From: Kaistella jeonii
GTDB lineage: Bacteria > Bacteroidota > Bacteroidia > Flavobacteriales > Weeksellaceae
Assembly: GCF_000812865.1 (NCBI RefSeq)
Contig: NZ_JSYL01000001.1
Location: 310,001-374,000, forward strand
Reading direction: 5' to 3'
DNA length: 64,000 nt
The notes below the pieces were generated by a model. That model was not told where the DNA came from, ran no database searches, and was given only the letters and a program-made list of their open reading frames with translations. Of this stretch, positions 1 through 64,000 are shown one piece after another. Every line of letters starts with the position of its first letter. Position 1 is the first letter of the stretch. The translations under genes were made by a program, and so were the position numbers.

Positions 1-109
1 GGAAATGAAATCGGTAACTAATGCAAAAGCTTTCGCAATAACTCTTGAAAAGGAAGGTGGAAACCCTACTCCAACAATGGGTGAAATGTATGTGATGGGT
101 ACAATTTAA
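1..109 (+). CDS. Anti-sigma factor (RskA-type), C-terminal fragment
   Basis: The window opens inside this gene; the frame starting at base 2 gives the last 35 residues before TAA. The tail (FAITLEKEGG, then PTPTMGEMYVMG) has the pattern of the end of anti-sigma-K factor RskA C-terminal domains, where a beta-rich extracytoplasmic domain ends in a 'LEPxGGSPxPT...MYVMG' stretch. By family knowledge such proteins hold an ECF sigma factor at the membrane, and a sigma gene would be expected just upstream, outside the window. Only the end is visible, so the call rests on a short motif. Confidence 0.6.
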   Translation, partial: EMKSVTNAKAFAITLEKEGGNPTPTMGEMYVMGTI

Positions 110-134
110 TGAGAAAAATATTTAGAAAATATAG

Positions 135-163
135 AAGCGAAGATTTATTCTTCGCTTTTTTTT
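135..163 (+). terminator. Intrinsic terminator after the anti-sigma fragment
   Basis: Perfect 8-bp stem AGCGAAGA/TCTTCGCT (136-143 with 149-156), 5-base loop, followed by a T run. It ends the plus-strand gene entering from the left and separates it from the convergent ABC transporter operon. Confidence 0.85.
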
Positions 164-202
164 ATATAGAAATCTGAATAATGAAATTTTCTGCTAAACT
201 TT

Positions 203-844
203 TTATAACTGCAAAATGTCAGTTGATAAAACCTCGGCTTCCCGTTTAGAGTGCGTTACCATTACAAAAGTAGTTTTCAATTTTTCGTGGATGTCTTTTA
301 CTAAAAGCTGTAATTTGTCACGCGTTTCGCTGTCTAACGCAGAAAAAGGTTCGTCCATCAAAACAATTTTTGGGTCGTGCGCAATTGCACGGATAATTCC
401 TACGCGTTGTTTTTGTCCACCACTAATTTCATCCGGGAATTTTTTTAATAGATCTTCTCTCAACCCAACTAAATGCAGCAGATCTGAAATTTTCTCTTCG
501 CAAAAAGCATCGGATTTTTTCAATAATTTTAAACAGTAGATCATATTCTGGTACACAGTGAAGTGCGGAAACAAGGAATTTCCCTGTAAAACATAACCCA
601 TTTCTAATCGTTTCTGAATTAAATTTTCTGCGTTTAGAATCTCACCATCAATTTTGATCAAACCACTTTCCGGTGTTAAAAGTCCATTGATAAGACGCAG
701 TAATGTTGATTTTCCGCTTCCACTTTCACCCAAAATGCAGGTAAAACTTCCTTTCTCAAAATCTGCAGAAAAGTTATTTAAAATTTTTTGCGAACCGTAA
801 AAGAAATTGATATTTTGAACTGAAATTACCGCCTTGTTTTCCAT
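203..844 (-). CDS. Osmoprotectant/betaine-type ABC transporter ATPase
   Basis: 213-residue ATP-binding subunit of an ABC importer. Visible motifs: Walker A GESGSGKST (residues 39-47), ABC signature ISGGQKQRVG (140-149), Walker B IVLMDEP (160-166), H-loop His198. It lies 4 bp downstream of a permease/substrate-binding fusion of the OpuC/ProWX type, and the two should form one complex at the inner membrane taking up glycine betaine, choline or a similar compound. OpuCA proteins usually run to about 380 residues because of C-terminal CBS domains that sense ionic strength; here the protein stops right after the ATPase core, so that sensor is absent. The substrate is inferred from the partner. Confidence 0.85.
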   Translation of the reverse strand: MENKAVISVQNINFFYGSQKILNNFSADFEKGSFTCILGESGSGKSTLLRLINGLLTPESGLIKIDGEILNAENLIQKRLEMGYVLQGNSLFPHFTVYQNMIYCLKLLKKSDAFCEEKISDLLHLVGLREDLLKKFPDEISGGQKQRVGIIRAIAHDPKIVLMDEPFSALDSETRDKLQLLVKDIHEKLKTTFVMVTHSKREAEVLSTDILQL

Positions 845-848
845 TCTT

Positions 849-2387
849 TTAGTTTACAGTTTTTAGGAAATTTTTTGCCACTTCTGCCGGACTTTTCTTT
901 TCAATCTCAACTTCATAATTAAGCTGCTGCATTTTTTCGGTTGAAATCTTAGTCTGAAACTTATTTAAAAGAGTTTCTATTTCAGGGTATTTTTCTAAAA
1001 TCTCCTGCCGAATTACGATCCCGGCTTCATAGCTTGGGAAATAATTTTTATCGTCTTTTAAAACTTTCAGATTTAAATTTTTGATCTGTGCATCGGTTGT
1101 GAAAACATCAACTGCATTTATTTTTCCTTCCTCAAAAGCTTTGTAACGAAGATTAATATCCATTTCCTCTAATTTTATAAACTGAAAAGGATATAATTTC
1201 TTCAACCCTGGAAAAGCGTCACTTCTCTCAAAGAAATCGAATTCTGCACCAAAAGTATAGTTGCTACTTTTCAATGCGAGTTCTGTATAAGTAAGGATAT
1301 TATTTTTCTGAGAATCATTTTTACTGATCGCCACACCATAGGTATTATTGAAACCTAAAAGTCCGAGCCATTTTAATTTGAATTTATTTTGGTAAATTTT
1401 ATTTAATTCATCAAAATTGATAAGGTGATTTTCCGGCAGCTTTTCCTTTAAAACATTGAGCCATGCAGTTCCCGTATATTCCACGTAAACATCTAAATCT
1501 TTAGAAAGCATTGCAGGATGAATGTTGGTCGTACCACCGCCGATTCCGAATTTCCGAACCACTTTAATATCGGTATTATTCTCAATTTCCTGGGAGATAA
1601 TTTCTCCTAAAATAAATTGTTCACTCGTCGGTTTTGACGCCACGACAATGGTTTTAACACTGTTCGAACTTAGTGGATTTAGATAAATAACAGCTGCAAT
1701 AGATAAAATTAAAACAGCCACGGTTGGGAAAATAATTCTGTTTTTCTGACGCTTAGTAGCATTTTTAGAAATCACTCTCAGCAAACTTTGATCTTTTTCA
1801 AACTGGCCGATCCATTGATCACCTAAAATTGCAAAGAGGGAAATACCTAACGATCCGGTTACAATCAATCCGGTATTCATCGTGTTCAAACCACGGAAAA
1901 TCGCCTGTCCCAATCCTCCTGCACCGATCAGTGCAGCTAAACCAGTCAATGCGACGATCATGACAACGGTGATTCGCAAACCCGATAAAATAGAAGGTAA
2001 AGCAAGCGGAAAATAAATATTTCTGAAAACTTGACGTTTCGTAGAACCCAACCCTTCAGCAGCTTCCACCAATTGAGCCGGAACTTCCTTTAAACCGCTG
2101 TACGTACTTCTGACAATGGGAAGCAATCCGTAAATAATTAAAACAATTAAGGCATTTTTCAATCCAATTCCAACCAACGGAATTAACAATCCAAACATTG
2201 CAATCGACGGAATAGTGTACAGAAAGTTGATGAGCGGAAGAATAATTTTTCGGCTTTTGGAAGAGTAAAAAACAAAAATACCGATGAGAATACCGAGAAA
2301 AGTTACAGCCAGAAGTGAACCTAAAGAAAGAAGCAAGTGTTCCGCTAAAAGTTGAAGATAATAAATGCGGCGCTCCCAAAAATCCAT
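849..2387 (-). CDS. ABC transporter permease/substrate-binding fusion (OpuCB-OpuCC / ProW-ProX type)
   Basis: 512-residue fusion of two importer parts. Residues about 15-200 are a five- or six-helix BPD_transp_1 permease with the ATPase-docking EAA loop (EAAEGLGSTKRQ, near residue 109). A further membrane anchor near 218-236 leads into a periplasmic OpuAC-type binding protein that fills the rest (starts VASKPTSEQFILGEII, and contains VYVEYTGTAW, typical of glycine betaine/choline binding proteins). Fused permease-binding proteins are known in this family and replace the separate lipoprotein. It is the first gene of a two-gene operon with the downstream ATPase (4-bp gap). The exact ligand cannot be told from sequence. 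Confidence 0.88.
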   Translation of the reverse strand: MDFWERRIYYLQLLAEHLLLSLGSLLAVTFLGILIGIFVFYSSKSRKIILPLINFLYTIPSIAMFGLLIPLVGIGLKNALIVLIIYGLLPIVRSTYSGLKEVPAQLVEAAEGLGSTKRQVFRNIYFPLALPSILSGLRITVVMIVALTGLAALIGAGGLGQAIFRGLNTMNTGLIVTGSLGISLFAILGDQWIGQFEKDQSLLRVISKNATKRQKNRIIFPTVAVLILSIAAVIYLNPLSSNSVKTIVVASKPTSEQFILGEIISQEIENNTDIKVVRKFGIGGGTTNIHPAMLSKDLDVYVEYTGTAWLNVLKEKLPENHLINFDELNKIYQNKFKLKWLGLLGFNNTYGVAISKNDSQKNNILTYTELALKSSNYTFGAEFDFFERSDAFPGLKKLYPFQFIKLEEMDINLRYKAFEEGKINAVDVFTTDAQIKNLNLKVLKDDKNYFPSYEAGIVIRQEILEKYPEIETLLNKFQTKISTEKMQQLNYEVEIEKKSPAEVAKNFLKTVN

Positions 2388-2473
2388 TTAAATAATTTGA
2401 TACAAGATAAAAATTATATTTTTTGTGCGCAATATGAATTGAGAATCTTCATTATTTAACAGTACAACTTTTC

Positions 2474-3187
2474 TTACAACTTTATTTTACGTTTGGCTTC
2501 GATACTTATCGCCGAACCTTCAGCGAGAAAAACTGAAGTAGGTTCTAAATCTTTAACGAAGGCGAATTCTTTTCCATAAACAGCTTCAAAATCAATAGTT
2601 GAAGTATTAGTCAGCACTTCATATTGTCGCCATCGCGGATGTTTCACTTGATATTCAATCGTTTCTGTTTCGCTCACTTTGTTATATCCGAAATAATGTT
2701 CTGTCATAAACTCAGCTTCTGAACCAATTTTAATTTCGATCGGATCTTTATGAGTTTCTACATGAATCGTATTCCATTTATTATTGACTTTCCATTGGTA
2801 GATGAACTCCCGCGAATTGTCTTGGATTTTCAAAGTATGTTTCATGGGAAAAGTTTCATAATGCTCATTGTAAAAAGTATTTGCTACAAATGAAATCGCA
2901 AACTTCGGCACAATTTCACTGATGAAAACAGCACCTCTTTTCCATGCTCCATTTTCAAACCGTTTTACATAAAATCTTAAATTAACTTCTTCAAAATCGG
3001 TATGAAAAGGAATTTTAAGACCTAAAACTTTTACCTTTTCGAAAAGAAAACCAATAAAACTAACGTAACATTTACCTTCGAAAAAATCCAGTTCTGTTCC
3101 AGAAGGAACATATTTTTCCAGAATTTTTGGATCAATCACGTAATTGATCATGGCTAAATTATTCCATTCGGCGGTGAGGAAACTCAT
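2474..3187 (-). CDS. DUF2071 (YqjF-like) protein
   Basis: 237-residue soluble protein matching the DUF2071/YqjF family: N-terminal 'EWNNLAMINYVIDPKILEKYVPSG' region (first part residues 7-20), the 'CYVSFIGFLFEKVKVLG' strand, 'EVNLRFYVK' and 'RGAVFISEIVPKFAIS'. These are the usual family landmarks, and the length is typical. The family has an acetoacetate-decarboxylase-like fold but no established reaction. It stands alone, between the ABC transporter and the pyrimidine operon, in the same direction. A TATTTTTA box on the minus strand shortly upstream is a weak promoter match. Confidence 0.8.
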   Translation of the reverse strand: MSFLTAEWNNLAMINYVIDPKILEKYVPSGTELDFFEGKCYVSFIGFLFEKVKVLGLKIPFHTDFEEVNLRFYVKRFENGAWKRGAVFISEIVPKFAISFVANTFYNEHYETFPMKHTLKIQDNSREFIYQWKVNNKWNTIHVETHKDPIEIKIGSEAEFMTEHYFGYNKVSETETIEYQVKHPRWRQYEVLTNTSTIDFEAVYGKEFAFVKDLEPTSVFLAEGSAISIEAKRKIKL

Positions 3188-3223
3188 ATTTGTTTGCTGT
3201 AAAATTATATGTAAAAATAGACA

Positions 3224-3262
3224 TTAAAAAAACCTTCAATCTTTTAAAAGGATTGAAGGTTT
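3224..3262 (-). terminator. Intrinsic terminator after carB
   Basis: Perfect 12-bp stem (3230-3241 with 3251-3262) with a 9-base loop; on the minus strand it runs into a T-rich tract. It lies about 50 bp beyond the carB stop, so it ends the pyrB-carA-carB transcript. Confidence 0.9.
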
Positions 3263-3312
3263 CTATTGGTATTAAACTTTGTCAAAGGTTTTCTACATAG
3301 AAGAAGTGTAAT

Positions 3313-6300
3313 TTACATCTGTTCCATTTTAAAACTCATACTTTCAATGACTTTTAAAATCGCTTCAACCGTATCCATTGAAGTCAAACAAGGAACACCA
3401 TTTTCAACCGAAGTTCTTCTTATTTGGAAACCATCTCTTTCGGATTGTTTCCCTTTGGTCATGGTATTGACGATGTATTGAACTTTTCCGGTTTGAATGA
3501 GATCGATCAAATTAATTTCCGGATTTTCTTCAATTTTATAACCGATTTTTGTACGAACGCCGTGTTCTTCAAAATAATTGGCAGTTCCCTCGGTTGCCCA
3601 AATTTTGAATCCAATTTCCTGAAATCTTCTGGCCAATTCACACGCTTCTTCCTTATGTTTATCGGCAACCGTAAAGAGAATTGCTCCGTGTAAAGGAACT
3701 TTTCTTCCAGCTCCGATCAAACCTTTGTACAGGGCTTTTTCTAAAGTTACATCTTTCCCCATTACTTCTCCAGTGGATTTCATTTCTGGTCCGAGAGAAA
3801 TATCTACTCGCGTTAGTTTTGAAAATGAGAAGACCGGAACTTTTACATAAACTCCTTCTTTCACAGGAGCTAAACCGTTTTTGTAACCGAGATCTTTTAA
3901 TTTTTGTCCTAGGATTACTTTTGTGGCTAAATTCGCCATAGGAATTTCTGTAATTTTAGATAAGAAAGGAACGGTCCTACTCGATCTTGGATTTACTTCA
4001 ATCACGTAAACATTACCCTCAAACAAAACATACTGAATATTCATTAGACCAATAATATTCAATCCTTTCGCCAATCTTTCGGTATAATCAACTAAGGTTG
4101 CGATCTGTTCAGCGTTTATATTTTGTGGTGGATAAACTGCAATAGAATCTCCGGAATGAACTCCAGCTCTTTCGATATGCTCCATAATTCCGGGAATTAC
4201 AACCGTTTCACCATCGCAAATGGCGTCAACTTCAACTTCTTTTCCGGTTAAATATCGGTCTATCAAAATTGGATGTTCCGAATTTTCTTTCACCGCATTC
4301 GTCATATAATGCGCGAGTTCAGCATCATCATAAACTATTTCCATGGCTCTTCCACCCAAAACGTAACTTGGACGAACCAAAACCGGGAAACCAATTTCGT
4401 TTGCAATAACCAGCGCTTCTTCTTTCGTAAAACAGGTTTTTCCCAAAGGTTGCGGAATTCCCATTTCCTGAAGCGCAGCTTCAAATTTATTTCTGTTTTC
4501 AGCGCGATCTATATCTTCCAGAGAAGTTCCTAAGATCTGAACGCCGTGTGCAGCCAATTTATCTGCTAAATTAATGGCGGTTTGTCCACCAAACTGAACG
4601 ACAACTCCTTTTGGTTTTTCAAGTTCGATGATGTTCATTACGTCTTCTTCCGTAATGGGCTCGAAATATAATTTGTCGGAAATCGAGAAATCTGTAGAAA
4701 CTGTTTCCGGATTATTATTAATGATAATCGCTTCGTAACCCATTTCTTTAATCGCCCAAACCGAGTGAACCGTGGCGTAATCGAATTCTACACCTTGTCC
4801 AATTCTGATTGGACCAGAACCCAGAACGATGATTTTTTCTTTATCAGAAGGAACACTTTCGTTTTCCTCTTCATAAGTTCCGTAGAAATATGGAGTTTCA
4901 CTTTCGAATTCTGCGGCGCAAGTATCTACCATTTTATAAACCGGCATTACTCCATTATTTTTCCGATATTCAAAAATTTCTTTTTGATTAGAATCCCACA
5001 ATGTTGCGATACTCATATCTGAAAATCCTAATTTTTTAGCTTCCAGTAAAGTTTCTTTGTCAAATTTATTTTCTGCGATAACTTTTTCAAAATCGATGAG
5101 TTTTTTAATTTTCCAGATGAAGAATTTATCGATCTTGCTCCACTCAACTATTTTTTCCCATTCGTAACCTCTTCTCAAAGCATCACCAATAATGAACAAA
5201 CGCTCATCGTCACAAACTCTGATTCTTCTTTCGATTTCCTCGTCAGTTAAAGCTGCAGCGTCTTTTGATTTTAAACCAATATGTCTCAAACCAGTCTCCA
5301 AAGAACGGATGGCTTTCTGCAATGATTCCTCGAAATTTCTTCCGATTGCCATAACTTCGCCAGTTGCTTTCATTTGAGTTGAAAGTCTTCTATCAGCAGT
5401 TTCAAATTTATCGAAAGGGAAACGTGGAAATTTCGTTACGACATAATCCAAAGCGGGTTCGAAACATGCGTACGTTTTTCCTGTTACAGGATTCATAATT
5501 TCATCTAATGTCAAACCGACCGCAATTTTAGCCGCAATTTTCGCAATGGGATAACCGGTTGCTTTACTCGCCAAAGCCGATGAACGCGAAACTCTTGGAT
5601 TCACTTCGATGATATAATAATTGTAAGAATGCGGATCCAAAGCCAACTGAACATTACAGCCGCCCTCAATTCCTAATGCGCGAATAATTTTTAAGGATGA
5701 GTTACGCAACATTTGATATTCCCGATCAGAAAGCGTTTGCGAAGGCGCAACTACAATCGAATCTCCGGTATGAATTCCCACCGGATCGATGTTCTCCATA
5801 TTACAAACCACAATCGCGTTGTCGTTTTTGTCACGCATTACTTCGTATTCAATTTCCTTATATCCAGCGATGGATCTTTCAACCAAACACTGGCGAACCG
5901 GACTATATTTCAATCCAAAACTCGTGATTTCTTTTAATTCTTCAATCGTATGAGCAATTCCACCACCTGTTCCACCCATTGTAAAAGCGGGACGAACAAT
6001 CAAAGGAAATCCGATTTTCTGGGCAAATTTTAAGGCACCTTCAACATCATTTACAATATCAGAATCTGGAACGGGTTCGTTTAATTCGTGCATTAAATTC
6101 CGAAACAAATCGCGGTCTTCAGCTTGATTAATGGCTGAAAGTTTCGTTCCTAAAACTTCCACTTTACATTCTTCCAGAATTCCGGAATTCTGTAATTCTA
6201 CCGCCATGTTTAATCCAGTTTGTCCGCCCAATGTTGGCAAAAGCGCATCTGGACGTTCTTTGCGGATAATATGACTTACGAATTCCAGAGAGATTGGTTC

Positions 6301-6498
6301 AATATATACTTTGTCAGCAATTTCAACATCCGTCATAATCGTTGCCGGATTTGAATTGATGAGAATTACTTTGTAACCTTCTTCTCTTAAAGATAAGCAA
6401 GCCTGAGTTCCTGCGTAATCAAATTCTGCGGCTTGCCCAATGATGATGGGACCACTTCCTATTACTAAAATTGTTTTTATATCTGTACGTTTTGCCAT
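3313..6498 (-). CDS. carB: Carbamoyl-phosphate synthase large subunit
   Basis: 1061 residues, near the usual 1070. CarB makes carbamoyl phosphate from bicarbonate, two ATP and ammonia passed from CarA. Two homologous ATP-grasp halves are clear: each opens with a 'LGSGPIxIGQxxEFDYA' segment (residues about 13-29 and about 560-580) and carries a 'NVQ/NIQ...EVNPRxSRS/T' metal-binding stretch. The C-terminal MGS-like allosteric domain (about 930-1061) is present ('[15 protein letters not shown]'). The gene starts 2 bp after the carA stop, implying translational coupling. Product serves both pyrimidine and arginine synthesis; here it is co-transcribed with pyrB, which argues for mainly pyrimidine control. 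Confidence 0.98.
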
Positions 6499-6500
6499 CT

Positions 6501-7589
6501 TTAATTCAATACTTTTTTAGATTTAAATTCTTCCATCATTTCAATAAACTGGTCGAATAAATAATTTGCATCTTCCGGACCTGGACTTGCTTCCGGGTGA
6601 TATTGTACGGAGAAACAAGGATGAATTTTGTGTTTCAAACCTTCGTTTGTTCGGTCATTTAAAGCGATGTGTGTTTCTTCTAAATCGGTTTTCTCTAAAG
6701 ATTCCTGATCCACCGCATAACCGTGATTTTGGGAAGTAATCGCTACTTTATTTTTCTTTAAATCTAAAACTGGATGATTTCCGCCACGATGTCCGAATTT
6801 CAATTTAAAAGTTTTCGCACCACTTGCCAAAGCGATCAACTGATGACCTAAACAGATTCCGAAAATTGGAACTTTACCTAAGGTATTTTGAATCATTTCA
6901 ATCGATCCCTTTACATCTTCGGGATCACCGGGACCGTTGGAAAGCATGACGCCATCTGGATTAATCAACAAAATTTCTTCAGCTGTTGTATCTTGCGAAA
7001 CTACGGTTACATCGCAATCTCTTTGGGTAAGTTCGCGCAAAATTCCCGATTTTGAACCATAATCTACTAAGACCACTTTCAAACCTCTTCCCGGACTTGC
7101 GTAAGCCTTTTTGGTGGAAACCTGGGCGACCTGGTCAGTTGGAAAATCCGTAGCTTTTAAACTTTCAATTATTGAATTTTCATCAGCATCTTCCGCAACG
7201 ATTTTTCCTTTTACAACTCCTGAATTTCGGAGAACTCTTGTCAATCTTCTGGTATCGATCCCAGAAATTCCGGAGAGGTTTCTCTTTTGAAAAAATTCAT
7301 CGAGATCCATTTGAGTTCTGAAATTGGAGGGAAAATCGCAAACTTCTTTTACGATTAAACCTTTGATGGCAGGTTCGATACTTTCGTAATCATCGCGGTT
7401 AATTCCGTAATTTCCGATGAGCGGATACGTCATGCAAACGATTTGTCCACAATAGGACGGATCTGATATCAATTCCTGATAACCCGTCATTCCGGTGTTG
7501 AAAACGACTTCGCCTTCAATGTCCTGATCGGCTCCGAAACCTTTGCCGTGGAAGACTTCACCGGATTCTAATACTAATTTCTTTTTCAT
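6501..7589 (-). CDS. carA: Carbamoyl-phosphate synthase small subunit (glutaminase)
   Basis: 362 residues. N-terminal CPSase small-chain domain (residues 1-150, with 'NTGMTGYQE' near 31) and C-terminal class I glutamine amidotransferase. The catalytic triad is intact: Cys246 in GICLGHQ, His331 and Glu333 in YHPEASPG. It releases ammonia from glutamine for CarB. It sits between pyrB and carB in one minus-strand operon, 2 bp before carB and about 107 bp after pyrB. The start used gives the typical [19 protein letters not shown] opening. Confidence 0.98.
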
Positions 7590-7658
7590 TTTTACTTTTT
7601 ATCTCTACTATTAAACCAACTGCCAAAAACTCTTTCATTTTTTTTGACAATTTTTCAG

Positions 7659-7696
7659 TTACATGGCTCTTTTTACTTTTTACTTGGCTCTTCTTA
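7659..7696. repeat. Short direct repeat in the pyrB-carA spacer
   Basis: The 107-bp pyrB-carA gap holds two copies of TTAC(A/T)TGGCTCTT about 21 bp apart (near 7659-7671 and 7680-7692). No hairpin with a T run is seen in this gap, so the repeat does not look like an internal terminator; function unknown. Confidence 0.45.
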
Positions 7697-8593
7697 TTAC
7701 TCGAACTCAAAACCTTTTGCTTCCAAAGCTGTTTTCAAAATAGCCATTCTGGCGAAAACGCCATTTTCCATTTGTTTGAAAATTCTGGAGCGTTTGCATT
7801 CTACCAATTCGTCATCAATCTCCACACCTCTGTTGATCGGCGCTGGATGCATAATGATGGCATTTTTTTTCATTGCTTTTTCACGCTCTTTGGTCAAACC
7901 AAATTTTCGGTGGTATTTTTCGGGAGACAATTTTAATTGCTCGTCGCTTTCGTGTCTTTCGTACTGAATTCTCAACAACATCAAAACATCAACTTCTTTT
8001 ACCAGATCGTCGATGGCTAAGTAGGTTCCATTGATAATTGCTCCCTCATCAAACCATTGTTCAGGTCCGGAGAAATAAACTTTTGCGCCTAATTTTCTTA
8101 ATACTTCTGCGTTTGAGTTTGCAACCCGACTGTGTTTTACATCACCGACAATTCCTATTTTCAAGCCTTCGAATTTTCCGAATTCCTGTTGAATCGTCAT
8201 TAGATCGAGCATATTTTGGGATGGATGATTTCCTGTTCCATCGCCACCATTAATAATAGAAATGTCAATTCCTTTGAACTCATCATAAAATTTTTCTTTT
8301 TTATGACGGATCACGCAAAGATCAATTCCGATACTTTTCAAAGTTTTCACGGTGTCATATAAAGATTCTCCTTTATTTACAGAGCTTGCGGTGATATCAA
8401 AGGGAACTACATTTAATCCCAATTTTCTTTCGGCAACATCAAAACTTGTTTTTGTTCGCGTGCTGTCTTCAAAAAAAAGATTGGCAACATAAATCTCCTT
8501 TTTAGCTTTAAGGACTTTACCTTTTGAAAACTCGTCGGCTTCCTTAAGCAATTTATTAATTTTGTCAACGGACAGATCGGATGTTCTAAGCAT
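7697..8593 (-). CDS. pyrB: Aspartate carbamoyltransferase catalytic subunit
   Basis: 298 residues, a standard ATCase catalytic chain that joins carbamoyl phosphate and aspartate in the first committed step of pyrimidine synthesis. Carbamoyl-phosphate loop [12 protein letters not shown] (42-53), 'HKKEKF' 80s-type loop, and the aspartate-binding [10 protein letters not shown] stretch are all present. No regulatory chain (pyrI) is next to it. It is first in the pyrB-carA-carB operon, so control is expected in its 5' leader, where an intrinsic terminator sits directly before the start codon. Confidence 0.98.
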
Positions 8594-8611
8594 AATTTTA
8601 GTTTTTAAATA

Positions 8612-8640
8612 AAAAAAAACGAAGCCAAAACGGCTTCGTT
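8612..8640 (-). terminator. Candidate transcription attenuator in the pyrB leader
   Basis: On the minus strand a perfect 9-bp stem AACGAAGCC/GGCTTCGTT (8640-8632 with 8626-8618, loop GTTTT) is followed by nine or more T residues and then, about 20 bases later, by the pyrB start codon. No gene ends just upstream on this strand, so a terminator here makes most sense as a regulated stop inside the pyr leader. The pairing partner for an antiterminator is not obvious; disruption by a ribosome on the leader ORF is the simpler model. Confidence 0.8.
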
Positions 8641-8641
8641 A

Positions 8642-8710
8642 TCAATAAATATCGTGATTATTGGCATCGCTGCCTTTATGTAAATTGTCTAATGGAAATA
8701 TTCTTTTCAT
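8642..8710 (-). CDS. Putative pyr operon leader peptide (22 codons)
   Basis: Too short for routine gene calling. ATG at 8710 opens a 22-codon frame, MKRIFPLDNLHKGSDANNHD then IY, ending TGA at 8644-8642, one base before the terminator stem. A TATCTTTG promoter box ends at 8717, so the transcript would start within about two bases of the ATG: an almost leaderless mRNA. Geometry resembles the E. coli pyrBI leader, where a translating ribosome close behind RNA polymerase prevents the terminator from folding. No similarity to PyrL is claimed; coding status is inferred from position only. Confidence 0.5.
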   Translation of the reverse strand: MKRIFPLDNLHKGSDANNHDIY

Positions 8711-8716
8711 TAGGTG

Positions 8717-8747
8717 CAAAGATAGAATTTTATTTCAAAAGTCACAA
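8717..8747 (-). promoter_or_regulatory. Promoter of the pyr operon
   Basis: Bacteroidota-type promoter on the minus strand: -33 TTG (8747-8745), 20-base spacer, -7 TATCTTTG (8724-8717), matching TTG-N19/20-TAnnTTTG. Start of transcription expected near 8712. Confidence 0.75.
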
Positions 8748-8796
8748 TATTTAAAATAAGTATCGCTGTTAAATTTTAAAGTTTGCTAATTTAATA

Positions 8797-8804
8797 TATC
8801 TTTG
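8797..8804 (+). promoter_or_regulatory. -7 box before the InsA-like gene
   Basis: TATCTTTG matches TAnnTTTG, 16 bases before the ATG at 8821. No clean -33 at the usual spacing. It is back to back with the pyr promoter on the other strand. Confidence 0.6.
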
Positions 8805-8820
8805 CTAAAAAGATATAGTT

Positions 8821-9237
8821 ATGCCAAATTCCTGTCCTAAATGTAAGGAGAAAAACATTGTAAAAAGTGGTATCATCAATGAGAGACAACGATTTCTATG
8901 TAAGGATTGCAGCTACTATTTCACCGTCAAAAAATTAGGCAAACAAATAGATGATTATGTTGTCACCAAAGCGCTCCAACTCTATCTGGAAGGTTTAAGT
9001 TATCGCGAGATTGAGAGAATCATTGGTGTTTCTCACAACACGGTGAGTTCCTGGATCAAAAAGTACAATATCACAAGACCGCCTCACTCTGATTTTCATC
9101 CGGTTTATAAAGTTTTCAAACATACCGAACTTTTGGAATATATGTCAAAGGAGGAAAACATAAAAGGTTCAGGACTTGTCATCACTGAGTTTGGCGATAA
9201 ATATATGATGATCAAATGGGAGCGGTTTAAAAAATAA
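8821..9237 (+). CDS. Orphan IS1-InsA-like zinc-ribbon/HTH protein
   Basis: 138 residues. N-terminal zinc ribbon with Cys5, Cys8, Cys27 and Cys30 (CPKC...CKDC), then a helix-turn-helix (about 50-80, 'EGLSYREIERIIGVSHNTVS') of the kind found in IS1 InsA and related transposase N-termini. The C-terminal 50 residues are unlike InsA. There is no InsB/DDE catalytic frame after it, no terminal inverted repeats were seen, and it has its own promoter box. By inference it is a domesticated DNA-binding protein rather than an active element, and its placement before a carboxylate-use block makes a regulator plausible. Target unknown. Confidence 0.7.
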   Translation: MPNSCPKCKEKNIVKSGIINERQRFLCKDCSYYFTVKKLGKQIDDYVVTKALQLYLEGLSYREIERIIGVSHNTVSSWIKKYNITRPPHSDFHPVYKVFKHTELLEYMSKEENIKGSGLVITEFGDKYMMIKWERFKK

Positions 9238-9387
9238 AATAACTTTTACAATGCGCTGTTTTCTTCACTTTTAAAAATCTATTTTCAAAAACTATATTCA
9301 GACCACTGATATATATTAAATTTCCTCAGTTAAATTTTTAGTTTCAATTTCGTTTCTACAAAAAAACAAACTAAAAATTATAAAACT

Positions 9388-10707
9388 ATGAAGAAAACTA
9401 CTATTTCATTGGGAATTGTTTCTTTTCTATTATTTTCCGGAAAATTAATTTCACAGGTAACCCCTTCAAATGAAGATCTATTAAGAAGAATTGAAGCATT
9501 AGAAGCTGAGAAAGCTAATCCGAAAGAATGGGACGCTTCATTATACGGCTGGGTTCGAACAGAATATAATTTTGATAGCAGACAATCTGCTTATTCCAGA
9601 GAATTTCAACTCAACCTTTATCCACTTGATGAGAAATTAGATGCGAACGGGAAAGACATCAATGGTGCTGGAGGAAGTAACTTTTTAGCAATCACGTCCA
9701 GAGTTGGAATTAGATTTAAAGGTCCAGATGTTTGGGGCGCAAAAGCTACAGGAAATATCGAAGCTGATTTCTTCGGAAATACAGAACTCAACAAAACTTC
9801 AGGAGGAAGCGGAAGTACTGGATTAATGAGACTTCGCCATGCTACAGCGACTTTGACATGGCCGAAAACCGCAGTAACTTTTGGACAAACCTGGTATCCT
9901 TCTGTCATTTCTGACGTTTTCCCAGGAGTCATTAACTTTAATAGTGGAATTATGTTCAATCCTTTTGGTTGGGCAGGTCAAGTTAGAGTTGCTCAAAAAT
10001 TGACTCCCGAATTAACTTTAAGTATTGTCGCATACAAAGACCGGGAATTTCAAACTGCAAATGCAACAGGTGCTTCTGCGAACAGCGCGACTTTCAATTC
10101 TTCTATTCCCACGTTCCACGGACAATTACAATACAAAACAAAAACAATTACGACCGGAGTTGGTGCAGAATACCAATCTTTGAAACCGGTTATTGAATCG
10201 GCAGGTTTAGTTTCCACTGAAAAAGTAAATTCTGAGATGTTTTTCGGATATTTTAAATATGCGAACGATAAGATCATCACCAAATTATATGGAATTACTG
10301 GTGGAAACCTGAATCATCTGGTAATGCTCGGAGGTTTCGCAGGATATACAGAACCAAACGGACAGGAATCTTACAAACCAACCAAGACCTCTGCTTTTTG
10401 GGTGGATGTCGCAAGTGCAAATTCGAAAATTGCTCCAGGAGTTTTCTTTGGTTATACCAAAAATTCGGGAGTTGATGCTGGTTTTAAAAACCTTTACGTG
10501 AGAGGTTCTTCTGGACCAAGAATTCTTGATGCGGTTTGGCGCGCTTCTGCGAGAGTCGAATTCAAACAAAATAAATTTAATATCGCACCGGAAATCGAAT
10601 ATACCGCTGCAAAATGGGGCGATACAAATACAGAAGCTAAAGCCGGAAATAATAGTAAAGATGTCGGAAACTTGCGCGGAATGGTGAGGGTGATGTATTC
10701 ATTTTAA
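9388..10707 (+). CDS. DcaP-like trimeric outer-membrane porin
   Basis: 439 residues. Signal peptide (about 1-22, ending ISQ), a short predicted coiled coil (NEDLLRRIEALEAEKA, about 27-42), then a beta-barrel beginning 'WDASLYGWVRTEYNFDS' and ending in an aromatic strand 'RGMVRVMYSF' with terminal Phe, as needed for barrel insertion. The coiled coil plus barrel layout is that of DcaP porins, known for passage of dicarboxylates and other small acids. It is followed by an MHS-family transporter (62-bp gap), so the pair probably moves one organic acid across both membranes. Confidence 0.8.
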   Translation: MKKTTISLGIVSFLLFSGKLISQVTPSNEDLLRRIEALEAEKANPKEWDASLYGWVRTEYNFDSRQSAYSREFQLNLYPLDEKLDANGKDINGAGGSNFLAITSRVGIRFKGPDVWGAKATGNIEADFFGNTELNKTSGGSGSTGLMRLRHATATLTWPKTAVTFGQTWYPSVISDVFPGVINFNSGIMFNPFGWAGQVRVAQKLTPELTLSIVAYKDREFQTANATGASANSATFNSSIPTFHGQLQYKTKTITTGVGAEYQSLKPVIESAGLVSTEKVNSEMFFGYFKYANDKIITKLYGITGGNLNHLVMLGGFAGYTEPNGQESYKPTKTSAFWVDVASANSKIAPGVFFGYTKNSGVDAGFKNLYVRGSSGPRILDAVWRASARVEFKQNKFNIAPEIEYTAAKWGDTNTEAKAGNNSKDVGNLRGMVRVMYSF

Positions 10708-10769
10708 AAATAATTCAACTCAATTTCTTTGTCATTCACAAAATTTTAAAAAACAAAAACAAATAAATT

Positions 10770-12398
10770 ATGGCCAAAAAATTTGCAACCCAACTGGAGC
10801 ATGATGCTTATGTTGAAGAGAAAAAGAAAAACAGAACGATTTGGGGTGTCATCATGGCGTCGTCTCTAGGAACCTTGATTGAATGGTATGATTTCTATAT
10901 TTTCGGGAGTTTAGCTGTGGTTTTAGCTACAAAATTTTTCCCGGCAGATAATCCTACTGCGGCATTTCTATCTACGTTGGCAACTTTCGCTGCAGGATTT
11001 GTAGTAAGACCTTTCGGAGCATTATTCTTCGGAAGATTAGGAGATATCATCGGTAGAAAATATACATTCCTGGTCACTTTATTGATCATGGGATTTTCGA
11101 CATTTTTAATTGGGTGTGTTCCAGGTTATGAAACCATAGGATTTCTCGCCCCAGTTTTAGTGTTAATCCTAAGACTTTTACAAGGTCTTGCTTTAGGTGG
11201 AGAATACGGAGGAGCCGCAACTTATGTCGCAGAATACTCCCAACCACACCGAAGAGGTTATTGGACTTCCTGGATTCAAACGACCGCAACAGCAGGTTTA
11301 TTTATTTCCCTCATCGTAATTTTGGTCACTAAAACGTCTCTGTCTGCTGAAGAATTCGACAGTTGGGGTTGGAGAATTCCCTTCTGGATCTCTATCTTAA
11401 TGGTGGGTGTTTCTTACGTAATCCGTAGAAATATGAAAGAATCTCCTCTTTTTGCTCAGGCTAAAAAAGAAGGTAAAACTTCAAAAAATCCTTTAAAAGA
11501 AAGTTTCGGAAATAAATTCAATTTTAAATTCGTTTTGCTTGCATTATTTGGAGCCGTAATGGGACAGGGAGTTATTTGGTACACTGGACAATTCTACGCC
11601 ATGAGTTTCATGCAAAAAGTAATGAATATAGACTCTGCTCAAGTCGATACAATGATGGCTCTCGCTTTATTTATGGGAACTCCATTATTTGTACTTTTCG
11701 GTTGGTTGTCTGATAAGGTGGGTAGAAAACCTATTATGATGATTGGAATGCTGATCGCAATTATAGCGTATCGACCAATTTATAAAACCATGTACAAGTC
11801 TGTAAATATTGAAACTAAAGTTCTAGCAAAAAATGGATTAACTGAAAAAAGAACCGCAAAAGTTCACGCCAAAATTGCCACAGACAGTGTTGTTACTTTT
11901 CATCAGGAAAAAATATTTGAAGATGGAACTTTAATGAAAAGAGACAGTATTGTTCATTGGGCAGCAGCAGGACCGATCATTAAAGATGGTAAACCTGAAG
12001 CACCGCTCATTAAAGAAGCAATCACGGTAAATCCTGATACGAGATGGTTATTGGTCTTCTTAGTCTTTATACAAGTCGTTTTTGTAACCATGGTTTATGG
12101 ACCGATCGCAGCATTTTTGGTAGAAATGTTCCCGCTGAAAATTCGATATACTTCGATGTCGTTGCCTTATCATATTGGTAATGGAGTGTTTGGAGGATTG
12201 CTTCCCGCAGTCGCTACTTATTTGGTAACTTCGGGAAAAGATGCAGGTCATTCTGAATGGTATCTCGAGGGACTTTGGTACCCAATTGTAGTTGCAGGAG
12301 TCTGTCTCGTCATTGGAACGCTTTATTTAAAAACTAAAAACAAAAGTTTAGAGGAAGATAAATTTGTAGAAACACCGGCTGAAAGTCCTGTAGTTTAA
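10770..12398 (+). CDS. MFS transporter, metabolite:H+ symporter (MHS) family, with periplasmic insert
   Basis: 542 residues, about 100 longer than most relatives. N-terminal hallmark 'GTLIEWYDFYIFG' (residues 31-43), the loop motif GRLGDIIGRKYTF after helix 2, 'LQGLALGGEYGGAATYVAE', and a second GWLSDKVGRKP loop all mark the ProP/KgtP/ShiA-type MHS family, proton-coupled importers of organic acids and osmolytes. Between helices 9 and 10 (about residues 335-415) lies a hydrophilic insert of about 80 residues that should face the periplasm. Flanked by a porin and a small two-helix protein; near acyl-CoA synthetase genes, so a short-chain carboxylate is a fair guess for substrate. Confidence 0.85.
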   Translation: MAKKFATQLEHDAYVEEKKKNRTIWGVIMASSLGTLIEWYDFYIFGSLAVVLATKFFPADNPTAAFLSTLATFAAGFVVRPFGALFFGRLGDIIGRKYTFLVTLLIMGFSTFLIGCVPGYETIGFLAPVLVLILRLLQGLALGGEYGGAATYVAEYSQPHRRGYWTSWIQTTATAGLFISLIVILVTKTSLSAEEFDSWGWRIPFWISILMVGVSYVIRRNMKESPLFAQAKKEGKTSKNPLKESFGNKFNFKFVLLALFGAVMGQGVIWYTGQFYAMSFMQKVMNIDSAQVDTMMALALFMGTPLFVLFGWLSDKVGRKPIMMIGMLIAIIAYRPIYKTMYKSVNIETKVLAKNGLTEKRTAKVHAKIATDSVVTFHQEKIFEDGTLMKRDSIVHWAAAGPIIKDGKPEAPLIKEAITVNPDTRWLLVFLVFIQVVFVTMVYGPIAAFLVEMFPLKIRYTSMSLPYHIGNGVFGGLLPAVATYLVTSGKDAGHSEWYLEGLWYPIVVAGVCLVIGTLYLKTKNKSLEEDKFVETPAESPVV

Positions 12399-12454
12399 AA
12401 AATGACCTTCTCTACATATCTTTAAAAATTTAAGTAACTTTAAAAAACAAAAAA

Positions 12455-12682
12455 ATGGATCAAGTAAAAAAAATATTAGGAATTGTCTGGTTAATCTTAG
12501 CTTTGGTAGTTGCCTATTACGGATTAACGGTTTTCGGAATTCCAAAAGTAATGTCTGACAAACAGGAAGATCATGTTTTCGGCTGGATCATCCTCACCGT
12601 TCTAATGCCGATCATCGTGGGAGGTTTAGGAATTTTCGGGTGGTATTCATTCAAAGGAGAATATTCTGACAGAAATATGTAA
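12455..12682 (+). CDS. Small two-helix membrane protein beside the MHS transporter
   Basis: 75 residues with hydrophobic helices at about 7-28 and 44-65. It follows the transporter by 56 bp and precedes a strong terminator, so it is the last gene of the porin-transporter unit. It recalls the small membrane proteins often found next to MHS or SSS transporters in Bacteroidota (I believe DUF6814, not verified). A subunit or stabiliser of the transporter is possible; no function is shown by sequence. Confidence 0.65.
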   Translation: MDQVKKILGIVWLILALVVAYYGLTVFGIPKVMSDKQEDHVFGWIILTVLMPIIVGGLGIFGWYSFKGEYSDRNM

Positions 12683-12705
12683 TTAAAAAATGATAGGAAA
12701 AGCAG

Positions 12706-12733
12706 CGGGAAATTCGTTTCCCGTTCTTTTCTT
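12706..12733 (+). terminator. Intrinsic terminator with UUCG tetraloop
   Basis: Perfect CGGGAAA/TTTCCCG stem (12706-12712 with 12717-12723) closed by TTCG, followed by a T-rich tract. It separates the transport genes from the sensor operon that starts 12 bp later. Confidence 0.9.
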
Positions 12734-12745
12734 TTAATTATCAAT

Positions 12746-12940
12746 ATGAAAAAAAGGCATCAACAAAAACTGGTTATTTTAAGCATTTCATTGTTTGTTT
12801 TATTCAATGCACCGGTTTTGCTTTTGTTTAACAGCGCTGATCATTTTATGGGATTCCCTATCATTTACGGTTATATTTTTATCGTTTGGACGCTTTCAGT
12901 TCTCAGTTCCTTCATCATTTTCAAAAAATTTCATGAATAG
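12746..12940 (+). CDS. Small two-helix membrane protein upstream of the SLC5 kinase
   Basis: 64 residues: basic start MKKRHQQK, helix 1 about 9-28, helix 2 about 37-58. Its stop codon overlaps the start of the SLC5-histidine kinase gene by 8 bp (ATGAATAG), a strong sign of translational coupling. Small two-helix proteins of this type often precede sodium:solute symporters, where they are thought to act as accessory subunits. The overlap also fixes the kinase start at 12933 rather than in the longer open frame. Function inferred from context only. Confidence 0.7.
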   Translation: MKKRHQQKLVILSISLFVLFNAPVLLLFNSADHFMGFPIIYGYIFIVWTLSVLSSFIIFKKFHE

Positions 12941-15614
12941 TTATATGCTTTTCGCACTGGTTGTACTCTACTTGGGACTTCTGTTTTTCATTGCACATTT
13001 TGCCGAGAAGAAGAGAAGCAGCTTTTGGGTGAACAATCCTTACGTTTATGCGCTGTCTTTGGCAGTTTACTGTTCAGCCTGGACTTATTATGGAAGTATT
13101 GGTGTTGCGGCAAATCAAGGTCTTGAATATATGGCGATTTACATTGGACCAATCATTATTATTCCAGCATGGATTTATATTAACACAAAAATCATCAGAA
13201 TTTCCAGGGTTAATAAAATCAGTAGTATCGCAGATTTTATTTCTTTAAGGTACGGAAACAGCCGATCATTAAGCGCATTGATTGCATTGGTTTGCATGAT
13301 TGCGATTATTCCTTACATCAGTTTGCAGATCAAAGCGATTTCCGAAACTTTTCATTTGATTACAGAAACTGATCAATCCGATAATATACTCTTTGATTCA
13401 GCAACTTATGTCGTATTAATTATCGCCCTGTTTTCTTCGTATTACGGAACAAAATATGTTGATGCCTCGGAAAAAAGACTCGGAATAATCTCAGCAGTTG
13501 CAGTCGAAAGTTTTCTGAAATTAATTTTCTTTATCATCTTGGGAATCTTCGTTGTTTATGGCGTTTTTAATGGTTTCGAAGATATCTACACTCAAGCTTC
13601 AAAATTACCAGATTTCGCAGCTAAAAATACCTTCAATGGTTTGGAAGGAAGCTTTAATTGGTTTTTGATGTCGATGCTTTCCATGTCTGCAATCTTCCTT
13701 TTACCGAGACAATTTCACACAGCAATTATTGAAAACAGAAAAGAAAAACACCTTCGAACTGCGATTTGGCTTTTTCCACTTTATTTATTGATTTTCAACT
13801 TTTTTGTCTTCCCAATTGCGTGGGGTGGAAAAATTTTATTTCTAAACGAAAATGTAAATGCAGAACTCTACTCTATTTTGATTCCACAAAAATTTGGTAA
13901 TACTTTTATTGCCGTAATGGTTTTTTTTGGCGGATTAAGTGCTTGTATTTCAATGATCATTATTTCAAGTATTTCCCTTTCGATTATGCTTTCAAACAAT
14001 ATCATCATTCCTTATGGATGGCTGGATAAATTTAAAATTAATTCAGATGTTGATAACACCAAAACCATTTTTAATATCAGAAAAATAAGCATCTTTCTTT
14101 TAATTATAACGGGATTTATCTTTTATAAATATTTGATAGTGGGTAAAACTCTATTTAGTATTGGCTTAGTTTCTTTTGTTCTCATTGCACAATTAGCACC
14201 CTCTTTTTTCGGAGCTATTTTTTGGCGTCGGGGAACTTACGCAGGTTCATTGGTAGGAATTTTAGCCGGAATAATAATCTGCTATTTTGGATTGGTATTA
14301 CCAAGTTTTTCAGATAATTTTATCCAAAGTAGCTTTTATAACAGCAGTGTCTTTAGTTTTTTTTCAATACCCTATTTATCTCCAATTTCACAAATTTTCT
14401 TCTGGAGTTTCTTCGTAAATATTTCCTTATTCACTTTAATTTCAACGAATACACTTTCCAATTATCGGGAACGAAACTATGCTGAGTTGTATGCTGATAT
14501 TGATGATTATATTCAAAATCACGAAAACGCTTATATCTGGAAGGGAACAGCGAACATTTCAGATATCAAAAAGATTTTAGTCAAATTTTTGGGTGATAAA
14601 AAAACACAGCAAGCCTTAAAAATTTTTAACTTAAAATATAATATTACCAATGAGAATGACACTGCAGATTCCCGTTTCATCAAATTTTCAGAAAATCTTT
14701 TAAGTGGGAGAATCGGTACTGCTTCTGCAAAAATTTTAATTGAAGGCGTAACCAAAGAAGACAAAATTTCCCTGCCGGAAGTTTTAAAAATATTAGAAGA
14801 ATCTAAAGAAAACATTTCTCTTAACAAACAATTGAGCGAACAATCAAGTCAGCTTTTGAAACTTTCAGATGAATTACAAAATGTTAATGAACATCTGGTT
14901 GTAAAAGATCAGCAAAAAGATGAATTTCTAGACAGTGTTGCGCACGAACTTCGAACGCCAATTACTGCAATTCGTGCAACGAGTGAAATTCTTTTGGATG
15001 ATGAAGATATGCCTCCAGAATTAAAGAAAGATTTCCTGGAAAACATCATCTCAGAATCCGACCGTTTAACTGAAATCATCAATGATATTCTCTATTTAGA
15101 TAAACTGGAAACTGGAACGATTTCATTAAATATCAAAGAAAACAATATCATTGAAACTTTTAAAAAATCTGTAAAACCTCTGATTCATCTCTTCGAAAAA
15201 AGACATCTTCATCACTCTGAAGTTCATCTTTTAGAGAATGAAATCTTCGAATACGACGAACCAAGAATGATTCAGGTATTTCAAAATATTTTAGGAAATG
15301 CGTTAAAATTCACGAACGATCAGGGAATGATCCAAACCAAATTTCAGCAAAAAGAGGGTCAACTAAAAATTTCAATTTTCAATACCGGAAAAACTATTCC
15401 GGAAGAAGATGTGGAATTTATCTTTGATAAATTTTATCAGTCGAAAAATCAAAATCTTCGCAAACCAATTGGAAGCGGACTAGGTTTAGCGATTTGTAAA
15501 AAAATAATGATTGCCCAAAATGGCGACATTGAAGTTAAAAATAAAGAAATCGGAGTAACGTTTGAGATTTATTTGCCAATAAAAAAAGACGAAGAAAAAG
15601 AAGAAATGATATGA
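12933..15614 (+). CDS. SLC5-domain sensor histidine kinase (CbrA/CrbS-like)
   Basis: 893 residues from the ATG at 12933. An N-terminal sodium:solute symporter (SLC5) domain of about 13 helices (1-540), a cytosolic linker, a coiled stretch, then HisKA with phosphoacceptor His671 (DSVAHELRTP) and HATPase with N box NALKFTND and G box GSGLGLAICKK. In Pseudomonas CbrA and Vibrio CrbS, relatives with this plan sense or transport a metabolite and switch on acetyl-CoA synthetase; here acs and a prpE-like gene lie 0.4-5 kb downstream, giving the same association. The open frame extends 46 codons further upstream but that part lies inside the preceding small gene in another frame and is unlike the family. 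Stop overlaps the receiver start (ATGA). Confidence 0.9.
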   Translation: MNSYMLFALVVLYLGLLFFIAHFAEKKRSSFWVNNPYVYALSLAVYCSAWTYYGSIGVAANQGLEYMAIYIGPIIIIPAWIYINTKIIRISRVNKISSIADFISLRYGNSRSLSALIALVCMIAIIPYISLQIKAISETFHLITETDQSDNILFDSATYVVLIIALFSSYYGTKYVDASEKRLGIISAVAVESFLKLIFFIILGIFVVYGVFNGFEDIYTQASKLPDFAAKNTFNGLEGSFNWFLMSMLSMSAIFLLPRQFHTAIIENRKEKHLRTAIWLFPLYLLIFNFFVFPIAWGGKILFLNENVNAELYSILIPQKFGNTFIAVMVFFGGLSACISMIIISSISLSIMLSNNIIIPYGWLDKFKINSDVDNTKTIFNIRKISIFLLIITGFIFYKYLIVGKTLFSIGLVSFVLIAQLAPSFFGAIFWRRGTYAGSLVGILAGIIICYFGLVLPSFSDNFIQSSFYNSSVFSFFSIPYLSPISQIFFWSFFVNISLFTLISTNTLSNYRERNYAELYADIDDYIQNHENAYIWKGTANISDIKKILVKFLGDKKTQQALKIFNLKYNITNENDTADSRFIKFSENLLSGRIGTASAKILIEGVTKEDKISLPEVLKILEESKENISLNKQLSEQSSQLLKLSDELQNVNEHLVVKDQQKDEFLDSVAHELRTPITAIRATSEILLDDEDMPPELKKDFLENIISESDRLTEIINDILYLDKLETGTISLNIKENNIIETFKKSVKPLIHLFEKRHLHHSEVHLLENEIFEYDEPRMIQVFQNILGNALKFTNDQGMIQTKFQQKEGQLKISIFNTGKTIPEEDVEFIFDKFYQSKNQNLRKPIGSGLGLAICKKIMIAQNGDIEVKNKEIGVTFEIYLPIKKDEEKEEMI

Positions 15615-15973
15615 AAAAAATATTAATCGCCGACGACGAACATAAGATCATCATGACTTTGGAGTATGCCTTTCGCAAAGCTGGTTATGAAGTATTTATT
15701 GCACGAGACGGTTCCGAAGTTTTAGAAATTTTAAAAACTGAAGTTCCAGACATGATCTTACTAGATATCATGATGCCTAACGTTGACGGCTATACAACGC
15801 TTTCTGAAATTAAAAAAAATAAAAATCTGGCCCGAATTAAAGTTATTTTCCTCTCCGCAAAAACGGGAGAAGCAGATATTAAAAAAGGGTTAGATCTGGG
15901 TGCAGACGATTATATCACCAAACCCTACTCTATTAAAAAATTGACGGAAAGAGTTGAAGAATTGTTGAAATAA
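15611..15973 (+). CDS. Receiver-only response regulator
   Basis: 120 residues: a single CheY-like receiver with acidic pocket ADDE (7-10), phosphoacceptor Asp52 (LLDIMMP), and the conserved Lys104 (TKPYS). There is no DNA-binding or enzyme output domain, unlike CrbR or CbrB which carry one. It overlaps the kinase stop by 4 bp, so it is the cognate partner. Its output must go through protein contact, for example to another regulator or back to the kinase. 44 bp later the prpE-like gene begins with no terminator between. Confidence 0.93.
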   Translation: MKKILIADDEHKIIMTLEYAFRKAGYEVFIARDGSEVLEILKTEVPDMILLDIMMPNVDGYTTLSEIKKNKNLARIKVIFLSAKTGEADIKKGLDLGADDYITKPYSIKKLTERVEELLK

Positions 15974-16017
15974 ATAAAAAAAAAGATTACTAATTTTCTT
16001 AAACCTAAAAATAAATC

Positions 16018-17922
16018 ATGATGAAAGCAAATGAAATGTTTATAGAAAGTATTGCTCACAAAGAAAAATTTTGGGCAGAACAGGCAGAAAAAATCGAATG
16101 GTTTAAGAAGCCAACCCATATCTTAACTGATGATGGTGAAAATTATCCAACTTGGTTTGCAGATGGCGAATTGAACACGTGTTTTTTGGCGGTTGACAAA
16201 CATGTTAATGATGGTTTTGGCGATCAGGTTGCAATTATTTACGATTCACCAGTTACTAATAGAATTATTAAATATACCTATAGTCAAGTTTTAGAACACG
16301 TTTCGAAATTTGCAGGCGGACTGAAAAAATTGGGTTTAGAAAAAGGCGATACTGCTATAATTTATATGCCGATGATTCCAGAATCTGTGTTTGCAATGTT
16401 GGCTTGTGCGAGATTGGGCGTTACGCATTCCGTGGTTTTTGGCGGATTTGCACCACAAGAATTGGCAATTAGAATTGATGATTGCAATCCAAAAGCGATT
16501 ATTACCGCAAGCTCAGGAATGGAAGTTTCGCGCAGAATTCCGTATTTGCCATTTGTGAAAGAAGCGATAAGCATGTCGGAACACCAACCGGAACATATCG
16601 TTGCATTTGATCGGAAATTACTTGGAAATCGCGTTGATTTCAAAAATGATTCTTCGCTCACGGATTTTGAAAAATTAATGACCGAATCTGAACCAACCGA
16701 TTGCGTTCCGGTAGAATCTACACATCCTTTATATATCCTTTACACTTCTGGAACGACAGGAAAACCAAAAGGAGTTATTCGCGATAACGGTGGTCATGCA
16801 GTTGCGATGAAGTTTTCGATGCAAAATATTTATGGTGTAAAAGAAGGAGAAACATTCTGGGCAGCTTCCGATATTGGTTGGGCAGTTGGACACAGTTATT
16901 CGGTTTACGGTCCACTCATCAACAGAAATACAACCGTTATTTTCGAAGGAAAACCAATTGGAACTCCAGATGCTGGAACATTTTGGCGCGTGATTGAAGA
17001 GCATAAAGTTGCCGTAATGTTCACGGCTCCAACTGCAATTAGAGCAATTAAAAAAGAAGATCCGGAAGGAAAATTTTTAAAAAAATATGATCTATCCTCG
17101 TTGAGAACGCAGTTTTTAGCAGGCGAAAGATGCGATGTTGCAACCCTCGATTGGTTTGATGAATTTGTTGGAGTTCCCGCAATCGACCATTGGTGGCAAA
17201 CTGAATCAGGTTGGCCAATGTTAGGATTAATGCCCGGAATTGAAGATGTAAAAATTAAAAGAGCTTCAGCCGGAAAACCAATTCCAGGATACGATATTAA
17301 AATTTTTAGTGAAGAAGGTTATGAATTGGAATCCCATCACGAAGGTTATTTGGTCATTAAACTACCGTTAGCGCCAGGAGCAATGATGGGAATTTGGGGC
17401 GATCCGGAACGTTTTAAATTTGGATATTTAGCAAAATTCCCGGGATATTATTTTTCTGGAGACGGCGCGATAAAAGATGAAGACGGTTATGTTTTCGTGA
17501 CGGGAAGAGTTGATGATGTGATCAATGTTGCAGGACATCGACTTTCAACCGCAGAAATGGAAGAAGTTGTTGCCGCCCATAAAGAAGTCGCCGAATGTTG
17601 CGTGGTCGGAATCGATGATGATTTGAAAGGTCAAATTCCTTTTGCGATTGCGGTTTTAAAATCAGGTTCGAAAGTGGATGAGAAGACTTTGGAAAAAGAA
17701 CTGGTTGTATTAATTCGGGAGAAAATTGGTCCCGTCGCAAGTATGAAAAATGCTTTGGTGGTGAATCGATTACCAAAAACTCGTTCAGGTAAAATTTTAC
17801 GAAAACTCATAAGAACGATGCTGGATGGGAAGGATTATCAAATGCCATCGACTATTGATGATGAAAGTGTTGTGGAAGAATTGCAATTAAAAATGAATGA
17901 CTATAAACAGAAATATCTCTAA
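16018..17922 (+). CDS. prpE: Propionyl-CoA synthetase-like acyl-CoA synthetase
   Basis: 634 residues, AMP-forming ANL family. It activates a short-chain acid to acyl-AMP, then acyl-CoA. P-loop YTSGTTGKPKG (about 242-252), 'WWQTESGWPM' A5 motif, 'GRVDDVINVAGHRLST' hinge and catalytic Lys592 in KTRSGKIL. The N-terminal 'VDKHVNDG...IYDSPVTN' and the 'RDNGGHAVA' and 'ESGWPM' variants follow PrpE/ACSS3 rather than Acs, so propionate is the likelier substrate, with acetate also possible. It lies directly after the receiver gene and before acs, presumably under control of the sensor pair. Start chosen at the first of two adjacent ATGs. Confidence 0.78.
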   Translation: MMKANEMFIESIAHKEKFWAEQAEKIEWFKKPTHILTDDGENYPTWFADGELNTCFLAVDKHVNDGFGDQVAIIYDSPVTNRIIKYTYSQVLEHVSKFAGGLKKLGLEKGDTAIIYMPMIPESVFAMLACARLGVTHSVVFGGFAPQELAIRIDDCNPKAIITASSGMEVSRRIPYLPFVKEAISMSEHQPEHIVAFDRKLLGNRVDFKNDSSLTDFEKLMTESEPTDCVPVESTHPLYILYTSGTTGKPKGVIRDNGGHAVAMKFSMQNIYGVKEGETFWAASDIGWAVGHSYSVYGPLINRNTTVIFEGKPIGTPDAGTFWRVIEEHKVAVMFTAPTAIRAIKKEDPEGKFLKKYDLSSLRTQFLAGERCDVATLDWFDEFVGVPAIDHWWQTESGWPMLGLMPGIEDVKIKRASAGKPIPGYDIKIFSEEGYELESHHEGYLVIKLPLAPGAMMGIWGDPERFKFGYLAKFPGYYFSGDGAIKDEDGYVFVTGRVDDVINVAGHRLSTAEMEEVVAAHKEVAECCVVGIDDDLKGQIPFAIAVLKSGSKVDEKTLEKELVVLIREKIGPVASMKNALVVNRLPKTRSGKILRKLIRTMLDGKDYQMPSTIDDESVVEELQLKMNDYKQKYL

Positions 17923-17962
17923 ATATTTTGCAATCAAAAAATCTAAAAAACGAGTCGTAACT

Positions 17963-18028
17963 AGCCCTGATTGCAACGGAAATCCTTTTTTGAAAAAAAA
18001 GATTGTAGTGGAAAGCAGGTTCCTGGCT
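17963..18028. repeat. Interspersed intergenic repeat, copy A
   Basis: Sits alone in the prpE-acs gap. Begins AGCCCTGATTGCAACGGAAA, has a T6/A8 hairpin core (AATCC...GATT, 17981-18004), then GTAGTGGAAAGC and ends TCCTGGCT, so its ends pair (AGCC/GGCT). Similar order of blocks (AGCCCGA, AACGGA, T6, AGTGGAA-GGC) occurs near 50300, and a diverged one near 60300. Looks like a REP-type palindromic family; function unknown. Confidence 0.55.
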
Positions 18029-18061
18029 CCTAAATATTAGAAATACAAAAAATAATATATT

Positions 18062-19969
18062 ATGAAAAATTATGTGATAGACGATTTGCCCGATTATTTT
18101 AAACAGTACAAAAAATCGATTAAAAACCCAAAAAAATTCTGGGATAAAGTGGCTGATGAGAATTTTGTTTGGTATCAACGGTGGTCAAAGGTCGTTGCTT
18201 ACGATATGCAGGAAGCGAAAATTGAATGGTTCAAAAATGCCAAACTTAATATTACGAAAAACTGTATTGACCGGCATTTAAACGAACGTGGTACCAAAAC
18301 CGCAATTATTTTTGAACCTAATGATCCAAAAGAGGAAGCACAACATATTTCTTACAGCGAATTGCGCGACCGTGTGTGTAAAATGGCAAATGTATTGCGA
18401 GATTTAGGTGTTGAAAAAGGCGATCGTGTTTGTATTTATTTGCCTATGATTCCTGAATTGGCGGTGACCATGTTGGCTTGTGCGAGATTAGGTGCAGTTC
18501 ATTCTGTTATTTTTGCAGGATTTTCTGCACAGGCTGTAGAATCTAGAGTAAATGATTGCGGTGCGAAAATGATTGTTTGTTCTGATGGAAGTTTCCGGGG
18601 AACAAAATCAATTGATTTGAAAGGAATCATTGATGAAGCCGTAGAAAAATGTCCGACTGTTGAGAAAGTTTTGGTCGTGAAAAGAACTGGTGGCGAAGTG
18701 AAAATGAAGGAAGGAAGAGATCTTTGGTTGGCGCCGCTTTATGACAAAGCGCCGTCTGATTTTATTTCGGTGATCATGGACGCGGAAGATCCGTTGTTTA
18801 TTTTATACACTTCTGGATCGACTGGAAAACCAAAAGGAATGCTGCATACAACAGCAGGTTTTATGGTGTTTACGGCTTATACTTTTAAAAATGTATTCAA
18901 TTATAAAGAGAATGACATTTATTGGTGTACCGCAGATATTGGCTGGATTACAGGACATTCTTATATTTTGTACGGACCACTTGCGAATGGCGCGACGACC
19001 GTTATTTTTGAAGGAGTTCCGACTTATCCGCAACCGGATCGTTTCTGGGAAGTTATTGAAAAACATAAAATAACGCAGTTTTACACGGCTCCTACTGCGA
19101 TTCGTGCGCTTGCAAAGGAATCTTATGAATGGGTGGAGAAACATGATTTGTCTAGTTTGAGAGTAATTGGATCCGTTGGTGAACCTATTAATGATGAAGC
19201 GTGGCACTGGTATAATGATCACGTTGGCAAGAGAAAATGCCCAATTGTTGATACGTGGTGGCAAACAGAAACTGGAGGAATTATGATTTCGCCTTTGCCC
19301 TTTATCACACCGACGAAACCGACTTATGCGACTTTGCCACTGCCTGGAATTCAGCCCGTTTTGATGGATGATAAACGAAATGAAATTACAGGAAATCAAG
19401 TGGATGGAAATTTATGCATCCGTTTTCCATGGCCGGGAATTGCAAGAACAATTTGGGGCGATCATCAAAGATATAAAGAAACTTATTTTACAGCATTTCC
19501 TGGAAAATATTTTACCGGAGATGGCGCGTTGAGAGATGAAGTTGGCTATTATAGAATTACCGGTCGAGTTGATGATGTAATCATTGTTTCCGGACATAAT
19601 CTTGGAACAGCTCCGATCGAGGATAGTGTGAATTTACATCCAGCCGTGGCGGAATCTGCGATTGTCGGTTATCCACACGATGTGAAAGGAAGTGCCCTTT
19701 ACGGTTTTGTAATGTTGAAAGACAGTGGTGAGGAGCGTGATAAAGATAATTTGAGGAAAGAAATTAATGGTGTGATCTCCGATACGATTGGGCCAATTGC
19801 GAAACTGGATAAAATACAGTTTGTTTCTGCGTTGCCAAAAACCCGTTCAGGAAAAATAATGCGTCGAATCTTGAGAAAAATTGCGGAAGGAGATTTTGCT
19901 AATTTCGGTGATATTTCTACTCTTTTGAATCCTGAAATTGTGGAGGAAATTAAGAATGAGAAGATCTAA
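18062..19969 (+). CDS. acs: Acetyl-CoA synthetase
   Basis: 635 residues, matching Acs length. Makes acetyl-CoA from acetate, ATP and CoA. N-terminal ACAS_N segment (FWDKVADENFVWYQRW), P-loop YTSGSTGKPKG (about 248-258), 'DTWWQTETGG' motif with the Trp that limits the acyl pocket to two carbons, hinge 'GRVDDVIIVSGH', and catalytic Lys598 in KTRSGKIMRR, the usual site of regulatory acetylation. Lies 139 bp after the prpE-like gene, the gap holding an intergenic repeat. With the SLC5 kinase upstream this reproduces the CrbS/CrbR-acs pairing known from gammaproteobacteria. Confidence 0.96.
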   Translation: MKNYVIDDLPDYFKQYKKSIKNPKKFWDKVADENFVWYQRWSKVVAYDMQEAKIEWFKNAKLNITKNCIDRHLNERGTKTAIIFEPNDPKEEAQHISYSELRDRVCKMANVLRDLGVEKGDRVCIYLPMIPELAVTMLACARLGAVHSVIFAGFSAQAVESRVNDCGAKMIVCSDGSFRGTKSIDLKGIIDEAVEKCPTVEKVLVVKRTGGEVKMKEGRDLWLAPLYDKAPSDFISVIMDAEDPLFILYTSGSTGKPKGMLHTTAGFMVFTAYTFKNVFNYKENDIYWCTADIGWITGHSYILYGPLANGATTVIFEGVPTYPQPDRFWEVIEKHKITQFYTAPTAIRALAKESYEWVEKHDLSSLRVIGSVGEPINDEAWHWYNDHVGKRKCPIVDTWWQTETGGIMISPLPFITPTKPTYATLPLPGIQPVLMDDKRNEITGNQVDGNLCIRFPWPGIARTIWGDHQRYKETYFTAFPGKYFTGDGALRDEVGYYRITGRVDDVIIVSGHNLGTAPIEDSVNLHPAVAESAIVGYPHDVKGSALYGFVMLKDSGEERDKDNLRKEINGVISDTIGPIAKLDKIQFVSALPKTRSGKIMRRILRKIAEGDFANFGDISTLLNPEIVEEIKNEKI

Positions 19970-20030
19970 TTTGATGATGTGATGATGTGATAATGAGTTA
20001 ATGAAAACACATGACAATTAATTACAATCA

Positions 20031-20060
20031 ACCTTGCGGAAACGTGAGGTTTTTTGTTTT
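20031..20060 (+). terminator. Intrinsic terminator after acs
   Basis: Stem ACCTTGCG/CGTGAGGT (20031-20038 with 20043-20050, two G-U pairs), GAAA tetraloop, then a T run. Confidence 0.8.
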
Positions 20061-20235
20061 TATCGCAAATGGGACAAAAGAAATGTGCCTTGATATATAG
20101 ATTTTAAAAAGACTACAAAAGAATTTGCAAAAAATTTCACCATTAAGATTTTGGTTAAGGAGTTAAGGTTATCAGCTTTCCTTGAAAATTGAAAACTAAT
20201 GTGACCTTTTTAGCGTGTTTCTTTCAAACTTAATT

Positions 20236-20306
20236 AATGTGACTAATGTGGTAAAAAACCAAATAGTAAATCGGTAGAATAAAACTTTTGTGACTTTGTG
20301 GTAAAA
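20236..20306. repeat. Two direct repeats before the PKS operon
   Basis: AATGTGACTAATGTGGTAAA at 20236-20255 and TTTGTGACTTTGTGGTAAAA at 20287-20306, about 50 bp apart. They end just upstream of the likely transcription start of the operon and could be operators or decayed intergenic repeats. Confidence 0.4.
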
Positions 20307-20314
20307 TTTTTTAC

Positions 20315-20322
20315 TACATTTA
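20315..20322 (+). promoter_or_regulatory. Probable -7 box of the type III PKS operon
   Basis: TACATTTA differs from TAnnTTTG at the last base. Transcription would start near 20327, four bases before the TTG start codon, so translation may be nearly leaderless. Confidence 0.4.
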
Positions 20323-20330
20323 AATAAAAA

Positions 20331-21470
20331 TTGAAAGATTCAAATTGCGATAACGAAGTCCTAATCATTGGCGGCGGTTTAGCAGGTTTAACAAGCGCGA
20401 TACACCTCACGAAAATGGGTTGTAAAGTAATTGTTATTGAGAAGAATTCTTATCCAAAACATAAAGTCTGCGGCGAATACATTTCCAATGAAATCCTTCC
20501 CTATTTTAATTGGTTGAATATAAATATTGAAGAATTAAAGCCGACCCACATTTCAAATTTACAGTTTTCATCAGAGTCTGGACGAATAATCGAAACAAAA
20601 CTTCCGCTTGGCGGTTTTGGAATCAGCCGTTATATTTTAGATTATGCACTTTATAAAAAAGCGCTTTCTCAAAACTGTGAGATCCTAGAAGATCAGGTGA
20701 ATGAAGTGATTTTTAAGGATGATATTTTCGAAGTGCAGTTGGCTTCCGGAAAAACTTTGACGTCAAAAGTAGTTTTGGGTGGGTTTGGAAAACGATCTAA
20801 TTTAGATCTTAAAATGAAGCGAAATTTTCTTCAGAAAAAATCTCCTTGGTTAGCCGTTAAGTCTCATTTTGAAGGAGAATTTGCAGATGACGTCGTTGGC
20901 TTGCATAATTTTAAAGGCGGTTATTGCGGGGTTTCAAAAGTTGAAAACAACTTGCTCAATATCTGTTATTTAACTAATTTTAAATCTTTCAAGAAATATA
21001 AAAACATTGAGGAATTCCAAGAAAAAGTCGTCTCTAAAAATCCACATTTAAAAAATATTTTAGAAAATTCTCAACCTGTTTTTGAAAAACCATTGACAAT
21101 TAGTCAAATTTGTTTTGAGAAAAAAGAAAATGTCGAAAACCATATTTTAATGGTGGGCGATACCGCTGGTTTAATTCATCCCTTATGCGGAAATGGAATG
21201 GCAATGGCGATTCATAGTGCTAAACTAGCTTCAGAACAAACAATAGATTTTTTGTCACATAAAATCTCACGAACGGAAATGGAAAACAACTATTCTTTAA
21301 ACTGGAATAAAAACTTTAAACAAAGATTATGGTATGGCCGACTTTTGGGTAGTACTTTCGAACATTCAAAACTTTCAGAAATTTTGACAACTCTAATTAC
21401 TTACGTTCCCTTTCTGCTTCCTTTAGTTATTAAAAAAACCCATGGTAAAGAAATCACCATCAATCAATAA
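20331..21470 (+). CDS. FAD-dependent oxidoreductase of the type III PKS operon
   Basis: 379 residues, geranylgeranyl-reductase/FixC-like flavoprotein. FAD-binding GGGLAG (14-19) with the Glu at the end of strand 2, a CGEY motif at about 47-50 typical of this subfamily, and the second FAD motif 'VGDTAGLIHPLCGNGMAMAI' (about 275-294). It starts at TTG; the next in-frame ATG would remove half the Rossmann fold. The methyltransferase start overlaps its stop (TAATG). In Streptomyces srsABC a flavoprotein hydroxylates alkylresorcinols made by a type III PKS; a ring hydroxylase or a chain reductase is therefore the likely role. Substrate not determined by sequence. Confidence 0.8.
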   Translation: MKDSNCDNEVLIIGGGLAGLTSAIHLTKMGCKVIVIEKNSYPKHKVCGEYISNEILPYFNWLNINIEELKPTHISNLQFSSESGRIIETKLPLGGFGISRYILDYALYKKALSQNCEILEDQVNEVIFKDDIFEVQLASGKTLTSKVVLGGFGKRSNLDLKMKRNFLQKKSPWLAVKSHFEGEFADDVVGLHNFKGGYCGVSKVENNLLNICYLTNFKSFKKYKNIEEFQEKVVSKNPHLKNILENSQPVFEKPLTISQICFEKKENVENHILMVGDTAGLIHPLCGNGMAMAIHSAKLASEQTIDFLSHKISRTEMENNYSLNWNKNFKQRLWYGRLLGSTFEHSKLSEILTTLITYVPFLLPLVIKKTHGKEITINQ

Positions 21471-22186
21471 TGGCTTTAGACACGACATATAGAACAGATT
21501 TAGAAGAATCAATGGATGATTTTTCGATGGATAACGAAGGATTAGTAACCGCTTTGGATGACATCGCTCGAATTAATCAACTGCTCGGTGGAAATTCCGT
21601 GACTTTAGACGGCGTGAGAACTTTAATTAAGGATTTCCCGAAAGATAAATTGATTACAATTATCGATTTCGGTTGTGGAAGCGGCGATATGTTAAGAATG
21701 CTTTCAAAATATGGAACAGATCATAATCTGAATTTCAAATTAATTGGGATCGATGCTAATGAAGCCACAATTCGACACGCGGAGAAATGTTCTGCCGAAT
21801 TTAAAAACATCACCTATCTCGCTGAAGATATATTTTTATACGATTTTTCTAAATTTAGTATAGATATCGCCCTAATTACGCTTACTTTACATCACTTTAA
21901 AAATGATGGGATCATCAACATAATGAAAGTTATTTACGGTCTTGTTACCAAAGGAATTGTGGTAAATGATCTTCAAAGGAGTAAATTAGCATACCGTCTT
22001 TTTCAGGTGATAATTTTCGTGTTCAGATTAAAAGAAATGACTGCAAATGATGGTTTAATTTCTATTTTGCGGGGATTTAAACGAAAAGATCTGGAGAAAT
22101 TTTCTACCCAATTAAATTTCAAAAAAGTAAATATTAAATGGAAGTGGGCATTCCGCTACCAATGGATTATCACAAAAACTAATTAA
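21470..22186 (+). CDS. SAM-dependent methyltransferase of the type III PKS operon
   Basis: 238 residues, class I Rossmann methyltransferase. Motif I DFGCGSG (66-72) after the strand LITII, motif II acidic residue in LIGIDAN, and a post-I segment 'IALITLTLHHF' of Methyltransf_25 type. It begins within the stop codon of the flavoprotein gene (TAATG). It probably O- or C-methylates the phenolic product of the pathway. It lacks the membrane helices of SrsB, so it is not that enzyme, only a functional analogue by position. A REP-like hairpin fills the gap to the next gene. Confidence 0.82.
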   Translation: MALDTTYRTDLEESMDDFSMDNEGLVTALDDIARINQLLGGNSVTLDGVRTLIKDFPKDKLITIIDFGCGSGDMLRMLSKYGTDHNLNFKLIGIDANEATIRHAEKCSAEFKNITYLAEDIFLYDFSKFSIDIALITLTLHHFKNDGIINIMKVIYGLVTKGIVVNDLQRSKLAYRLFQVIIFVFRLKEMTANDGLISILRGFKRKDLEKFSTQLNFKKVNIKWKWAFRYQWIITKTN

Positions 22187-22191
22187 TAAAA

Positions 22192-22223
22192 GCTGCGGAT
22201 TGCTTCGTACCTCGCAATGACAT
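22192..22223. repeat. REP-like hairpin unit inside the PKS operon
   Basis: GCTGCGGATTGCTTCGTACC followed by TCGCAATGACAT: a stem ATTGC/GCAAT with loop of ten bases. It is the half-unit of the 'cattgcgag...gaagcaat' palindromes scattered in many bacterial genomes. It fills the whole gap up to the PKS start codon at 22224, so it must affect the translation context of that gene. Confidence 0.6.
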
Positions 22224-23276
22224 ATGAGTGTAAAAATAGTTACAGTTGCTAAGCAACTCCCCAAATATTCCCGAAAAACTTCAGAAGTTTTACCTTTTTT
22301 AGATCAATGGTTGGTTAATCAGGACAGCCGTTTTGTGCGTAAAGTCAAAAAGATTTTTGAAGGCGCGGCAGTTGATGAAAGATATTCCATTATGGATCCA
22401 ATTGAAGTTTTCACCGCCACCTCGTTCGAAGATAAAAATGATATTTACGCGCGTGAAGTCGTTTTATTAGGCGAACAGGTTTTGGATAAATCTTTGAAAA
22501 AAGCCAACTGGGATCCGCAGTCTTTGGATTACATTATCACCGTAAGTTGTACTGGAATTATGATTCCATCGCTTGATGCTTATCTGATCAATAAATTAAA
22601 TTTACGTCAGGATATCGTTCGTTTACCCGTTACAGAAATGGGTTGTGCAGCGGGTGTTTCTGGAATTATTTATGCTAAAAATTTCCTTCAGGCAAATCCT
22701 GGAAAACGTGCCGCCGTGATTGCCGTTGAAAGTCCGACCGCTACATTTCAGTTAGAAGATTTTTCAATGGCTAATATTGTGAGTGCAGCGATTTTCGGTG
22801 ATGGTGCTGCTTGCGTCCTACTATCTTCCGAAGAAAATGCGGAAGGTCCAGAAATCTTAGCAGAGGAAATGTACCATTTTTATAACAATGAACACATGAT
22901 GGGTTTCAAACTGACCAATTCTGGATTACAAATGATTTTAGATATTGAAGTTCCAGATACGATCGGTGAACATTTCCCAAATATTATTCATCCTTTTTTG
23001 GCCAAACAAAATTTAGAGATTAAGGATGTCGACTACCTTATTTTTCATCCAGGTGGAAAAAAGATCGTGCAAATGGTCGAAGGTTTATTTTCTGATTTGG
23101 GTAAAAATATTGATACAACAAAAGAAATTTTAAGACTTTATGGAAATATGTCGAGTGCAACCGTACTCTTTGTTTTAGAAGAAATAATGAATCAAAAACC
23201 AAATAAAGGCGAGAAAGGATTGATGTTAAGTTTCGGACCTGGATTTTCTGCACAACGAGTTTTATTGGAATGGTAA
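22224..23276 (+). CDS. Type III polyketide synthase (chalcone/stilbene synthase family)
   Basis: 350 residues, the normal size. Catalytic triad intact: Cys141 (EMGCAAG), His275 (IFHPGGKK), Asn308 (YGNMSSATV), and 'GFGPG' variant SFGPGFSAQ near the C-terminus. Such enzymes extend an acyl starter with malonyl-CoA and cyclise it to pyrones, resorcinols or similar rings, without an ACP for extension. Here the operon also encodes an ACP, KS, dehydratase and FabI-like reductase, suggesting that the starter is a chain built locally and handed over as acyl-ACP, as in alkylresorcinol systems. The gene starts just after a REP-like hairpin and overlaps the SDR gene by 7 bp. Product unknown. Confidence 0.93.
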   Translation: MSVKIVTVAKQLPKYSRKTSEVLPFLDQWLVNQDSRFVRKVKKIFEGAAVDERYSIMDPIEVFTATSFEDKNDIYAREVVLLGEQVLDKSLKKANWDPQSLDYIITVSCTGIMIPSLDAYLINKLNLRQDIVRLPVTEMGCAAGVSGIIYAKNFLQANPGKRAAVIAVESPTATFQLEDFSMANIVSAAIFGDGAACVLLSSEENAEGPEILAEEMYHFYNNEHMMGFKLTNSGLQMILDIEVPDTIGEHFPNIIHPFLAKQNLEIKDVDYLIFHPGGKKIVQMVEGLFSDLGKNIDTTKEILRLYGNMSSATVLFVLEEIMNQKPNKGEKGLMLSFGPGFSAQRVLLEW

Positions 23277-24067
23277 GAAGATTTGAAAATACAAATTATT
23301 GGGCTTTAATCTTGGGCGGAAGTTCAGGATTAGGTTTGGCTTCTGCGAAGAAATTAGCTTCTGAAGGGATGAATATTTGTATTATTCATCGAAGTTCTCG
23401 TACTGAAATGGAAACTATTAACCAAGAATTTTCTTTAATTAAAAACGAGAATATCCAATTTTTAAGTTTAAATAAAGATGTTTTAAATCCGCAGCATCAA
23501 AAGGATGTTTTAACAGAATTAAAGACGGCATTAGGTTCAGAAGCAAAGATTCGATGTCTTTTACACAGTATTGCCAAAGGAAATTTAAAGCCAATGACAG
23601 GACTGGAAAATGAAAGTTTATCTACCGATGATTTTGCAATTACCCTTCAAGCCATGGCAACCAGTTTGTACGATTGGACAAAATTAATTTTCAACGAAAA
23701 TCTATTTGCTGAAGATGCAAGAGTTCTCGCGTTTACAAGTGAAGGAAGTTCAAAACCTATCAATAATTATGGCGCAGTTTCTGCCGCAAAAGCTGCTTTG
23801 GAAGCCATCTCCAGAAATATAGCTTTAGAATTTGCACCTTTCGGTTTACGATCAAATTGTATCCAAGCCGGAGTTACCGACACGAGATCATTACAAATGA
23901 TTCCGGGAAGTGAGGAGATAAAAAAAATTACCAAAAAACGCAATCCATTTAAAAGATTGACCAAACCAGAAGATGTGGGAAATGTCGTCAGCTTATTATG
24001 TCAGGACGAAGCTTCGTGGATCAATGGTTGTGTAATTCCGGTCGATGGTGGCGAACATTTGAGTTAA
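23270..24067 (+). CDS. FabI/FabL-like short-chain dehydrogenase (enoyl-ACP reductase type)
   Basis: 265 residues. Rossmann motif GGSSGLGLA (16-24) and active-site Tyr167-x6-Lys174 (YGAVSAAK). The six-residue gap is that of the divergent SDRs FabI/FabL; classical ketoreductases have three. 'EFAPFGLRSNCIQAGVTDTRS' and the C-terminal 'INGCVIPVDGGEHL' complete the fold. The likely reaction is NAD(P)H-dependent saturation of enoyl-ACP in the operon's own chain-building cycle. Start overlaps the PKS stop by 7 bp. A ketoreductase-only FabG is not in the operon and would come from primary metabolism. Confidence 0.8.
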   Translation: MVRRFENTNYWALILGGSSGLGLASAKKLASEGMNICIIHRSSRTEMETINQEFSLIKNENIQFLSLNKDVLNPQHQKDVLTELKTALGSEAKIRCLLHSIAKGNLKPMTGLENESLSTDDFAITLQAMATSLYDWTKLIFNENLFAEDARVLAFTSEGSSKPINNYGAVSAAKAALEAISRNIALEFAPFGLRSNCIQAGVTDTRSLQMIPGSEEIKKITKKRNPFKRLTKPEDVGNVVSLLCQDEASWINGCVIPVDGGEHLS

Positions 24068-24502
24068 ATGAATACTTCAGAAATTTTAGAAAAACTACCG
24101 TACACTACTCCATTTTTATTCGTGGATAATTTGGTCAGCATTGATGAAAATGGTGCAAAAGGAACTTTCACTTTTAAAGAAGATTTAGATTTCTACAAAG
24201 GTCATTTTAAAAACAATCCAATAACTCCTGGGGTAATTTTAATAGAAACCATGGCACAAATCGGACTGGTTTGTTTAGGAATTTTTCTGGTTGGAGATGA
24301 TTTAAATGAAGAAAATCAGATTGGTTTAACTTCGACTGATATCGAATTTGTAAAACCCGTTTTTCCGGGGGAAAAAGTGACCGTTATTTCAGAGAAAATT
24401 TACTTTAGATTTAATAAACTAAAATGCAAAGTTAAGATGCTGAACGAAAATACAGAAATCGTTTGTGAAGGAACAATCGCGGGAATTATTAAAGTCAAGT
24501 AG
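24068..24502 (+). CDS. FabZ-like 3-hydroxyacyl-ACP dehydratase
   Basis: 144-residue hotdog-fold protein. Catalytic His46 (YKGHFKNNPITPGV) and Glu60 (ILIETMAQ) sit in the exact FabZ spacing. It would remove water from 3-hydroxyacyl-ACP. It begins right after the SDR stop codon and ends one base before the KS start, so the operon is tightly packed. Sequence is more divergent than housekeeping FabZ, consistent with a dedicated copy. Confidence 0.88.
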   Translation: MNTSEILEKLPYTTPFLFVDNLVSIDENGAKGTFTFKEDLDFYKGHFKNNPITPGVILIETMAQIGLVCLGIFLVGDDLNEENQIGLTSTDIEFVKPVFPGEKVTVISEKIYFRFNKLKCKVKMLNENTEIVCEGTIAGIIKVK

Positions 24503-24503
24503 G

Positions 24504-25775
24504 ATGGAAAGAAGAGTTGTTATCACGGGATTAGGAGTCGTTGCACCAAATGGCGTTGGTTTGGAAAATTTCCGTTCTGCTTTAATGGAAGGATGCTCTG
24601 GAATTCAGTTTGATCAACAATTGGCAGACTTGCAATTTTCCTGTCAGGTTTCCGGAACTCCACCAATTGATAAAGAAAATTTAAACCAATATTTTACGGA
24701 TTTAGAATTACGGAATTTCAATTCGACTGGAATTATGTACGGTGTTATCGCAGGTTTAGATGCCTGGAAAGATGCGGGTTTAAAACCATCAGAAGAAGAA
24801 AATCCAGATTGGGATAGCGGAACAATATTCGGCGCAGGTACTTCTGGAATTGAGAAATTTCGGGAAAGCATTTATAAAATTGATGCACTGCAAACTAGAA
24901 GATTAGGAAGTACCGCAGTTTCGCAAACCATGAACAGCGGAATTTCTGCGTATTTAGGAGGAAAATTAGGTTTAGGAAATCAAGTCACTACCAATTCTTC
25001 CGCTTGTACAACAGGAACAGAAAGTATTTTAATGGCTTTTGACCGCATAAAAGCTGGAAAAGCAAAACGCATTTTAGCCGGAAGCACAAGTGATTCCGGT
25101 CCGTACATTTGGGCAGGTTTTGATGCAATCAAAGTTTGTAATTTTAAATCGAATGACAGTCCAGAAAAAGCTTCTCGGCCGATGAGTGCTTCTGCAGCGG
25201 GTTTTGTTCCCGGCAGTGGCGCCGGAGCCTTAGTGATCGAAGATTTGGAATCTGCATTGGCAAGAAATGCAAAAATTTATTGCGAAATATTGGGTGGAAA
25301 TCTAAATAGCGGCGGTCAACGTGGCGGTGGAAGTATGACCGCGCCCAACTCTACTGCAGTTCAGAAATGCGTAAAAGATGCCATATCAGATGCTGGAATT
25401 GATTCAAATGAAATCGATTATATCAGCGGACATTTAACTGCAACTTCGAAAGATGCTACAGAAATTCAGAATTTATCAACCGCTTTAAATCGATCTGGAA
25501 ACGATTTTCCCTATATTAATTCATTAAAAGCTTTAACAGGACATTGCCTTTCTGCAGCAGCAAGTATTGAATGTGTGGCAACTGTTTTACAACTGTCAGA
25601 AAACTTTATCGCACCCAATATTAACTGCGAAGATTTAAATCCAGAAATTTCAGAGATTATCGACTCAGATTGTATTCCACAGCATTTAATCCAAAAAGTA
25701 ATTAATATCGCAGCGAAAGTCAGTTTTGGTTTTGGCGATGTGAACGGATGTATTATCTTTAAAAAATATTCTTAA
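24504..25775 (+). CDS. Beta-ketoacyl-ACP synthase (FabF-like) of the PKS operon
   Basis: 423 residues from the ATG at 24504, which gives MERRVVITGLGVVAPNG, the usual KS opening; the open frame reaches 13 codons further into the dehydratase gene but lacks family support there. Cys168 (SSACTTG), His310 and His347 (ALTGH) form a complete condensing triad. The first histidine region reads ISGHLTATSKDATE instead of the common VNAHGTST, a mark of a specialised clade. With intact triad it is a working condensing enzyme and not a chain-length factor. It should extend the acyl chain on the operon's ACP. Confidence 0.9.
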   Translation: MERRVVITGLGVVAPNGVGLENFRSALMEGCSGIQFDQQLADLQFSCQVSGTPPIDKENLNQYFTDLELRNFNSTGIMYGVIAGLDAWKDAGLKPSEEENPDWDSGTIFGAGTSGIEKFRESIYKIDALQTRRLGSTAVSQTMNSGISAYLGGKLGLGNQVTTNSSACTTGTESILMAFDRIKAGKAKRILAGSTSDSGPYIWAGFDAIKVCNFKSNDSPEKASRPMSASAAGFVPGSGAGALVIEDLESALARNAKIYCEILGGNLNSGGQRGGGSMTAPNSTAVQKCVKDAISDAGIDSNEIDYISGHLTATSKDATEIQNLSTALNRSGNDFPYINSLKALTGHCLSAAASIECVATVLQLSENFIAPNINCEDLNPEISEIIDSDCIPQHLIQKVINIAAKVSFGFGDVNGCIIFKKYS

Positions 25776-25794
25776 TAAAAAATTAATTCTCAAT

Positions 25795-26049
25795 ATGAAC
25801 AAAGAAGAGGCTATTCAAAAATTAAAAGTAATTGTAAAACCTTATGTGAAAGATGAGGCTGCATTAGAAAACATCAATGAAAACACAGATTTCATAAATG
25901 ATTTAAATATTAATTCTGCTAATTTGGTTGATGTTATTTTAGATGTGGAAGAAGTTTTCGATATTGAGATCGATGCGGATTCGATGGAGAAAATGCGTGA
26001 TGTAAAATCTGCATTGGCCGTGATTGAAGAGAAACTATCTGCGAAATAA
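25795..26049 (+). CDS. Acyl carrier protein of the PKS operon
   Basis: 84 residues, acidic four-helix carrier. The phosphopantetheine Ser is Ser41 in DLNINSANLVD, aligned with the DSL Ser of standard ACP, though the flanking Asp and Leu are Asn and Ala. Helix 2/3 'VEEVFDIEIDADSMEKM' is typical. It is the last gene of the operon, 19 bp after the KS. The changed DSL motif suggests that it is loaded or recognised differently from the housekeeping ACP. Confidence 0.9.
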   Translation: MNKEEAIQKLKVIVKPYVKDEAALENINENTDFINDLNINSANLVDVILDVEEVFDIEIDADSMEKMRDVKSALAVIEEKLSAK

Positions 26050-26099
26050 TTGTACTATATTTTTAAATAGAATCATTTTTCCATTGCACCCGAAAATCT

Positions 26100-26107
26100 T
26101 ACCTTTG
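26100..26107 (+). promoter_or_regulatory. -7 box before the transaldolase-like gene
   Basis: TACCTTTG, 17 bases before the ATG at 26125, fits TAnnTTTG; no good -33 at 19-20 bases. Confidence 0.6.
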
Positions 26108-26124
26108 CAAAAACAAAAAGTAAT

Positions 26125-26778
26125 ATGAAATTTTTTATCGACACTGCCAATCTTGAGCAAATTAAAGAAGCACAGGATTTAGGAATTTTAGATGGAGTAA
26201 CTACCAATCCATCCTTAATGGCAAAAGAAGGAATCAGTGGGAAAGAAGCTGTTCTAAACCATTATAAAACCATTTGCGAAATCGTAGACGGCGATATTTC
26301 TGCGGAAGTTCTGAGCACGACTTATGAAGAAATGATTAAGGAAGGTGATGAATTAGCAGCGATTCACCCAAACATCGTAGTTAAAATTCCAATGATCAAA
26401 GACGGGATCAAAGCTTTAAAATATTTCTCCATGAAAGGAATCAAAACCAACTGTACTTTAATTTTTTCTGCCGGACAAGCATTATTGGCGGCGAAAGCGG
26501 GAGCAAACTATGTTTCTCCATTTTTAGGAAGATTAGATGATATTTCTGTCGACGGAATGAACTTGATCGAAGAGATCAGAATTATTTTCGATAACTATAT
26601 GTTTGACACAGAAATCCTGGCAGCGTCGATTCGTTCGCCAATGCACATTATTAATTGTGCGAAAATTGGTGCCGATGCGATTACTTCGCCGTTAGATTCA
26701 ATTCTTAATTTATTGAATCACCCATTAACTGATAAAGGTTTAGCACAGTTTGTTGCGGATGCTAAAAAAATGAGCTAA
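26125..26778 (+). CDS. fsa: Fructose-6-phosphate aldolase/transaldolase, small TalC/Fsa type
   Basis: 217 residues, the short class of transaldolases. Schiff-base Lys87 in VVKIPM, opening [16 protein letters not shown], '[12 protein letters not shown]' and '[17 protein letters not shown]' are all family marks. It acts on sugar phosphates of the non-oxidative pentose phosphate pathway (transaldolase) or cleaves fructose 6-phosphate; the two cannot be told apart here. Own promoter box and strong downstream terminator make it a single-gene unit separate from the ACP gene 75 bp upstream. Confidence 0.93.
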
Positions 26779-26794
26779 GAAGAATTTATATCTA

Positions 26795-26839
26795 AAAATA
26801 TCAAAACCGTCTGAATTATCAGACGGTTTTGATATTTTT
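26795..26839. terminator. Bidirectional terminator between fsa and the delta-60 repeat gene
   Basis: Very long near-perfect hairpin (arms about 20 bp, core AACCGTCTGA/TCAGACGGTT) with A run on the left and T run on the right, between two convergent genes. Confidence 0.93.
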
Positions 26840-26876
26840 AAATTATGATTTTCAACAATATGATTAAAAGAAATTT

Positions 26877-28301
26877 TTAATTCTTTATTAACTTTTTAGA
26901 GAAATTATCGCCGTTTTTCATACTAATTTTCAGAATATAATTTCCTTTTGGAAGATTTGCAGTATTGACACTTTTATAGTTTTTAGATTCAGAAATCTTT
27001 CTTCCTTCTGTAGAATAAAGCTCAAAATTTTCAGCATCTTCCGCATTTTTAATATTTAAAAAATTTTTTACTGGATTTTCAACTTCTATCTTTTTAAGAG
27101 AAGTATTTGAAGTCGAAAGTTTTTCAGTTACTATTAAAAATTTTTCAATTTTCACGCGGATCAGATTTTGATTTTGATCTGGTATTATAGAATTCACCAA
27201 AATAAAATTATCTTTCATCTCAATTTCGTCACCAGACAAAAGACTAAAATCTCTGCTGTTATTAATTTTTAAAGGATTACCAGTAGAGGAATAGGCGTTT
27301 AAAGCTTTTTGATTTACTTTTTGATTTAAAATAAAAAATTGATTTTCTGAGAAACCGATATCTAAAAATTGTTCATAATCTTCAGAAGTTACAAAACCAT
27401 TTCCATTAAAATTAGAATCTAAATACTCATCCTTCAGCACAATTAATCTACTGAAATCTGGAAGTGGATAATTCTTATATTCAAAAACGGAATAAACGAT
27501 TCCATTATTGGTCATCCTTGTAGAAATATTGGTTTTATTTTGCAATGCTAAACCATTGTAATGGTGGCAACCTGCATTATTTAAGTCCAAAACTTTATTT
27601 GTTGTTAAAGAATTTATATCAAAAAATGAATATACTGATGAAGAAAGCGAGCTAATATCGCAAGTTGCTATTTTTCCATTTGAAGATTGTCCAAGCGGGA
27701 AATGATAATCATAAATAATTTCACCGTTATTTCCAAAACCAGTTTCTAATTGCCCATTAATCGTATATTTTTTCGAATAAGTACTGTTAGAATTACTTAC
27801 AACCAAACTTTGATCTGCGAGAACCAAAACACTTAGAGATTGTGCATTCGCACTTTCGGTAACTTCATTTAAGATTCCATTATTCCCAAAAGTGGAATCT
27901 AAAGTTCCGTTTTGATTGAATCTCAAAATTTTTGAGTCTTCATAAGTATTATTAAAATCTGCTGGTTTAGGTCCTAAATAAATAATAATTTTATTACCCT
28001 GTAGCACCGCATTCATAAAGTTATTTTCCTCAAATTCTAACTTTCCATTATTTGCGAAATTTTGATCTAGTGCTCCTTTCGCTGTCAGTTTAAGAATATA
28101 ATTCTTTCCAGTGCTATTAATAATATATAGAATAGAGTTGTCAGGTAAAACAAGTAAATTACTATTAAGAACGGTTTGGGCTGAATTAAAGTCGGCAGTG
28201 AAGACGCCATTGTTTCCGAAAGAATTATCCTTTGTGATATTAATCTGCGAAAATACCTGAATACCGAATAAGGTAATCAGAAAAAAAGTAAATTTTTTCA
28301 T
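26877..28301 (-). CDS. Secreted delta-60 repeat protein with T9SS type A sorting tail
   Basis: 474 residues from the ATG at 28301. Signal peptide MKKFTFFLITLFGIQVFSQ, then about five delta-60-type units, each with a D-x-x-F-G-x-N-G core (for example DNSFGNNG, DSTFGNNG, DSNFNGNG), and a C-terminal Por secretion tail (about 400-474, 'NPVKNFLNI...LPKGNYILKI'). It should be exported by Sec and then by type IX secretion to the surface or medium. The frame is open for 12 more codons, but a TAAATTTG promoter box at 28326-28319 lies inside that extension, so the shorter start is used. Role unknown. Confidence 0.85.
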   Translation of the reverse strand: MKKFTFFLITLFGIQVFSQINITKDNSFGNNGVFTADFNSAQTVLNSNLLVLPDNSILYIINSTGKNYILKLTAKGALDQNFANNGKLEFEENNFMNAVLQGNKIIIYLGPKPADFNNTYEDSKILRFNQNGTLDSTFGNNGILNEVTESANAQSLSVLVLADQSLVVSNSNSTYSKKYTINGQLETGFGNNGEIIYDYHFPLGQSSNGKIATCDISSLSSSVYSFFDINSLTTNKVLDLNNAGCHHYNGLALQNKTNISTRMTNNGIVYSVFEYKNYPLPDFSRLIVLKDEYLDSNFNGNGFVTSEDYEQFLDIGFSENQFFILNQKVNQKALNAYSSTGNPLKINNSRDFSLLSGDEIEMKDNFILVNSIIPDQNQNLIRVKIEKFLIVTEKLSTSNTSLKKIEVENPVKNFLNIKNAEDAENFELYSTEGRKISESKNYKSVNTANLPKGNYILKISMKNGDNFSKKLIKN

Positions 28302-28318
28302 GTCATTTTGTGTTAGTG

Positions 28319-28326
28319 CAAATTTA
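28319..28326 (-). promoter_or_regulatory. -7 box of the delta-60 repeat gene
   Basis: TAAATTTG on the minus strand, 18 bases before the ATG at 28301. An ATAGGGGTGTTTT motif lies 28 bp further upstream (28354-28369). Confidence 0.55.
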
Positions 28327-28444
28327 AGAAGTTTCATGAGATAACTTAGGGTGAAAACACCCCTATTTTGATGAAGAAGATATTTTTATTAGTCTTTCTG
28401 TCTGCTTTTTGTCAGAAAAAATTTAAAAAAAAATTATTATTTTT

Positions 28445-28466
28445 AAATTGTGTACAATTTAATTGT
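28445..28466. promoter_or_regulatory. Candidate MarR/OhrR operator
   Basis: AAATTGTGTACAATTT is a perfect 7-bp inverted repeat (28445-28460) overlapped by a second palindrome ACAATTTAATTGT (28454-28466). They cover the -33 region and spacer of the promoter of an operon that encodes an OhrR-like repressor, so autoregulation is likely. Confidence 0.6.
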
Positions 28467-28478
28467 TTACTATATTTG
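28448..28478 (+). promoter_or_regulatory. Promoter of the nitroreductase-ohrR-ohr operon
   Basis: TTG (28448-28450), 20-base spacer, TATATTTG (28471-28478): full match to the Bacteroidota consensus, with an untranslated leader of about 30 bases. Confidence 0.75.
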
Positions 28479-28513
28479 CAGTTCGAAATACGAATAAATA
28501 AAATTTAAAGTAC

Positions 28514-29146
28514 ATGTCATTAATAGAAGATTTAAAATGGAGACATGCCGTAAAAGCATACGACTCCACAAAAAAAGTTTCTCAAGAAGACCTCAATAAA
28601 ATATTAGAGGCGGCGAGACTGGCTCCAACTTCTTCAGGACTTCAACCTTTTCGTGTGATTGTGGTAGAAAATCAGGAATTGAAAGAAAAAATGGTTCAAG
28701 GCGCTTTGAATCCAGAAGTCATGAAAGACTGCTCACAAGTTTTAGTTTTTGCAGCTTGGGATAGTTATTCTGATGCAAAAATTGATAAAGTTTACGATCA
28801 TCACACCGATGTGAGAGATTTGCCAAGAGGAAGATTTGGTAGTTATACCGATCAAATTAAAGAATTATACAACGGTCAAACTAAAGAAGAACATTTTGCG
28901 CATACTGCAAGACAAACTTATATTGCGTTAGGTTTAGCAATGGCTCAAGCTGCAGAACTGAAAATTGACAGTACTCCAGCTGAAGGTTTTAGCAATGAAG
29001 TAGTTGACGAAATGTTAGGTTTGAAAGAATTAGGTTTAAGAAGTGTAACATTACTCTATCTTGGCTACAGAGACCTAGAGAAAGATTATCTTTCTCACAT
29101 GAAGAAAGTTAGAATTCCGATGGAGGAATTTATCATCAGAAAATAA
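28514..29146 (+). CDS. NAD(P)H-dependent nitroreductase family oxidoreductase
   Basis: 210 residues, NfsB/MhqN-like FMN flavoprotein. N-terminal RHAVKAYD with the FMN-binding Arg/His, 'ARLAPTSSGLQPFRVIVVEN' (40s to 50s) and C-terminal 'GYRDLEKDYLSHMKKVR'. Such enzymes reduce quinones or nitro compounds with two electrons. First gene of an operon with ohrR and ohr (29-bp and 4-bp gaps), so it is probably induced by organic peroxides or electrophiles. Start is the only ATG that keeps the RxxxKxYD motif. Confidence 0.88.
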   Translation: MSLIEDLKWRHAVKAYDSTKKVSQEDLNKILEAARLAPTSSGLQPFRVIVVENQELKEKMVQGALNPEVMKDCSQVLVFAAWDSYSDAKIDKVYDHHTDVRDLPRGRFGSYTDQIKELYNGQTKEEHFAHTARQTYIALGLAMAQAAELKIDSTPAEGFSNEVVDEMLGLKELGLRSVTLLYLGYRDLEKDYLSHMKKVRIPMEEFIIRK

Positions 29147-29175
29147 TTTGAGTTACTTAATTTTTTCAATTTGAA

Positions 29176-29613
29176 ATGATAGAAAATCAAGACACCCCCA
29201 AATTAAGCGACCAATTATGCTTTCCGTTTTACGTGATCGCGAAAGAAATTACGGGAATGTACCGTCCTTTTTTAGAGGAATTAGACATCACGTATTCTCA
29301 GTATTTGGTGATGATGGTCCTTTGGGAATATGAAAGATTAACCGTCAATCAAATCGGAGAAAAATTGTATCTGGACAGCGGAACTTTGACACCTTTATTA
29401 AAAAGATTGGAAGCAAAATCCTACATCATCAGACATCGAAAAAAAGAAGATGAACGTGTTGTAGAAGTATTTCTAACGGAAGAAGGAAATCAACTTCAGA
29501 AAAAAGCCTGTATCATCCCAGGAAAAATGCAGGAAAAACTGAATTTATCGGAAAACGATCTTTTAGAAATGAAAGAAACAGTGACCAAATTAATGCAAAT
29601 TATAGAAAAATAA
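29176..29613 (+). CDS. ohrR: MarR-family organic peroxide sensor
   Basis: 145 residues. Winged helix of MarR type ('LTVNQIGEKLYLDSGTLTPLLKRLEAKSYI', wing 'RKKEDERVVEVFLT'). The single N-terminal Cys15 in QLCFPFYV and the 'LDITYSQYLVMMVLWE' tyrosine region match the OhrR peroxide sensor, whose Cys15 is oxidised by organic hydroperoxides, releasing DNA. Placed directly before ohr, the classical target. Palindromes at 28445-28466 in the operon promoter are its likely binding site. Confidence 0.9.
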   Translation: MIENQDTPKLSDQLCFPFYVIAKEITGMYRPFLEELDITYSQYLVMMVLWEYERLTVNQIGEKLYLDSGTLTPLLKRLEAKSYIIRHRKKEDERVVEVFLTEEGNQLQKKACIIPGKMQEKLNLSENDLLEMKETVTKLMQIIEK

Positions 29614-29617
29614 AAAA

Positions 29618-30040
29618 ATGAAAACATTATATACAACAAGCGTAACTGCAAAAGGCGGACGCGACGGAAAAGTCAAAAGTGAAAACGGAATTTTAGAATT
29701 AGATGTTAAAACTCCAAAAGCTTTGGGTGGAGCAAGCGATGAATTTACAAATCCTGAAATGCTTTTCGCAGCAGGTTATTCCGCATGTTTTGGAAGCGCC
29801 TTAAGTTTAGTAATCGGTAAAGCAAAAATTAAAACTGGCGAAGTTTCTGTAACGGCGAAAGTAAGCATCGGACAAATTGAAAACGGCGGTTACGGTTTAG
29901 CCGTAGAAATGGATGTTAATATTCCGCAAGTTACTTTGGAAGAAGCGCAGTCTTTAACAGAAAAAGCGCATCAAATCTGTCCTTATTCAAATGCAACCAG
30001 AAACAATATTGAGGTTAAACTTGCAGTGACCAATAATTAA
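29618..30040 (+). CDS. ohr: Organic hydroperoxide resistance protein Ohr
   Basis: 140 residues, OsmC/Ohr fold. Reduces organic hydroperoxides using a Cys pair: Cys57 in YSACFGSAL and Cys121 in HQICPYSNATRNN, both in the Ohr context. Length normal. Four bases separate it from ohrR; an intrinsic terminator follows. Confidence 0.96.
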   Translation: MKTLYTTSVTAKGGRDGKVKSENGILELDVKTPKALGGASDEFTNPEMLFAAGYSACFGSALSLVIGKAKIKTGEVSVTAKVSIGQIENGGYGLAVEMDVNIPQVTLEEAQSLTEKAHQICPYSNATRNNIEVKLAVTNN

Positions 30041-30115
30041 TTTAGGTCAGATTATTTAGAAACACATCATTATATATAGAAGATTAAATCGATTAGGAGA
30101 TTTAATTGAAATTAA

Positions 30116-30153
30116 AAACGGCAGAACTTGTATAAGTTTTGCCGTTTATTTTT
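30116..30153 (+). terminator. Intrinsic terminator after ohr
   Basis: Stem AAACGGCA/TGCCGTTT extended by AACTT/AAGTT (30116-30147), followed by T residues. Confidence 0.88.
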
Positions 30154-30203
30154 GAATATGTTCTCTTTTAGTAAAGAATTAATCAATTTACTTTCTAAAA
30201 ACA

Positions 30204-30235
30204 AAAAAGGATAAAAAATTAATTTCATCCTTTTT
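30204..30235. terminator. Terminator next to tRNA-Arg
   Basis: AAAAAGGAT/ATCCTTTTT stem with a 14-base loop just beyond the 3' end of the tRNA gene (minus strand); works in either direction. Confidence 0.65.
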
Positions 30236-30238
30236 ACG

Positions 30239-30312
30239 TGACCGCGACAGGGTTCGAACCTGTAACCTTCGGAGCCGAAATCCGAAATTCTATCCAGTTG
30301 AACTACGCAGCC
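30239..30312 (-). tRNA. tRNA-Arg (anticodon UCG)
   Basis: 74 bases on the minus strand. Acceptor GGCTGCG/CGCGGTC (two wobble pairs), D arm, anticodon stem TCGGA/TCCGA around loop TTTCGGC giving anticodon TCG, T arm with GGTTCGAACC. Discriminator A; the 3' CCA is not encoded. Folded by eye. Confidence 0.93.
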
Positions 30313-30388
30313 ATTTTCTTTATGAGCAATTAATAATTAGTACTAAACAATCTAAAATTACTCATAACCTATTGCTTATTACTCATAT

Positions 30389-32164
30389 TTAGAAAGTAAT
30401 CTTCACACCGCCCAAAATCTGTGCTCCCAAAACTTTATAACCTTTGTAAGTTTGATACTGGGTGTTGAGTAAATTATTTCCGAGTGCAAAAATACTGAAA
30501 TTTTTGTGAACTTTGTACTCTGCAGACAAATTTAAATCAGCAAATCCACCAACTTTATCATTTCTGTTTTCTGAAGAAATAAATACGTTTGAATTAATGC
30601 CACCATTATTCAACTCAAAAGAGTTTGTCGTTTGATCTGTGGCAAAAATAGCTTTCGCTCCTAAGTTCAATTTCTTATCCAACATCGAGTATTTTGCTCC
30701 TAAACTTGCTCTAACTAAAGGTTTATTAAAAATATTCTCATAATTATCGAGCAGATATTTTTTAAAATTAACTTCAGCATCTAAAGCTAAATTTGCCAAG
30801 GGGAAATATTGCACACTCGCTTTTGCCTCACTCACGGTTCCATTGTCATAAACAGAAGAAAAAGTATTCGCAAAATCATAAGCCGGACGATTATAATCGA
30901 CCGTACTATTAAAGAGATCATTCGCTTTAAAGAAAAGGATATCATTCATTTTTCCGAATCCTGCGGTGAAATCATATTTAATATTTTGATCAATATCACC
31001 ACGCAAACCAAAATAGAATTTATACTTTGTTTCCGTCGCACGCAATTCCTGATCAGAAACCAAATAAGGATTTTGCTCCAATAGATCGGCGTAAGAATTT
31101 AATTTTAATCCACCCGTGATTCCTGCATAAAACTTGAATTCATCAGCTGCGGCAAACTGTAATTCAGCTTTCGGAAACCAAAAGGTTCTATTATTCTGAA
31201 CTTGATCCGCTACTATTAAATTTGAATTTTTAGCATTTAAAAAGGAAAAATCAGAACCGATCATTAAATATGAATTCTCCTTAAAGAAAGTCATCTTTGG
31301 TGCTAAAGTCGCATTCAAAAATTGTGAAGAATTTTTATCGAGTAAATCGAAATCTGTTTTCACCGTTTCTAAATTCAATCCTAAATCAGCATTAAATTTT
31401 ACATCATCGAAACTCGGCAGTTCTACCCCATGCTTTGATAAATTCACCAAAACTTCTGCCTGATTTTCTTTAGAACCAAAATGATCACTTAGGAAAGATG
31501 ATTTCAGGCGAACATCATTTAAAATTTCATTTGAATAAAAATCATAATAACCATTCACTTTGATACGATTGGTTTTCTGCTGCAGATCTACCTCACTTGA
31601 AGCCGGTGTCAAAGCGTAAATGCCGTAATAATTATAATCATTTAATCCATAATCAGCACTAACACTCAATTTTCCTTTTTCTCCGTAAGAGTTCAGAAAT
31701 AATCCCACATTCGCTGTACTTTGTTTGGAATTCCAGTCATAAACTTTGCGCAAACCATTGGTAGAAAGGAAATGAACATCTCCGCCTACTTCCATTCCGT
31801 TTTCTAATTTGGTAGAAATATTTCCGTCGGCAAGAATTTTACCGTAATTCCCCATTCCGAGTTGAAAATAATTGTTCTGATATTCTGCATCAAATTTCGG
31901 CGAAATGTCTTCACCCTGAATAATTGAAGTTTTAAAATCTGAAGACGCCGGAACATTGGTAATGTCGTAAGTTGGCGGATTCGCAGACTTTTCTTCAGGT
32001 GGATAATTTTTTTCTGCTTCGATAGAAGTTTTCTTCTTCTCGATTTTCTTTACTTCCGGTTCCCGTTTTCTGTCCAAAATCAATTTTTCGTCTTTGATCT
32101 GGGAAAACGCAAACTGCGAAAATCCTAAAAATAACAGCGATAATATTTGAAATCGTTTGTTCAT
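30389..32164 (-). CDS. Plug-less TonB-receptor-like outer-membrane beta-barrel
   Basis: 591 residues from the ATG at 32164, which starts a clean signal peptide (MNKRFQILSLLFLGFSQFAFSQ, residues 1-22, cleaved after SQ). A charged, Pro/Lys/Glu-rich linker (about 23-75) leads to a long array of amphipathic strands with alternating aromatics, ending VKITF with terminal Phe, as in outer-membrane barrels. It resembles the barrel part of TonB-dependent receptors, but no plug domain or TonB box was recognised. It follows the big TPR gene (65-bp gap), so the two probably act together in the envelope. Substrate unknown. Confidence 0.75.
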   Translation of the reverse strand: MNKRFQILSLLFLGFSQFAFSQIKDEKLILDRKREPEVKKIEKKKTSIEAEKNYPPEEKSANPPTYDITNVPASSDFKTSIIQGEDISPKFDAEYQNNYFQLGMGNYGKILADGNISTKLENGMEVGGDVHFLSTNGLRKVYDWNSKQSTANVGLFLNSYGEKGKLSVSADYGLNDYNYYGIYALTPASSEVDLQQKTNRIKVNGYYDFYSNEILNDVRLKSSFLSDHFGSKENQAEVLVNLSKHGVELPSFDDVKFNADLGLNLETVKTDFDLLDKNSSQFLNATLAPKMTFFKENSYLMIGSDFSFLNAKNSNLIVADQVQNNRTFWFPKAELQFAAADEFKFYAGITGGLKLNSYADLLEQNPYLVSDQELRATETKYKFYFGLRGDIDQNIKYDFTAGFGKMNDILFFKANDLFNSTVDYNRPAYDFANTFSSVYDNGTVSEAKASVQYFPLANLALDAEVNFKKYLLDNYENIFNKPLVRASLGAKYSMLDKKLNLGAKAIFATDQTTNSFELNNGGINSNVFISSENRNDKVGGFADLNLSAEYKVHKNFSIFALGNNLLNTQYQTYKGYKVLGAQILGGVKITF

Positions 32165-32229
32165 TGATATTTTGTATTTATGTAAAAATCCCAAAAATGC
32201 ATTTACATTTTACGTTTTACATTAAAGTT

Positions 32230-35193
32230 TTATTTCTTAATTTGTTTTTTTAAATCCTTTGCTTCTGAAACAATCTCCGGAAAATCACCATAGTTGGCGA
32301 TTATCTGATCCGCGGTATAACTTGCCTGATAATTATCTTTCAAACCAATATAATTTTTTACCATTAAAACCAGAGATTTCGCGCCCCAATATTCTTCGGA
32401 TGCATAATTATTAGCCAGTTTAAAAATCGTTTCATTGGATGATTTAAAGGCTTTTCCTTTGTTTTGATAAAAGGCTTTTGCATATAAAGCTTCCGCTGCA
32501 ACTTCTGTATTTGAAGATTTTTCTAAAGCCGTGTACGCAGTTTTCGCCTCGTTCTCTTTTCCATTGTTCATCAAACTTCTGGCTTTAATAACTTTCGCAA
32601 GTTCATTTACCGAAGCTGAATTTTTAGGATTTTGTAAAACGAGATCAGCCAGCATTTCTGATTTCTTAAAATCTTTTTCATCAGAATAAATTTTCATTAA
32701 TTCTACATTCGCGAAGTTTTTCACATTCACATTCGTAGAATTAGATAGCGATACTAAATATTTCTTCGCTTCATTCGTATTATTTTGCGCTAAATAAATC
32801 TGCGTAATTCTGGTCTGCGCATCTTCCTGATAATCGTTCTGAACATTGGCAACATCCTGTAAAACCAACAAGGCTTTTGTAGAATTATTCGTTTGGAAAT
32901 AACTTTCACCCAATTCATATTGCGCCTGATACAAACCTTCTCCGGTTGGATTCTGCGTTAAATACTTTTCAAAAAGCGGAATGGCTTTCTGGTATTCTTT
33001 GCTGGCATAGTAAGATTTCGCAGTATTCAAGTTGATTTCATCAATTTCTGAAGCATCGATTCTTACGCCTAAACTTTGAGCAAAATTCTGATATCCTGAA
33101 ACATCGTTATTTTTAGTGAAAATCGGTCTCGCTGCCTGAACAATTTTACTTGCAAACGCCGTATTTTTATATTGGTTTCCAAGAGACTTTAATTCAGATA
33201 AGGCTTTCGCATCTTCATTCTGATCAATGTAATTCTGTGCACGATAAATCTGAGCATTTGCTACCAAATCCTTATCAGTACTTGTTTTAATGACTTGTGT
33301 GAAATAATCATTGGAGTTTTTGAAATCGTCATTTGCTGCATAAGAAGTTCCAATCTCATATTGTGCGTCGTCGAAATATTCTGAATTTTTATACTGAGAA
33401 AGTAACTTTTTCAATTCCGCGATTTTTGCAACGGTATCACCTTTAAAACCTAAAGCCATTGCTTTTTGGAACATGGTGTAATCATCAGCATTTTCCGTTT
33501 TATCGTAAATGGCGATCGCTTCATTCAGATCGTTATTCGCATAATACGTATCGGCTAAACGAAGTTCTGCATCATTTTTAAATGCAGGTTTCGGATCTTT
33601 TAAATAAGCTTCAAAATACTGTTTCGCTTTATCAAATTTCTTTGATTTAAAATAAGCGTAACCCAGATCGTAATTCAGCTGTTGTTTCTCTAAAAAGTTT
33701 TCGCTTTTTAATTTTTCTAAACGCGTGATCGCGGAAGGATAATTTCCTTTTTGATAATACGTTTGAGCCAACCAATAGGTTGCTCTCGTGTTGAATTCTT
33801 TATTGATGTTAAATTCTAAACTTCGTAGGAAATATTTTTCTGCAGCATCTAAATTCCCTTTATTAAATTCTTCGGTTCCTATTAAAAATGAAACTTCCTG
33901 ATCAACTTTATTGGTCTCCGGAGTTGAATTCGGCATTTTATCGATCGCTGCCAAAGTACCTTTATAATCGCCGGAATACAAATAAGATTTCACCAAAAGT
34001 GATTTCATTTCCTTCGTATCAGGACTGTTTGGATATTTTGAAATATAACTTTGAATCACCGTAGATGCAGATTCAAAAGGATTCCCCAATTCATAACTCA
34101 ACTTCGCATATTGTAAATGAGCGAGTTGCTGCACTTTTGGGTCGTACGTCATTTGATACGCCGAACGAAAGGCAGAAAGTGCTTCCTGTTTTTTACCTAC
34201 TTCAAAATAAGCGTTTCCTAATTGGTAATACGCGTTTTGTGAAGTCGCAGAATTGCTGTTCAACAATTGATTGTAATAAGAAACTGCTTCATCAAACTTT
34301 TTCAAATGTGCTGAAACAAATCCCATTTCATACAAATCACTTTCAGAGGGAGTTCCTTTACTTTCCAGATAAATTTTTAAATGTGGATAAGCCGAATTGT
34401 AATCGCCTTTCATGAAATAACTTTCGCCAATCATTTTGTGAACTTCAGCTTTGTAATCAGCGGAAATGTTTTCGTTGAGTAAAGCATTTCCCTCTGCAAT
34501 CGCCTTATCATAATCTTTATTATTAAAGTACAATTGTACATAATAAGGTTTTACAACACGTCCATATTTCTCGTTGTCTTTAATTTGGTCAAAATAAGTA
34601 AAAGCTTTATCATTTTGTCCGTCAGCATAATAAAGATGTCCCAACATGTAACCAATATCGTTTTTATCGGAACCTTCACTTGTTTTATAGGCTTCTTCTA
34701 AAGCTTCTATTGCACCCTGAGAATCACCGGTCATGAATTTCGCATAACCGAGTTTCATGATATACTGCGTGTTTTCCTGTTTTGAAAGTTGGTACTGATT
34801 AACTTTTTTTAAAGTCTCCAGCGCTTTATCAAAATCCTTTTGGGCCAGATAGAAATCTGCCAAAGGTAAATTTGCCTGAGCAAAATACGCTGAGTTTGGA
34901 TATTCTTTGATGAAAGCATCTAAACCTTCTTCCGCATGATTTTTTCGTAAAATAACGCCGATGACATTATCGAAAAACTGAGCTGCTTCTTTTTTGGAAT
35001 TTGAAAGATTCTCGTTATAGAAATACTGTCGGGCGTATTCAAACTGAGAAGCGTTATAAATTTTATTCTGGTAAAGATTTTCTGCGAGGTTGAAACGGTA
35101 GTTTTCGCGGTCGCTGAAGTATTGAGATTGTTGAGCTTCGGATAAGCCGAAATAGAATATTGCTGTCGCAATTAAGATTTTTTTTGAATTCAT
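32230..35193 (-). CDS. Large periplasmic TPR-repeat protein
   Basis: 987 residues. Signal peptide (about 1-20, cleaved near SEAQQ) followed by some 20 or more tetratricopeptide-type helix pairs over the whole length ('ALETLKKVNQYQ', 'AYFEVGKKQEALSAF', 'YYQKGNYPSAITRLEKL', 'YELGESYFQTNNSTKALLVL'). No enzyme domain. Such solenoids serve as scaffolds, as with YbgF/BamD-like or gliding-related proteins. It is first in a two-gene operon with an outer-membrane barrel, so it may be the periplasmic partner of that barrel. No named family recognised. Confidence 0.85.
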   Translation of the reverse strand: MNSKKILIATAIFYFGLSEAQQSQYFSDRENYRFNLAENLYQNKIYNASQFEYARQYFYNENLSNSKKEAAQFFDNVIGVILRKNHAEEGLDAFIKEYPNSAYFAQANLPLADFYLAQKDFDKALETLKKVNQYQLSKQENTQYIMKLGYAKFMTGDSQGAIEALEEAYKTSEGSDKNDIGYMLGHLYYADGQNDKAFTYFDQIKDNEKYGRVVKPYYVQLYFNNKDYDKAIAEGNALLNENISADYKAEVHKMIGESYFMKGDYNSAYPHLKIYLESKGTPSESDLYEMGFVSAHLKKFDEAVSYYNQLLNSNSATSQNAYYQLGNAYFEVGKKQEALSAFRSAYQMTYDPKVQQLAHLQYAKLSYELGNPFESASTVIQSYISKYPNSPDTKEMKSLLVKSYLYSGDYKGTLAAIDKMPNSTPETNKVDQEVSFLIGTEEFNKGNLDAAEKYFLRSLEFNINKEFNTRATYWLAQTYYQKGNYPSAITRLEKLKSENFLEKQQLNYDLGYAYFKSKKFDKAKQYFEAYLKDPKPAFKNDAELRLADTYYANNDLNEAIAIYDKTENADDYTMFQKAMALGFKGDTVAKIAELKKLLSQYKNSEYFDDAQYEIGTSYAANDDFKNSNDYFTQVIKTSTDKDLVANAQIYRAQNYIDQNEDAKALSELKSLGNQYKNTAFASKIVQAARPIFTKNNDVSGYQNFAQSLGVRIDASEIDEINLNTAKSYYASKEYQKAIPLFEKYLTQNPTGEGLYQAQYELGESYFQTNNSTKALLVLQDVANVQNDYQEDAQTRITQIYLAQNNTNEAKKYLVSLSNSTNVNVKNFANVELMKIYSDEKDFKKSEMLADLVLQNPKNSASVNELAKVIKARSLMNNGKENEAKTAYTALEKSSNTEVAAEALYAKAFYQNKGKAFKSSNETIFKLANNYASEEYWGAKSLVLMVKNYIGLKDNYQASYTADQIIANYGDFPEIVSEAKDLKKQIKK

Positions 35194-35442
35194 TTAATCC
35201 TGATTTTCGGAAAGTTTTAGAATTAATCGTATGGATGATCAAGGCAATAAAGACCCAGAATGATTTCCACATTTAATCAACGAAAATAAAGAAAAGTTAT
35301 TGCCTACACAAGTTTATTTGATGGTTGTGGAAATGTGGATAACTCTATATTTCTTTGATAATCAAAAAGATGAAATAGCATTTTTTACTATAAAATTTGC
35401 TTCCTCAGAAACACTAATGGTAATTCAAAAATTATAAATTCT
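35194..35442. other. AT-rich gap with DnaA-box-like sites
   Basis: 249 bp without a gene. A 9-bp inverted repeat ATTTCCACA (35263-35271) / TGTGGAAAT (35326-35334) is followed by TGTGGATAA (35334-35342), the exact complement of the DnaA box TTATCCACA. An AT-rich stretch follows. No promoter match was found. Confidence 0.4.
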
Positions 35443-38400
35443 TTAATTTCTATTTTTTAACAAAATCCAACCTTGACGCTGTTCCGTTTTTTGGGTGACT
35501 GAATCGTACCAAGAAATAATATACCAGTACGAAGAAGTTGGTAAAGCTCTGCCATTAAGTTTTCCGTCCCATTCCGTTTTATTTGGATTGGTAGACTCGA
35601 AAACTTTGGTTCCGTTCCTGTCAATAATGATGATGGAAACTTCCTGCATTTTATCCAGATCTTCTACTTTCCAAACATCATTAATTCCGTCGGCATTTGG
35701 GGTGAAAGCGTTATTTATTTTAATAAAATAAACGGTTTTCGGCGGACCAAAACATCCCGTTGCAGATTCTACCTGAATTACATAAGACCGATCGGTTGGA
35801 TTAGATAAAATATTCGAAGTTTGTGGAACGCCATTAAAATAATATTTGTAAGGTTTTACACCACCATTTGCAATAACTTCAATTGAATTATTGGTTTGAT
35901 TGATTACTTCAATTTTCGGCTGATTTTCATCAGAAACAATAAAATTATGAGTGTAAGTACAGCCATTCAGATTCGTTAATACGACTGAATAATTCCCGGC
36001 TTTATTTAAATTGATAGTTTGAGTTGTTTCACCTGTACTCCATTTCCATGCGACGTTTTCTGTGCCGGCATCAATAAGCACTGTTTCATTATAACAAATG
36101 AAATATTTAGGTAAAAGTGTTGAAGATTTACTTGGCGTATTGACTATTAAATTAATTTTCGCTGACGAAGGACAAAATCCCGGAAGGGTAATTCGCAAAT
36201 AAACAGTCTGTGCAAAAGGGGTGTCATTGGTATAATTCGCCGCAATTGACAGCGTGTAAGATGCATCTTTGAAATATTCAAAAACCGCATCGGGATCAGT
36301 TGTAAATGCTGATTTTTTAGAATCCAGATTAAAAAGCGTTTGGCCATCAAAATTATCATCACAAAGCGTGTAGTCGGTCTGTGTGTTTGATAAAGCGGAA
36401 TTTCCACCCTTTATAAAATCTACTGACTGTACATCTGAAATACATCCTGTAAGATTATCTTTAATATAGAACTGAACCGTTTTCGGCAGATTGGTCACAT
36501 CAAAACTGGCTGGAAGTGGATTTCCGCTTGAATCAACAAAAGTATATTGTGAAGGATTCGAAATCACAGAATTCTGAAAATTTTGAAGGGAATAAACAAC
36601 TTCTTCACAGATCAAAATCTGATTGGAAGTGGCCGCAGGTTTAGGGATATAACTTAGATTAAATGGTACTGTATCGTTACAGCTTGTATTATAAATCAAT
36701 TTAATATAAGGATTCACACCAAAAACATTTGCGTCGTAATTGAGGATCTGACCTGGGGTTAAAAGCGTTCCGGTCGTGGAATAATATTCTAAATTGACAG
36801 TCACCGGACTTTGCGCATCCGTAAGATTTGATGCAATCTGTGTTAAATTAAAAGTTGTATTTCCCTGACAATTTTTCTTGGTTATTGAATTGATAAGCAA
36901 TTTCGGTTTTAAATAGACCAAAAGCGTGATCGAAGGATGATCCGGTGAAACGCAACTCGTCAAATTATTAACTACTCTAATATATAACGTGGTATAATTA
37001 AGTCCACTTCTGAAATTGTAAGGAACAGGATTAATTCCATTTTCTGCATCCACCAAAGAGTTATGAAAAGTTACCGTAACATTTGGATCAGGATTAATTT
37101 GCGGAATTAAAGACGCCAAATCAAAAGTCTGTGTCGCACTTGCACATTGAGGCGCCAGTTGCGTTGTAGGAATATTTGCAACTACTTTTGCATATTCTGT
37201 AAGAATAAGTGTAGAAATGGTGTTGCAACTTCCAGTACTTAGATTTTTAGGCGAAATTTTCACCCAAACTTTCGGAAATTGTTGAATGTTAATTGTTGAA
37301 TTTGCAGAATAATTAATTCCATCTGTGGAATATTGATAATCAAAAATCGCAAAATTAGCACCTGCTAAATCCGATAAATATTTAGAAACATCTACAGTAG
37401 TTTCTCCAAAACAATATTTTTTAGCCAAATTATTAACAGCACTTGGAACGGAATCAAAACGAATACTGAAATTTTGGTTGACTGAACAGCCAGAAACAGG
37501 ATCACTAGCATTTACTGTTAAAATTTTCACCGTATTTGCAGCAATCACAAAATTCGCAGGGTTTGGAATAACAGTCGTTCCATCCATAAAAACTAACGTG
37601 TAATTTGAGCCTTGTGGATAATAATCGTACAAATTAATAATTCTGGAAGAAGCTCCCGTTTTATCACAATAGTTGAGAGAAACGTTATTCGCATTAAAAG
37701 GAGGAATCGTTGAATTCAAATTAACAGCAAAAGGATCAGAATCTACGGAACAAACAGGCGAAGTTTTTCTGGAAGCCCGTGCAAAATAGCTTCCGGTTTG
37801 TGTCGCATAATAAGTATTTCCCGTACCCAAAACAGTAGTATTTCCGATGCGAAACCATTCAAAATTAAGATCAGGATCATTCGTAACTGTCATCGTAACT
37901 CCGCTTACACAGCCACTTCCACCGTTCGTAGTAATGACAGGTTTTGCAATTTTTTTGAAAGTCACCTGATCTGAAACAGCATTTCCAACTTGCACGCCAT
38001 TTGAATCACGATACGTTACTTCAACTTTTAAAACATCGCCATCATTCGGTGCAAAAGCTGATAAGGTATTTGAAGTTTCACCCAGCAAAGTTGCATTTTG
38101 AAACCATTTAAATTGCGGCGTTAAATTCTGATTTGGTGTGAAGACCCATGCAACACCTTCAGTTTTCCAAGGTCCGTTATTATAGTTATAAGCAACATTG
38201 CTGTGCACCGGAACTCTAAATTTAGAAGCATCATCATTTTGAATTCCTAAAATTGCGTTGTAGGTATCTTCAATTTTATTATTCACATAAATAATTACTC
38301 TGCCATCTTCAAACAACAAAATACTGCTGCTGTAGGTGGAACTCGAAAACCCACCCGTTCCATTGCTTCGAATTTGATTCTGAAAAGAAACTAACAGTGC

Positions 38401-39000
38401 ATTTACTCCTCCAACAACAATATTTTTATACAAATAATTAACGCTCGAATTTTGAGATTTTGGAATTAAATCGGTGTATCCGAAAAATATTTGCGCCAAA
38501 TTAAGTTCCTGCGCTGTATTATTTTTAAAAACCTTATTATAATCGGTGGAAGGCAAAGCTGAATAGGTATTATATCCTGTAATTCCGCTAAAAGTACGGT
38601 CTTTGTAAGTAGTGATGTCTTTAAGATTATCCAGTTCTGCATCGTTTGTAAAAACTAATCTCCCATTACTACCAGCTACAACTTTAGAATAATTTTTTCC
38701 ATAAAAACTAAAATTGAAACCAATGGGAAAAGCGGTGCTAAATTTATCTGTTCCTGTTGCCGAAAATGTGATCGGAGTTCCACCTGCAGTCAAAGGATAA
38801 TTGGAAGGCAGATCTTTGGTCATTGCATAATCACCCGTCGAAGTAGCTACTGCATCTACTTTTAAATTAAATTTCTCCCCATTGCAAAAATAAAGTTGCG
38901 ACGGATAAGCAACGTTATCTGCCGGATTGAAAAGATTTACTGTTTGGGAGTGACCCAAAAGAAAAGAAAAAAGAAAAAGTACAACGGAGAAATTCCTCAT
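35443..39000 (-). CDS. Very large T9SS type B (CHU_C) cell-surface protein
   Basis: 1185 residues. Signal peptide MRNFSVVLFLFSFLLGHSQ, then a beta-rich N-terminal domain (about 20-300, 'FNFSFYGKNYSKVVAGSNGRLVF'), a chain of PKD/Ig-like and other beta domains with paired cysteines, and a gliding-motility-associated C-terminal domain (about 1095-1185: 'NNAFTPNADGINDVWKV', 'IIIIDRNGTKVFES', 'WDGKLNGRALPTSSYWYII'). That tail is the type B sorting signal for type IX secretion, so the protein goes to the surface, probably as an adhesin-like or structural protein. A TAAATTTG box at 39024-39017 gives a 5' leader of about 12 bases. Confidence 0.9.
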   Translation of the reverse strand: MRNFSVVLFLFSFLLGHSQTVNLFNPADNVAYPSQLYFCNGEKFNLKVDAVATSTGDYAMTKDLPSNYPLTAGGTPITFSATGTDKFSTAFPIGFNFSFYGKNYSKVVAGSNGRLVFTNDAELDNLKDITTYKDRTFSGITGYNTYSALPSTDYNKVFKNNTAQELNLAQIFFGYTDLIPKSQNSSVNYLYKNIVVGGVNALLVSFQNQIRSNGTGGFSSSTYSSSILLFEDGRVIIYVNNKIEDTYNAILGIQNDDASKFRVPVHSNVAYNYNNGPWKTEGVAWVFTPNQNLTPQFKWFQNATLLGETSNTLSAFAPNDGDVLKVEVTYRDSNGVQVGNAVSDQVTFKKIAKPVITTNGGSGCVSGVTMTVTNDPDLNFEWFRIGNTTVLGTGNTYYATQTGSYFARASRKTSPVCSVDSDPFAVNLNSTIPPFNANNVSLNYCDKTGASSRIINLYDYYPQGSNYTLVFMDGTTVIPNPANFVIAANTVKILTVNASDPVSGCSVNQNFSIRFDSVPSAVNNLAKKYCFGETTVDVSKYLSDLAGANFAIFDYQYSTDGINYSANSTINIQQFPKVWVKISPKNLSTGSCNTISTLILTEYAKVVANIPTTQLAPQCASATQTFDLASLIPQINPDPNVTVTFHNSLVDAENGINPVPYNFRSGLNYTTLYIRVVNNLTSCVSPDHPSITLLVYLKPKLLINSITKKNCQGNTTFNLTQIASNLTDAQSPVTVNLEYYSTTGTLLTPGQILNYDANVFGVNPYIKLIYNTSCNDTVPFNLSYIPKPAATSNQILICEEVVYSLQNFQNSVISNPSQYTFVDSSGNPLPASFDVTNLPKTVQFYIKDNLTGCISDVQSVDFIKGGNSALSNTQTDYTLCDDNFDGQTLFNLDSKKSAFTTDPDAVFEYFKDASYTLSIAANYTNDTPFAQTVYLRITLPGFCPSSAKINLIVNTPSKSSTLLPKYFICYNETVLIDAGTENVAWKWSTGETTQTINLNKAGNYSVVLTNLNGCTYTHNFIVSDENQPKIEVINQTNNSIEVIANGGVKPYKYYFNGVPQTSNILSNPTDRSYVIQVESATGCFGPPKTVYFIKINNAFTPNADGINDVWKVEDLDKMQEVSIIIIDRNGTKVFESTNPNKTEWDGKLNGRALPTSSYWYIISWYDSVTQKTEQRQGWILLKNRN

Positions 39001-39016
39001 TCACCAAAAATTTTAA

Positions 39017-39024
39017 CAAATTTA
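39017..39024 (-). promoter_or_regulatory. -7 box of the large T9SS protein gene
   Basis: TAAATTTG on the minus strand, 17 bases before the ATG at 39000; it is divergent from the permease promoter at 39103-39110. Confidence 0.55.
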
Positions 39025-39102
39025 AGCCATTATTTATAACCCATTTTTTACCTGTTTTAGTATTTCAAATTTAAAAAAAATCAGTTTTCTCAAATTTTAT
39101 TT

Positions 39103-39110
39103 TACATTTG
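39103..39110 (+). promoter_or_regulatory. -7 box of the amino-acid permease gene
   Basis: TACATTTG matches the consensus; transcription near 39115 leaves about 14 bases before ATG 39129. The TTG at 39108 lies inside this box and so cannot be the start. Confidence 0.65.
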
Positions 39111-39128
39111 TGTAAATTACTTCCCAAT

Positions 39129-40823
39129 ATGAATCAGCTTTTCAGAAGAAAAAACTACAGTGCAAATGATCATCCTTCCGGTTTATTACGTGTTTTAGGC
39201 GTTTGGGATATCGTGTTTTTTGGTATTGCCGCAATTATTGGTGCCGGAAGTTTTAGTAGTTTAGGTGAAGCCGTTTTTCGAGGTGGTCCCGGAGTAATTA
39301 TTCTGTACATTATTTGTGGTTTCGCTTGTGGTTTTACGGCTCTTTGTTACGCAGAATTTGCGAGCAGAATTCCTACCGCCGGTTCCGCATATACCTATGC
39401 CTACGCAAGTTTCGGAGAATTGATCGCCTGGGTTATTGGTTGGGCGCTGATCATGGAATATTCTTTCGGAAATATTTATGTGGCTTTTTCCTGGAGCGAC
39501 TATTTTACAAGCTTCATGGGCCGAATTGGCGTGCATATTCCGGAGTTTTTAACATGCAGTTATCCTGAAGCGAAAAAAGCTTTTTTTGGTGGTTCTCAAA
39601 ATATAGAATTGATCAATGCCTGGAAAACGGCACCAACTATAGGGAATTTAAAAATTATTTTAGATATTCCCGCTTTGGTTATTAATGGACTGATCACCTG
39701 GTTGGTCTATGTTGGTGTAAAAGAATCCAAAAATTTAAACAACGTTTTTGTTATTCTAAAACTTTTTATCATTTTAATGGTGATCGCAATGGGAATCGCC
39801 TTTATCAGCACTGATAACTGGTTTCCTGTAAGTACGGTTACTCACGTTCCCTCTTTTATGCCGAATGGATTTGCTGGAGTGATGAGTGCAGTTTCGGGGG
39901 TTTTCTTTGCCTACATCGGCTTTGATGCGTTGAGTGTACTTTCAGAAGAGACCAAAGATCCGCAGAAAAATCTTCCACGCGGAATGATCATTTCCCTCGT
40001 TTTATGTACTGTTATTTATATTATTTTGACCTTGGTTTTAACCGGAATGGTTGACTATAGAAAATTTGAAGGAATCGGTGATCCGCTCGCATTTATTTTC
40101 GAAAGGTCTAATGCGAATATTGCTTGGATGGAATTGCTCGTGTCTTTGGGTGCCATCATTGCGATTACGACCGTTTTATTGGTTTTTCAAATGGGACAGC
40201 CGAGAATTTGGTATGCAATGAGTCGCGATGGTTTGATGCCAAAAAAATTCATGGAAATTCATCCTAAACATAAAACTCCTTCTTTTGCTACCATAATTAC
40301 AGGAATCGTGGTTGGAGTACCTATTTTGTTTACAGATAAATCCTTTATTTTAGATTTCACGAGTATCGGAACTATTTTCGCTTTTGTCTTGGTTTGTGGT
40401 GGTGTTTTATTGCTTCCATCGAAAGAAAAATTGAAAGGCAGATTTCATTTACCCTATATTAATGCTAAGATTCTTTTCCCAATTATTTTCCTGGGCGGAT
40501 TGCTATTCTTTTACTGGTGGCAACCGGAGTTTTTCCACACTTTAATGGAATGGGATCATAAAACTGAAGGTGAATTCCGGATTTCGATGTTCTTTTTCAT
40601 CATTATTAATATAGGTCTTTGTGTTTTAGCTTTCGTGAAAAACCTTTCTTTGATTCCGTTAATGGGCCTAAGTTCCTGTCTTTATCTTCTCACAGGAATG
40701 AGCCATAATAACTGGTTTTGGTTCTTAGTATGGTTTGCAATCGGACTCATCATTTATTTTTCCTACGGATATAGAAATAGTAAACTGCACCGAAGTTCAA
40801 ATAATGACGAAAATCAAAAGTAA
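39129..40823 (+). CDS. APC-family amino-acid permease (cationic amino acid transporter type)
   Basis: 564 residues from ATG 39129, about 14 membrane helices. First helix carries 'FFGIAAIIGAGSF', the substrate-binding GxG break of the APC fold; 'YAEFASRIPTAGSAYTYAYASFGEL' and 'FAYIGFDALSVLSEETKDPQKNLPRGM' are the hallmarks of the CAT/YfnA group. Likely imports an amino acid with protons; cationic substrates are usual, not proven. A possible TTG start 21 bp upstream falls in the promoter box and was dropped. Overlaps the Mpo1-like gene by one base (TAATG). Confidence 0.9.
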   Translation: MNQLFRRKNYSANDHPSGLLRVLGVWDIVFFGIAAIIGAGSFSSLGEAVFRGGPGVIILYIICGFACGFTALCYAEFASRIPTAGSAYTYAYASFGELIAWVIGWALIMEYSFGNIYVAFSWSDYFTSFMGRIGVHIPEFLTCSYPEAKKAFFGGSQNIELINAWKTAPTIGNLKIILDIPALVINGLITWLVYVGVKESKNLNNVFVILKLFIILMVIAMGIAFISTDNWFPVSTVTHVPSFMPNGFAGVMSAVSGVFFAYIGFDALSVLSEETKDPQKNLPRGMIISLVLCTVIYIILTLVLTGMVDYRKFEGIGDPLAFIFERSNANIAWMELLVSLGAIIAITTVLLVFQMGQPRIWYAMSRDGLMPKKFMEIHPKHKTPSFATIITGIVVGVPILFTDKSFILDFTSIGTIFAFVLVCGGVLLLPSKEKLKGRFHLPYINAKILFPIIFLGGLLFFYWWQPEFFHTLMEWDHKTEGEFRISMFFFIIINIGLCVLAFVKNLSLIPLMGLSSCLYLLTGMSHNNWFWFLVWFAIGLIIYFSYGYRNSKLHRSSNNDENQK

Positions 40824-41134
40824 TGGCAGAAAGAATAAAAACCTTCGATGAATTTTATCAGTTTTATCTGAAAGAACATAGTCAATTGGGCACACGAATT
40901 TTCCATTTTATTGGTACGCTTCTGATTTTTTTGGTTCTTTTCTACGTGATCAAATCTGGGAAAGAGCGATTCCTTTGGTACATCCCAATTTTCGGGTATG
41001 GTTTTGCGTGGTTCAGTCATGTGGTTTTCGAAAAGAATAGACCGGCAACTTTTAAATATCCAATATGGAGCTTGGTTTCCGATTTTAAAATGTTCTTTGA
41101 ACTGTTGATCGGTAAGCTAAAATTCAAAAGTTAA
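40823..41134 (+). CDS. Mpo1-like (DUF962) membrane protein
   Basis: 103 residues with two or three helices. 'FYLKEHSQLGTRIFHFIGTLL' gives the H-x7-H pattern (His19, His28) of the DUF962/Mpo1 family, and 'FGYGFAWFSHVVFEKNRPATF' carries the second histidine motif. Yeast Mpo1 is an iron-dependent dioxygenase in 2-hydroxy fatty acid alpha-oxidation. All metal-binding histidines seem kept. Coupled to the permease by TAATG, though a functional link is not obvious. Confidence 0.82.
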   Translation: MAERIKTFDEFYQFYLKEHSQLGTRIFHFIGTLLIFLVLFYVIKSGKERFLWYIPIFGYGFAWFSHVVFEKNRPATFKYPIWSLVSDFKMFFELLIGKLKFKS

Positions 41135-41151
41135 TCTCTAAAATTTTAACC

Positions 41152-41191
41152 AAACAAAAGCCAACTTAAATAAGTTGGCTTTTGTTTTTTT
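41152..41191. terminator. Bidirectional terminator between Mpo1-like and SPFH genes
   Basis: Perfect 17-bp arms (41152-41168 with 41171-41187, core AAAAGCCAACTT), T run to the right and A run to the left; converging genes on both sides. Confidence 0.93.
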
Positions 41192-41206
41192 ATCAATTTA
41201 CTAGAA

Positions 41207-42100
41207 TTATTTGATATGGTCCATTTGCTGTGTTGCAGCCATAGAAACCATTAAATCATTTAATAAAGTACTCGCAGAATTAGGCGAATTTGGCAATAAA
41301 ACCAAACTGCTTTTGTTCGTTGCACCAATCGCTTGAAGCGTGTCATAATGCTGTGTTACCACGATTAAAGCCGAGGCTTCCTGCGCATTGATATTTGCTT
41401 CATTCAACATTTTCACAGATTCTACCAAACCAGCAGCAATCTCTCTACGCTGATCGGCGATACCTTGACCTTGTAATTTCTTTGATTCCGCTTCTGCTTT
41501 TGCCACCGCTACAATTCTAATTTTTTGAGCTTCAGATTCGTACTCAGCTGCAGTTTTTTCACGTTCTGCTGCATTAATCCTGTTCATCGCGTGTTTTACT
41601 TGTTCATCAGGATCGATGTCGGTTACCAAAGCTTTGATGATATCATAACCATAACTTTGCATCGCTTCCTGAAGTTCACCTTTTACCGCAATTGCTACAT
41701 CGTCTTTTCTTACAAAAACATCGTCCAACTTCAACTTTGGAACTTCTGCTCTTACAACATCAAAAACATAAGAAGTAATTTGATTTTCTGGATTTTCTAA
41801 ACGGTAAAAAGAATCTGCAACTTGCGAGGCAATAACTTGATACTGTACAGAAACTTTCATTCTAATGAAAACGTTATCTAAAGTTTTGGTATCAATGATC
41901 ACATCTAACTGTTGAATTCTCAGATTCATACGTTTTGCGACTTGATCAATGAAAGGGATTTTTAAATGCAGTCCTGATTGACGTACAACGTGAAATTTCC
42001 CTAATCGTTCTACGATTGCAGCGGTTGCCTGTTTCACTGTAAAAAATGAAGCGAAAAGAACAATAAGTCCGAAAAAAATAATAGCTCCTAAAAATGCCAT
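41207..42100 (-). CDS. SPFH/Band 7 (stomatin-like) membrane protein
   Basis: 297 residues. N-terminal membrane helix (about 3-22), SPFH domain (about 25-190: 'AAIVERLGKFHVVRQSGLHLKIPFIDQVAKRMNLR', first part residues 28-44), then a coiled-coil Ala/Glu-rich helix (190-245, 'AEREKTAAEYESEAQKIRIV') and a flexible tail. Stomatin-type scaffold that multimerises in membranes; related to QmcA. Genes for NfeD partners are not adjacent. Single-gene unit with a TATCTTTA near-consensus box at 42162-42155. Confidence 0.9.
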   Translation of the reverse strand: MAFLGAIIFFGLIVLFASFFTVKQATAAIVERLGKFHVVRQSGLHLKIPFIDQVAKRMNLRIQQLDVIIDTKTLDNVFIRMKVSVQYQVIASQVADSFYRLENPENQITSYVFDVVRAEVPKLKLDDVFVRKDDVAIAVKGELQEAMQSYGYDIIKALVTDIDPDEQVKHAMNRINAAEREKTAAEYESEAQKIRIVAVAKAEAESKKLQGQGIADQRREIAAGLVESVKMLNEANINAQEASALIVVTQHYDTLQAIGATNKSSLVLLPNSPNSASTLLNDLMVSMAATQQMDHIK

Positions 42101-42405
42101 GGTTTAATTTTAATGGGTTAATAAATTATTCAGCTGTTAATTTTGCTGATTTCATAAAGATAATTAAAAAATTGGGATAACCATTAAAAAAGGTTAAAAC
42201 ACCCTATTTAATAAGGGAAAACACTGTTTCTTAATAGGTTATGGTTTGCATAGCTATTTTTGTTGTAATTTTGATTGAAGAGGAAATGTAAATTACTAGA
42301 ATTCAATATATTAAATCTTTTTTTTCAAGAAATCTGGCAGTTTGAGAGGATTAATATCTTGTAATGAAAAGTTTCTTGTATAAATAAAACTAAAATCATC
42401 AAAAA
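42101..42405. other. Intergenic region before the double-protease gene
   Basis: 305 bp. Contains a near-consensus -7 box for the SPFH gene (minus, 42162-42155) and an AAAACACCCTATTT motif (42196-42209) also found at 28354. Short inverted CCTATT/AATAGG pair (42203-42208 with 42233-42238). No consensus promoter was found for the gene at 42406. Confidence 0.5.
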
Positions 42406-45252
42406 ATGTCGTCCCAAAAAATCATCAATGATCTCGCTTACGAGCGTTTTCAGCAGGCAAACTCCAAAATCGACAGTGTAAAAAAAGGCATTCAGGAAAA
42501 TCGGATGGGTGAAGCGAGCTTGACGGATATTCAAACAGATAGTGATAAACTTTCAAAAAGAATTGCAAGAGAAAACATGCCTATTTCTGCAGCTTTAGAG
42601 CGGATAAATGGGGTGCCAAATTTTCAGGATATCAATATTCTTTATAAAATTCTAAAAATTTCGGAATCTGTTGGAAGAATTACCATTAAAACCCGCTACG
42701 GAAATTCCGGATATGGAACCGGTTTTTTAGTCGCACCTGGAATTTTGATCACCAATAATCATGTTTTTCCCGATGCCGAAACTGCCAGAAATTCGATGGT
42801 GCAATTCTATTACGAACTTGATGAAAACAACGAATCAAAAAAAGTTCAGACTTTCGGCTTTGTGCCGGAGAAATTATTCATGACTTCATCTTACCAGGCG
42901 GATCCGGCCAACGTGAACAGTGGACTTGATTTTACAATTGTCGCAGTTTCAGATAAATCAAAAGAGGGAAAAAATATCAGTGAAATTCCGTGCACGGTTT
43001 TAGATGAAACTTTGGGTAAAATTATTGAAGGCGAAAATTGTGTCATCATTCAACATCCAAAAGGGGATTATAAAAAAACGGTGATGAAAGACATTCGAAT
43101 GCTAACGCTGAAAGATGATTTTTTAATTTATGAATCCGATACGCTTCCCGGCTCATCCGGCGCGGTTGTTATTGGTTTGGGAACCGGTGAAGTGGTTGCG
43201 CTTCATCACAGCAGCATTCCGAATAAAAATCCGCAGGGACAATGGTTGCGAAAAGATGGCGGAGTTTACAAAGAAGGCGATGCCGATGAAACGATAAACT
43301 GGCTCGGAAATGAAGGAATTAGGGTCAGTTCGCTCATCCGATGCATTAGAAATATAAAAGTACCGGAGGAAATGTCCCCGCTGAGAAATACTATTTTAGG
43401 TAAAACACAGCTGGAAAAAGTTCAAAAAAATTCAGAAGAATCAAAAGAAGAAAAACCTGAAACCGAAATGAAAAACTCAAACGAATCGGTCTTGAATCAG
43501 GCTGTAAATATGATTCAGAATGTTTCCACGAAAGACAATCTTCCTGTTCAGTATTTTGAAATTGAACTTTCTAATATTCTCACCATGCAAGATGACTGGA
43601 AAGAAAATTACAAAAAGCTGGTTCCGGAAGCGATCAGTTCAGAACCATTATTTCCTTTGTCGACCATTCCTTCGCAAAAAATCATTCAATATATCACTTT
43701 ACGTTCTAATGACAATCCGTGGGAAATTGCGGCAAAACTGGAAGCTTTACCCCAAATTAAAACGGCAACTCCAGATCTGGAAATGGAAACTGACCTTCAG
43801 AAAAAAAGCAAAAGCGACAATCAACTCACCGAATCAGACATGCTGGAAAATATGAAAACCAGCAACGCAGCCGGAAGACAAGATGATTTTAAAACAAAAT
43901 GGAGCGCTTCTACTTATTTCAAACTCGATGATTCTGATGTCTTCAACCAAAGACTTTGGAATAGAACTGCGGTAGGTTTAAAAATTAAAAATACGACTCA
44001 TACCGATGTCTATTCTTTAATAAAAGATGTTATCGGATATAAAAACTCTCAAAATAAAAACAAATCTGCTTCTAATAATTTAGAAGTTAATAAGATCATC
44101 GAAAATTTAAAGAAAATCAATTTAGTTCAGCTCGATACAGGTTATACCGATCATGCAAAAGTAAAGGGAAGGTTTAATTTTGACTGTGACGAAGATTTTA
44201 TAGATGGTTCTGATGCACGCGATGAAATGAGAACTGGTTTTCTACGACATCCTGGTCACGGAACCAGAACAGCAAGCATTATTACTGGAGGTGACATGAG
44301 TTCTATCTATAAAAACGACGGGAATTATGGAATTTTATGTGACGAAAAGAAAAACACATTAGTAAACATTATTCCCTACCGAATTTCTGAATCCGTAGTT
44401 TTAATCAATAGAGGAAAGAATGTTGTCGACGCAGTGAATCAGGCGGTTCATACGAATGCTGATGTTATGTTTATGTGTATGGGAACTTATCCGCGACCTA
44501 TGATCGCCGAAGCTGCGAAAGTTGCGTATGATAATGGTGTAATCTGGATTTGTGCTTCTGGAAATGAAGTTGAAATGGTCGTTTCGCCCGCTTTATATCC
44601 AGGAACTATTGCTGTTTCCGCCACAAATCCCAATCAAAAACCTTGGCGTGGAAGCAGCTATGGCACTGCAGTCGATATTTCTGCACCTGGAGAAGACGTT
44701 TATGTTCCCTCGATGGATGAAAAATATAATGAAATTATGGTCTATGGAAGTGGAACAAGTTACGCAACACCGCATGTTGCAGCCGCTGCAGCACTTTGGA
44801 AAGCTACAAAAAGAGATAAAATTTTTGAGAAATATAAATTCCCGTGGCAAATTGTGGAAGCTTTCAGAATCTGTTTAAAAGAATCTGCAACGAAACCACC
44901 AGTTTGGGATGCTGCAAATTATGGCGCTGGAATACTCAATATTTACGAACTTCTGAAATGTGAATTACCAGATATTGATGAAAAAAAATACGCATATGCG
45001 AAAGATCCACGCCAAGAATGGGATTTAGGAGTTCGGGAAGCGGTACATTTTCTTTGGAAAACCCTTCTCAAAAAAACAATTTCTACAAGAGAATCAAGTC
45101 AGGAAATGGTGATGACAGAACGTTCCCGAATTGCGATTACTGCCATGACGGGAAATACGGTTTCCAGTATTTTTGAAGCTGACAGTATTACTTCGGTTAC
45201 CGATTCTGAAAAAATTTTAAAAATGTACTTCGACAGTTATAAAAAAAGCTAA
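42406..45252 (+). CDS. Cytosolic double protease: trypsin-like domain fused to subtilisin-like domain
   Basis: 948 residues, no signal peptide. Domain 1 (about 80-320) is a V8/trypsin-like serine protease with His119 (ITNNHVF), Asp175 (GLDFTIV) and Ser251 (LPGSSGAV). A charged linker (330-400) and a middle region (380-560, no recognised domain) lead to a subtilisin domain (about 565-890) with Asp577 (QLDTGYTD), His618 (GHGTRTAS), oxyanion Asn720 (ASGNE) and Ser785 (GTSYATPH). Both triads look intact. The middle region may be a propeptide-like or sensor segment. The next gene, a metallohydrolase, begins after two bases, so the products act together. Such paired proteases occur in conflict/effector modules; this is inference, and no target is known. 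Confidence 0.85.
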   Translation: MSSQKIINDLAYERFQQANSKIDSVKKGIQENRMGEASLTDIQTDSDKLSKRIARENMPISAALERINGVPNFQDINILYKILKISESVGRITIKTRYGNSGYGTGFLVAPGILITNNHVFPDAETARNSMVQFYYELDENNESKKVQTFGFVPEKLFMTSSYQADPANVNSGLDFTIVAVSDKSKEGKNISEIPCTVLDETLGKIIEGENCVIIQHPKGDYKKTVMKDIRMLTLKDDFLIYESDTLPGSSGAVVIGLGTGEVVALHHSSIPNKNPQGQWLRKDGGVYKEGDADETINWLGNEGIRVSSLIRCIRNIKVPEEMSPLRNTILGKTQLEKVQKNSEESKEEKPETEMKNSNESVLNQAVNMIQNVSTKDNLPVQYFEIELSNILTMQDDWKENYKKLVPEAISSEPLFPLSTIPSQKIIQYITLRSNDNPWEIAAKLEALPQIKTATPDLEMETDLQKKSKSDNQLTESDMLENMKTSNAAGRQDDFKTKWSASTYFKLDDSDVFNQRLWNRTAVGLKIKNTTHTDVYSLIKDVIGYKNSQNKNKSASNNLEVNKIIENLKKINLVQLDTGYTDHAKVKGRFNFDCDEDFIDGSDARDEMRTGFLRHPGHGTRTASIITGGDMSSIYKNDGNYGILCDEKKNTLVNIIPYRISESVVLINRGKNVVDAVNQAVHTNADVMFMCMGTYPRPMIAEAAKVAYDNGVIWICASGNEVEMVVSPALYPGTIAVSATNPNQKPWRGSSYGTAVDISAPGEDVYVPSMDEKYNEIMVYGSGTSYATPHVAAAAALWKATKRDKIFEKYKFPWQIVEAFRICLKESATKPPVWDAANYGAGILNIYELLKCELPDIDEKKYAYAKDPRQEWDLGVREAVHFLWKTLLKKTISTRESSQEMVMTERSRIAITAMTGNTVSSIFEADSITSVTDSEKILKMYFDSYKKS

Positions 45253-45254
45253 CC

Positions 45255-47045
45255 ATGGAAAAAAAATATTTTGACCTACATCTTCATCCTTTATTCAAAA
45301 ACTTCCTCAGTCATTATGATGTTGCAATCCCACCTACGACCAGAACGCTGGAAGAATTAACGCAACCTGTGAGAATGTCGAATGCGCTGACAAGTGTCGT
45401 GGATGAATTGTTTATCCATATTCTAAAAAGTCAGAGCAGCATTCAGCAATGTAAAAAAGGTAGTGTGAATTATGCAGTTGCAGCAATCGTAAATCTGGAA
45501 TTTGGTTTTGCGGATAGCCGTGGATTTTTTGGCAATATTCTAAAAAGTAAATTTTCGAATCCCCTTGATAAAATATACTTCGAAAAAGTTCGAAATGGAG
45601 AAGTTTCCTACTACCGATTGATGTTGATGGAGTTGAGTCTTTATAAGAAATTGCGGGATGATAAGGAAAGCAACATCACAATTCTCTCACGAAATAACAC
45701 CAAGATAGCCAGCGAAAACGGACTCAACATTATTTTGAGTTTAGAAGGTTCTCATAACTTTAGTAAATTAATGATTGGAAATCCTCTTAAAATTGATTTT
45801 ATAGAAGACCAGTTCACAGACTCCACAAAAACCAAAAAACTGTCGCAAACTGCCGATAACCTTTGGAAAGAAATGATCGTTGATATAGAAAATGGAGAAG
45901 ATCCTACCGCAAATTACAATCAAAATCCTGCGGCAAATCTGGAAAAATTTTACAAAAGTCTCTCCAGAGAAAAAATGGATCTGCTTTATATTACGTTGAC
46001 TCATCTCACGCATATCAACGAACAGTTTTTGGCGACGCATGCTTTTGGGATGAAAATGTTGAAACACCCCTCTTTTTACCCTTTCGGAAACGGAATTACC
46101 ACTTTGGGATATGAGGTTATTGAGAAATGCTATTCGATGACCAATCACAAAGAGGAGTATCGACCGATTATTTTAGATGTGAAACATTTAGGTTTAAAAT
46201 CGCGGCAGGATTTTTATGCCTTTCGAAAATCTTTAATTGAAAAAGAAAAAAAATACGAAAACATTCCAATCATCGCTTCTCACATCGGAGTTACAGGATA
46301 TACGAATAATGAATGGAAAAATGCTTTGAAAAGAAACAATTGCACCGTTTATAACTACGAAGGAGCTCGCGCCGTTTCTATCGAAATGGATAAAAAAAAT
46401 TGTGGAAAATGGGGCTCTTTTGTCAACAATGATTTTACTTTTAACCCCTGGTCCATCAATTTAATGGATGAAGATATTACCGAAATTTTGAACAGCAACG
46501 GAATTTTAGGAATGAGTCTGGATGTGAGAATTTTAGGATTTCAATCTGAATATGGAATCAGTTTAACGAGTGAAAATGAATTTTTGAGCACTGCCGATTT
46601 TCATACGCACTTCCCACAAATAGCAGTGAAGAACTTACCCATAAATACGATGGAATCAATAATTTCTGAGAATGAAAGCTGGCTGATTCCGACAAAAGAA
46701 GACCGTCATCCATTATCTTTCTATTTCAATATTATTCATATCATTCAAGTTGGATTACTCAAAACCGATATTGAAGAACCCTGGAAACAAATTTGTCTTG
46801 GAAGTGATTTTGATGGTTTGATCGAACCTTTAAAAATTTCTCCAGACATTTCTTCGTTGGAAGAATTGGAAGCAAATATGATCAAATGGCTTCCTGTTGC
46901 AGAAAAAGCTTACGTTAATGAAAATGGTGGAACACGTATTCTTTTTGGAAAATCTACCACAGATCTTAAAAAAATTGTCCGCGGGATCATGTTTGAAAAT
47001 GGTAAAATTTTTATAGAAAAATGGCTGAATAATTTTGGCTGCTAA
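45255..47045 (+). CDS. M19-like membrane-dipeptidase-related metallohydrolase
   Basis: 596 residues, no signal peptide. Metal-binding landmarks of the amidohydrolase/renal dipeptidase group: His9-x-His11 in DLHLHP, Glu in SLEGSHNF (near 175), 'LTHLTHINEQ' with His, 'LDVKHLG', 'IIASHIGVTG' and 'LGSDFDG' near 515. Standard M19 enzymes have about 350-400 residues, so about 200 extra residues are inserted, mainly in the first third and around 200-240. It begins 2 bp after the double-protease stop codon, indicating coupled translation. Reaction may be hydrolysis of a dipeptide or another amide; not determined. Confidence 0.7.
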   Translation: MEKKYFDLHLHPLFKNFLSHYDVAIPPTTRTLEELTQPVRMSNALTSVVDELFIHILKSQSSIQQCKKGSVNYAVAAIVNLEFGFADSRGFFGNILKSKFSNPLDKIYFEKVRNGEVSYYRLMLMELSLYKKLRDDKESNITILSRNNTKIASENGLNIILSLEGSHNFSKLMIGNPLKIDFIEDQFTDSTKTKKLSQTADNLWKEMIVDIENGEDPTANYNQNPAANLEKFYKSLSREKMDLLYITLTHLTHINEQFLATHAFGMKMLKHPSFYPFGNGITTLGYEVIEKCYSMTNHKEEYRPIILDVKHLGLKSRQDFYAFRKSLIEKEKKYENIPIIASHIGVTGYTNNEWKNALKRNNCTVYNYEGARAVSIEMDKKNCGKWGSFVNNDFTFNPWSINLMDEDITEILNSNGILGMSLDVRILGFQSEYGISLTSENEFLSTADFHTHFPQIAVKNLPINTMESIISENESWLIPTKEDRHPLSFYFNIIHIIQVGLLKTDIEEPWKQICLGSDFDGLIEPLKISPDISSLEELEANMIKWLPVAEKAYVNENGGTRILFGKSTTDLKKIVRGIMFENGKIFIEKWLNNFGC

Positions 47046-47232
47046 TTATATCCTCATTTCAATATCAATTTCATATTTTTTAAAGTAAAATGTATGTTGT
47101 TTCGCTATTAATCGGAATATTGTATTATTATAATTGTTATGTTTAACAAAAAAAGTTCAACTTTACCCTTAAGAATTGTAATGCTTTAATTCCAAATTAA
47201 CTGGCTTCAAGGTTAATACATAACCAAAACTA

Positions 47233-47670
47233 ATGAAAAAATTAATATTTAAATTTTACATCCTTAATTTATTGTTAAGTTTGGCGTTATATATTGGGTT
47301 CAGAATAATTCTTATCAATACAGAAACAGAAGCGAGCAACACCTTTGAATTTATTTTATATATTATAAAAACTTTTTTAGACCTCTATATCATTGGTCTA
47401 TTTTCAGTGGTGATGATTGTTTGTTCAACCACTTATTTTCTCAACCTGAACGACCGAATTAGAAATAATACATTATTTTCATTTCTTACATTTCTCGGAA
47501 TTCCAATTGCAATAGTTTTGTTTTATATAATACAATTTACGAAGGATTTTCAAACGGAGGGTTTTAAAGGTTTACTGTTGCTGGATAACTATTTTGTAGT
47601 GTCATTTATTTACATTTTCCTGGCCACCATCTTATTTTTAGTGTTTAGGAGAAAAGTAGGGAAAATATAG
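47233..47670 (+). CDS. Four-helix membrane protein, unknown
   Basis: 145 residues with hydrophobic helices at about 7-25, 45-68, 82-103 and 122-138 and short loops. No known family recognised. It lies 187 bp after the metallohydrolase in the same direction and meets the dGTPase gene tail to tail with only 3 bp between, leaving no room for a terminator. It could be a membrane partner of the protease pair, but the gap makes this uncertain. Confidence 0.6.
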   Translation: MKKLIFKFYILNLLLSLALYIGFRIILINTETEASNTFEFILYIIKTFLDLYIIGLFSVVMIVCSTTYFLNLNDRIRNNTLFSFLTFLGIPIAIVLFYIIQFTKDFQTEGFKGLLLLDNYFVVSFIYIFLATILFLVFRRKVGKI

Positions 47671-47673
47671 TTT

Positions 47674-49029
47674 CTACATCGTCATTCCGATATCGATCCC
47701 TTTTATTTTGCGGTAAAGATCTGTAGCAAAATTATCGGTCATGCCGGAAACAAAATCAATTACTCCCAAAACTTTTTGATAGTCAGTACCATTTTCATAA
47801 ATAAACTGTTGCGGTAATAATTTTAAAGCCATCTTATCGTACGATTTTCTTTCTGAATTTTCCTTTAAAATGGGCGGAATAAAATGATCGAGTAACTCAT
47901 TCATCACATTATAACCCGCGTTTTCTATTTCAATTACATTTTTATGATTGTAAATTTTATCGATAGAAAAACTTTCAATTTCCTGCAGAGATCTATTTTC
48001 AGATTTATAAATATCGAGCAAGGCCTTGTCTAAATTTCCTTCTAAAATTTTAGAAAAATTAGTCTTATAAATTTCCAGCGATTTGTTAATTAAAGCATTA
48101 ATGACTTTCGCTCTTAAATAAGAAATCCTTTCATTAGCATTTGTCAGGATGGAAAGCTTCTCTTCTACCCTTTTAATATTTGAATTTTCTGATCTGATGA
48201 GTTCAATAAAAAGATTTTCACAATCAGAAGTCGAGACAATTCCTAATCGGTGCGCATCTTCCATATCGATGATATTGTAGCAAATATCATCTGCAGCTTC
48301 TACAAGCCAAACAAAAGGATGTCTTTTAAAAATAGTTGGTTCTACACTCTCCTGCGCCAAATTCACCGATTTTGCAATATCAAGAAAAGTATCCTTTTCA
48401 TTTTGAAAAAAACCGGATTTCTTACGATGAATGATTCCTTTCTTTTTGGCAATCGCTTCACACGGATATTTTGCAATACTCGCCAAAGTCGTATAAGTCA
48501 GCTGAGTTCCACCTTCATCTTTGCCATTTTGTTGATGCGTTAGAACCCTTATTGCATTTGCATTTCCTTCAAAATTCACTAAATCAGCCCACTCTTTTTC
48601 TGTAAATTTTTGCTTTAAATCTATCTCATTTTTCTCAAAATAACTTGCGATTGCATCTTCACCTGAATGTCCGAAAGCGGGATTACCAACATCGTGACAA
48701 AGACACGCCGCGGCAATTACATTTTGAAGATTATGCTGATAGAAATTTTTTGAATTCTCATCCAGTTCATTTTCGAAATTGTCGACAATAAACTCACCGA
48801 TAACACTTCCTAAGCTGCGACCAACTGATGAAACCTCGAGGGAATGCGTCAATCTGTTATGCACAAAAACACTTCCGGGAAGCGGAAAAACCTGCGTTTT
48901 ATTTTGCAGTCTTCGAAATGCTGCCGAAAATATAATCCGGTCAAAATCTCTTTGGAAATCTGTCCTTGAAGCGGAAGTTGCAAGATTTTTTCCTGTGCGT
49001 TGATGCGTATAAAGTCTGTTTAAAATCAT
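47674..49029 (-). CDS. dgt: Deoxyguanosinetriphosphate triphosphohydrolase (dGTPase)
   Basis: 451 residues from the ATG at 49029 (MILNRLYTHQRTGK). HD-superfamily metal site: His62 in HNRLTHSLEV, the CHDVGNPAFGHSGE pair, and a later 'VEAADDICYNIIDMEDA' Asp. Cleaves dGTP to deoxyguanosine and triphosphate, shaping dNTP pools; some relatives act in phage defence. The open frame extends 26 codons upstream, but a TATTTTTG promoter box at 49047-49040 lies in that stretch, so the shorter form is chosen. Divergent from the lipoprotein gene with about 50 bp between starts. Confidence 0.93.
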   Translation of the reverse strand: MILNRLYTHQRTGKNLATSASRTDFQRDFDRIIFSAAFRRLQNKTQVFPLPGSVFVHNRLTHSLEVSSVGRSLGSVIGEFIVDNFENELDENSKNFYQHNLQNVIAAACLCHDVGNPAFGHSGEDAIASYFEKNEIDLKQKFTEKEWADLVNFEGNANAIRVLTHQQNGKDEGGTQLTYTTLASIAKYPCEAIAKKKGIIHRKKSGFFQNEKDTFLDIAKSVNLAQESVEPTIFKRHPFVWLVEAADDICYNIIDMEDAHRLGIVSTSDCENLFIELIRSENSNIKRVEEKLSILTNANERISYLRAKVINALINKSLEIYKTNFSKILEGNLDKALLDIYKSENRSLQEIESFSIDKIYNHKNVIEIENAGYNVMNELLDHFIPPILKENSERKSYDKMALKLLPQQFIYENGTDYQKVLGVIDFVSGMTDNFATDLYRKIKGIDIGMTM

Positions 49030-49039
49030 AATAGAAAGC

Positions 49040-49047
49040 CAAAAATA
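49040..49047 (-). promoter_or_regulatory. -7 box of the dGTPase gene
   Basis: TATTTTTG on the minus strand, 11 bases before the ATG at 49029; fixes the dgt start. Confidence 0.6.
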
Positions 49048-49079
49048 AGCCTTAAATTTAAAGAATAAAAATTTTTGAT

Positions 49080-50177
49080 ATGAAAGTTTACCTACTGTTG
49101 TTGCCAATTCTTTTGTTCTCCTGTAATAAGAGTGAAACCGATAAACACAAAAAATATGAAAATACTGAAAATCAATGTTTTATACTAAGCAATGGTATCA
49201 ATTATGACGAAGCTTCGAAGCCAGTTTCGATTCCGACTCATGAAGAAATTCTAAAAAATCTTCCTAAACATATTCAGATCAAGTCATTACCAGATTTCAA
49301 AAAATTCAGTTATGATAAGAAAGAAACTGCAGAAATGAAAGGAAAAGAAAAAGAATATTTTGAATCCAATGAATACAAAAATCAATTCAAAGACTGGATC
49401 GCTGCATTACCTGAATTCAATTACGTTTCTGTAAATGATAATTTCGCGTTGGCAAAAAATAAATACGGACTTTGGCTGGTTGAAAAAATAAATGATCAAT
49501 ACAAACCATATTTTTTAGGCCTAACTCAAAATTGTTATCTGCAGGATTTTTATGGAAAGAGTCAAAAATTTATTCAGAATAATCAGTTTGTGATGAATGG
49601 AACTTTGGTAGATGTGCAGCGCTTATCAAGAATTCCGATGTTGCCGAAATATGAAGTGATTAAAGATGGTATTTCATTTACAATCAATCTAGATGATGTA
49701 AGAAAAGACAATGATAAAGATGGTTTCAATGATTTATTTGAAAATTTCATTGGTCTTAATCCAAATTCTGCAGATTCGGATGGAGACGGAATTCCTGATT
49801 TTGAAGATCATAACCCAAAATATAAATCTGAAAATTCAAAATTCACTTCGATGTACGAATTGGTGGTGGATCAACCAGTAAAAAACGAGCAATATTCTTT
49901 TACCGAAGTTTTGACGAACTGTGAATATTTCCAGAAAATAAATCCTAAAAATCTGAAAGTTTTAATGTACAATACTTCAGAAAAAGCACCGATCAAAGAA
50001 GATGTTTTAGATCTATTCTTCCCCGGAAAATACAGTAAAATGAAAACGTATGAAAATTACCCGGAAGTCTATTTTACCGATTTCTCTGATGCAACCGGCG
50101 ACGGAACCATTTCCGCAGAATTCATCAAGGGTAAATGGAAATTGGGTAGAAAATATACAGTTACTTTTGGGATGTAA
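49080..50177 (+). CDS. Lipoprotein with calcium-binding DxDxDG repeats
   Basis: 365 residues. Lipoprotein signal MKVYLLLLPILLFSC with lipobox Cys15, followed by a charged linker. Residues about 210-250 hold thrombospondin-type-3-like loops (DNDKDGFNDLFE, DSDGDGIPDFEDHNP) that bind Ca2+. The rest is not recognised. Exposed on the periplasmic or outer face of the outer membrane by family habit. Single gene, divergent from dgt. Confidence 0.78.
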   Translation: MKVYLLLLPILLFSCNKSETDKHKKYENTENQCFILSNGINYDEASKPVSIPTHEEILKNLPKHIQIKSLPDFKKFSYDKKETAEMKGKEKEYFESNEYKNQFKDWIAALPEFNYVSVNDNFALAKNKYGLWLVEKINDQYKPYFLGLTQNCYLQDFYGKSQKFIQNNQFVMNGTLVDVQRLSRIPMLPKYEVIKDGISFTINLDDVRKDNDKDGFNDLFENFIGLNPNSADSDGDGIPDFEDHNPKYKSENSKFTSMYELVVDQPVKNEQYSFTEVLTNCEYFQKINPKNLKVLMYNTSEKAPIKEDVLDLFFPGKYSKMKTYENYPEVYFTDFSDATGDGTISAEFIKGKWKLGRKYTVTFGM

Positions 50178-50252
50178 ATGTTTGATGAATGATGCTTGAC
50201 GCTTGATGTTTGATGTTTGATGTTTGATGCTTGAAGCTTAGTGCTTGAAATA
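50178..50252. repeat. Degenerate heptamer tandem repeat
   Basis: About ten imperfect copies of TTGATG(T/C) (for example TGATGTTTGATGTTTGATG, then TGCTTGAAGCTTAGTGCTTG) follow the lipoprotein stop. Shorter GATGATGT units lie after acs at about 19974. Confidence 0.75.
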
Positions 50253-50299
50253 TGATTAAAATTAAATTTTTAGAGATCACCTGTTTTAAAGGCGAAAAT

Positions 50300-50383
50300 C
50301 TGCAGCCCGACTTGAACGGAGCTCTTTTTTATGGAACGAAGTGAAGTAAAAAAAGCGGGAGTGGAAGGCGGAAATGTCTGCCC
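50300..50383. repeat. Interspersed intergenic repeat, copy B
   Basis: TGCAGCCCGACTTGAACGGA then CTC-T6, GGAACGAAGTGAAGT, A7, GCGGGAGTGGAAGGCGG and TGTCTGCCC. Same order of blocks as copy A at 17963 (AGCCC-GA, AACGGA, T6/A-run, GTGGAA-GGC). Non-coding. Confidence 0.55.
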
Positions 50384-50413
50384 AAATAAACAATACAATC
50401 AAACTCTGATTCG

Positions 50414-50455
50414 AAAAAAAATTCCTGAATATCATATTCAGGAATTTTATTTTTA
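50414..50455. terminator. Bidirectional terminator downstream of gcvP
   Basis: Perfect 12-bp arms ATTCCTGAATAT/ATATTCAGGAAT (50421-50432 with 50434-50445), A7 on the left (U tract for gcvP on the minus strand), T-rich right flank. Confidence 0.9.
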
Positions 50456-50466
50456 TGAAAGATCTA

Positions 50467-53328
50467 CTACTCCATATAACTTTCGATCGGAGCGCAAGTA
50501 CAAATTAAATTTCTGTCTCCATACGCTTCGTCAACTCTGGAAACAGTGGCGAAAAATTTATGATCTCGCACCCAATCTAATGGATATGCAGCTTTTTCAC
50601 GGCTGTAAGGTTTGTCCCAAGAGTCAGAAATTACGATCTGCTCTGTGTGAGGGGCATTTTTCAAGACATTATTTTTCTCGTCAGCTTCACCATTTGCAAT
50701 TTCATCGATTTCTTTTTTAATAGAGATCAACGCTTCTGCAAAACGGTCTAGTTCGCGTTTGCTTTCAGATTCTGTCGGTTCAATCATCAAAGTTCCGGCA
50801 ACGGGGAAACTCACTGTTGGAGCATGGAAACCATAATCCATCAATCGTTTTGCAACGTCGGCAACTTCAATTCCTATCGCTTTAAACTGTCGGAAATCTA
50901 CTATGCACTCATGCGCTACTCTATTATTTTTGTTGGCGTACAATATTGGGAAATGCTCGCCTAAAACAACTTTCAAATAATTTGCATTTAAAATCGCATG
51001 TGCAGTTGCTTTCATCAAACCATCTGTTCCAAGCATTTTGATGTAGGCGTAAGAAATATTCAGAACTAAACTTGAACCAAAAGGCGCTCCTGAGATCGCA
51101 TCAATAGATTCTTTTGTTCCTATTTTAATGTTTGGATTGCTCGGTAAAAACTTCACCAAATGCTCCGCAACGCAGATCGGACCAACTCCGGGACCACCTC
51201 CACCGTGAGGAATGGCAAAAGTTTTATGTAAATTAAGGTGACAAACATCGGCTCCAACATTTCCCGGACTTGTGTAACCAACCTGAGCATTCATATTCGC
51301 GCCATCCAGGTAAACCTGACCGCCGTGCTCGTGAATTAATTGGGTGATTTCCTTGATGTTTTCATCAAACAAACCATAAGTAGAAGGATATGTGATCATG
51401 GCAGCGGAAAGATTTGCGCTGTGCAATTCAGCTTTTGCTTTTAGATCTTCGAAATCGATCTCTCCATTTTCAAGATTTTTTACAACAACTACTTTCATTC
51501 CTGCCATTACTGCAGAAGCAGGATTTGTTCCGTGTGCTGACTGCGGAATTAAAGCAATATTTCGATGACCTTCGCCACGTGATTTGTGATATTCGCGGAT
51601 CACCATTAAACCTGCATATTCTCCTTGAGCTCCTGAATTTGGTTGTAAAGATGTTCCGGCAAAACCTGTAATCTCTGCTAAGTCTTTTTCTAATTCTTTA
51701 ATTAAAATTTGGTAACCTCCTGCTTGTTCAGTTGGAACAAATGGATGAACATTTCCCCACTCTGACCAGGAAAGTGGCAACATTTGAGTCGCTGCATTTA
51801 ATTTCATGGTGCAAGAACCGAGGGAAATCATAGAATGCGTTAATGATAAATCTTTTCTCTCCAAACGCTTGATGTATCTCATCAATTCGGTTTCGGTATG
51901 GTAACGGTTGAAAACTTCGTCCTGTAAAATAGGATCAGTTCGCAAGGAATCTGCTGGGATTTGAACTTCTTCTTTAATGAGTAATTTAAAACTTTGCTTG
52001 TCTTTGAACTGGGCAAAAGCATCAAATAAACACTGTAATTTTTCTAAAGTAGAAGCTTCATTCACTGAAATACTTACGATCCCTTCAGAGAAATAATTAA
52101 GATTAAATCTTCTGTCACGCATCAAACGCATCAAAGAATTTTTCTCATCTTCGTGAATACGGAATTTTACGGTATCGAAAATGGCTTCTTCTACAATATC
52201 ATAACCCAACATTTTTAAACCGTCATGCAACGCATTTGCTTTGAAATGAATTTGATCCGCGATAAAGTTTAAACCACTTGGTCCGTGATAAACAGCGTAC
52301 ATTCCCGCCATCACTGCCAAAAGAACTTGTGCTGTACAAATATTTGAAGTTGCTTTTTCTCTTTTGATATGTTGCTCACGAGTTTGCAGAGCCATTCTCA
52401 GAGCGCGTTTTCCGTAAGCATCCTGGGAAACCCCAATTATTCTTCCCGGAATATCTCTTTTGTAGACATCTTTACAAGCAAAAAATGCTGCGTGAGGACC
52501 ACCATAACCCATCGGAATTCCGAATCGTTGTGTTGTTCCCACTGCGCAATCTGCTCCCATATCTGCGGGCGATTTTAATTTCACCAACGCCAACGGATCA
52601 CAGGCAACCACAACCTGTAGCTCGTGTTCTTTGTAATATCTAATATTTTCTGTGTAATCTACAATGATCCCATTTTTGCCGGGATATTGCAATAAAACAC
52701 CGAAATAAGAATTGTTAAACTGATGGTTTTTATAATTTCCTACAATAATATCGATTCCCAAACCTTCTGCTTTGGTTTTCAATACTGCGATCGTTTGTGG
52801 CAAAACCAGATCAGATACGAAGAATTTTATAGAACCTTCTTTTTTCTGTTCTTTTGTTCTGCTTTCAAAAAACATATGCATTGCTTCTGCAGCTGCAGTC
52901 GACTCATCTAAAAGAGAAGCATTTGCTAGTTTAAAACCAGTTAAATCGCAAACTACAGTCTGAAAATTTAATAAGGCTTCTAATCTTCCCTGTGCTATTT
53001 CAGCTTGATACGGTGTATAAGCGGTGTACCAGGATGGATTTTCTAAAATATTTCTTTGAATTGCGCTTGGCAAAAGAGTGCTGTGATAACCGAAACCAAT
53101 ATAATTATCAAATTCGATATTTTTTGAAGCTAACTCTTTAGAATGCATCAACATTTCCTGCTCTGAAAGTGGTGCCGAAATTTCAAGGTCTTTCTCCAAA
53201 CGAATAGCCCTCGGAATTGCCTGATCAATTAATTCGTCAATACTCGAAACGCCGATTCTCTCTAACATTGCCTCTTTATCGGCTTCGTTCATAGAAATGT
53301 GACGGTTTACAAATTGTGTGGTGTTCAT
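50467..53328 (-). CDS. gcvP: Glycine dehydrogenase (decarboxylating), P protein
   Basis: 953 residues, full length, homodimer-type fused P protein. It decarboxylates glycine and passes the aminomethyl group to the lipoyl H protein. PLP-binding Lys702 in LNLHKTFAIPHGGGGPG; N-terminal half ('GFGYHSTLLPSAIQRNIL', 'TPYQAEIAQGRLEALLNFQ') and the Gly-rich 'SSGAQGEYAG'-like 'PNSGAQGEYAGL' are present. gcvT and gcvH are not adjacent, which is common in this group. No riboswitch-like structure in the short 5' region. Confidence 0.98.
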   Translation of the reverse strand: MNTTQFVNRHISMNEADKEAMLERIGVSSIDELIDQAIPRAIRLEKDLEISAPLSEQEMLMHSKELASKNIEFDNYIGFGYHSTLLPSAIQRNILENPSWYTAYTPYQAEIAQGRLEALLNFQTVVCDLTGFKLANASLLDESTAAAEAMHMFFESRTKEQKKEGSIKFFVSDLVLPQTIAVLKTKAEGLGIDIIVGNYKNHQFNNSYFGVLLQYPGKNGIIVDYTENIRYYKEHELQVVVACDPLALVKLKSPADMGADCAVGTTQRFGIPMGYGGPHAAFFACKDVYKRDIPGRIIGVSQDAYGKRALRMALQTREQHIKREKATSNICTAQVLLAVMAGMYAVYHGPSGLNFIADQIHFKANALHDGLKMLGYDIVEEAIFDTVKFRIHEDEKNSLMRLMRDRRFNLNYFSEGIVSISVNEASTLEKLQCLFDAFAQFKDKQSFKLLIKEEVQIPADSLRTDPILQDEVFNRYHTETELMRYIKRLERKDLSLTHSMISLGSCTMKLNAATQMLPLSWSEWGNVHPFVPTEQAGGYQILIKELEKDLAEITGFAGTSLQPNSGAQGEYAGLMVIREYHKSRGEGHRNIALIPQSAHGTNPASAVMAGMKVVVVKNLENGEIDFEDLKAKAELHSANLSAAMITYPSTYGLFDENIKEITQLIHEHGGQVYLDGANMNAQVGYTSPGNVGADVCHLNLHKTFAIPHGGGGPGVGPICVAEHLVKFLPSNPNIKIGTKESIDAISGAPFGSSLVLNISYAYIKMLGTDGLMKATAHAILNANYLKVVLGEHFPILYANKNNRVAHECIVDFRQFKAIGIEVADVAKRLMDYGFHAPTVSFPVAGTLMIEPTESESKRELDRFAEALISIKKEIDEIANGEADEKNNVLKNAPHTEQIVISDSWDKPYSREKAAYPLDWVRDHKFFATVSRVDEAYGDRNLICTCAPIESYME

Positions 53329-53434
53329 ATTTTTACGGTAGATTTTATTTCAAAATAAAGGTTCGTAAAAATACAAATTTTTGGTGAAAAGTACAATTGA
53401 TAAATCTCATCAAATTAAAATATTATTTATGTTA

Positions 53435-53467
53435 TTTGGAGTTATTCTAAATAAAATTTTATATTTG
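53435..53467 (+). promoter_or_regulatory. Promoter of the small Cys/Lys-rich protein
   Basis: TTTG (53435-53438), 21-base spacer, TATATTTG (53460-53467). Transcription would begin at about 53472, the A of the ATG: a leaderless mRNA. Confidence 0.7.
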
Positions 53468-53471
53468 CGAT

Positions 53472-53624
53472 ATGAATGTATCAATCGTTCCATTTAAAAT
53501 TGCTCCATTGAGCCCATTCTCTTCTAAACAGGAAGACATGTTCTGCGCTAAAAAAAATTGCTGCAAAAAATTTAAGAAAGGAAAACGTTGTAAAAAATGT
53601 CCCGGAAGATTAAAACTGGCGTAA
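53472..53624 (+). CDS. Small Cys/Lys-rich protein (50 residues), likely leaderless
   Basis: Too short for routine calling. The frame gives MNVSIVPFKIAPLSPFSSKQ, then EDMFCAKKNCCKKFKKGKRC and KKCPGRLKLA. Five Cys (25, 30, 31, 40, 43) in a Lys/Arg-rich C-terminal half suggest a metal- or nucleic-acid-binding mini-protein. A consensus promoter ends five bases before the ATG, a strong argument that it is expressed. It lies between the gcvP start and the end of the DnaJ gene. I recall similar tails in other Flavobacteriia but cannot check. Confidence 0.65.
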   Translation: MNVSIVPFKIAPLSPFSSKQEDMFCAKKNCCKKFKKGKRCKKCPGRLKLA

Positions 53625-53639
53625 AATAACAATTTCGAT

Positions 53640-54290
53640 CTAGTTAGAAAATGTTTTGATCAAAAGCAAAATCGCAACGAGCAAAAGAATCGCAGCGAAA
53701 ACAAACCGTAAAAATTTTGACTGACCGCCAGGATTGGTTCTTGATGGTTTCTGCGGTTTAAACATTTCCTCCACGTCATTTCTGAATTTCTCTTTATCAT
53801 TTTCAAAAAGTTCAGTAATCGTAATTCCCCGAACAATTGTTTTGTTGAGCAGTGAATTGGTTGCGTGAAGTAAGATGTTGAATTTACCGTCTTTAAATTC
53901 ATTGATCTTAAAAACTCTTTCCCCATAACCTTTCTCCAGACCAAAAGGCAGAATTTTCACAATATCCGCATTTTGAGTTTGCCAGGTGATGATCACTTCT
54001 TCCCCTTTTTTAACTCTGATTCTGTTCGCTGTAAAAGTTTTGATGAAAGGTGGCATCGTCGGCCGGTAACTTCTCTGTTGATGTCCTAAATTTTCGTCGT
54101 AAATCCGGCGTTTTTCAGGATCTCCCAAAATATCATACGCTTCACGGATTTCCCGAAAACGATTTTCAAAGAAATCATCATTGGGATTTTTATCGGGATG
54201 GTATTTTAAAGATAATTTTCTGAAGGCTTTCTTAATATCTTCTTCCGAAGCATTTTCTAAAATCCCGAGAAAATAATAGTAGTTTTTCAT
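53640..54290 (-). CDS. Membrane-anchored DnaJ-domain protein
   Basis: 216 residues from ATG 54290. J domain (1-65) with HPD in LKYHPDKNP, no Gly/Phe or zinc region. Middle beta-rich part (70-150) of unknown type and a C-terminal membrane helix (about 193-213, FLRFVFAAILLLVAILLLI). It should stimulate DnaK at the membrane. The open frame reaches 34 codons upstream, but that part runs through a promoter box (TACTTTTG, 54314-54307) and the terminator of the next gene, so the shorter start is used. Confidence 0.88.
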   Translation of the reverse strand: MKNYYYFLGILENASEEDIKKAFRKLSLKYHPDKNPNDDFFENRFREIREAYDILGDPEKRRIYDENLGHQQRSYRPTMPPFIKTFTANRIRVKKGEEVIITWQTQNADIVKILPFGLEKGYGERVFKINEFKDGKFNILLHATNSLLNKTIVRGITITELFENDKEKFRNDVEEMFKPQKPSRTNPGGQSKFLRFVFAAILLLVAILLLIKTFSN

Positions 54291-54306
54291 TGACGAATGC
54301 GATACA

Positions 54307-54335
54307 CAAAAGTAAGGATTTAAAATTTTCCGCAA
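54307..54335 (-). promoter_or_regulatory. Promoter of the DnaJ-domain gene
   Basis: -33 TTG (54335-54333), 18-base spacer, -7 TACTTTTG (54314-54307); the start codon is 17 bases downstream. Confidence 0.55.
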
Positions 54336-54340
54336 AAAAA

Positions 54341-54369
54341 AAAACGGAAAGAATAAATTCCCCCGTTTT
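54341..54369 (-). terminator. Terminator after the 88-residue gene
   Basis: AAAACGG/CCGTTTT stem (54341-54347 with 54363-54369) with a long loop that can pair further (AGAAT/TTC), followed on the minus strand by a run of T. Confidence 0.7.
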
Positions 54370-54398
54370 ATAAATAAATGATCGAGTCGCAAATTTTC

Positions 54399-54665
54399 TT
54401 ACGCTTCAGCACTTTCGTTTTTGCGATTTCTACTGCAACATCTGGAAGAAAACTTCTCTTTTAATTTTCCTTTTAATTCTGCATATTTTTCATCATCGAG
54501 TTCTCTTATTTTGTCGGCAAATGCGAAAGGCGTTCTACCTTTGATGTCGTATTCTTCGAAAATACCTTTCATCGCTTTTTTTCTCTCTGACATTTTTTTA
54601 ACTGCCAAAGCAATTCCTACTACTGCAAGTGCACCGAATGCTCCTTTTAAATTTGAATTTTTCAT
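54399..54665 (-). CDS. Small one-helix protein downstream of two ECF-type promoters
   Basis: 88 residues. N-terminal hydrophobic helix (about 8-24, GAFGALAVVGIALAV), then a charged, helical region and a tail with CCSRNRK. Not recognised. It has two candidate ECF promoters upstream (54721-54745 and 54808-54832) that share sequence with the sigma gene's own promoter, so it is the clearest candidate target of that sigma factor. It might act in envelope stress. Confidence 0.6.
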   Translation of the reverse strand: MKNSNLKGAFGALAVVGIALAVKKMSERKKAMKGIFEEYDIKGRTPFAFADKIRELDDEKYAELKGKLKEKFSSRCCSRNRKNESAEA

Positions 54666-54720
54666 TTTTTTTAAATTTTAAATTTTATGTTTTACTACTA
54701 TTCTTTTATTTTTTATTAAA

Positions 54721-54745
54721 GACGAATCATTTTTTATTTTACTTT
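54721..54745 (-). promoter_or_regulatory. ECF-type promoter P2
   Basis: AAAGTAAAA (54745-54737), 12-base spacer, CGTC (54724-54721), upstream of the 88-residue gene. Same spacing as P1 and P3. Confidence 0.6.
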
Positions 54746-54807
54746 AAAGAATTTTTGTAATTGACTTTAAAGTTTCAACTTTTAGAAGAAATCCTCTTTA
54801 TAATATA

Positions 54808-54832
54808 GACGAATCACTTTAAGTTTTACCTT
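54808..54832 (-). promoter_or_regulatory. ECF-type promoter P3
   Basis: AAGGTAAAA (54832-54824), 12-base spacer, CGTC (54811-54808), about 87 bp upstream of P2; shares GATTCGTCT with P2. Confidence 0.6.
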
Positions 54833-54896
54833 AAAAAGTTGACTTAATAAATTTTAATATTTTTAATTTTAACAAAGACCATTCATCATTTTACAT

Positions 54897-54920
54897 AAAA
54901 AAAACGAACAAAAGTCCGTT
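54897..54920 (-). terminator. Terminator after the sigma operon
   Basis: Minus-strand stem AACGGAC/GTTCGTT (54920-54914 with 54909-54903), loop of four, then a T run. Confidence 0.75.
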
Positions 54921-54946
54921 TCTATTGATCTTAACAACAATTTTAA

Positions 54947-55279
54947 TTAACATTTATCCCGGAAGAAACCGCGATCACAACGCTGTTTCCACATTTCTTT
55001 AAATTTTTGTTTTTCCTCATCTGACATTCCATTCATTCGTTCTTCTTTTAATTTGCGAAATTTTTCGCTGCCGAAACTTTTTCTTCCACCAAATCCGCCG
55101 AAAAGAATTTTAGACAAGACCAAAATTCCCGCAGCTTGCCAGAAAGTGATCACTTTTGCACCCAAAATATTAGGTAGCAACCAATTCCAAAGTCCCATCA
55201 CAATTGCTGAAACCGCAAAAAACATCGCTATTACAAACAATGCAAAAAGTGCGATCTTTCCCTTAAATCTATTTTTCAT
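54947..55279 (-). CDS. Two-helix membrane protein co-transcribed with the sigma factor
   Basis: 110 residues: helices at about 9-33 and 43-62, then a basic, helical tail ('MSDEEKQKFKEMWKQRCDR', about 85-103) resembling the short acidic/basic helices in Spy/CpxP-like or small stress proteins, without clear homology. It starts 10 bp after the sigma gene stop and ends at a terminator. Genes in this spot are often anti-sigma factors, though the classical zinc-binding domain is missing, so that role is only a guess. Confidence 0.65.
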   Translation of the reverse strand: MKNRFKGKIALFALFVIAMFFAVSAIVMGLWNWLLPNILGAKVITFWQAAGILVLSKILFGGFGGRKSFGSEKFRKLKEERMNGMSDEEKQKFKEMWKQRCDRGFFRDKC

Positions 55280-55289
55280 TTTTTCTTTT

Positions 55290-55865
55290 TTATTCGTTTA
55301 GATCTTTATACAAAATTGCCATTCTTTTTCTCAAATGCTTCACTGCATAATTTTTTCTGCTGATGATTGTTTTTATATTTTCTCTCTGTTCATCTGCAAT
55401 TTCGTGCAGTTTTTTTCCTTCAATTTCACTCTCCACAAAAGCCAGACGCTGCTTTTCCGGAAGTTCTTCTAAGGCTGTAAACAGTTCTTTCCAAACCTCT
55501 TCCCGAAAAGCCAAAAGTTCTGGGTTTTCTGAATCATCCAGAAGCAAAATATCTTTGATGGAAAAGGTACCGTCTTCATTTTCAAAGGTAAAATCCTCTA
55601 AATTTTCTGTTTTTTTCTTGCGATAACTGTCGGTTATTTTGTTGCGCGAAACGGTATACAACCAACCACTTAAATTTACGATTTCAGAAATATTCGTCAG
55701 ATTGCTGAACTGATACCAAACTTCCTGCAAAATATCTTCTGCATCTTCCGTATTATTCACTTTCGGACGAATGAAAGACAGCAGTTTTCCGCCATAATTT
55801 CTTACGGTTTGTGCAATGAGACTTTCTTTTTCCCTTTCTGACATATCGATAACTTCCACGTCCAT
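55290..55865 (-). CDS. ECF-family RNA polymerase sigma factor
   Basis: 191 residues. Region 2 (about 20-95) with 'NTEDAEDILQEVWYQF' and the -10 reading 'LSGWLYTVSRNKITDSYRKKK'; region 4 (about 125-180) with 'ALEELPEKQRLAFVESEIEGKKLHEIADEQ' and the recognition helix 'IKTIISRKNYAVKHLRKRM'. No sensor domain. Its own promoter P1 (55875-55899) shares AAAGTAAAA-N12-CGTC with two sites upstream of a nearby small gene, so it likely reads its own promoter and theirs. Confidence 0.93.
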   Translation of the reverse strand: MDVEVIDMSEREKESLIAQTVRNYGGKLLSFIRPKVNNTEDAEDILQEVWYQFSNLTNISEIVNLSGWLYTVSRNKITDSYRKKKTENLEDFTFENEDGTFSIKDILLLDDSENPELLAFREEVWKELFTALEELPEKQRLAFVESEIEGKKLHEIADEQRENIKTIISRKNYAVKHLRKRMAILYKDLNE

Positions 55866-55874
55866 ATTGTATAA

Positions 55875-55899
55875 GACGATGCAAGATTTATTTTACTTT
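55875..55899 (-). promoter_or_regulatory. ECF-type promoter P1 (autoregulatory)
   Basis: AAAGTAAAA (55899-55891), 12-base spacer, CGTC (55878-55875), nine bases before the sigma factor ATG at 55865. Confidence 0.65.
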
Positions 55900-55955
55900 A
55901 AAAAAAGTGATTTTTTTTACAGGAATTGAAATTATGGTTGATGACCAAAAAATAA

Positions 55956-56399
55956 TTAGGATTTTTCTGCAAGATCTTTCACGATCTCAAAACCTTTGTT
56001 GAAGCTATTATTCATAAATTCCTCGTAGTTTTTTTCGGTGTGCGTGATGGCGCGGAGTTCAGTTGTATTTTCGTTAATCGCTCTCAGAAAATATTTCTCT
56101 TCCATTCCACTCCAATCTACCACAGCCTGGCTTTTGATATCTTCAACGCCATCTTTAATCATTCCTAAATGAGAAAAAATAATTTCATGAGGTTCATTAA
56201 GGCTTTTAATTGTAGAAACCATTCCGTTTCCTTTTGTATCGAGGAAATAAGTTTTTCCTCCAATTTTCCAATCTGTTTTTAATTGAGAACCTTCCATAAA
56301 AAATTTCGTCCATTCAGGATAGGTTTTCTCATTCCAAAGAATATCCCAAACTTTTTGAACAGGCGCGTTGATGATAATTTCGTAATTCAAAGTTTCCAT
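55956..56399 (-). CDS. SRPBCC (AHSA1-like) protein
   Basis: 147 residues. Helix-grip START-like fold of the AHSA1 group: 'INAPVQKVWDILWNEKTYPEWTKFF' opening (first part residues 10-25), 'LDTKGNGMVSTI', C-terminal helix 'NSFNKGFEIVKDLAEKS'. Such proteins hold hydrophobic ligands; a specific one is not known. Part of a same-strand run of four small genes (SRPBCC, PhnB, SRPBCC, SRPBCC). Confidence 0.85.
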   Translation of the reverse strand: METLNYEIIINAPVQKVWDILWNEKTYPEWTKFFMEGSQLKTDWKIGGKTYFLDTKGNGMVSTIKSLNEPHEIIFSHLGMIKDGVEDIKSQAVVDWSGMEEKYFLRAINENTTELRAITHTEKNYEEFMNNSFNKGFEIVKDLAEKS

Positions 56400-56424
56400 A
56401 ATTGAAGTTTTTAATTTTATTTAA

Positions 56425-57279
56425 TCAGGCATTTTCTAAGTCTGCAATCACGATTTTTTTCATATTCATCATTGCCTGCATTACCTTTAAGCCTTTTGTA
56501 CGGTCTTCGCCATTCATTAATTCCAGTAATTTCTTGGGTACAATTTGCCAGCTCATTCCGAACTGATCTTTGAGCCAGCCACACATCGACTCTCTTCCCC
56601 CATTGGCAATCAAAGAATTCCATAAATGATCTGTTTCTTCCTGATCATCGGTCATTACAACCATAGATATTCCTTCATTAAAATCAAACTGATGGTCAAA
56701 AGAATTGTCCATACAGAAAAAAGAATAGCCATTAATTTCAAAATCAGCATGCTGCACATTGTCCGGAATTTCGTGCGTTTCATTTTCAACGCCTTCTCCA
56801 TATTTTAAAACTCCGCCAATTTTAGAATTCGGGAAAATTTTGGTGTATAATCTCATCGCTTCCAGAGCTTTGCCATTATTTTGGTGAATGAACATTAAAT
56901 TAGGAACGAGTTTTTGATCGCCTAAATTTTCACCTAGACAAATTTGCCAGGTCACACCGAACTGATCTCGAACCCAACCGTATTTTTTACTCCATGAATA
57001 TTCACCCAATTCCATTAAAATAATTCCACCTTGTGAAAGGTTTTCCCAATATTTCTGTACTTCTTCTTCGGTTTCACATAAAACCATAAAAGAAATTGAC
57101 GCATTTTTTTTGAACTGCGGACCGGCATTGAGAATCATGAATTGCTGCCCAAAAAGTTGAAGATTCAAAACTACTGAAGTGTCGGTTGTAATTTTCCCAC
57201 CAAATGTTTGGGTATAGAAAATTGCGGCTTCTTTTCCGTTTCCGTCAAACCAAAGACAGGGAAATATATTCTTGTTCAT
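56425..57279 (-). CDS. PhnB-like double VOC-domain protein
   Basis: 284 residues with two tandem glyoxalase/VOC units of the PhnB/3-dmu-9_3-mt type: first about 3-125 ('FPCLWFDGNGKEAAIFYTQTF'; 'WGWVRDQFGVTWQI'-like GWVRDQFGVTWQIC), second about 140-270 ('NLMFIHQNNGKALEAMRLYTKIF', 'GWLKDQFGMSWQIVP'). No clear metal triad in all units, so enzymatic activity is doubtful; some relatives bind drugs or substrates. Lies 25 bp upstream of the SRPBCC gene on the same strand. Confidence 0.85.
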   Translation of the reverse strand: MNKNIFPCLWFDGNGKEAAIFYTQTFGGKITTDTSVVLNLQLFGQQFMILNAGPQFKKNASISFMVLCETEEEVQKYWENLSQGGIILMELGEYSWSKKYGWVRDQFGVTWQICLGENLGDQKLVPNLMFIHQNNGKALEAMRLYTKIFPNSKIGGVLKYGEGVENETHEIPDNVQHADFEINGYSFFCMDNSFDHQFDFNEGISMVVMTDDQEETDHLWNSLIANGGRESMCGWLKDQFGMSWQIVPKKLLELMNGEDRTKGLKVMQAMMNMKKIVIADLENA

Positions 57280-57293
57280 TTTAAGATTTTTAT

Positions 57294-57321
57294 AGAAAAA
57301 AACAGCATTTGTTATGCTGTT
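57294..57321 (-). terminator. Terminator after the SRPBCC gene at 57328
   Basis: AACAGCAT/ATGCTGTT stem (57301-57308 with 57314-57321), five-base loop, followed by T residues on the minus strand. Confidence 0.75.
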
Positions 57322-57327
57322 CGTTAT

Positions 57328-57741
57328 TTAATTTTTCTCGACATATTTGTGAAAACGGTCTAAGATCGCATACCAACCAGTTCGCTGCATTTCCCTTGAA
57401 TATTGAGCTTCCGGTTGAAAAATTTCTATAACTTCCGTTGTATTTTCGTCAATTATTCTGAAATGAACTTCAATCAACCGGCCATCATCTAATTTGCTTT
57501 TTACAGATTCCTGATCTTTAATTTCATTGATGATCCCTGAAAAATTATAGCCAAAACTATTGTCTTTGCACTCCAACCGGTAATCGAACCGCCCACCTTC
57601 GCGAAAATCAATCGTGGCTTTTGGACAGTGCCAATTTGGGGTTGTAAAATTCCACTTCACAATATGTTTAGCATTATAGAAATAATCCCAAACTTTATGA
57701 ATAGGTTGTAGAATAATAATATCAATCGTGATCGGCTCCAT
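57328..57741 (-). CDS. SRPBCC protein, paralogue 1
   Basis: 137 residues, AHSA1-like: 'QPIHKVWDYFYNAKHIVKWNF', 'CPKATIDFREGGRFDYRLECKDNSFGYNFSG', 'VIEIFQPEAQYSREMQRTGWYAILDRFHKYVE'. The same length and the same string of motifs as the gene at 57808, so the two come from a tandem duplication. A TATTTTTA near-consensus box lies upstream. Ligand not known. Confidence 0.85.
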   Translation of the reverse strand: MEPITIDIIILQPIHKVWDYFYNAKHIVKWNFTTPNWHCPKATIDFREGGRFDYRLECKDNSFGYNFSGIINEIKDQESVKSKLDDGRLIEVHFRIIDENTTEVIEIFQPEAQYSREMQRTGWYAILDRFHKYVEKN

Positions 57742-57807
57742 ATATAGTAATTTTTCTAAAAATACGGAATTTTATTTAAAGCTAATTCGGTGAAGCGCTG
57801 TTATAAG

Positions 57808-58221
57808 CTAATTGTTTTCGACATGCTTATGAAAATTATTTAAAATTGCATACCATCCGTCACGTTGCATATCTCGGGGTTGCGATGGATCGGGCTCAAA
57901 AATTTCGATCACTTTGGTCGTGTTTGCATCGATATTTTCAAAAATTACCTCTACTTTTCTGCCATCACTCAAATGATATTTAATTTTCCGAAGGGGAATG
58001 ATCTCGTCATATGTTCCGGTGTAATCAAAACCGAAAGATGCATCCTTTGCTTCCATTCTGTAATTGAAATCTCCGCCTTCTTTTAAATTATTTTCGGCAG
58101 TGGGACAAACCCATTCCTCAGTGGCAAAATTCCATTTGGTAATGTGTTCAGCTTCCGTGAAGAAATCCCACACTTTTTTTACAGGTTTTAAAATGGTAAT
58201 ATCAATTTTTATAGGGTCCAT
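57808..58221 (-). CDS. SRPBCC protein, paralogue 2
   Basis: 137 residues: 'KPVKKVWDFFTEAEHITKWNFATEEWVCPTAENNLKEGG' (first part residues 12-30), 'DASFGFDYTGTYDE', 'VIEIFEPDPSQPRDMQRDGWYAILNNFHKHVE'. Close paralogue of the gene at 57328 with about 65 bp between them. A TATCTTTA box at 58245-58238 is one base off the -7 consensus. Function beyond ligand binding is unknown. Confidence 0.85.
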   Translation of the reverse strand: MDPIKIDITILKPVKKVWDFFTEAEHITKWNFATEEWVCPTAENNLKEGGDFNYRMEAKDASFGFDYTGTYDEIIPLRKIKYHLSDGRKVEVIFENIDANTTKVIEIFEPDPSQPRDMQRDGWYAILNNFHKHVENN

Positions 58222-58338
58222 ATTTTTTATTTAGAGTTAAAGATAAAAATTTATTTAATGACTTGAACAGGAACATCAAAATTACATCCAGACAAAAAGT
58301 TTATCAACTCGCACAAGATTTTTTATACCTCATAAATT

Positions 58339-59550
58339 TTAAAATAATGAGAGTTGAATACCCTTTTGTCCTTTAGGTTTTTCAGCATCTCCGAAAACTG
58401 TCTTACCGCCATATTTCCAGGAATTCGCGCGTTCTTCTTCAATGACTTCATTGATATCAAAGTTTGGTGTGAAGTTTTCCTCTGCTTTCGAAATGAGTCG
58501 ATGTAATTTTTCAACAGATTGAAGTTTGTCAGAATTTCCCAGTTTTGATTTTTCAATTCCTTTTTGCAGAATTGAAATGGTTTCATCATAAATTTTGAGC
58601 GGAACCGGAAACGGATGACCATCTTTTCCACCATGTGCGAAAGCGAATCTTGCAGGATCTTGAAATCGTGACGGTGCGCCATGAATGACTTCGCTGACTA
58701 AAGCTAAACTTTGCAAAGTTCTGGGTCCAACTCCTTTTAATAATAAAAGTTCTTCAAAATTTTCGGGTTGCGTTTCTCTCGTGATGTGTAATAATGCGCC
58801 CAACCGTTTAAGATCGACGTCTGCAGCCTGGATATCGTGATGTGCAGGTAGAATCAAACGCGCAAAATCAGACATGATTTTTTCTGAATTGGTGTGTGAA
58901 ATTTCGAGAATTCCGGATCTGTTTTCTTTGGCGTCATGAGCAGTCAGATTTAAGATTTTTCCCTGGTTGATGCCAGAAATTCCAGTGTGCGGTTCTTCGA
59001 TAAAAGATTTTAAATTTTCTGAATGCCAATGATAACGGCGCGCAGTTTTGTCTTTTACATTCATTCCCTGCTGAATTACGGTCCAGTTTCCTTCGTCACT
59101 CACCAAAAAATTATGCGTGTATAATTGATAACCGTCTTGAAGTGCGGTGTTGTCAACTTTGGCAGAAAGTTTACTCGCACGAATTAATTCTGTTCCATTT
59201 AAACCGGTGCTTTCAGAAATCTTCAGAAGTTCATCTGGTGTAGCGAGCGATTGTTTGCCTTTTCCACCCGCAATATAAATTCCGAGAGCTTTTGCATTGG
59301 GATTTACAACTCTTTTTAAAGCACCCATAACGGAAGTTGTAACGCCGGAAGAATGCCAATCCATTCCCATAACGGCGCCAAAACATTGAAACCAAAATGG
59401 ATCGCTCATTCTTCTCAGCACTTCATCTTTTCCGTAATCGCTTAATAAAACTTCGAAAACCGCCAAACCAAGTTTCGACATGCGTTCATAAAGCCATTGC
59501 GGAACATAGCCATAATGAAGAGGTAAATCTGCGGAACCTGAACGTTTCAT
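58339..59550 (-). CDS. DUF763 protein with C-terminal beta-clamp motif
   Basis: 403 residues of the DUF763 family: opening KRSGSADLPLHYGYVPQWL, 'WFQCFGAVMGMDWHSSGVTTSVMGAL', 'LQDGYQLYTHNFLV', 'HDIQAADVDLKRLG' and a helix-hairpin-helix-like 'LLLKGVGPRTLQSLALVSEV' (about 270-290). The family is common in archaea and of unknown function, often suspected to act on DNA. The last five residues are QLSLF, exactly the consensus of beta-sliding-clamp binding peptides, on a flexible Gly/Lys-rich tail. This suggests recruitment to replication or repair sites. Confidence 0.85.
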   Translation of the reverse strand: MKRSGSADLPLHYGYVPQWLYERMSKLGLAVFEVLLSDYGKDEVLRRMSDPFWFQCFGAVMGMDWHSSGVTTSVMGALKRVVNPNAKALGIYIAGGKGKQSLATPDELLKISESTGLNGTELIRASKLSAKVDNTALQDGYQLYTHNFLVSDEGNWTVIQQGMNVKDKTARRYHWHSENLKSFIEEPHTGISGINQGKILNLTAHDAKENRSGILEISHTNSEKIMSDFARLILPAHHDIQAADVDLKRLGALLHITRETQPENFEELLLLKGVGPRTLQSLALVSEVIHGAPSRFQDPARFAFAHGGKDGHPFPVPLKIYDETISILQKGIEKSKLGNSDKLQSVEKLHRLISKAEENFTPNFDINEVIEEERANSWKYGGKTVFGDAEKPKGQKGIQLSLF

Positions 59551-59585
59551 ATTGAGAAATTGGATTTCTAAGTTTGGATCTTAAA

Positions 59586-59621
59586 ATAAAAAACCTTGTC
59601 AAGTTTTAATTCCTGACAAGG
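59586..59621 (-). terminator. Terminator after tpx
   Basis: CCTTGTCA/TGACAAGG stem (59594-59601 with 59614-59621), 12-base loop, followed by a T-rich tract on the minus strand. Confidence 0.82.
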
Positions 59622-59643
59622 CTAAAACTATCTTTTAAAAGGT

Positions 59644-60141
59644 TTATTTTAAAGCGTTCAAAGCATTTTCGTAGTTTGGTTCCTGAGCGATTTCCGGAAC
59701 CTGTTCGGTGTAAAGAACTTTTCCGTTCTCGTCGGTAACAATAACCGCTCTGCTCAGTAAACCCTGCATTGGAGAGTCGATCATGGTAACGCCATAATCA
59801 TCGCCAAAAGTACCACGGAAATCTGAGAGATTCACGACATTATCTAATCCTTCAGCTGCACAAAATCTGTTTAATGCAAAAGGTAGATCTTTAGAAACGT
59901 TGATCACTACGGTATTATTTAATCCAGAAGCTTCCTCATTGAATTTTCTCGCAGACGCAGCGCAAACTCCGGTATCGATACTGGGGAAAATATTAAAAAT
60001 GATCCTCTTTGAAGAATAATCATCGTTCGTCATTTCTTTTAGATCTTTGCTGATCAAATTGAATTTTTTTACTGTACTGCCAACTGCCGGCAATGAACCG
60101 ATCGTATGAACCGCACCACCGTGCAATGTAATATCTGCCAT
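59644..60141 (-). CDS. tpx: Thiol peroxidase Tpx
   Basis: 165 residues. Atypical 2-Cys peroxiredoxin: peroxidatic Cys60 in SIDTGVCAASAR and resolving Cys94 in NRFCAAEG, with the usual N-terminal 'HTIGSLPAVGS' hairpin. Reduces peroxides, preferring alkyl ones, using thioredoxin. Single gene with a TAAATTTG promoter box at 60171-60164 and a terminator. Confidence 0.96.
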   Translation of the reverse strand: MADITLHGGAVHTIGSLPAVGSTVKKFNLISKDLKEMTNDDYSSKRIIFNIFPSIDTGVCAASARKFNEEASGLNNTVVINVSKDLPFALNRFCAAEGLDNVVNLSDFRGTFGDDYGVTMIDSPMQGLLSRAVIVTDENGKVLYTEQVPEIAQEPNYENALNALK

Positions 60142-60163
60142 AATTCTAATTATTTTATTTACC

Positions 60164-60171
60164 CAAATTTA
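60164..60171 (-). promoter_or_regulatory. -7 box of tpx
   Basis: TAAATTTG on the minus strand, 22 bases before the ATG at 60141; no -33 at the usual distance. Confidence 0.5.
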
Positions 60172-60284
60172 CTGAATATTTTAGAGGTTGTGATCTCAAT
60201 AAAAGTTAAAATATTCTTAAATCAGTTCTCAAAAATTATAGAAAAAGCAATACTATCTTGTTCATTTTATACTCATCACTCGAC

Positions 60285-60440
60285 AAAAGCAAAAATCCCG
60301 CAATAGGGATCGCAACGGAAATCCCGCAGCCTCGACTCGTCTTGCAAAGGCGGGGCGAGGCGAGGAATTGGAGAGAAGAGCCCGACCGACCAAATTTTTA
60401 GCCTGGGAAAAGGTGTGGGGGAAAATCTTGGGCGGGATTG
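60285..60440. repeat. G+C-rich intergenic repeat-like element, copy C
   Basis: Contains ATCCCGCAATAGGGATCGCA, then ACGGAAATCCCGCAGCC, a GC-rich run GGCGGGGCGAGGCGAGG, AGCCCGACCGACC and GGGCGGGATTGCCC. The GCAACGGAAATCC core matches copy A at 17963. Ends carry inverted AATCCCGC/GCGGGATT, so the whole could fold. Diverged, so membership is tentative. Confidence 0.45.
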
Positions 60441-60470
60441 CCCTAAAATTTAAATATTTCAGTAAATTTG
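60438..60470 (+). promoter_or_regulatory. Promoter of icd
   Basis: TTG (60438-60440, at the right end of the GC-rich element), 22-base spacer, TAAATTTG (60463-60470); ATG follows 33 bases later. Confidence 0.55.
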
Positions 60471-60491
60471 TAATTCTTAAATTTTTAATAA

Positions 60492-62723
<2,232 letters not shown>

Positions 62724-62746
62724 TTTAAATAAAATATTCTTAAATA

Positions 62747-62779
62747 AGACTCTTCATTTATTTGGAGAGTCTATTTTTT
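62747..62779 (+). terminator. Intrinsic terminator after icd
   Basis: AGACTCT/AGAGTCT stem (62747-62753 with 62766-62772) followed by a T run. Confidence 0.82.
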
Positions 62780-62808
62780 GTACCATATCTAATATGAAAA
62801 AAATTCTC

Positions 62809-62816
62809 TATTTTTG
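62809..62816 (+). promoter_or_regulatory. -7 box of the lipoprotein gene
   Basis: TATTTTTG, 22 bases before the ATG at 62839; -33 not clear. Confidence 0.5.
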
Positions 62817-62838
62817 TTTAAACTAAAAAACAAATAGC

Positions 62839-63453
62839 ATGAAAAAATTAATGATGAGCATTCTTGCTCTCACTTTGATCAGTTGTACGAAAAGTGAAAC
62901 GAAGACAGAGGAAAAATCAGGCGGTATATCTGACCTCGTTTCCGGTGTTAAGAACTACAGCGAAATAAGTAAATCGGTGGACGAAGTTTCTAAAAACATC
63001 GAGGTTTTAAAGAAAACAACTCCGCTTTCTAACGAAGAATTAAAAGCGATTTTACCAGAGAGTTTGCTCGGACTGAAAAGAACCGAGATTTCTGTAGGCG
63101 ATACTTCAATGATGACTCTTACGACAGCGGAAGCCAAATACAAATCAGAAGATCGAAAATCGATCGACGTACAAATAATGGATGGTGCCGGTGAAATGGG
63201 ATCTGCAATGGTTTCCTCCATGATGATGGGTTTGGGCGGAAATCGTGAAAAAACTACTGAAAATAGATTTGAAAAAACCACCGAAATCAACGGAATGAAA
63301 GCCTTGGTTTCCGAAGAAAAAAGTGGAGAAAACGTAAGTTCAAAAATTCAGGTCATTGCAAAAAAACGATATCTTTTTACGATGAGTGGCGAAGGAATTT
63401 CTTACGAAGATCTATTAAAAGCTTTTGGCGAAATCAATACTTCCGGATTATAA
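62839..63453 (+). CDS. Lipoprotein of unknown function
   Basis: 204 residues. Signal MKKLMMSILALTLISC with lipobox Cys16. A charged linker, a short helical stretch (34-60, with 'SEISKSVDEVSKNIEVLKK'), then 'LSNEELKAILPESLLGLKRTEISVG' and a beta-rich domain with a Met/Gly-rich loop (about 113-132, 'EMGSAMVSSMMMGLGG'). I recognise no named family. Single gene with a promoter box and a terminator; probably lodged in the outer membrane. Confidence 0.75.
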   Translation: MKKLMMSILALTLISCTKSETKTEEKSGGISDLVSGVKNYSEISKSVDEVSKNIEVLKKTTPLSNEELKAILPESLLGLKRTEISVGDTSMMTLTTAEAKYKSEDRKSIDVQIMDGAGEMGSAMVSSMMMGLGGNREKTTENRFEKTTEINGMKALVSEEKSGENVSSKIQVIAKKRYLFTMSGEGISYEDLLKAFGEINTSGL

Positions 63454-63471
63454 TATATTTGATTTAAAACT

Positions 63472-63508
63472 AAAAACCCTTTCTGCATCAAAGCAAAAAG
63501 GGTTTTTT
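63472..63508. terminator. Bidirectional terminator between the lipoprotein and pseudouridine synthase genes
   Basis: AAAAACCCTTT/AAAGGGTTTTT stem (63472-63482 with 63497-63507), 14-base loop, T run to the right, A run to the left. Confidence 0.88.
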
Positions 63509-63541
63509 ATATTTTATTAAATTTCTTTAAATAAAAGAAAT

Positions 63542-64000
63542 TTACATCATTTTCAAATTGTTAACTTCTAATTCAGACAAAATTCTCCAGTGTCCACGTT
63601 TGATGTTCTTCTTTGTTAATCCGGCAAACATTACACGATCCAATAATTCAACTTCATAACCAAGTCTTGTAAAAATTCTGCGCACTACCCGATTCCAACC
63701 AATGTGGATCTCGATTCCAATTTCGTTTTTAGGTTTTCCTTCGATGTAAGAAATACTGTCAACTTCAGCAACACCTTCTTCTAAACGAATTCCTTCTGCG
63801 ATTGCATTTAAATCAGCTCTGTCTAATTTCCGATCTAAAGTAACATGATATATTTTCTTCATGTTGAATGATGGATGCGTCAATTTCTTTGTCATATGAC
63901 CATCATTTGTAAGCAAAATTACCCCAGTTGTAGAACGGTCTAATCTTCCCACCGGAAAAACTCTGTACGGAGACGCGTTTGCAACCAGATCCATTACGGT
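63542..64000 (-). CDS. RluB/RsuA-family rRNA pseudouridine synthase, C-terminal part
   Basis: The window cuts the 5' end; at least 153 codons remain. Catalytic motif VGRLDRSTTGVILLTNDG (active Asp in RLD), 'KKIYHVTLDRKLDRADL' and 'EIHIGWNRVVRRIFTRLGYEV' (RluB/E/F-type R-Q/R-x-R-R-M/I-F stretch, here NRVVRRIF). Converts a uridine in 16S or 23S rRNA to pseudouridine. Which position is modified cannot be told; RluB is the usual annotation in this group. The N-terminal S4 domain would lie beyond 64000. Confidence 0.9.
   Translation of the reverse strand, partial: TVMDLVANASPYRVFPVGRLDRSTTGVILLTNDGHMTKKLTHPSFNMKKIYHVTLDRKLDRADLNAIAEGIRLEEGVAEVDSISYIEGKPKNEIGIEIHIGWNRVVRRIFTRLGYEVELLDRVMFAGLTKKNIKRGHWRILSELEVNNLKMM

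What the first reader, a model, noticed from the sequence alone, without database searches (positions are those of the whole stretch)
20331..26049. Seven-gene operon joining a type III PKS to its own mini fatty-acid synthase
Seven genes (flavoprotein, methyltransferase, type III PKS, FabI-like SDR, FabZ-like dehydratase, KS, ACP) are packed with overlaps or short gaps, the largest being the 37-bp REP-like gap. All visible catalytic residues are intact. Known relatives: Streptomyces srsABC (PKS, methyltransferase, flavoprotein) and Azotobacter ArsA-D, where FAS units feed type III PKSs. Here a discrete type II set without a malonyl transferase, ketoreductase or PPTase would build or edit an acyl-ACP starter, which the PKS turns into a phenolic lipid that is then methylated and oxidised. 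I know of no characterised product for this exact gene set.
Basis: partly seen in the sequence, partly recalled or inferred. Interest (0 to 1): 0.78.

Follow-up and report, generated by a model that had tools for sequence, protein, structure and literature searches.

The report
Type III PKS with acyl-feeder genes
A seven-gene bacterial operon joins a polyketide enzyme that probably makes a phenol- or pyrone-type lipid to a small fatty-acid-building kit of its own; related kits lie beside a different lipid-making enzyme in other bacteria, which suggests a reusable feeder module.

Summary
The seven genes are real, contiguous and intact at 20331-26049 (KS start corrected to ATG 24504). The host is a Kaistella species. 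The genome search found one other full-length KS (FabF-like, beside an ACP). In 100 relatives profiled (at least 4 duplicates) the order flavoprotein-methyltransferase-T3PKS-(SDR)-dehydratase-KS-ACP holds; KS is missing in one and ACP in two, at contig ends. Of 296 genomes of the phylum, 25 hold this T3PKS clade and all 25 hold the KS. Most Flavobacterium loci lack the SDR and have a PPTase gene after the ACP; the 14 Weeksellaceae loci lack the PPTase gene. None of 40 sampled other T3PKS loci has the KS/DH/ACP set nearby. The operon looks mosaic: its flavoprotein groups with trio operons, its T3PKS with another lineage. A related SDR-DH-KS-ACP(-PPTase) cassette (KS about 50% identical) lies beside a darB gene in 18 of 21 Mucilaginibacter-type loci, and beside GNAT and glycosyltransferase genes in three others. 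Best reading: a portable acyl-ACP feeder supplies the T3PKS starter; the product is then methylated and oxidised. Feeding and product are inferred. Nine open-access full-text searches showed no product for it.

The parts
20331..21470 (+). FAD-dependent oxidoreductase/monooxygenase (379 aa, TTG start). Model closest to flavin-dependent halogenases and 3-hydroxybenzoate 6-hydroxylase
21470..22186 (+). SAM-dependent methyltransferase (238 aa; PF13649, best NCBIfam PRK06202 below its cut-off)
22198..22221 (+). REP-like repeat core in the 37-bp MT/T3PKS gap; most likely a passenger, not part of the pathway
22224..23276 (+). type III polyketide synthase (350 aa), Cys141-His275-Asn308, diagnostic Phe228
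23270..24067 (+). SDR, FabL-like enoyl-ACP reductase with Tyr167-x6-Lys174 (265 aa)
24068..24502 (+). FabZ-like hotdog dehydratase (144 aa), His46/Glu60
24504..25775 (+). beta-ketoacyl-ACP synthase of a separate cassette clade (423 aa from ATG 24504; the ORF listing start 24465)
25795..26049 (+). dedicated acyl carrier protein (84 aa), Ser41 in an INSANLVD motif instead of DSL

Best explanation
This is a phenolic-lipid operon whose type III PKS is supplied by a dedicated, transferable type II acyl-ACP cassette. Proposed steps, all inferred from families and conserved residues. The one PPTase-family protein found in this genome loads the operon ACP. The operon KS adds malonyl units to a primer acyl chain on that ACP (malonyl-ACP and ketoreduction from housekeeping FabD and FabG, which I did not look for), the operon dehydratase removes water, and the FabL-like SDR reduces the 2-enoyl bond; in most Flavobacterium loci, which lack the SDR, the chain stays unsaturated or is reduced by a housekeeping enzyme. 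The acyl-ACP is passed to Cys141 of the T3PKS, which adds malonyl-CoA units and closes the ring. The methyltransferase methylates the product and the flavoprotein hydroxylates or oxidises it, probably to a methoxylated hydroquinone or quinone lipid. Shown by computation here: the gene set, its integrity, its conservation, its separation from the housekeeping KS, its mosaic descent, and a related cassette beside the dialkylresorcinol synthase gene darB.
For: Gene set and residues. The own genome gave two full-length KS matches (one FabF-like beside an ACP, and this one), three ACPs, two FabA/FabZ-fold matches (the second within a 474-aa frame) and one PPTase-family gene. The operon KSs lie outside FabF, FabB, flexirubin-cluster and E. 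coli aryl-polyene KSs (100/100). Order conserved in 100 loci, at least 4 duplicates. Phylogenetic profile: T3PKS clade in 25 of 296 genomes, KS in 29 of 296, all 25 shared. 40 sampled other T3PKS loci: 0 with KS/DH/ACP in the 9.5-16 kb read, 21 with methyltransferase plus flavoprotein, 12 with an ICMT gene, 7 with neither. Related cassette beside darB in 18 of 21 Mucilaginibacter-type loci, divergently oriented; DarB checked against its curated cut-off in two of them and DarH in one; the INSANLVD ACP motif was seen in 20 of these 21 (not displayed for L219). CylI, among the nearest solved structures, is described as taking its chain from ACP-bound modules and making an alkylresorcinol (PMC8086630, passages). 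Acyl-ACP use by T3PKSs is published for ArsB/ArsC, Gcs and SCO7671 (PMC6274091, passages). A planctomycetal T3PKS-methyltransferase-FAD-oxidoreductase set gave methylated alkylresorcinols in C. glutamicum (PMC10896814, passages).
Against: No biochemistry or metabolite exists. No ketoreductase or malonyl transferase is in the operon. The T3PKS lineage groups with ICMT-associated enzymes (100/100 in the reduced set; 94/77 in the 72-row tree), which from memory resemble BpsA-BpsB and make mainly alkylpyrones, and its top fold match PKS11 makes alkylpyrones. At the site that I align with ArsB Trp281/ArsC Gly284 it has Phe in 100 of 100, so neither the resorcinol nor the pyrone residue. The planctomycetal oxidoreductase did not yield quinones in the heterologous host (PMC10896814), so the oxidation step is weak. 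The SDR is absent from 77 of 100 relatives and the PPTase gene from 19 of 100 (two cut off at contig ends), so the feeder is not uniform. The DarB linkage is within one genus-level group (possibly one descent), 3 of its 21 loci have no DarB in the 19 kb read, the KS there is only 53% identical (G099), and the three GNAT/glycosyltransferase loci have neither DarB nor T3PKS in 18 kb and a different ACP motif.
Confidence: 0.55

Rival explanations
1. Hand-over of an unfinished chain: the KS makes a beta-ketoacyl-ACP (or, with the dehydratase, a 2-enoyl-ACP) that the T3PKS takes directly and extends once or twice more, so part of the aromatic ring is made by the type II KS. Loci without SDR would be the default and the SDR a modifier.
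For: 77 of 100 loci lack the reductase. CylI, among the nearest folds, is solved with a beta-ketoacyl substrate (title). DarB-type ketosynthases form cyclohexanediones and resorcinols (title in the reference list of PMC3992019); that DarB joins a 3-oxoacyl and an enoyl chain is recalled.
Against: The conserved dehydratase (100 of 100) is pointless for a pure beta-ketoacyl hand-over. No direct evidence on chain state.
Confidence: 0.2
2. The cassette makes a second acyl group that is attached to the T3PKS product (as the polyene acid is esterified in flexirubin), or carries the product; it does not make the starter.
For: Related cassettes lie beside a GNAT-family protein and a glycosyltransferase, with no T3PKS in 18 kb, in three genomes, so acyl transfer to other acceptors is plausible.
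Against: No further conserved gene of the operon turned up, but I did not search for acyltransferases; only ten loci were looked at gene by gene, by eye.
Confidence: 0.12
3. The product is a methylated alkylpyrone, not a resorcinol or quinone; feeder role as in the best explanation. (This rival concerns the product only and overlaps with the others.)
For: T3PKS groups with the ICMT-associated lineage, recalled as BpsA-BpsB-like; PKS11 is the top fold and sequence match. No Trp at the aligned ArsB W281 site.
Against: The flavoprotein belongs with that of 12 of the 21 sampled trio loci (35-48% identity in 11, 29% in L161; 100/100 against the nine others), and its model is close to halogenases and a phenol hydroxylase; a pyrone needs no such enzyme. 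The site is aromatic (Phe), not Gly.
Confidence: 0.3
4. The KS/DH/SDR/ACP genes serve ordinary membrane fatty acids (for example cold adaptation) and sit beside the T3PKS by chance.
For: Some host names suggest cold-living Flavobacterium.
Against: 25 of 25 T3PKS-clade genomes carry the KS, and no profiled locus of this clade lacks it except at a contig end; the one genus-mate among the 296 without the T3PKS (G281) also lacks the KS.
Confidence: 0.05

Closest known systems
T3PKS-methyltransferase-FAD oxidoreductase operons: srsABC (Streptomyces griseus), pkqABC (polyketide quinone), planctomycetal clusters
   Same: Same three enzyme classes side by side; the operon's flavoprotein groups with that of 12 of 21 sampled Bacteroidota-phylum trios.
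   Different: Extra SDR-DH-KS-ACP set; a T3PKS from a different lineage than those trio T3PKSs; gene order flavoprotein-MT-T3PKS.
Azotobacter ars operon (FAS feeding ArsB/ArsC)
   Same: An operon-encoded fatty-acid machine beside a T3PKS; acyl transfer from ACP is the proposed link.
   Different: Discrete type II enzymes instead of a FAS with ACP domain; added methyltransferase and flavoprotein; T3PKS not compared by sequence with ArsB/ArsC.
Dialkylresorcinol clusters (darB, darH) of Bacteroidota
   Same: In Mucilaginibacter-type genomes a related SDR-DH-KS-ACP(-PPTase) cassette lies divergently beside darB (18 of 21 loci).
   Different: DarB is a FabH-like ketosynthase; the present genome has only two full-length KS matches; DarB was not searched in it.
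Cylindrocyclophane cyl cluster (ACP CylB and type I modules feeding the T3PKS CylI)
   Same: ACP-bound chain passed to a T3PKS to make an alkylresorcinol; CylI is a near fold match.
   Different: Type I modules, halogenation and dimerisation are not seen here.
Dedicated ACP for serine palmitoyltransferase in Rhodobacteria (PMC9386255, search listing and start of abstract only)
   Same: A specialised ACP supplying one lipid-forming enzyme.
   Different: Co-occurring acyl-CoA synthetase rather than a KS/DH set; different acceptor enzyme.

Membership tests
type III polyketide synthase (CHS-like) | Cys-His-Asn triad and chalcone synthase fold | tested here: met
srs/pkq-type trio operon | methyltransferase and FAD oxidoreductase genes adjacent to the T3PKS | tested here: met
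srs/pkq-type trio operon | T3PKS belongs with the trio T3PKSs (trios of the phylum with a related flavoprotein) | tested here: not met
   AU test rejects the grouping, p 0.0001 (group chosen after the tree was seen, so the p is indicative); T3PKS groups with ICMT-associated T3PKSs 100/100 in this set. SrsA and PkqA themselves were not in the tree
srs/pkq-type trio operon | alkylresorcinol to quinone product | not testable with these tools
   no metabolite data
ars-type FAS-fed T3PKS | FAS with ACP domain (ArsA) in the operon | tested here: not met
   discrete type II enzymes instead
ars-type FAS-fed T3PKS | acyl transfer from ACP to the T3PKS cysteine | not testable with these tools
   needs biochemistry
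ars-type FAS-fed T3PKS | Trp (ArsB, resorcinol) or Gly (ArsC, pyrone) at the cyclisation site | tested here: inconclusive
   Phe228 in 100 of 100; of 40 other T3PKSs 39 have Trp and one (L156) Phe. The column was matched by the MxW motif and the 9-residue spacing to Met293 of ArsC, not by aligning ArsB itself
BpsA-BpsB type (T3PKS with ICMT methyltransferase; the name is recalled) | adjacent ICMT-family gene | tested here: not met
   no ICMT hit in the loci of this clade; present in 12 of 40 sampled other loci
housekeeping FabF/FabI/AcpP set | KS in the FabF clade, single copy | tested here: not met
   FabF NCBIfam 275 bits against cut-off 494
dialkylresorcinol/flexirubin cluster | darB in the operon | tested here: not met
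   none of the seven genes; DarB was not searched in the whole genome
enoyl-ACP reductase FabI/FabL | Tyr-x6-Lys catalytic pair in an SDR (motif recalled) | tested here: met
   Y167/K174 in 23 of 23; best solved match 3oic (B. subtilis FabL by recall). Below the NCBIfam FabL cut-off (140 against 328 bits), so not a curated FabL

The most novel reading that the evidence does not exclude
SDR-DH-KS-ACP-PPTase is a portable acyl-ACP feeder module with its own KS clade, plugged in the course of evolution into at least three kinds of lipid synthesis: a type III PKS, the dialkylresorcinol synthase DarB (both with an INSANLVD-type ACP), and a GNAT/glycosyltransferase locus (with a diverged ACP motif). 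In Kaistella and Flavobacterium it was joined to a hybrid operon made of a trio flavoprotein and methyltransferase and a T3PKS of another lineage, whose Trp-to-Phe change at the cyclisation site gives a product class not yet described.
Probability: 0.4. Interest if true: 0.75.

Novelty: new variant of a known kind. Interest (0 to 1): 0.6.

Why it matters
Type III PKS clusters are among the commoner predicted clusters in Flavobacteriaceae (10.74% and 9% of clusters in two surveys, PMC10734526 and PMC7440613, passages), but I met no product for this one. A dedicated feeder related to one beside a darB gene gives a concrete, testable prediction of where the alkyl chain comes from, and natural parts (KS, ACP) that might steer acyl chains into phenolic lipids. 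The own genus holds both carriers (21) and non-carriers (15) among 36 genomes, so comparative lipid work is possible at once.

Tried and rejected
REP-like gap as a control element: 6 of 14 Weeksellaceae relatives have a 4-bp gene overlap there and the rest gaps of varying content, so it is treated as an insertion.

Flexirubin or aryl-polyene membership of the KS: not supported by the trees, with the tool's warning that several reference rows are long branches and that such joins may be false. That the two CFT073 KSs belong to its aryl-polyene cluster is recalled.

The acetyl-CoA synthetase gene upstream as a pathway member: within 1.5 kb upstream on the same strand in 11 of 14 Weeksellaceae and 32 of 66 of the other named loci, 5 of 20 in the unnamed set, 0 of the 25 loci L157-L181; taken as local synteny.

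DpgA as the T3PKS family (NCBIfam best hit 165 bits against a cut-off of 425): not accepted.

The 306-aa gene beside darB, which I labelled DarA in my scripts by position, matched no NCBIfam family, so I do not claim it is darA.

Search of the KS in the class of the GNAT/glycosyltransferase genomes gave 3 of 198, so that context is rare there. The PF00195 hit at C1:112505 in the own genome was not identified further. FabD, FabG and DarB were not searched in the own genome. PADLOC, PHROGs and RNA families were not searched.
Full report
OBSERVATION. The window holds seven ORFs on the + strand between 20331 and 26049 with at most 37 bp between neighbours. Pfam and NCBIfam place them as a FAD oxidoreductase, a SAM methyltransferase, a type III PKS, an SDR of the enoyl-reductase kind, a FabZ-like dehydratase, a beta-ketoacyl synthase and an ACP. 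The KS most likely starts at ATG 24504, one base after the dehydratase stop codon. Upstream (18062-19969) lies an acetyl-CoA synthetase-like gene and downstream (26125-26778) a transaldolase-family gene; I do not count them in.

HOST. The T3PKS is 99% identical to that of Kaistella antarctica and 97-98% to two other Kaistella records, so the host is very probably a Kaistella species. In the own family 24 of 246 genomes carry a T3PKS match, in 3 of 28 genera; in the own genus 21 of 36.

NOT HOUSEKEEPING. The own genome has five PF00109 matches. Two cover the whole model, one on contig C16 beside an ACP and the operon KS; the other three match 38-47 positions only, and I take them for thiolase-like proteins. 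There are three ACP matches, two FabA/FabZ-fold matches, the other one within a 474-aa frame that I take for the LpxC-FabZ fusion, one PPTase-family gene and 17 matches to the SDR family. The FabF model scores the operon KS at 275 bits against a cut-off of 494. In the tree the C16 KS joins E. coli FabF, while the operon KSs form their own 100/100 group apart from FabB, six flexirubin-cluster KSs and two E. coli aryl-polyene KSs (long branches are flagged there).

CONSERVATION. Flavoprotein, methyltransferase, T3PKS and dehydratase are in 100 of 100, KS in 99 of 100 (L115 runs out of contig; in L056 it is split in two frames) and ACP in 98 of 100 (L082 and L115 run out). The SDR is in 23 of 100 (15 of 80 and 8 of 20). 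A PPTase gene follows the ACP in 81 of 100 (64 of 80 and 17 of 20) but in none of the 14 Weeksellaceae loci. A few loci have other genes inserted. Catalytic residues are invariant. The ACP serine sits in Asn-Ser-Ala in 98 of 98.

PHYLOGENETIC PROFILE. Of 296 genomes drawn from the phylum, 131 have a T3PKS match at E 1e-20; 25 have this clade (69-100% identity) and the rest at most 36%. The KS search over 296 genomes of the phylum gave 29 at E 1e-70: the same 25 and four more. For 40 of the low-identity T3PKS loci I fetched 9.5-16 kb: none shows KS, dehydratase or ACP of this kind; 21 have methyltransferase and flavoprotein, 12 an ICMT-family gene, 7 neither (ICMT named by Pfam in two). One of these 40 genomes, G099, has the cassette on another contig.

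MOSAIC DESCENT. The operon T3PKSs are one clade (100/100) and lie on the side of the mostly ICMT-associated T3PKSs (94/77; 100/98 with L156 added), not with those of the trio operons. In a reduced set of 39 rows operon and ICMT-associated T3PKSs are one side of a branch at 100/100, and an AU test rejects grouping with the trios that have a related flavoprotein (p 0.0001; the group was chosen after the first tree). Yet the operon flavoprotein is 35-48% identical to that of 11 trio loci and 29% to a twelfth (L161), against 26-32% for the T3PKSs of the same loci, although within the operon clade the T3PKS is the more conserved (69-83% against 45-64% in L122-L141). The other nine trio loci have a barely similar flavoprotein. 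In the flavoprotein tree the operon rows group with those twelve trio rows (100/100 against the nine others); the finer nesting is moderate (90/97, 80/72). So tailoring genes and T3PKS seem to come from different sources. This is a tree-based inference.

DIAGNOSTIC RESIDUE. Phe228 is present in 100 of 100 operon T3PKSs; of 40 others 39 have Trp and one (L156) Phe. By motif and spacing I equate it with ArsB Trp281/ArsC Gly284, which set resorcinol against pyrone formation (PMC6274091, passages); the original structure paper is not held.

THE CASSETTE ELSEWHERE. The four extra KS genomes (KS 48-53% identical) carry DH-KS-ACP, two of them with the SDR and one with a PPTase, with no T3PKS in the 18 kb read. 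In G099, by KS identity (94-95%) a Mucilaginibacter, the SDR-DH-KS-ACP-PPTase set runs divergently from a stretch with a 173-aa ORF, a 306-aa gene of no NCBIfam family, darB (635 bits, cut-off 550) and darH (454 bits, cut-off 300). In its genus 48 of 100 genomes have the KS. I fetched 20 of the other 47, picked across the identity range: 17 show the same arrangement with a DarB like that of G099 (one of them, L238, checked at 629 bits; DarB split in L219), and three (L234-L236) show no DarB within 19 kb. In L216-L218 the set lies beside a GNAT-family protein and a GT2 glycosyltransferase (Pfam on L216 and L217; L218 by similarity), and the ACP motif differs there (INSMHVID, LDSFYVID). A tree of 55 KSs puts all cassette KSs in one 100/100 group with T3PKS (99/98), GNAT (96/96) and Mucilaginibacter-type (88/93) subgroups; their order is weakly supported (87/73).

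LITERATURE. Ten full-text searches, nine of them on T3PKS or resorcinol topics, showed no product for this operon in their listings. Only open-licence PMC papers are covered. Of eight papers I read passages found by terms; of PMC9386255 I saw the listing and start of abstract only. T3PKS operons of the trio kind give polyketide quinones reported or suggested as respiratory carriers in Mycobacterium and Streptomyces (PMC9927152, passages). In C. glutamicum a planctomycetal trio gave methylated resorcinols but no quinones (PMC10896814, passages).

MECHANISM. The best-supported reading is a starter feeder. Shown: gene set, integrity, co-inheritance, second KS and ACP copies, mosaic descent, a related cassette beside a dialkylresorcinol synthase gene. 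Inferred: loading, chain building with borrowed FabD and FabG (not searched), hand-over, ring closure, methylation, oxidation. The product class (resorcinol/quinone or pyrone) is open.

VERDICT. Real, widespread in Flavobacterium and Kaistella, without a product that I could find, and more interesting than first described because of the apparently reusable cassette. It is a new variant of a known kind: FAS-fed T3PKSs and trio operons are known; a discrete type II feeder related to one beside darB was not met in the papers I searched.

Noticed in passing
window 22187-22223; L041-L044, L047, L049-L051 near 8770-9000: The methyltransferase/T3PKS junction looks like an insertion hot spot in Weeksellaceae: 6 of 14 loci overlap by ATGA, 8 of 14 have gaps of 36-227 bp, some holding REP-like (GATTGCTTCG..CCTCGCAATGAC) or CTTTGTGACTTTGTGGT-type repeats.
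   Followed up: partly
L046 10934-12013, L047 10891-12003, L048 10890-11969, L049 10900-11991: An antisense gene, of the NADH:flavin oxidoreductase family in L046 (Pfam) and similar by eye in the others, sits between SDR and dehydratase in four loci; L049 has three more genes there.
   Followed up: partly
L216, L217, L218: DH-KS-ACP cassettes (with SDR in L216 only) beside a GNAT-family protein and a GT2 glycosyltransferase; L216 also has a BioF/Kbl/serine-palmitoyltransferase-like gene about 4 kb away. From memory the GNAT protein resembles bacterial ceramide synthase; not tested.
   Followed up: partly
L215 and L219-L238: Mucilaginibacter-type genomes: the cassette lies next to darB in 18 of 21 loci; in three (L234-L236) it stands without DarB within 19 kb.
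   Followed up: partly
window 16018-17922 and 18062-19969: Two tandem acetyl-CoA-synthetase-family genes upstream of the operon; a relative of the nearer one is also just upstream in 11 of 14 Weeksellaceae and 32 of 66 other named loci.
   Followed up: partly
L056 10570-10821 and 10817-11983; L219 4871 and 5764: The KS of this metagenome-assembled Flavobacterium is split between two frames, as is the DarB of L219; assembly errors or broken genes.
   Followed up: no
own genome C2:480850-481047 (L204): A third ACP with a normal DSL motif, with no KS found beside it.
   Followed up: no
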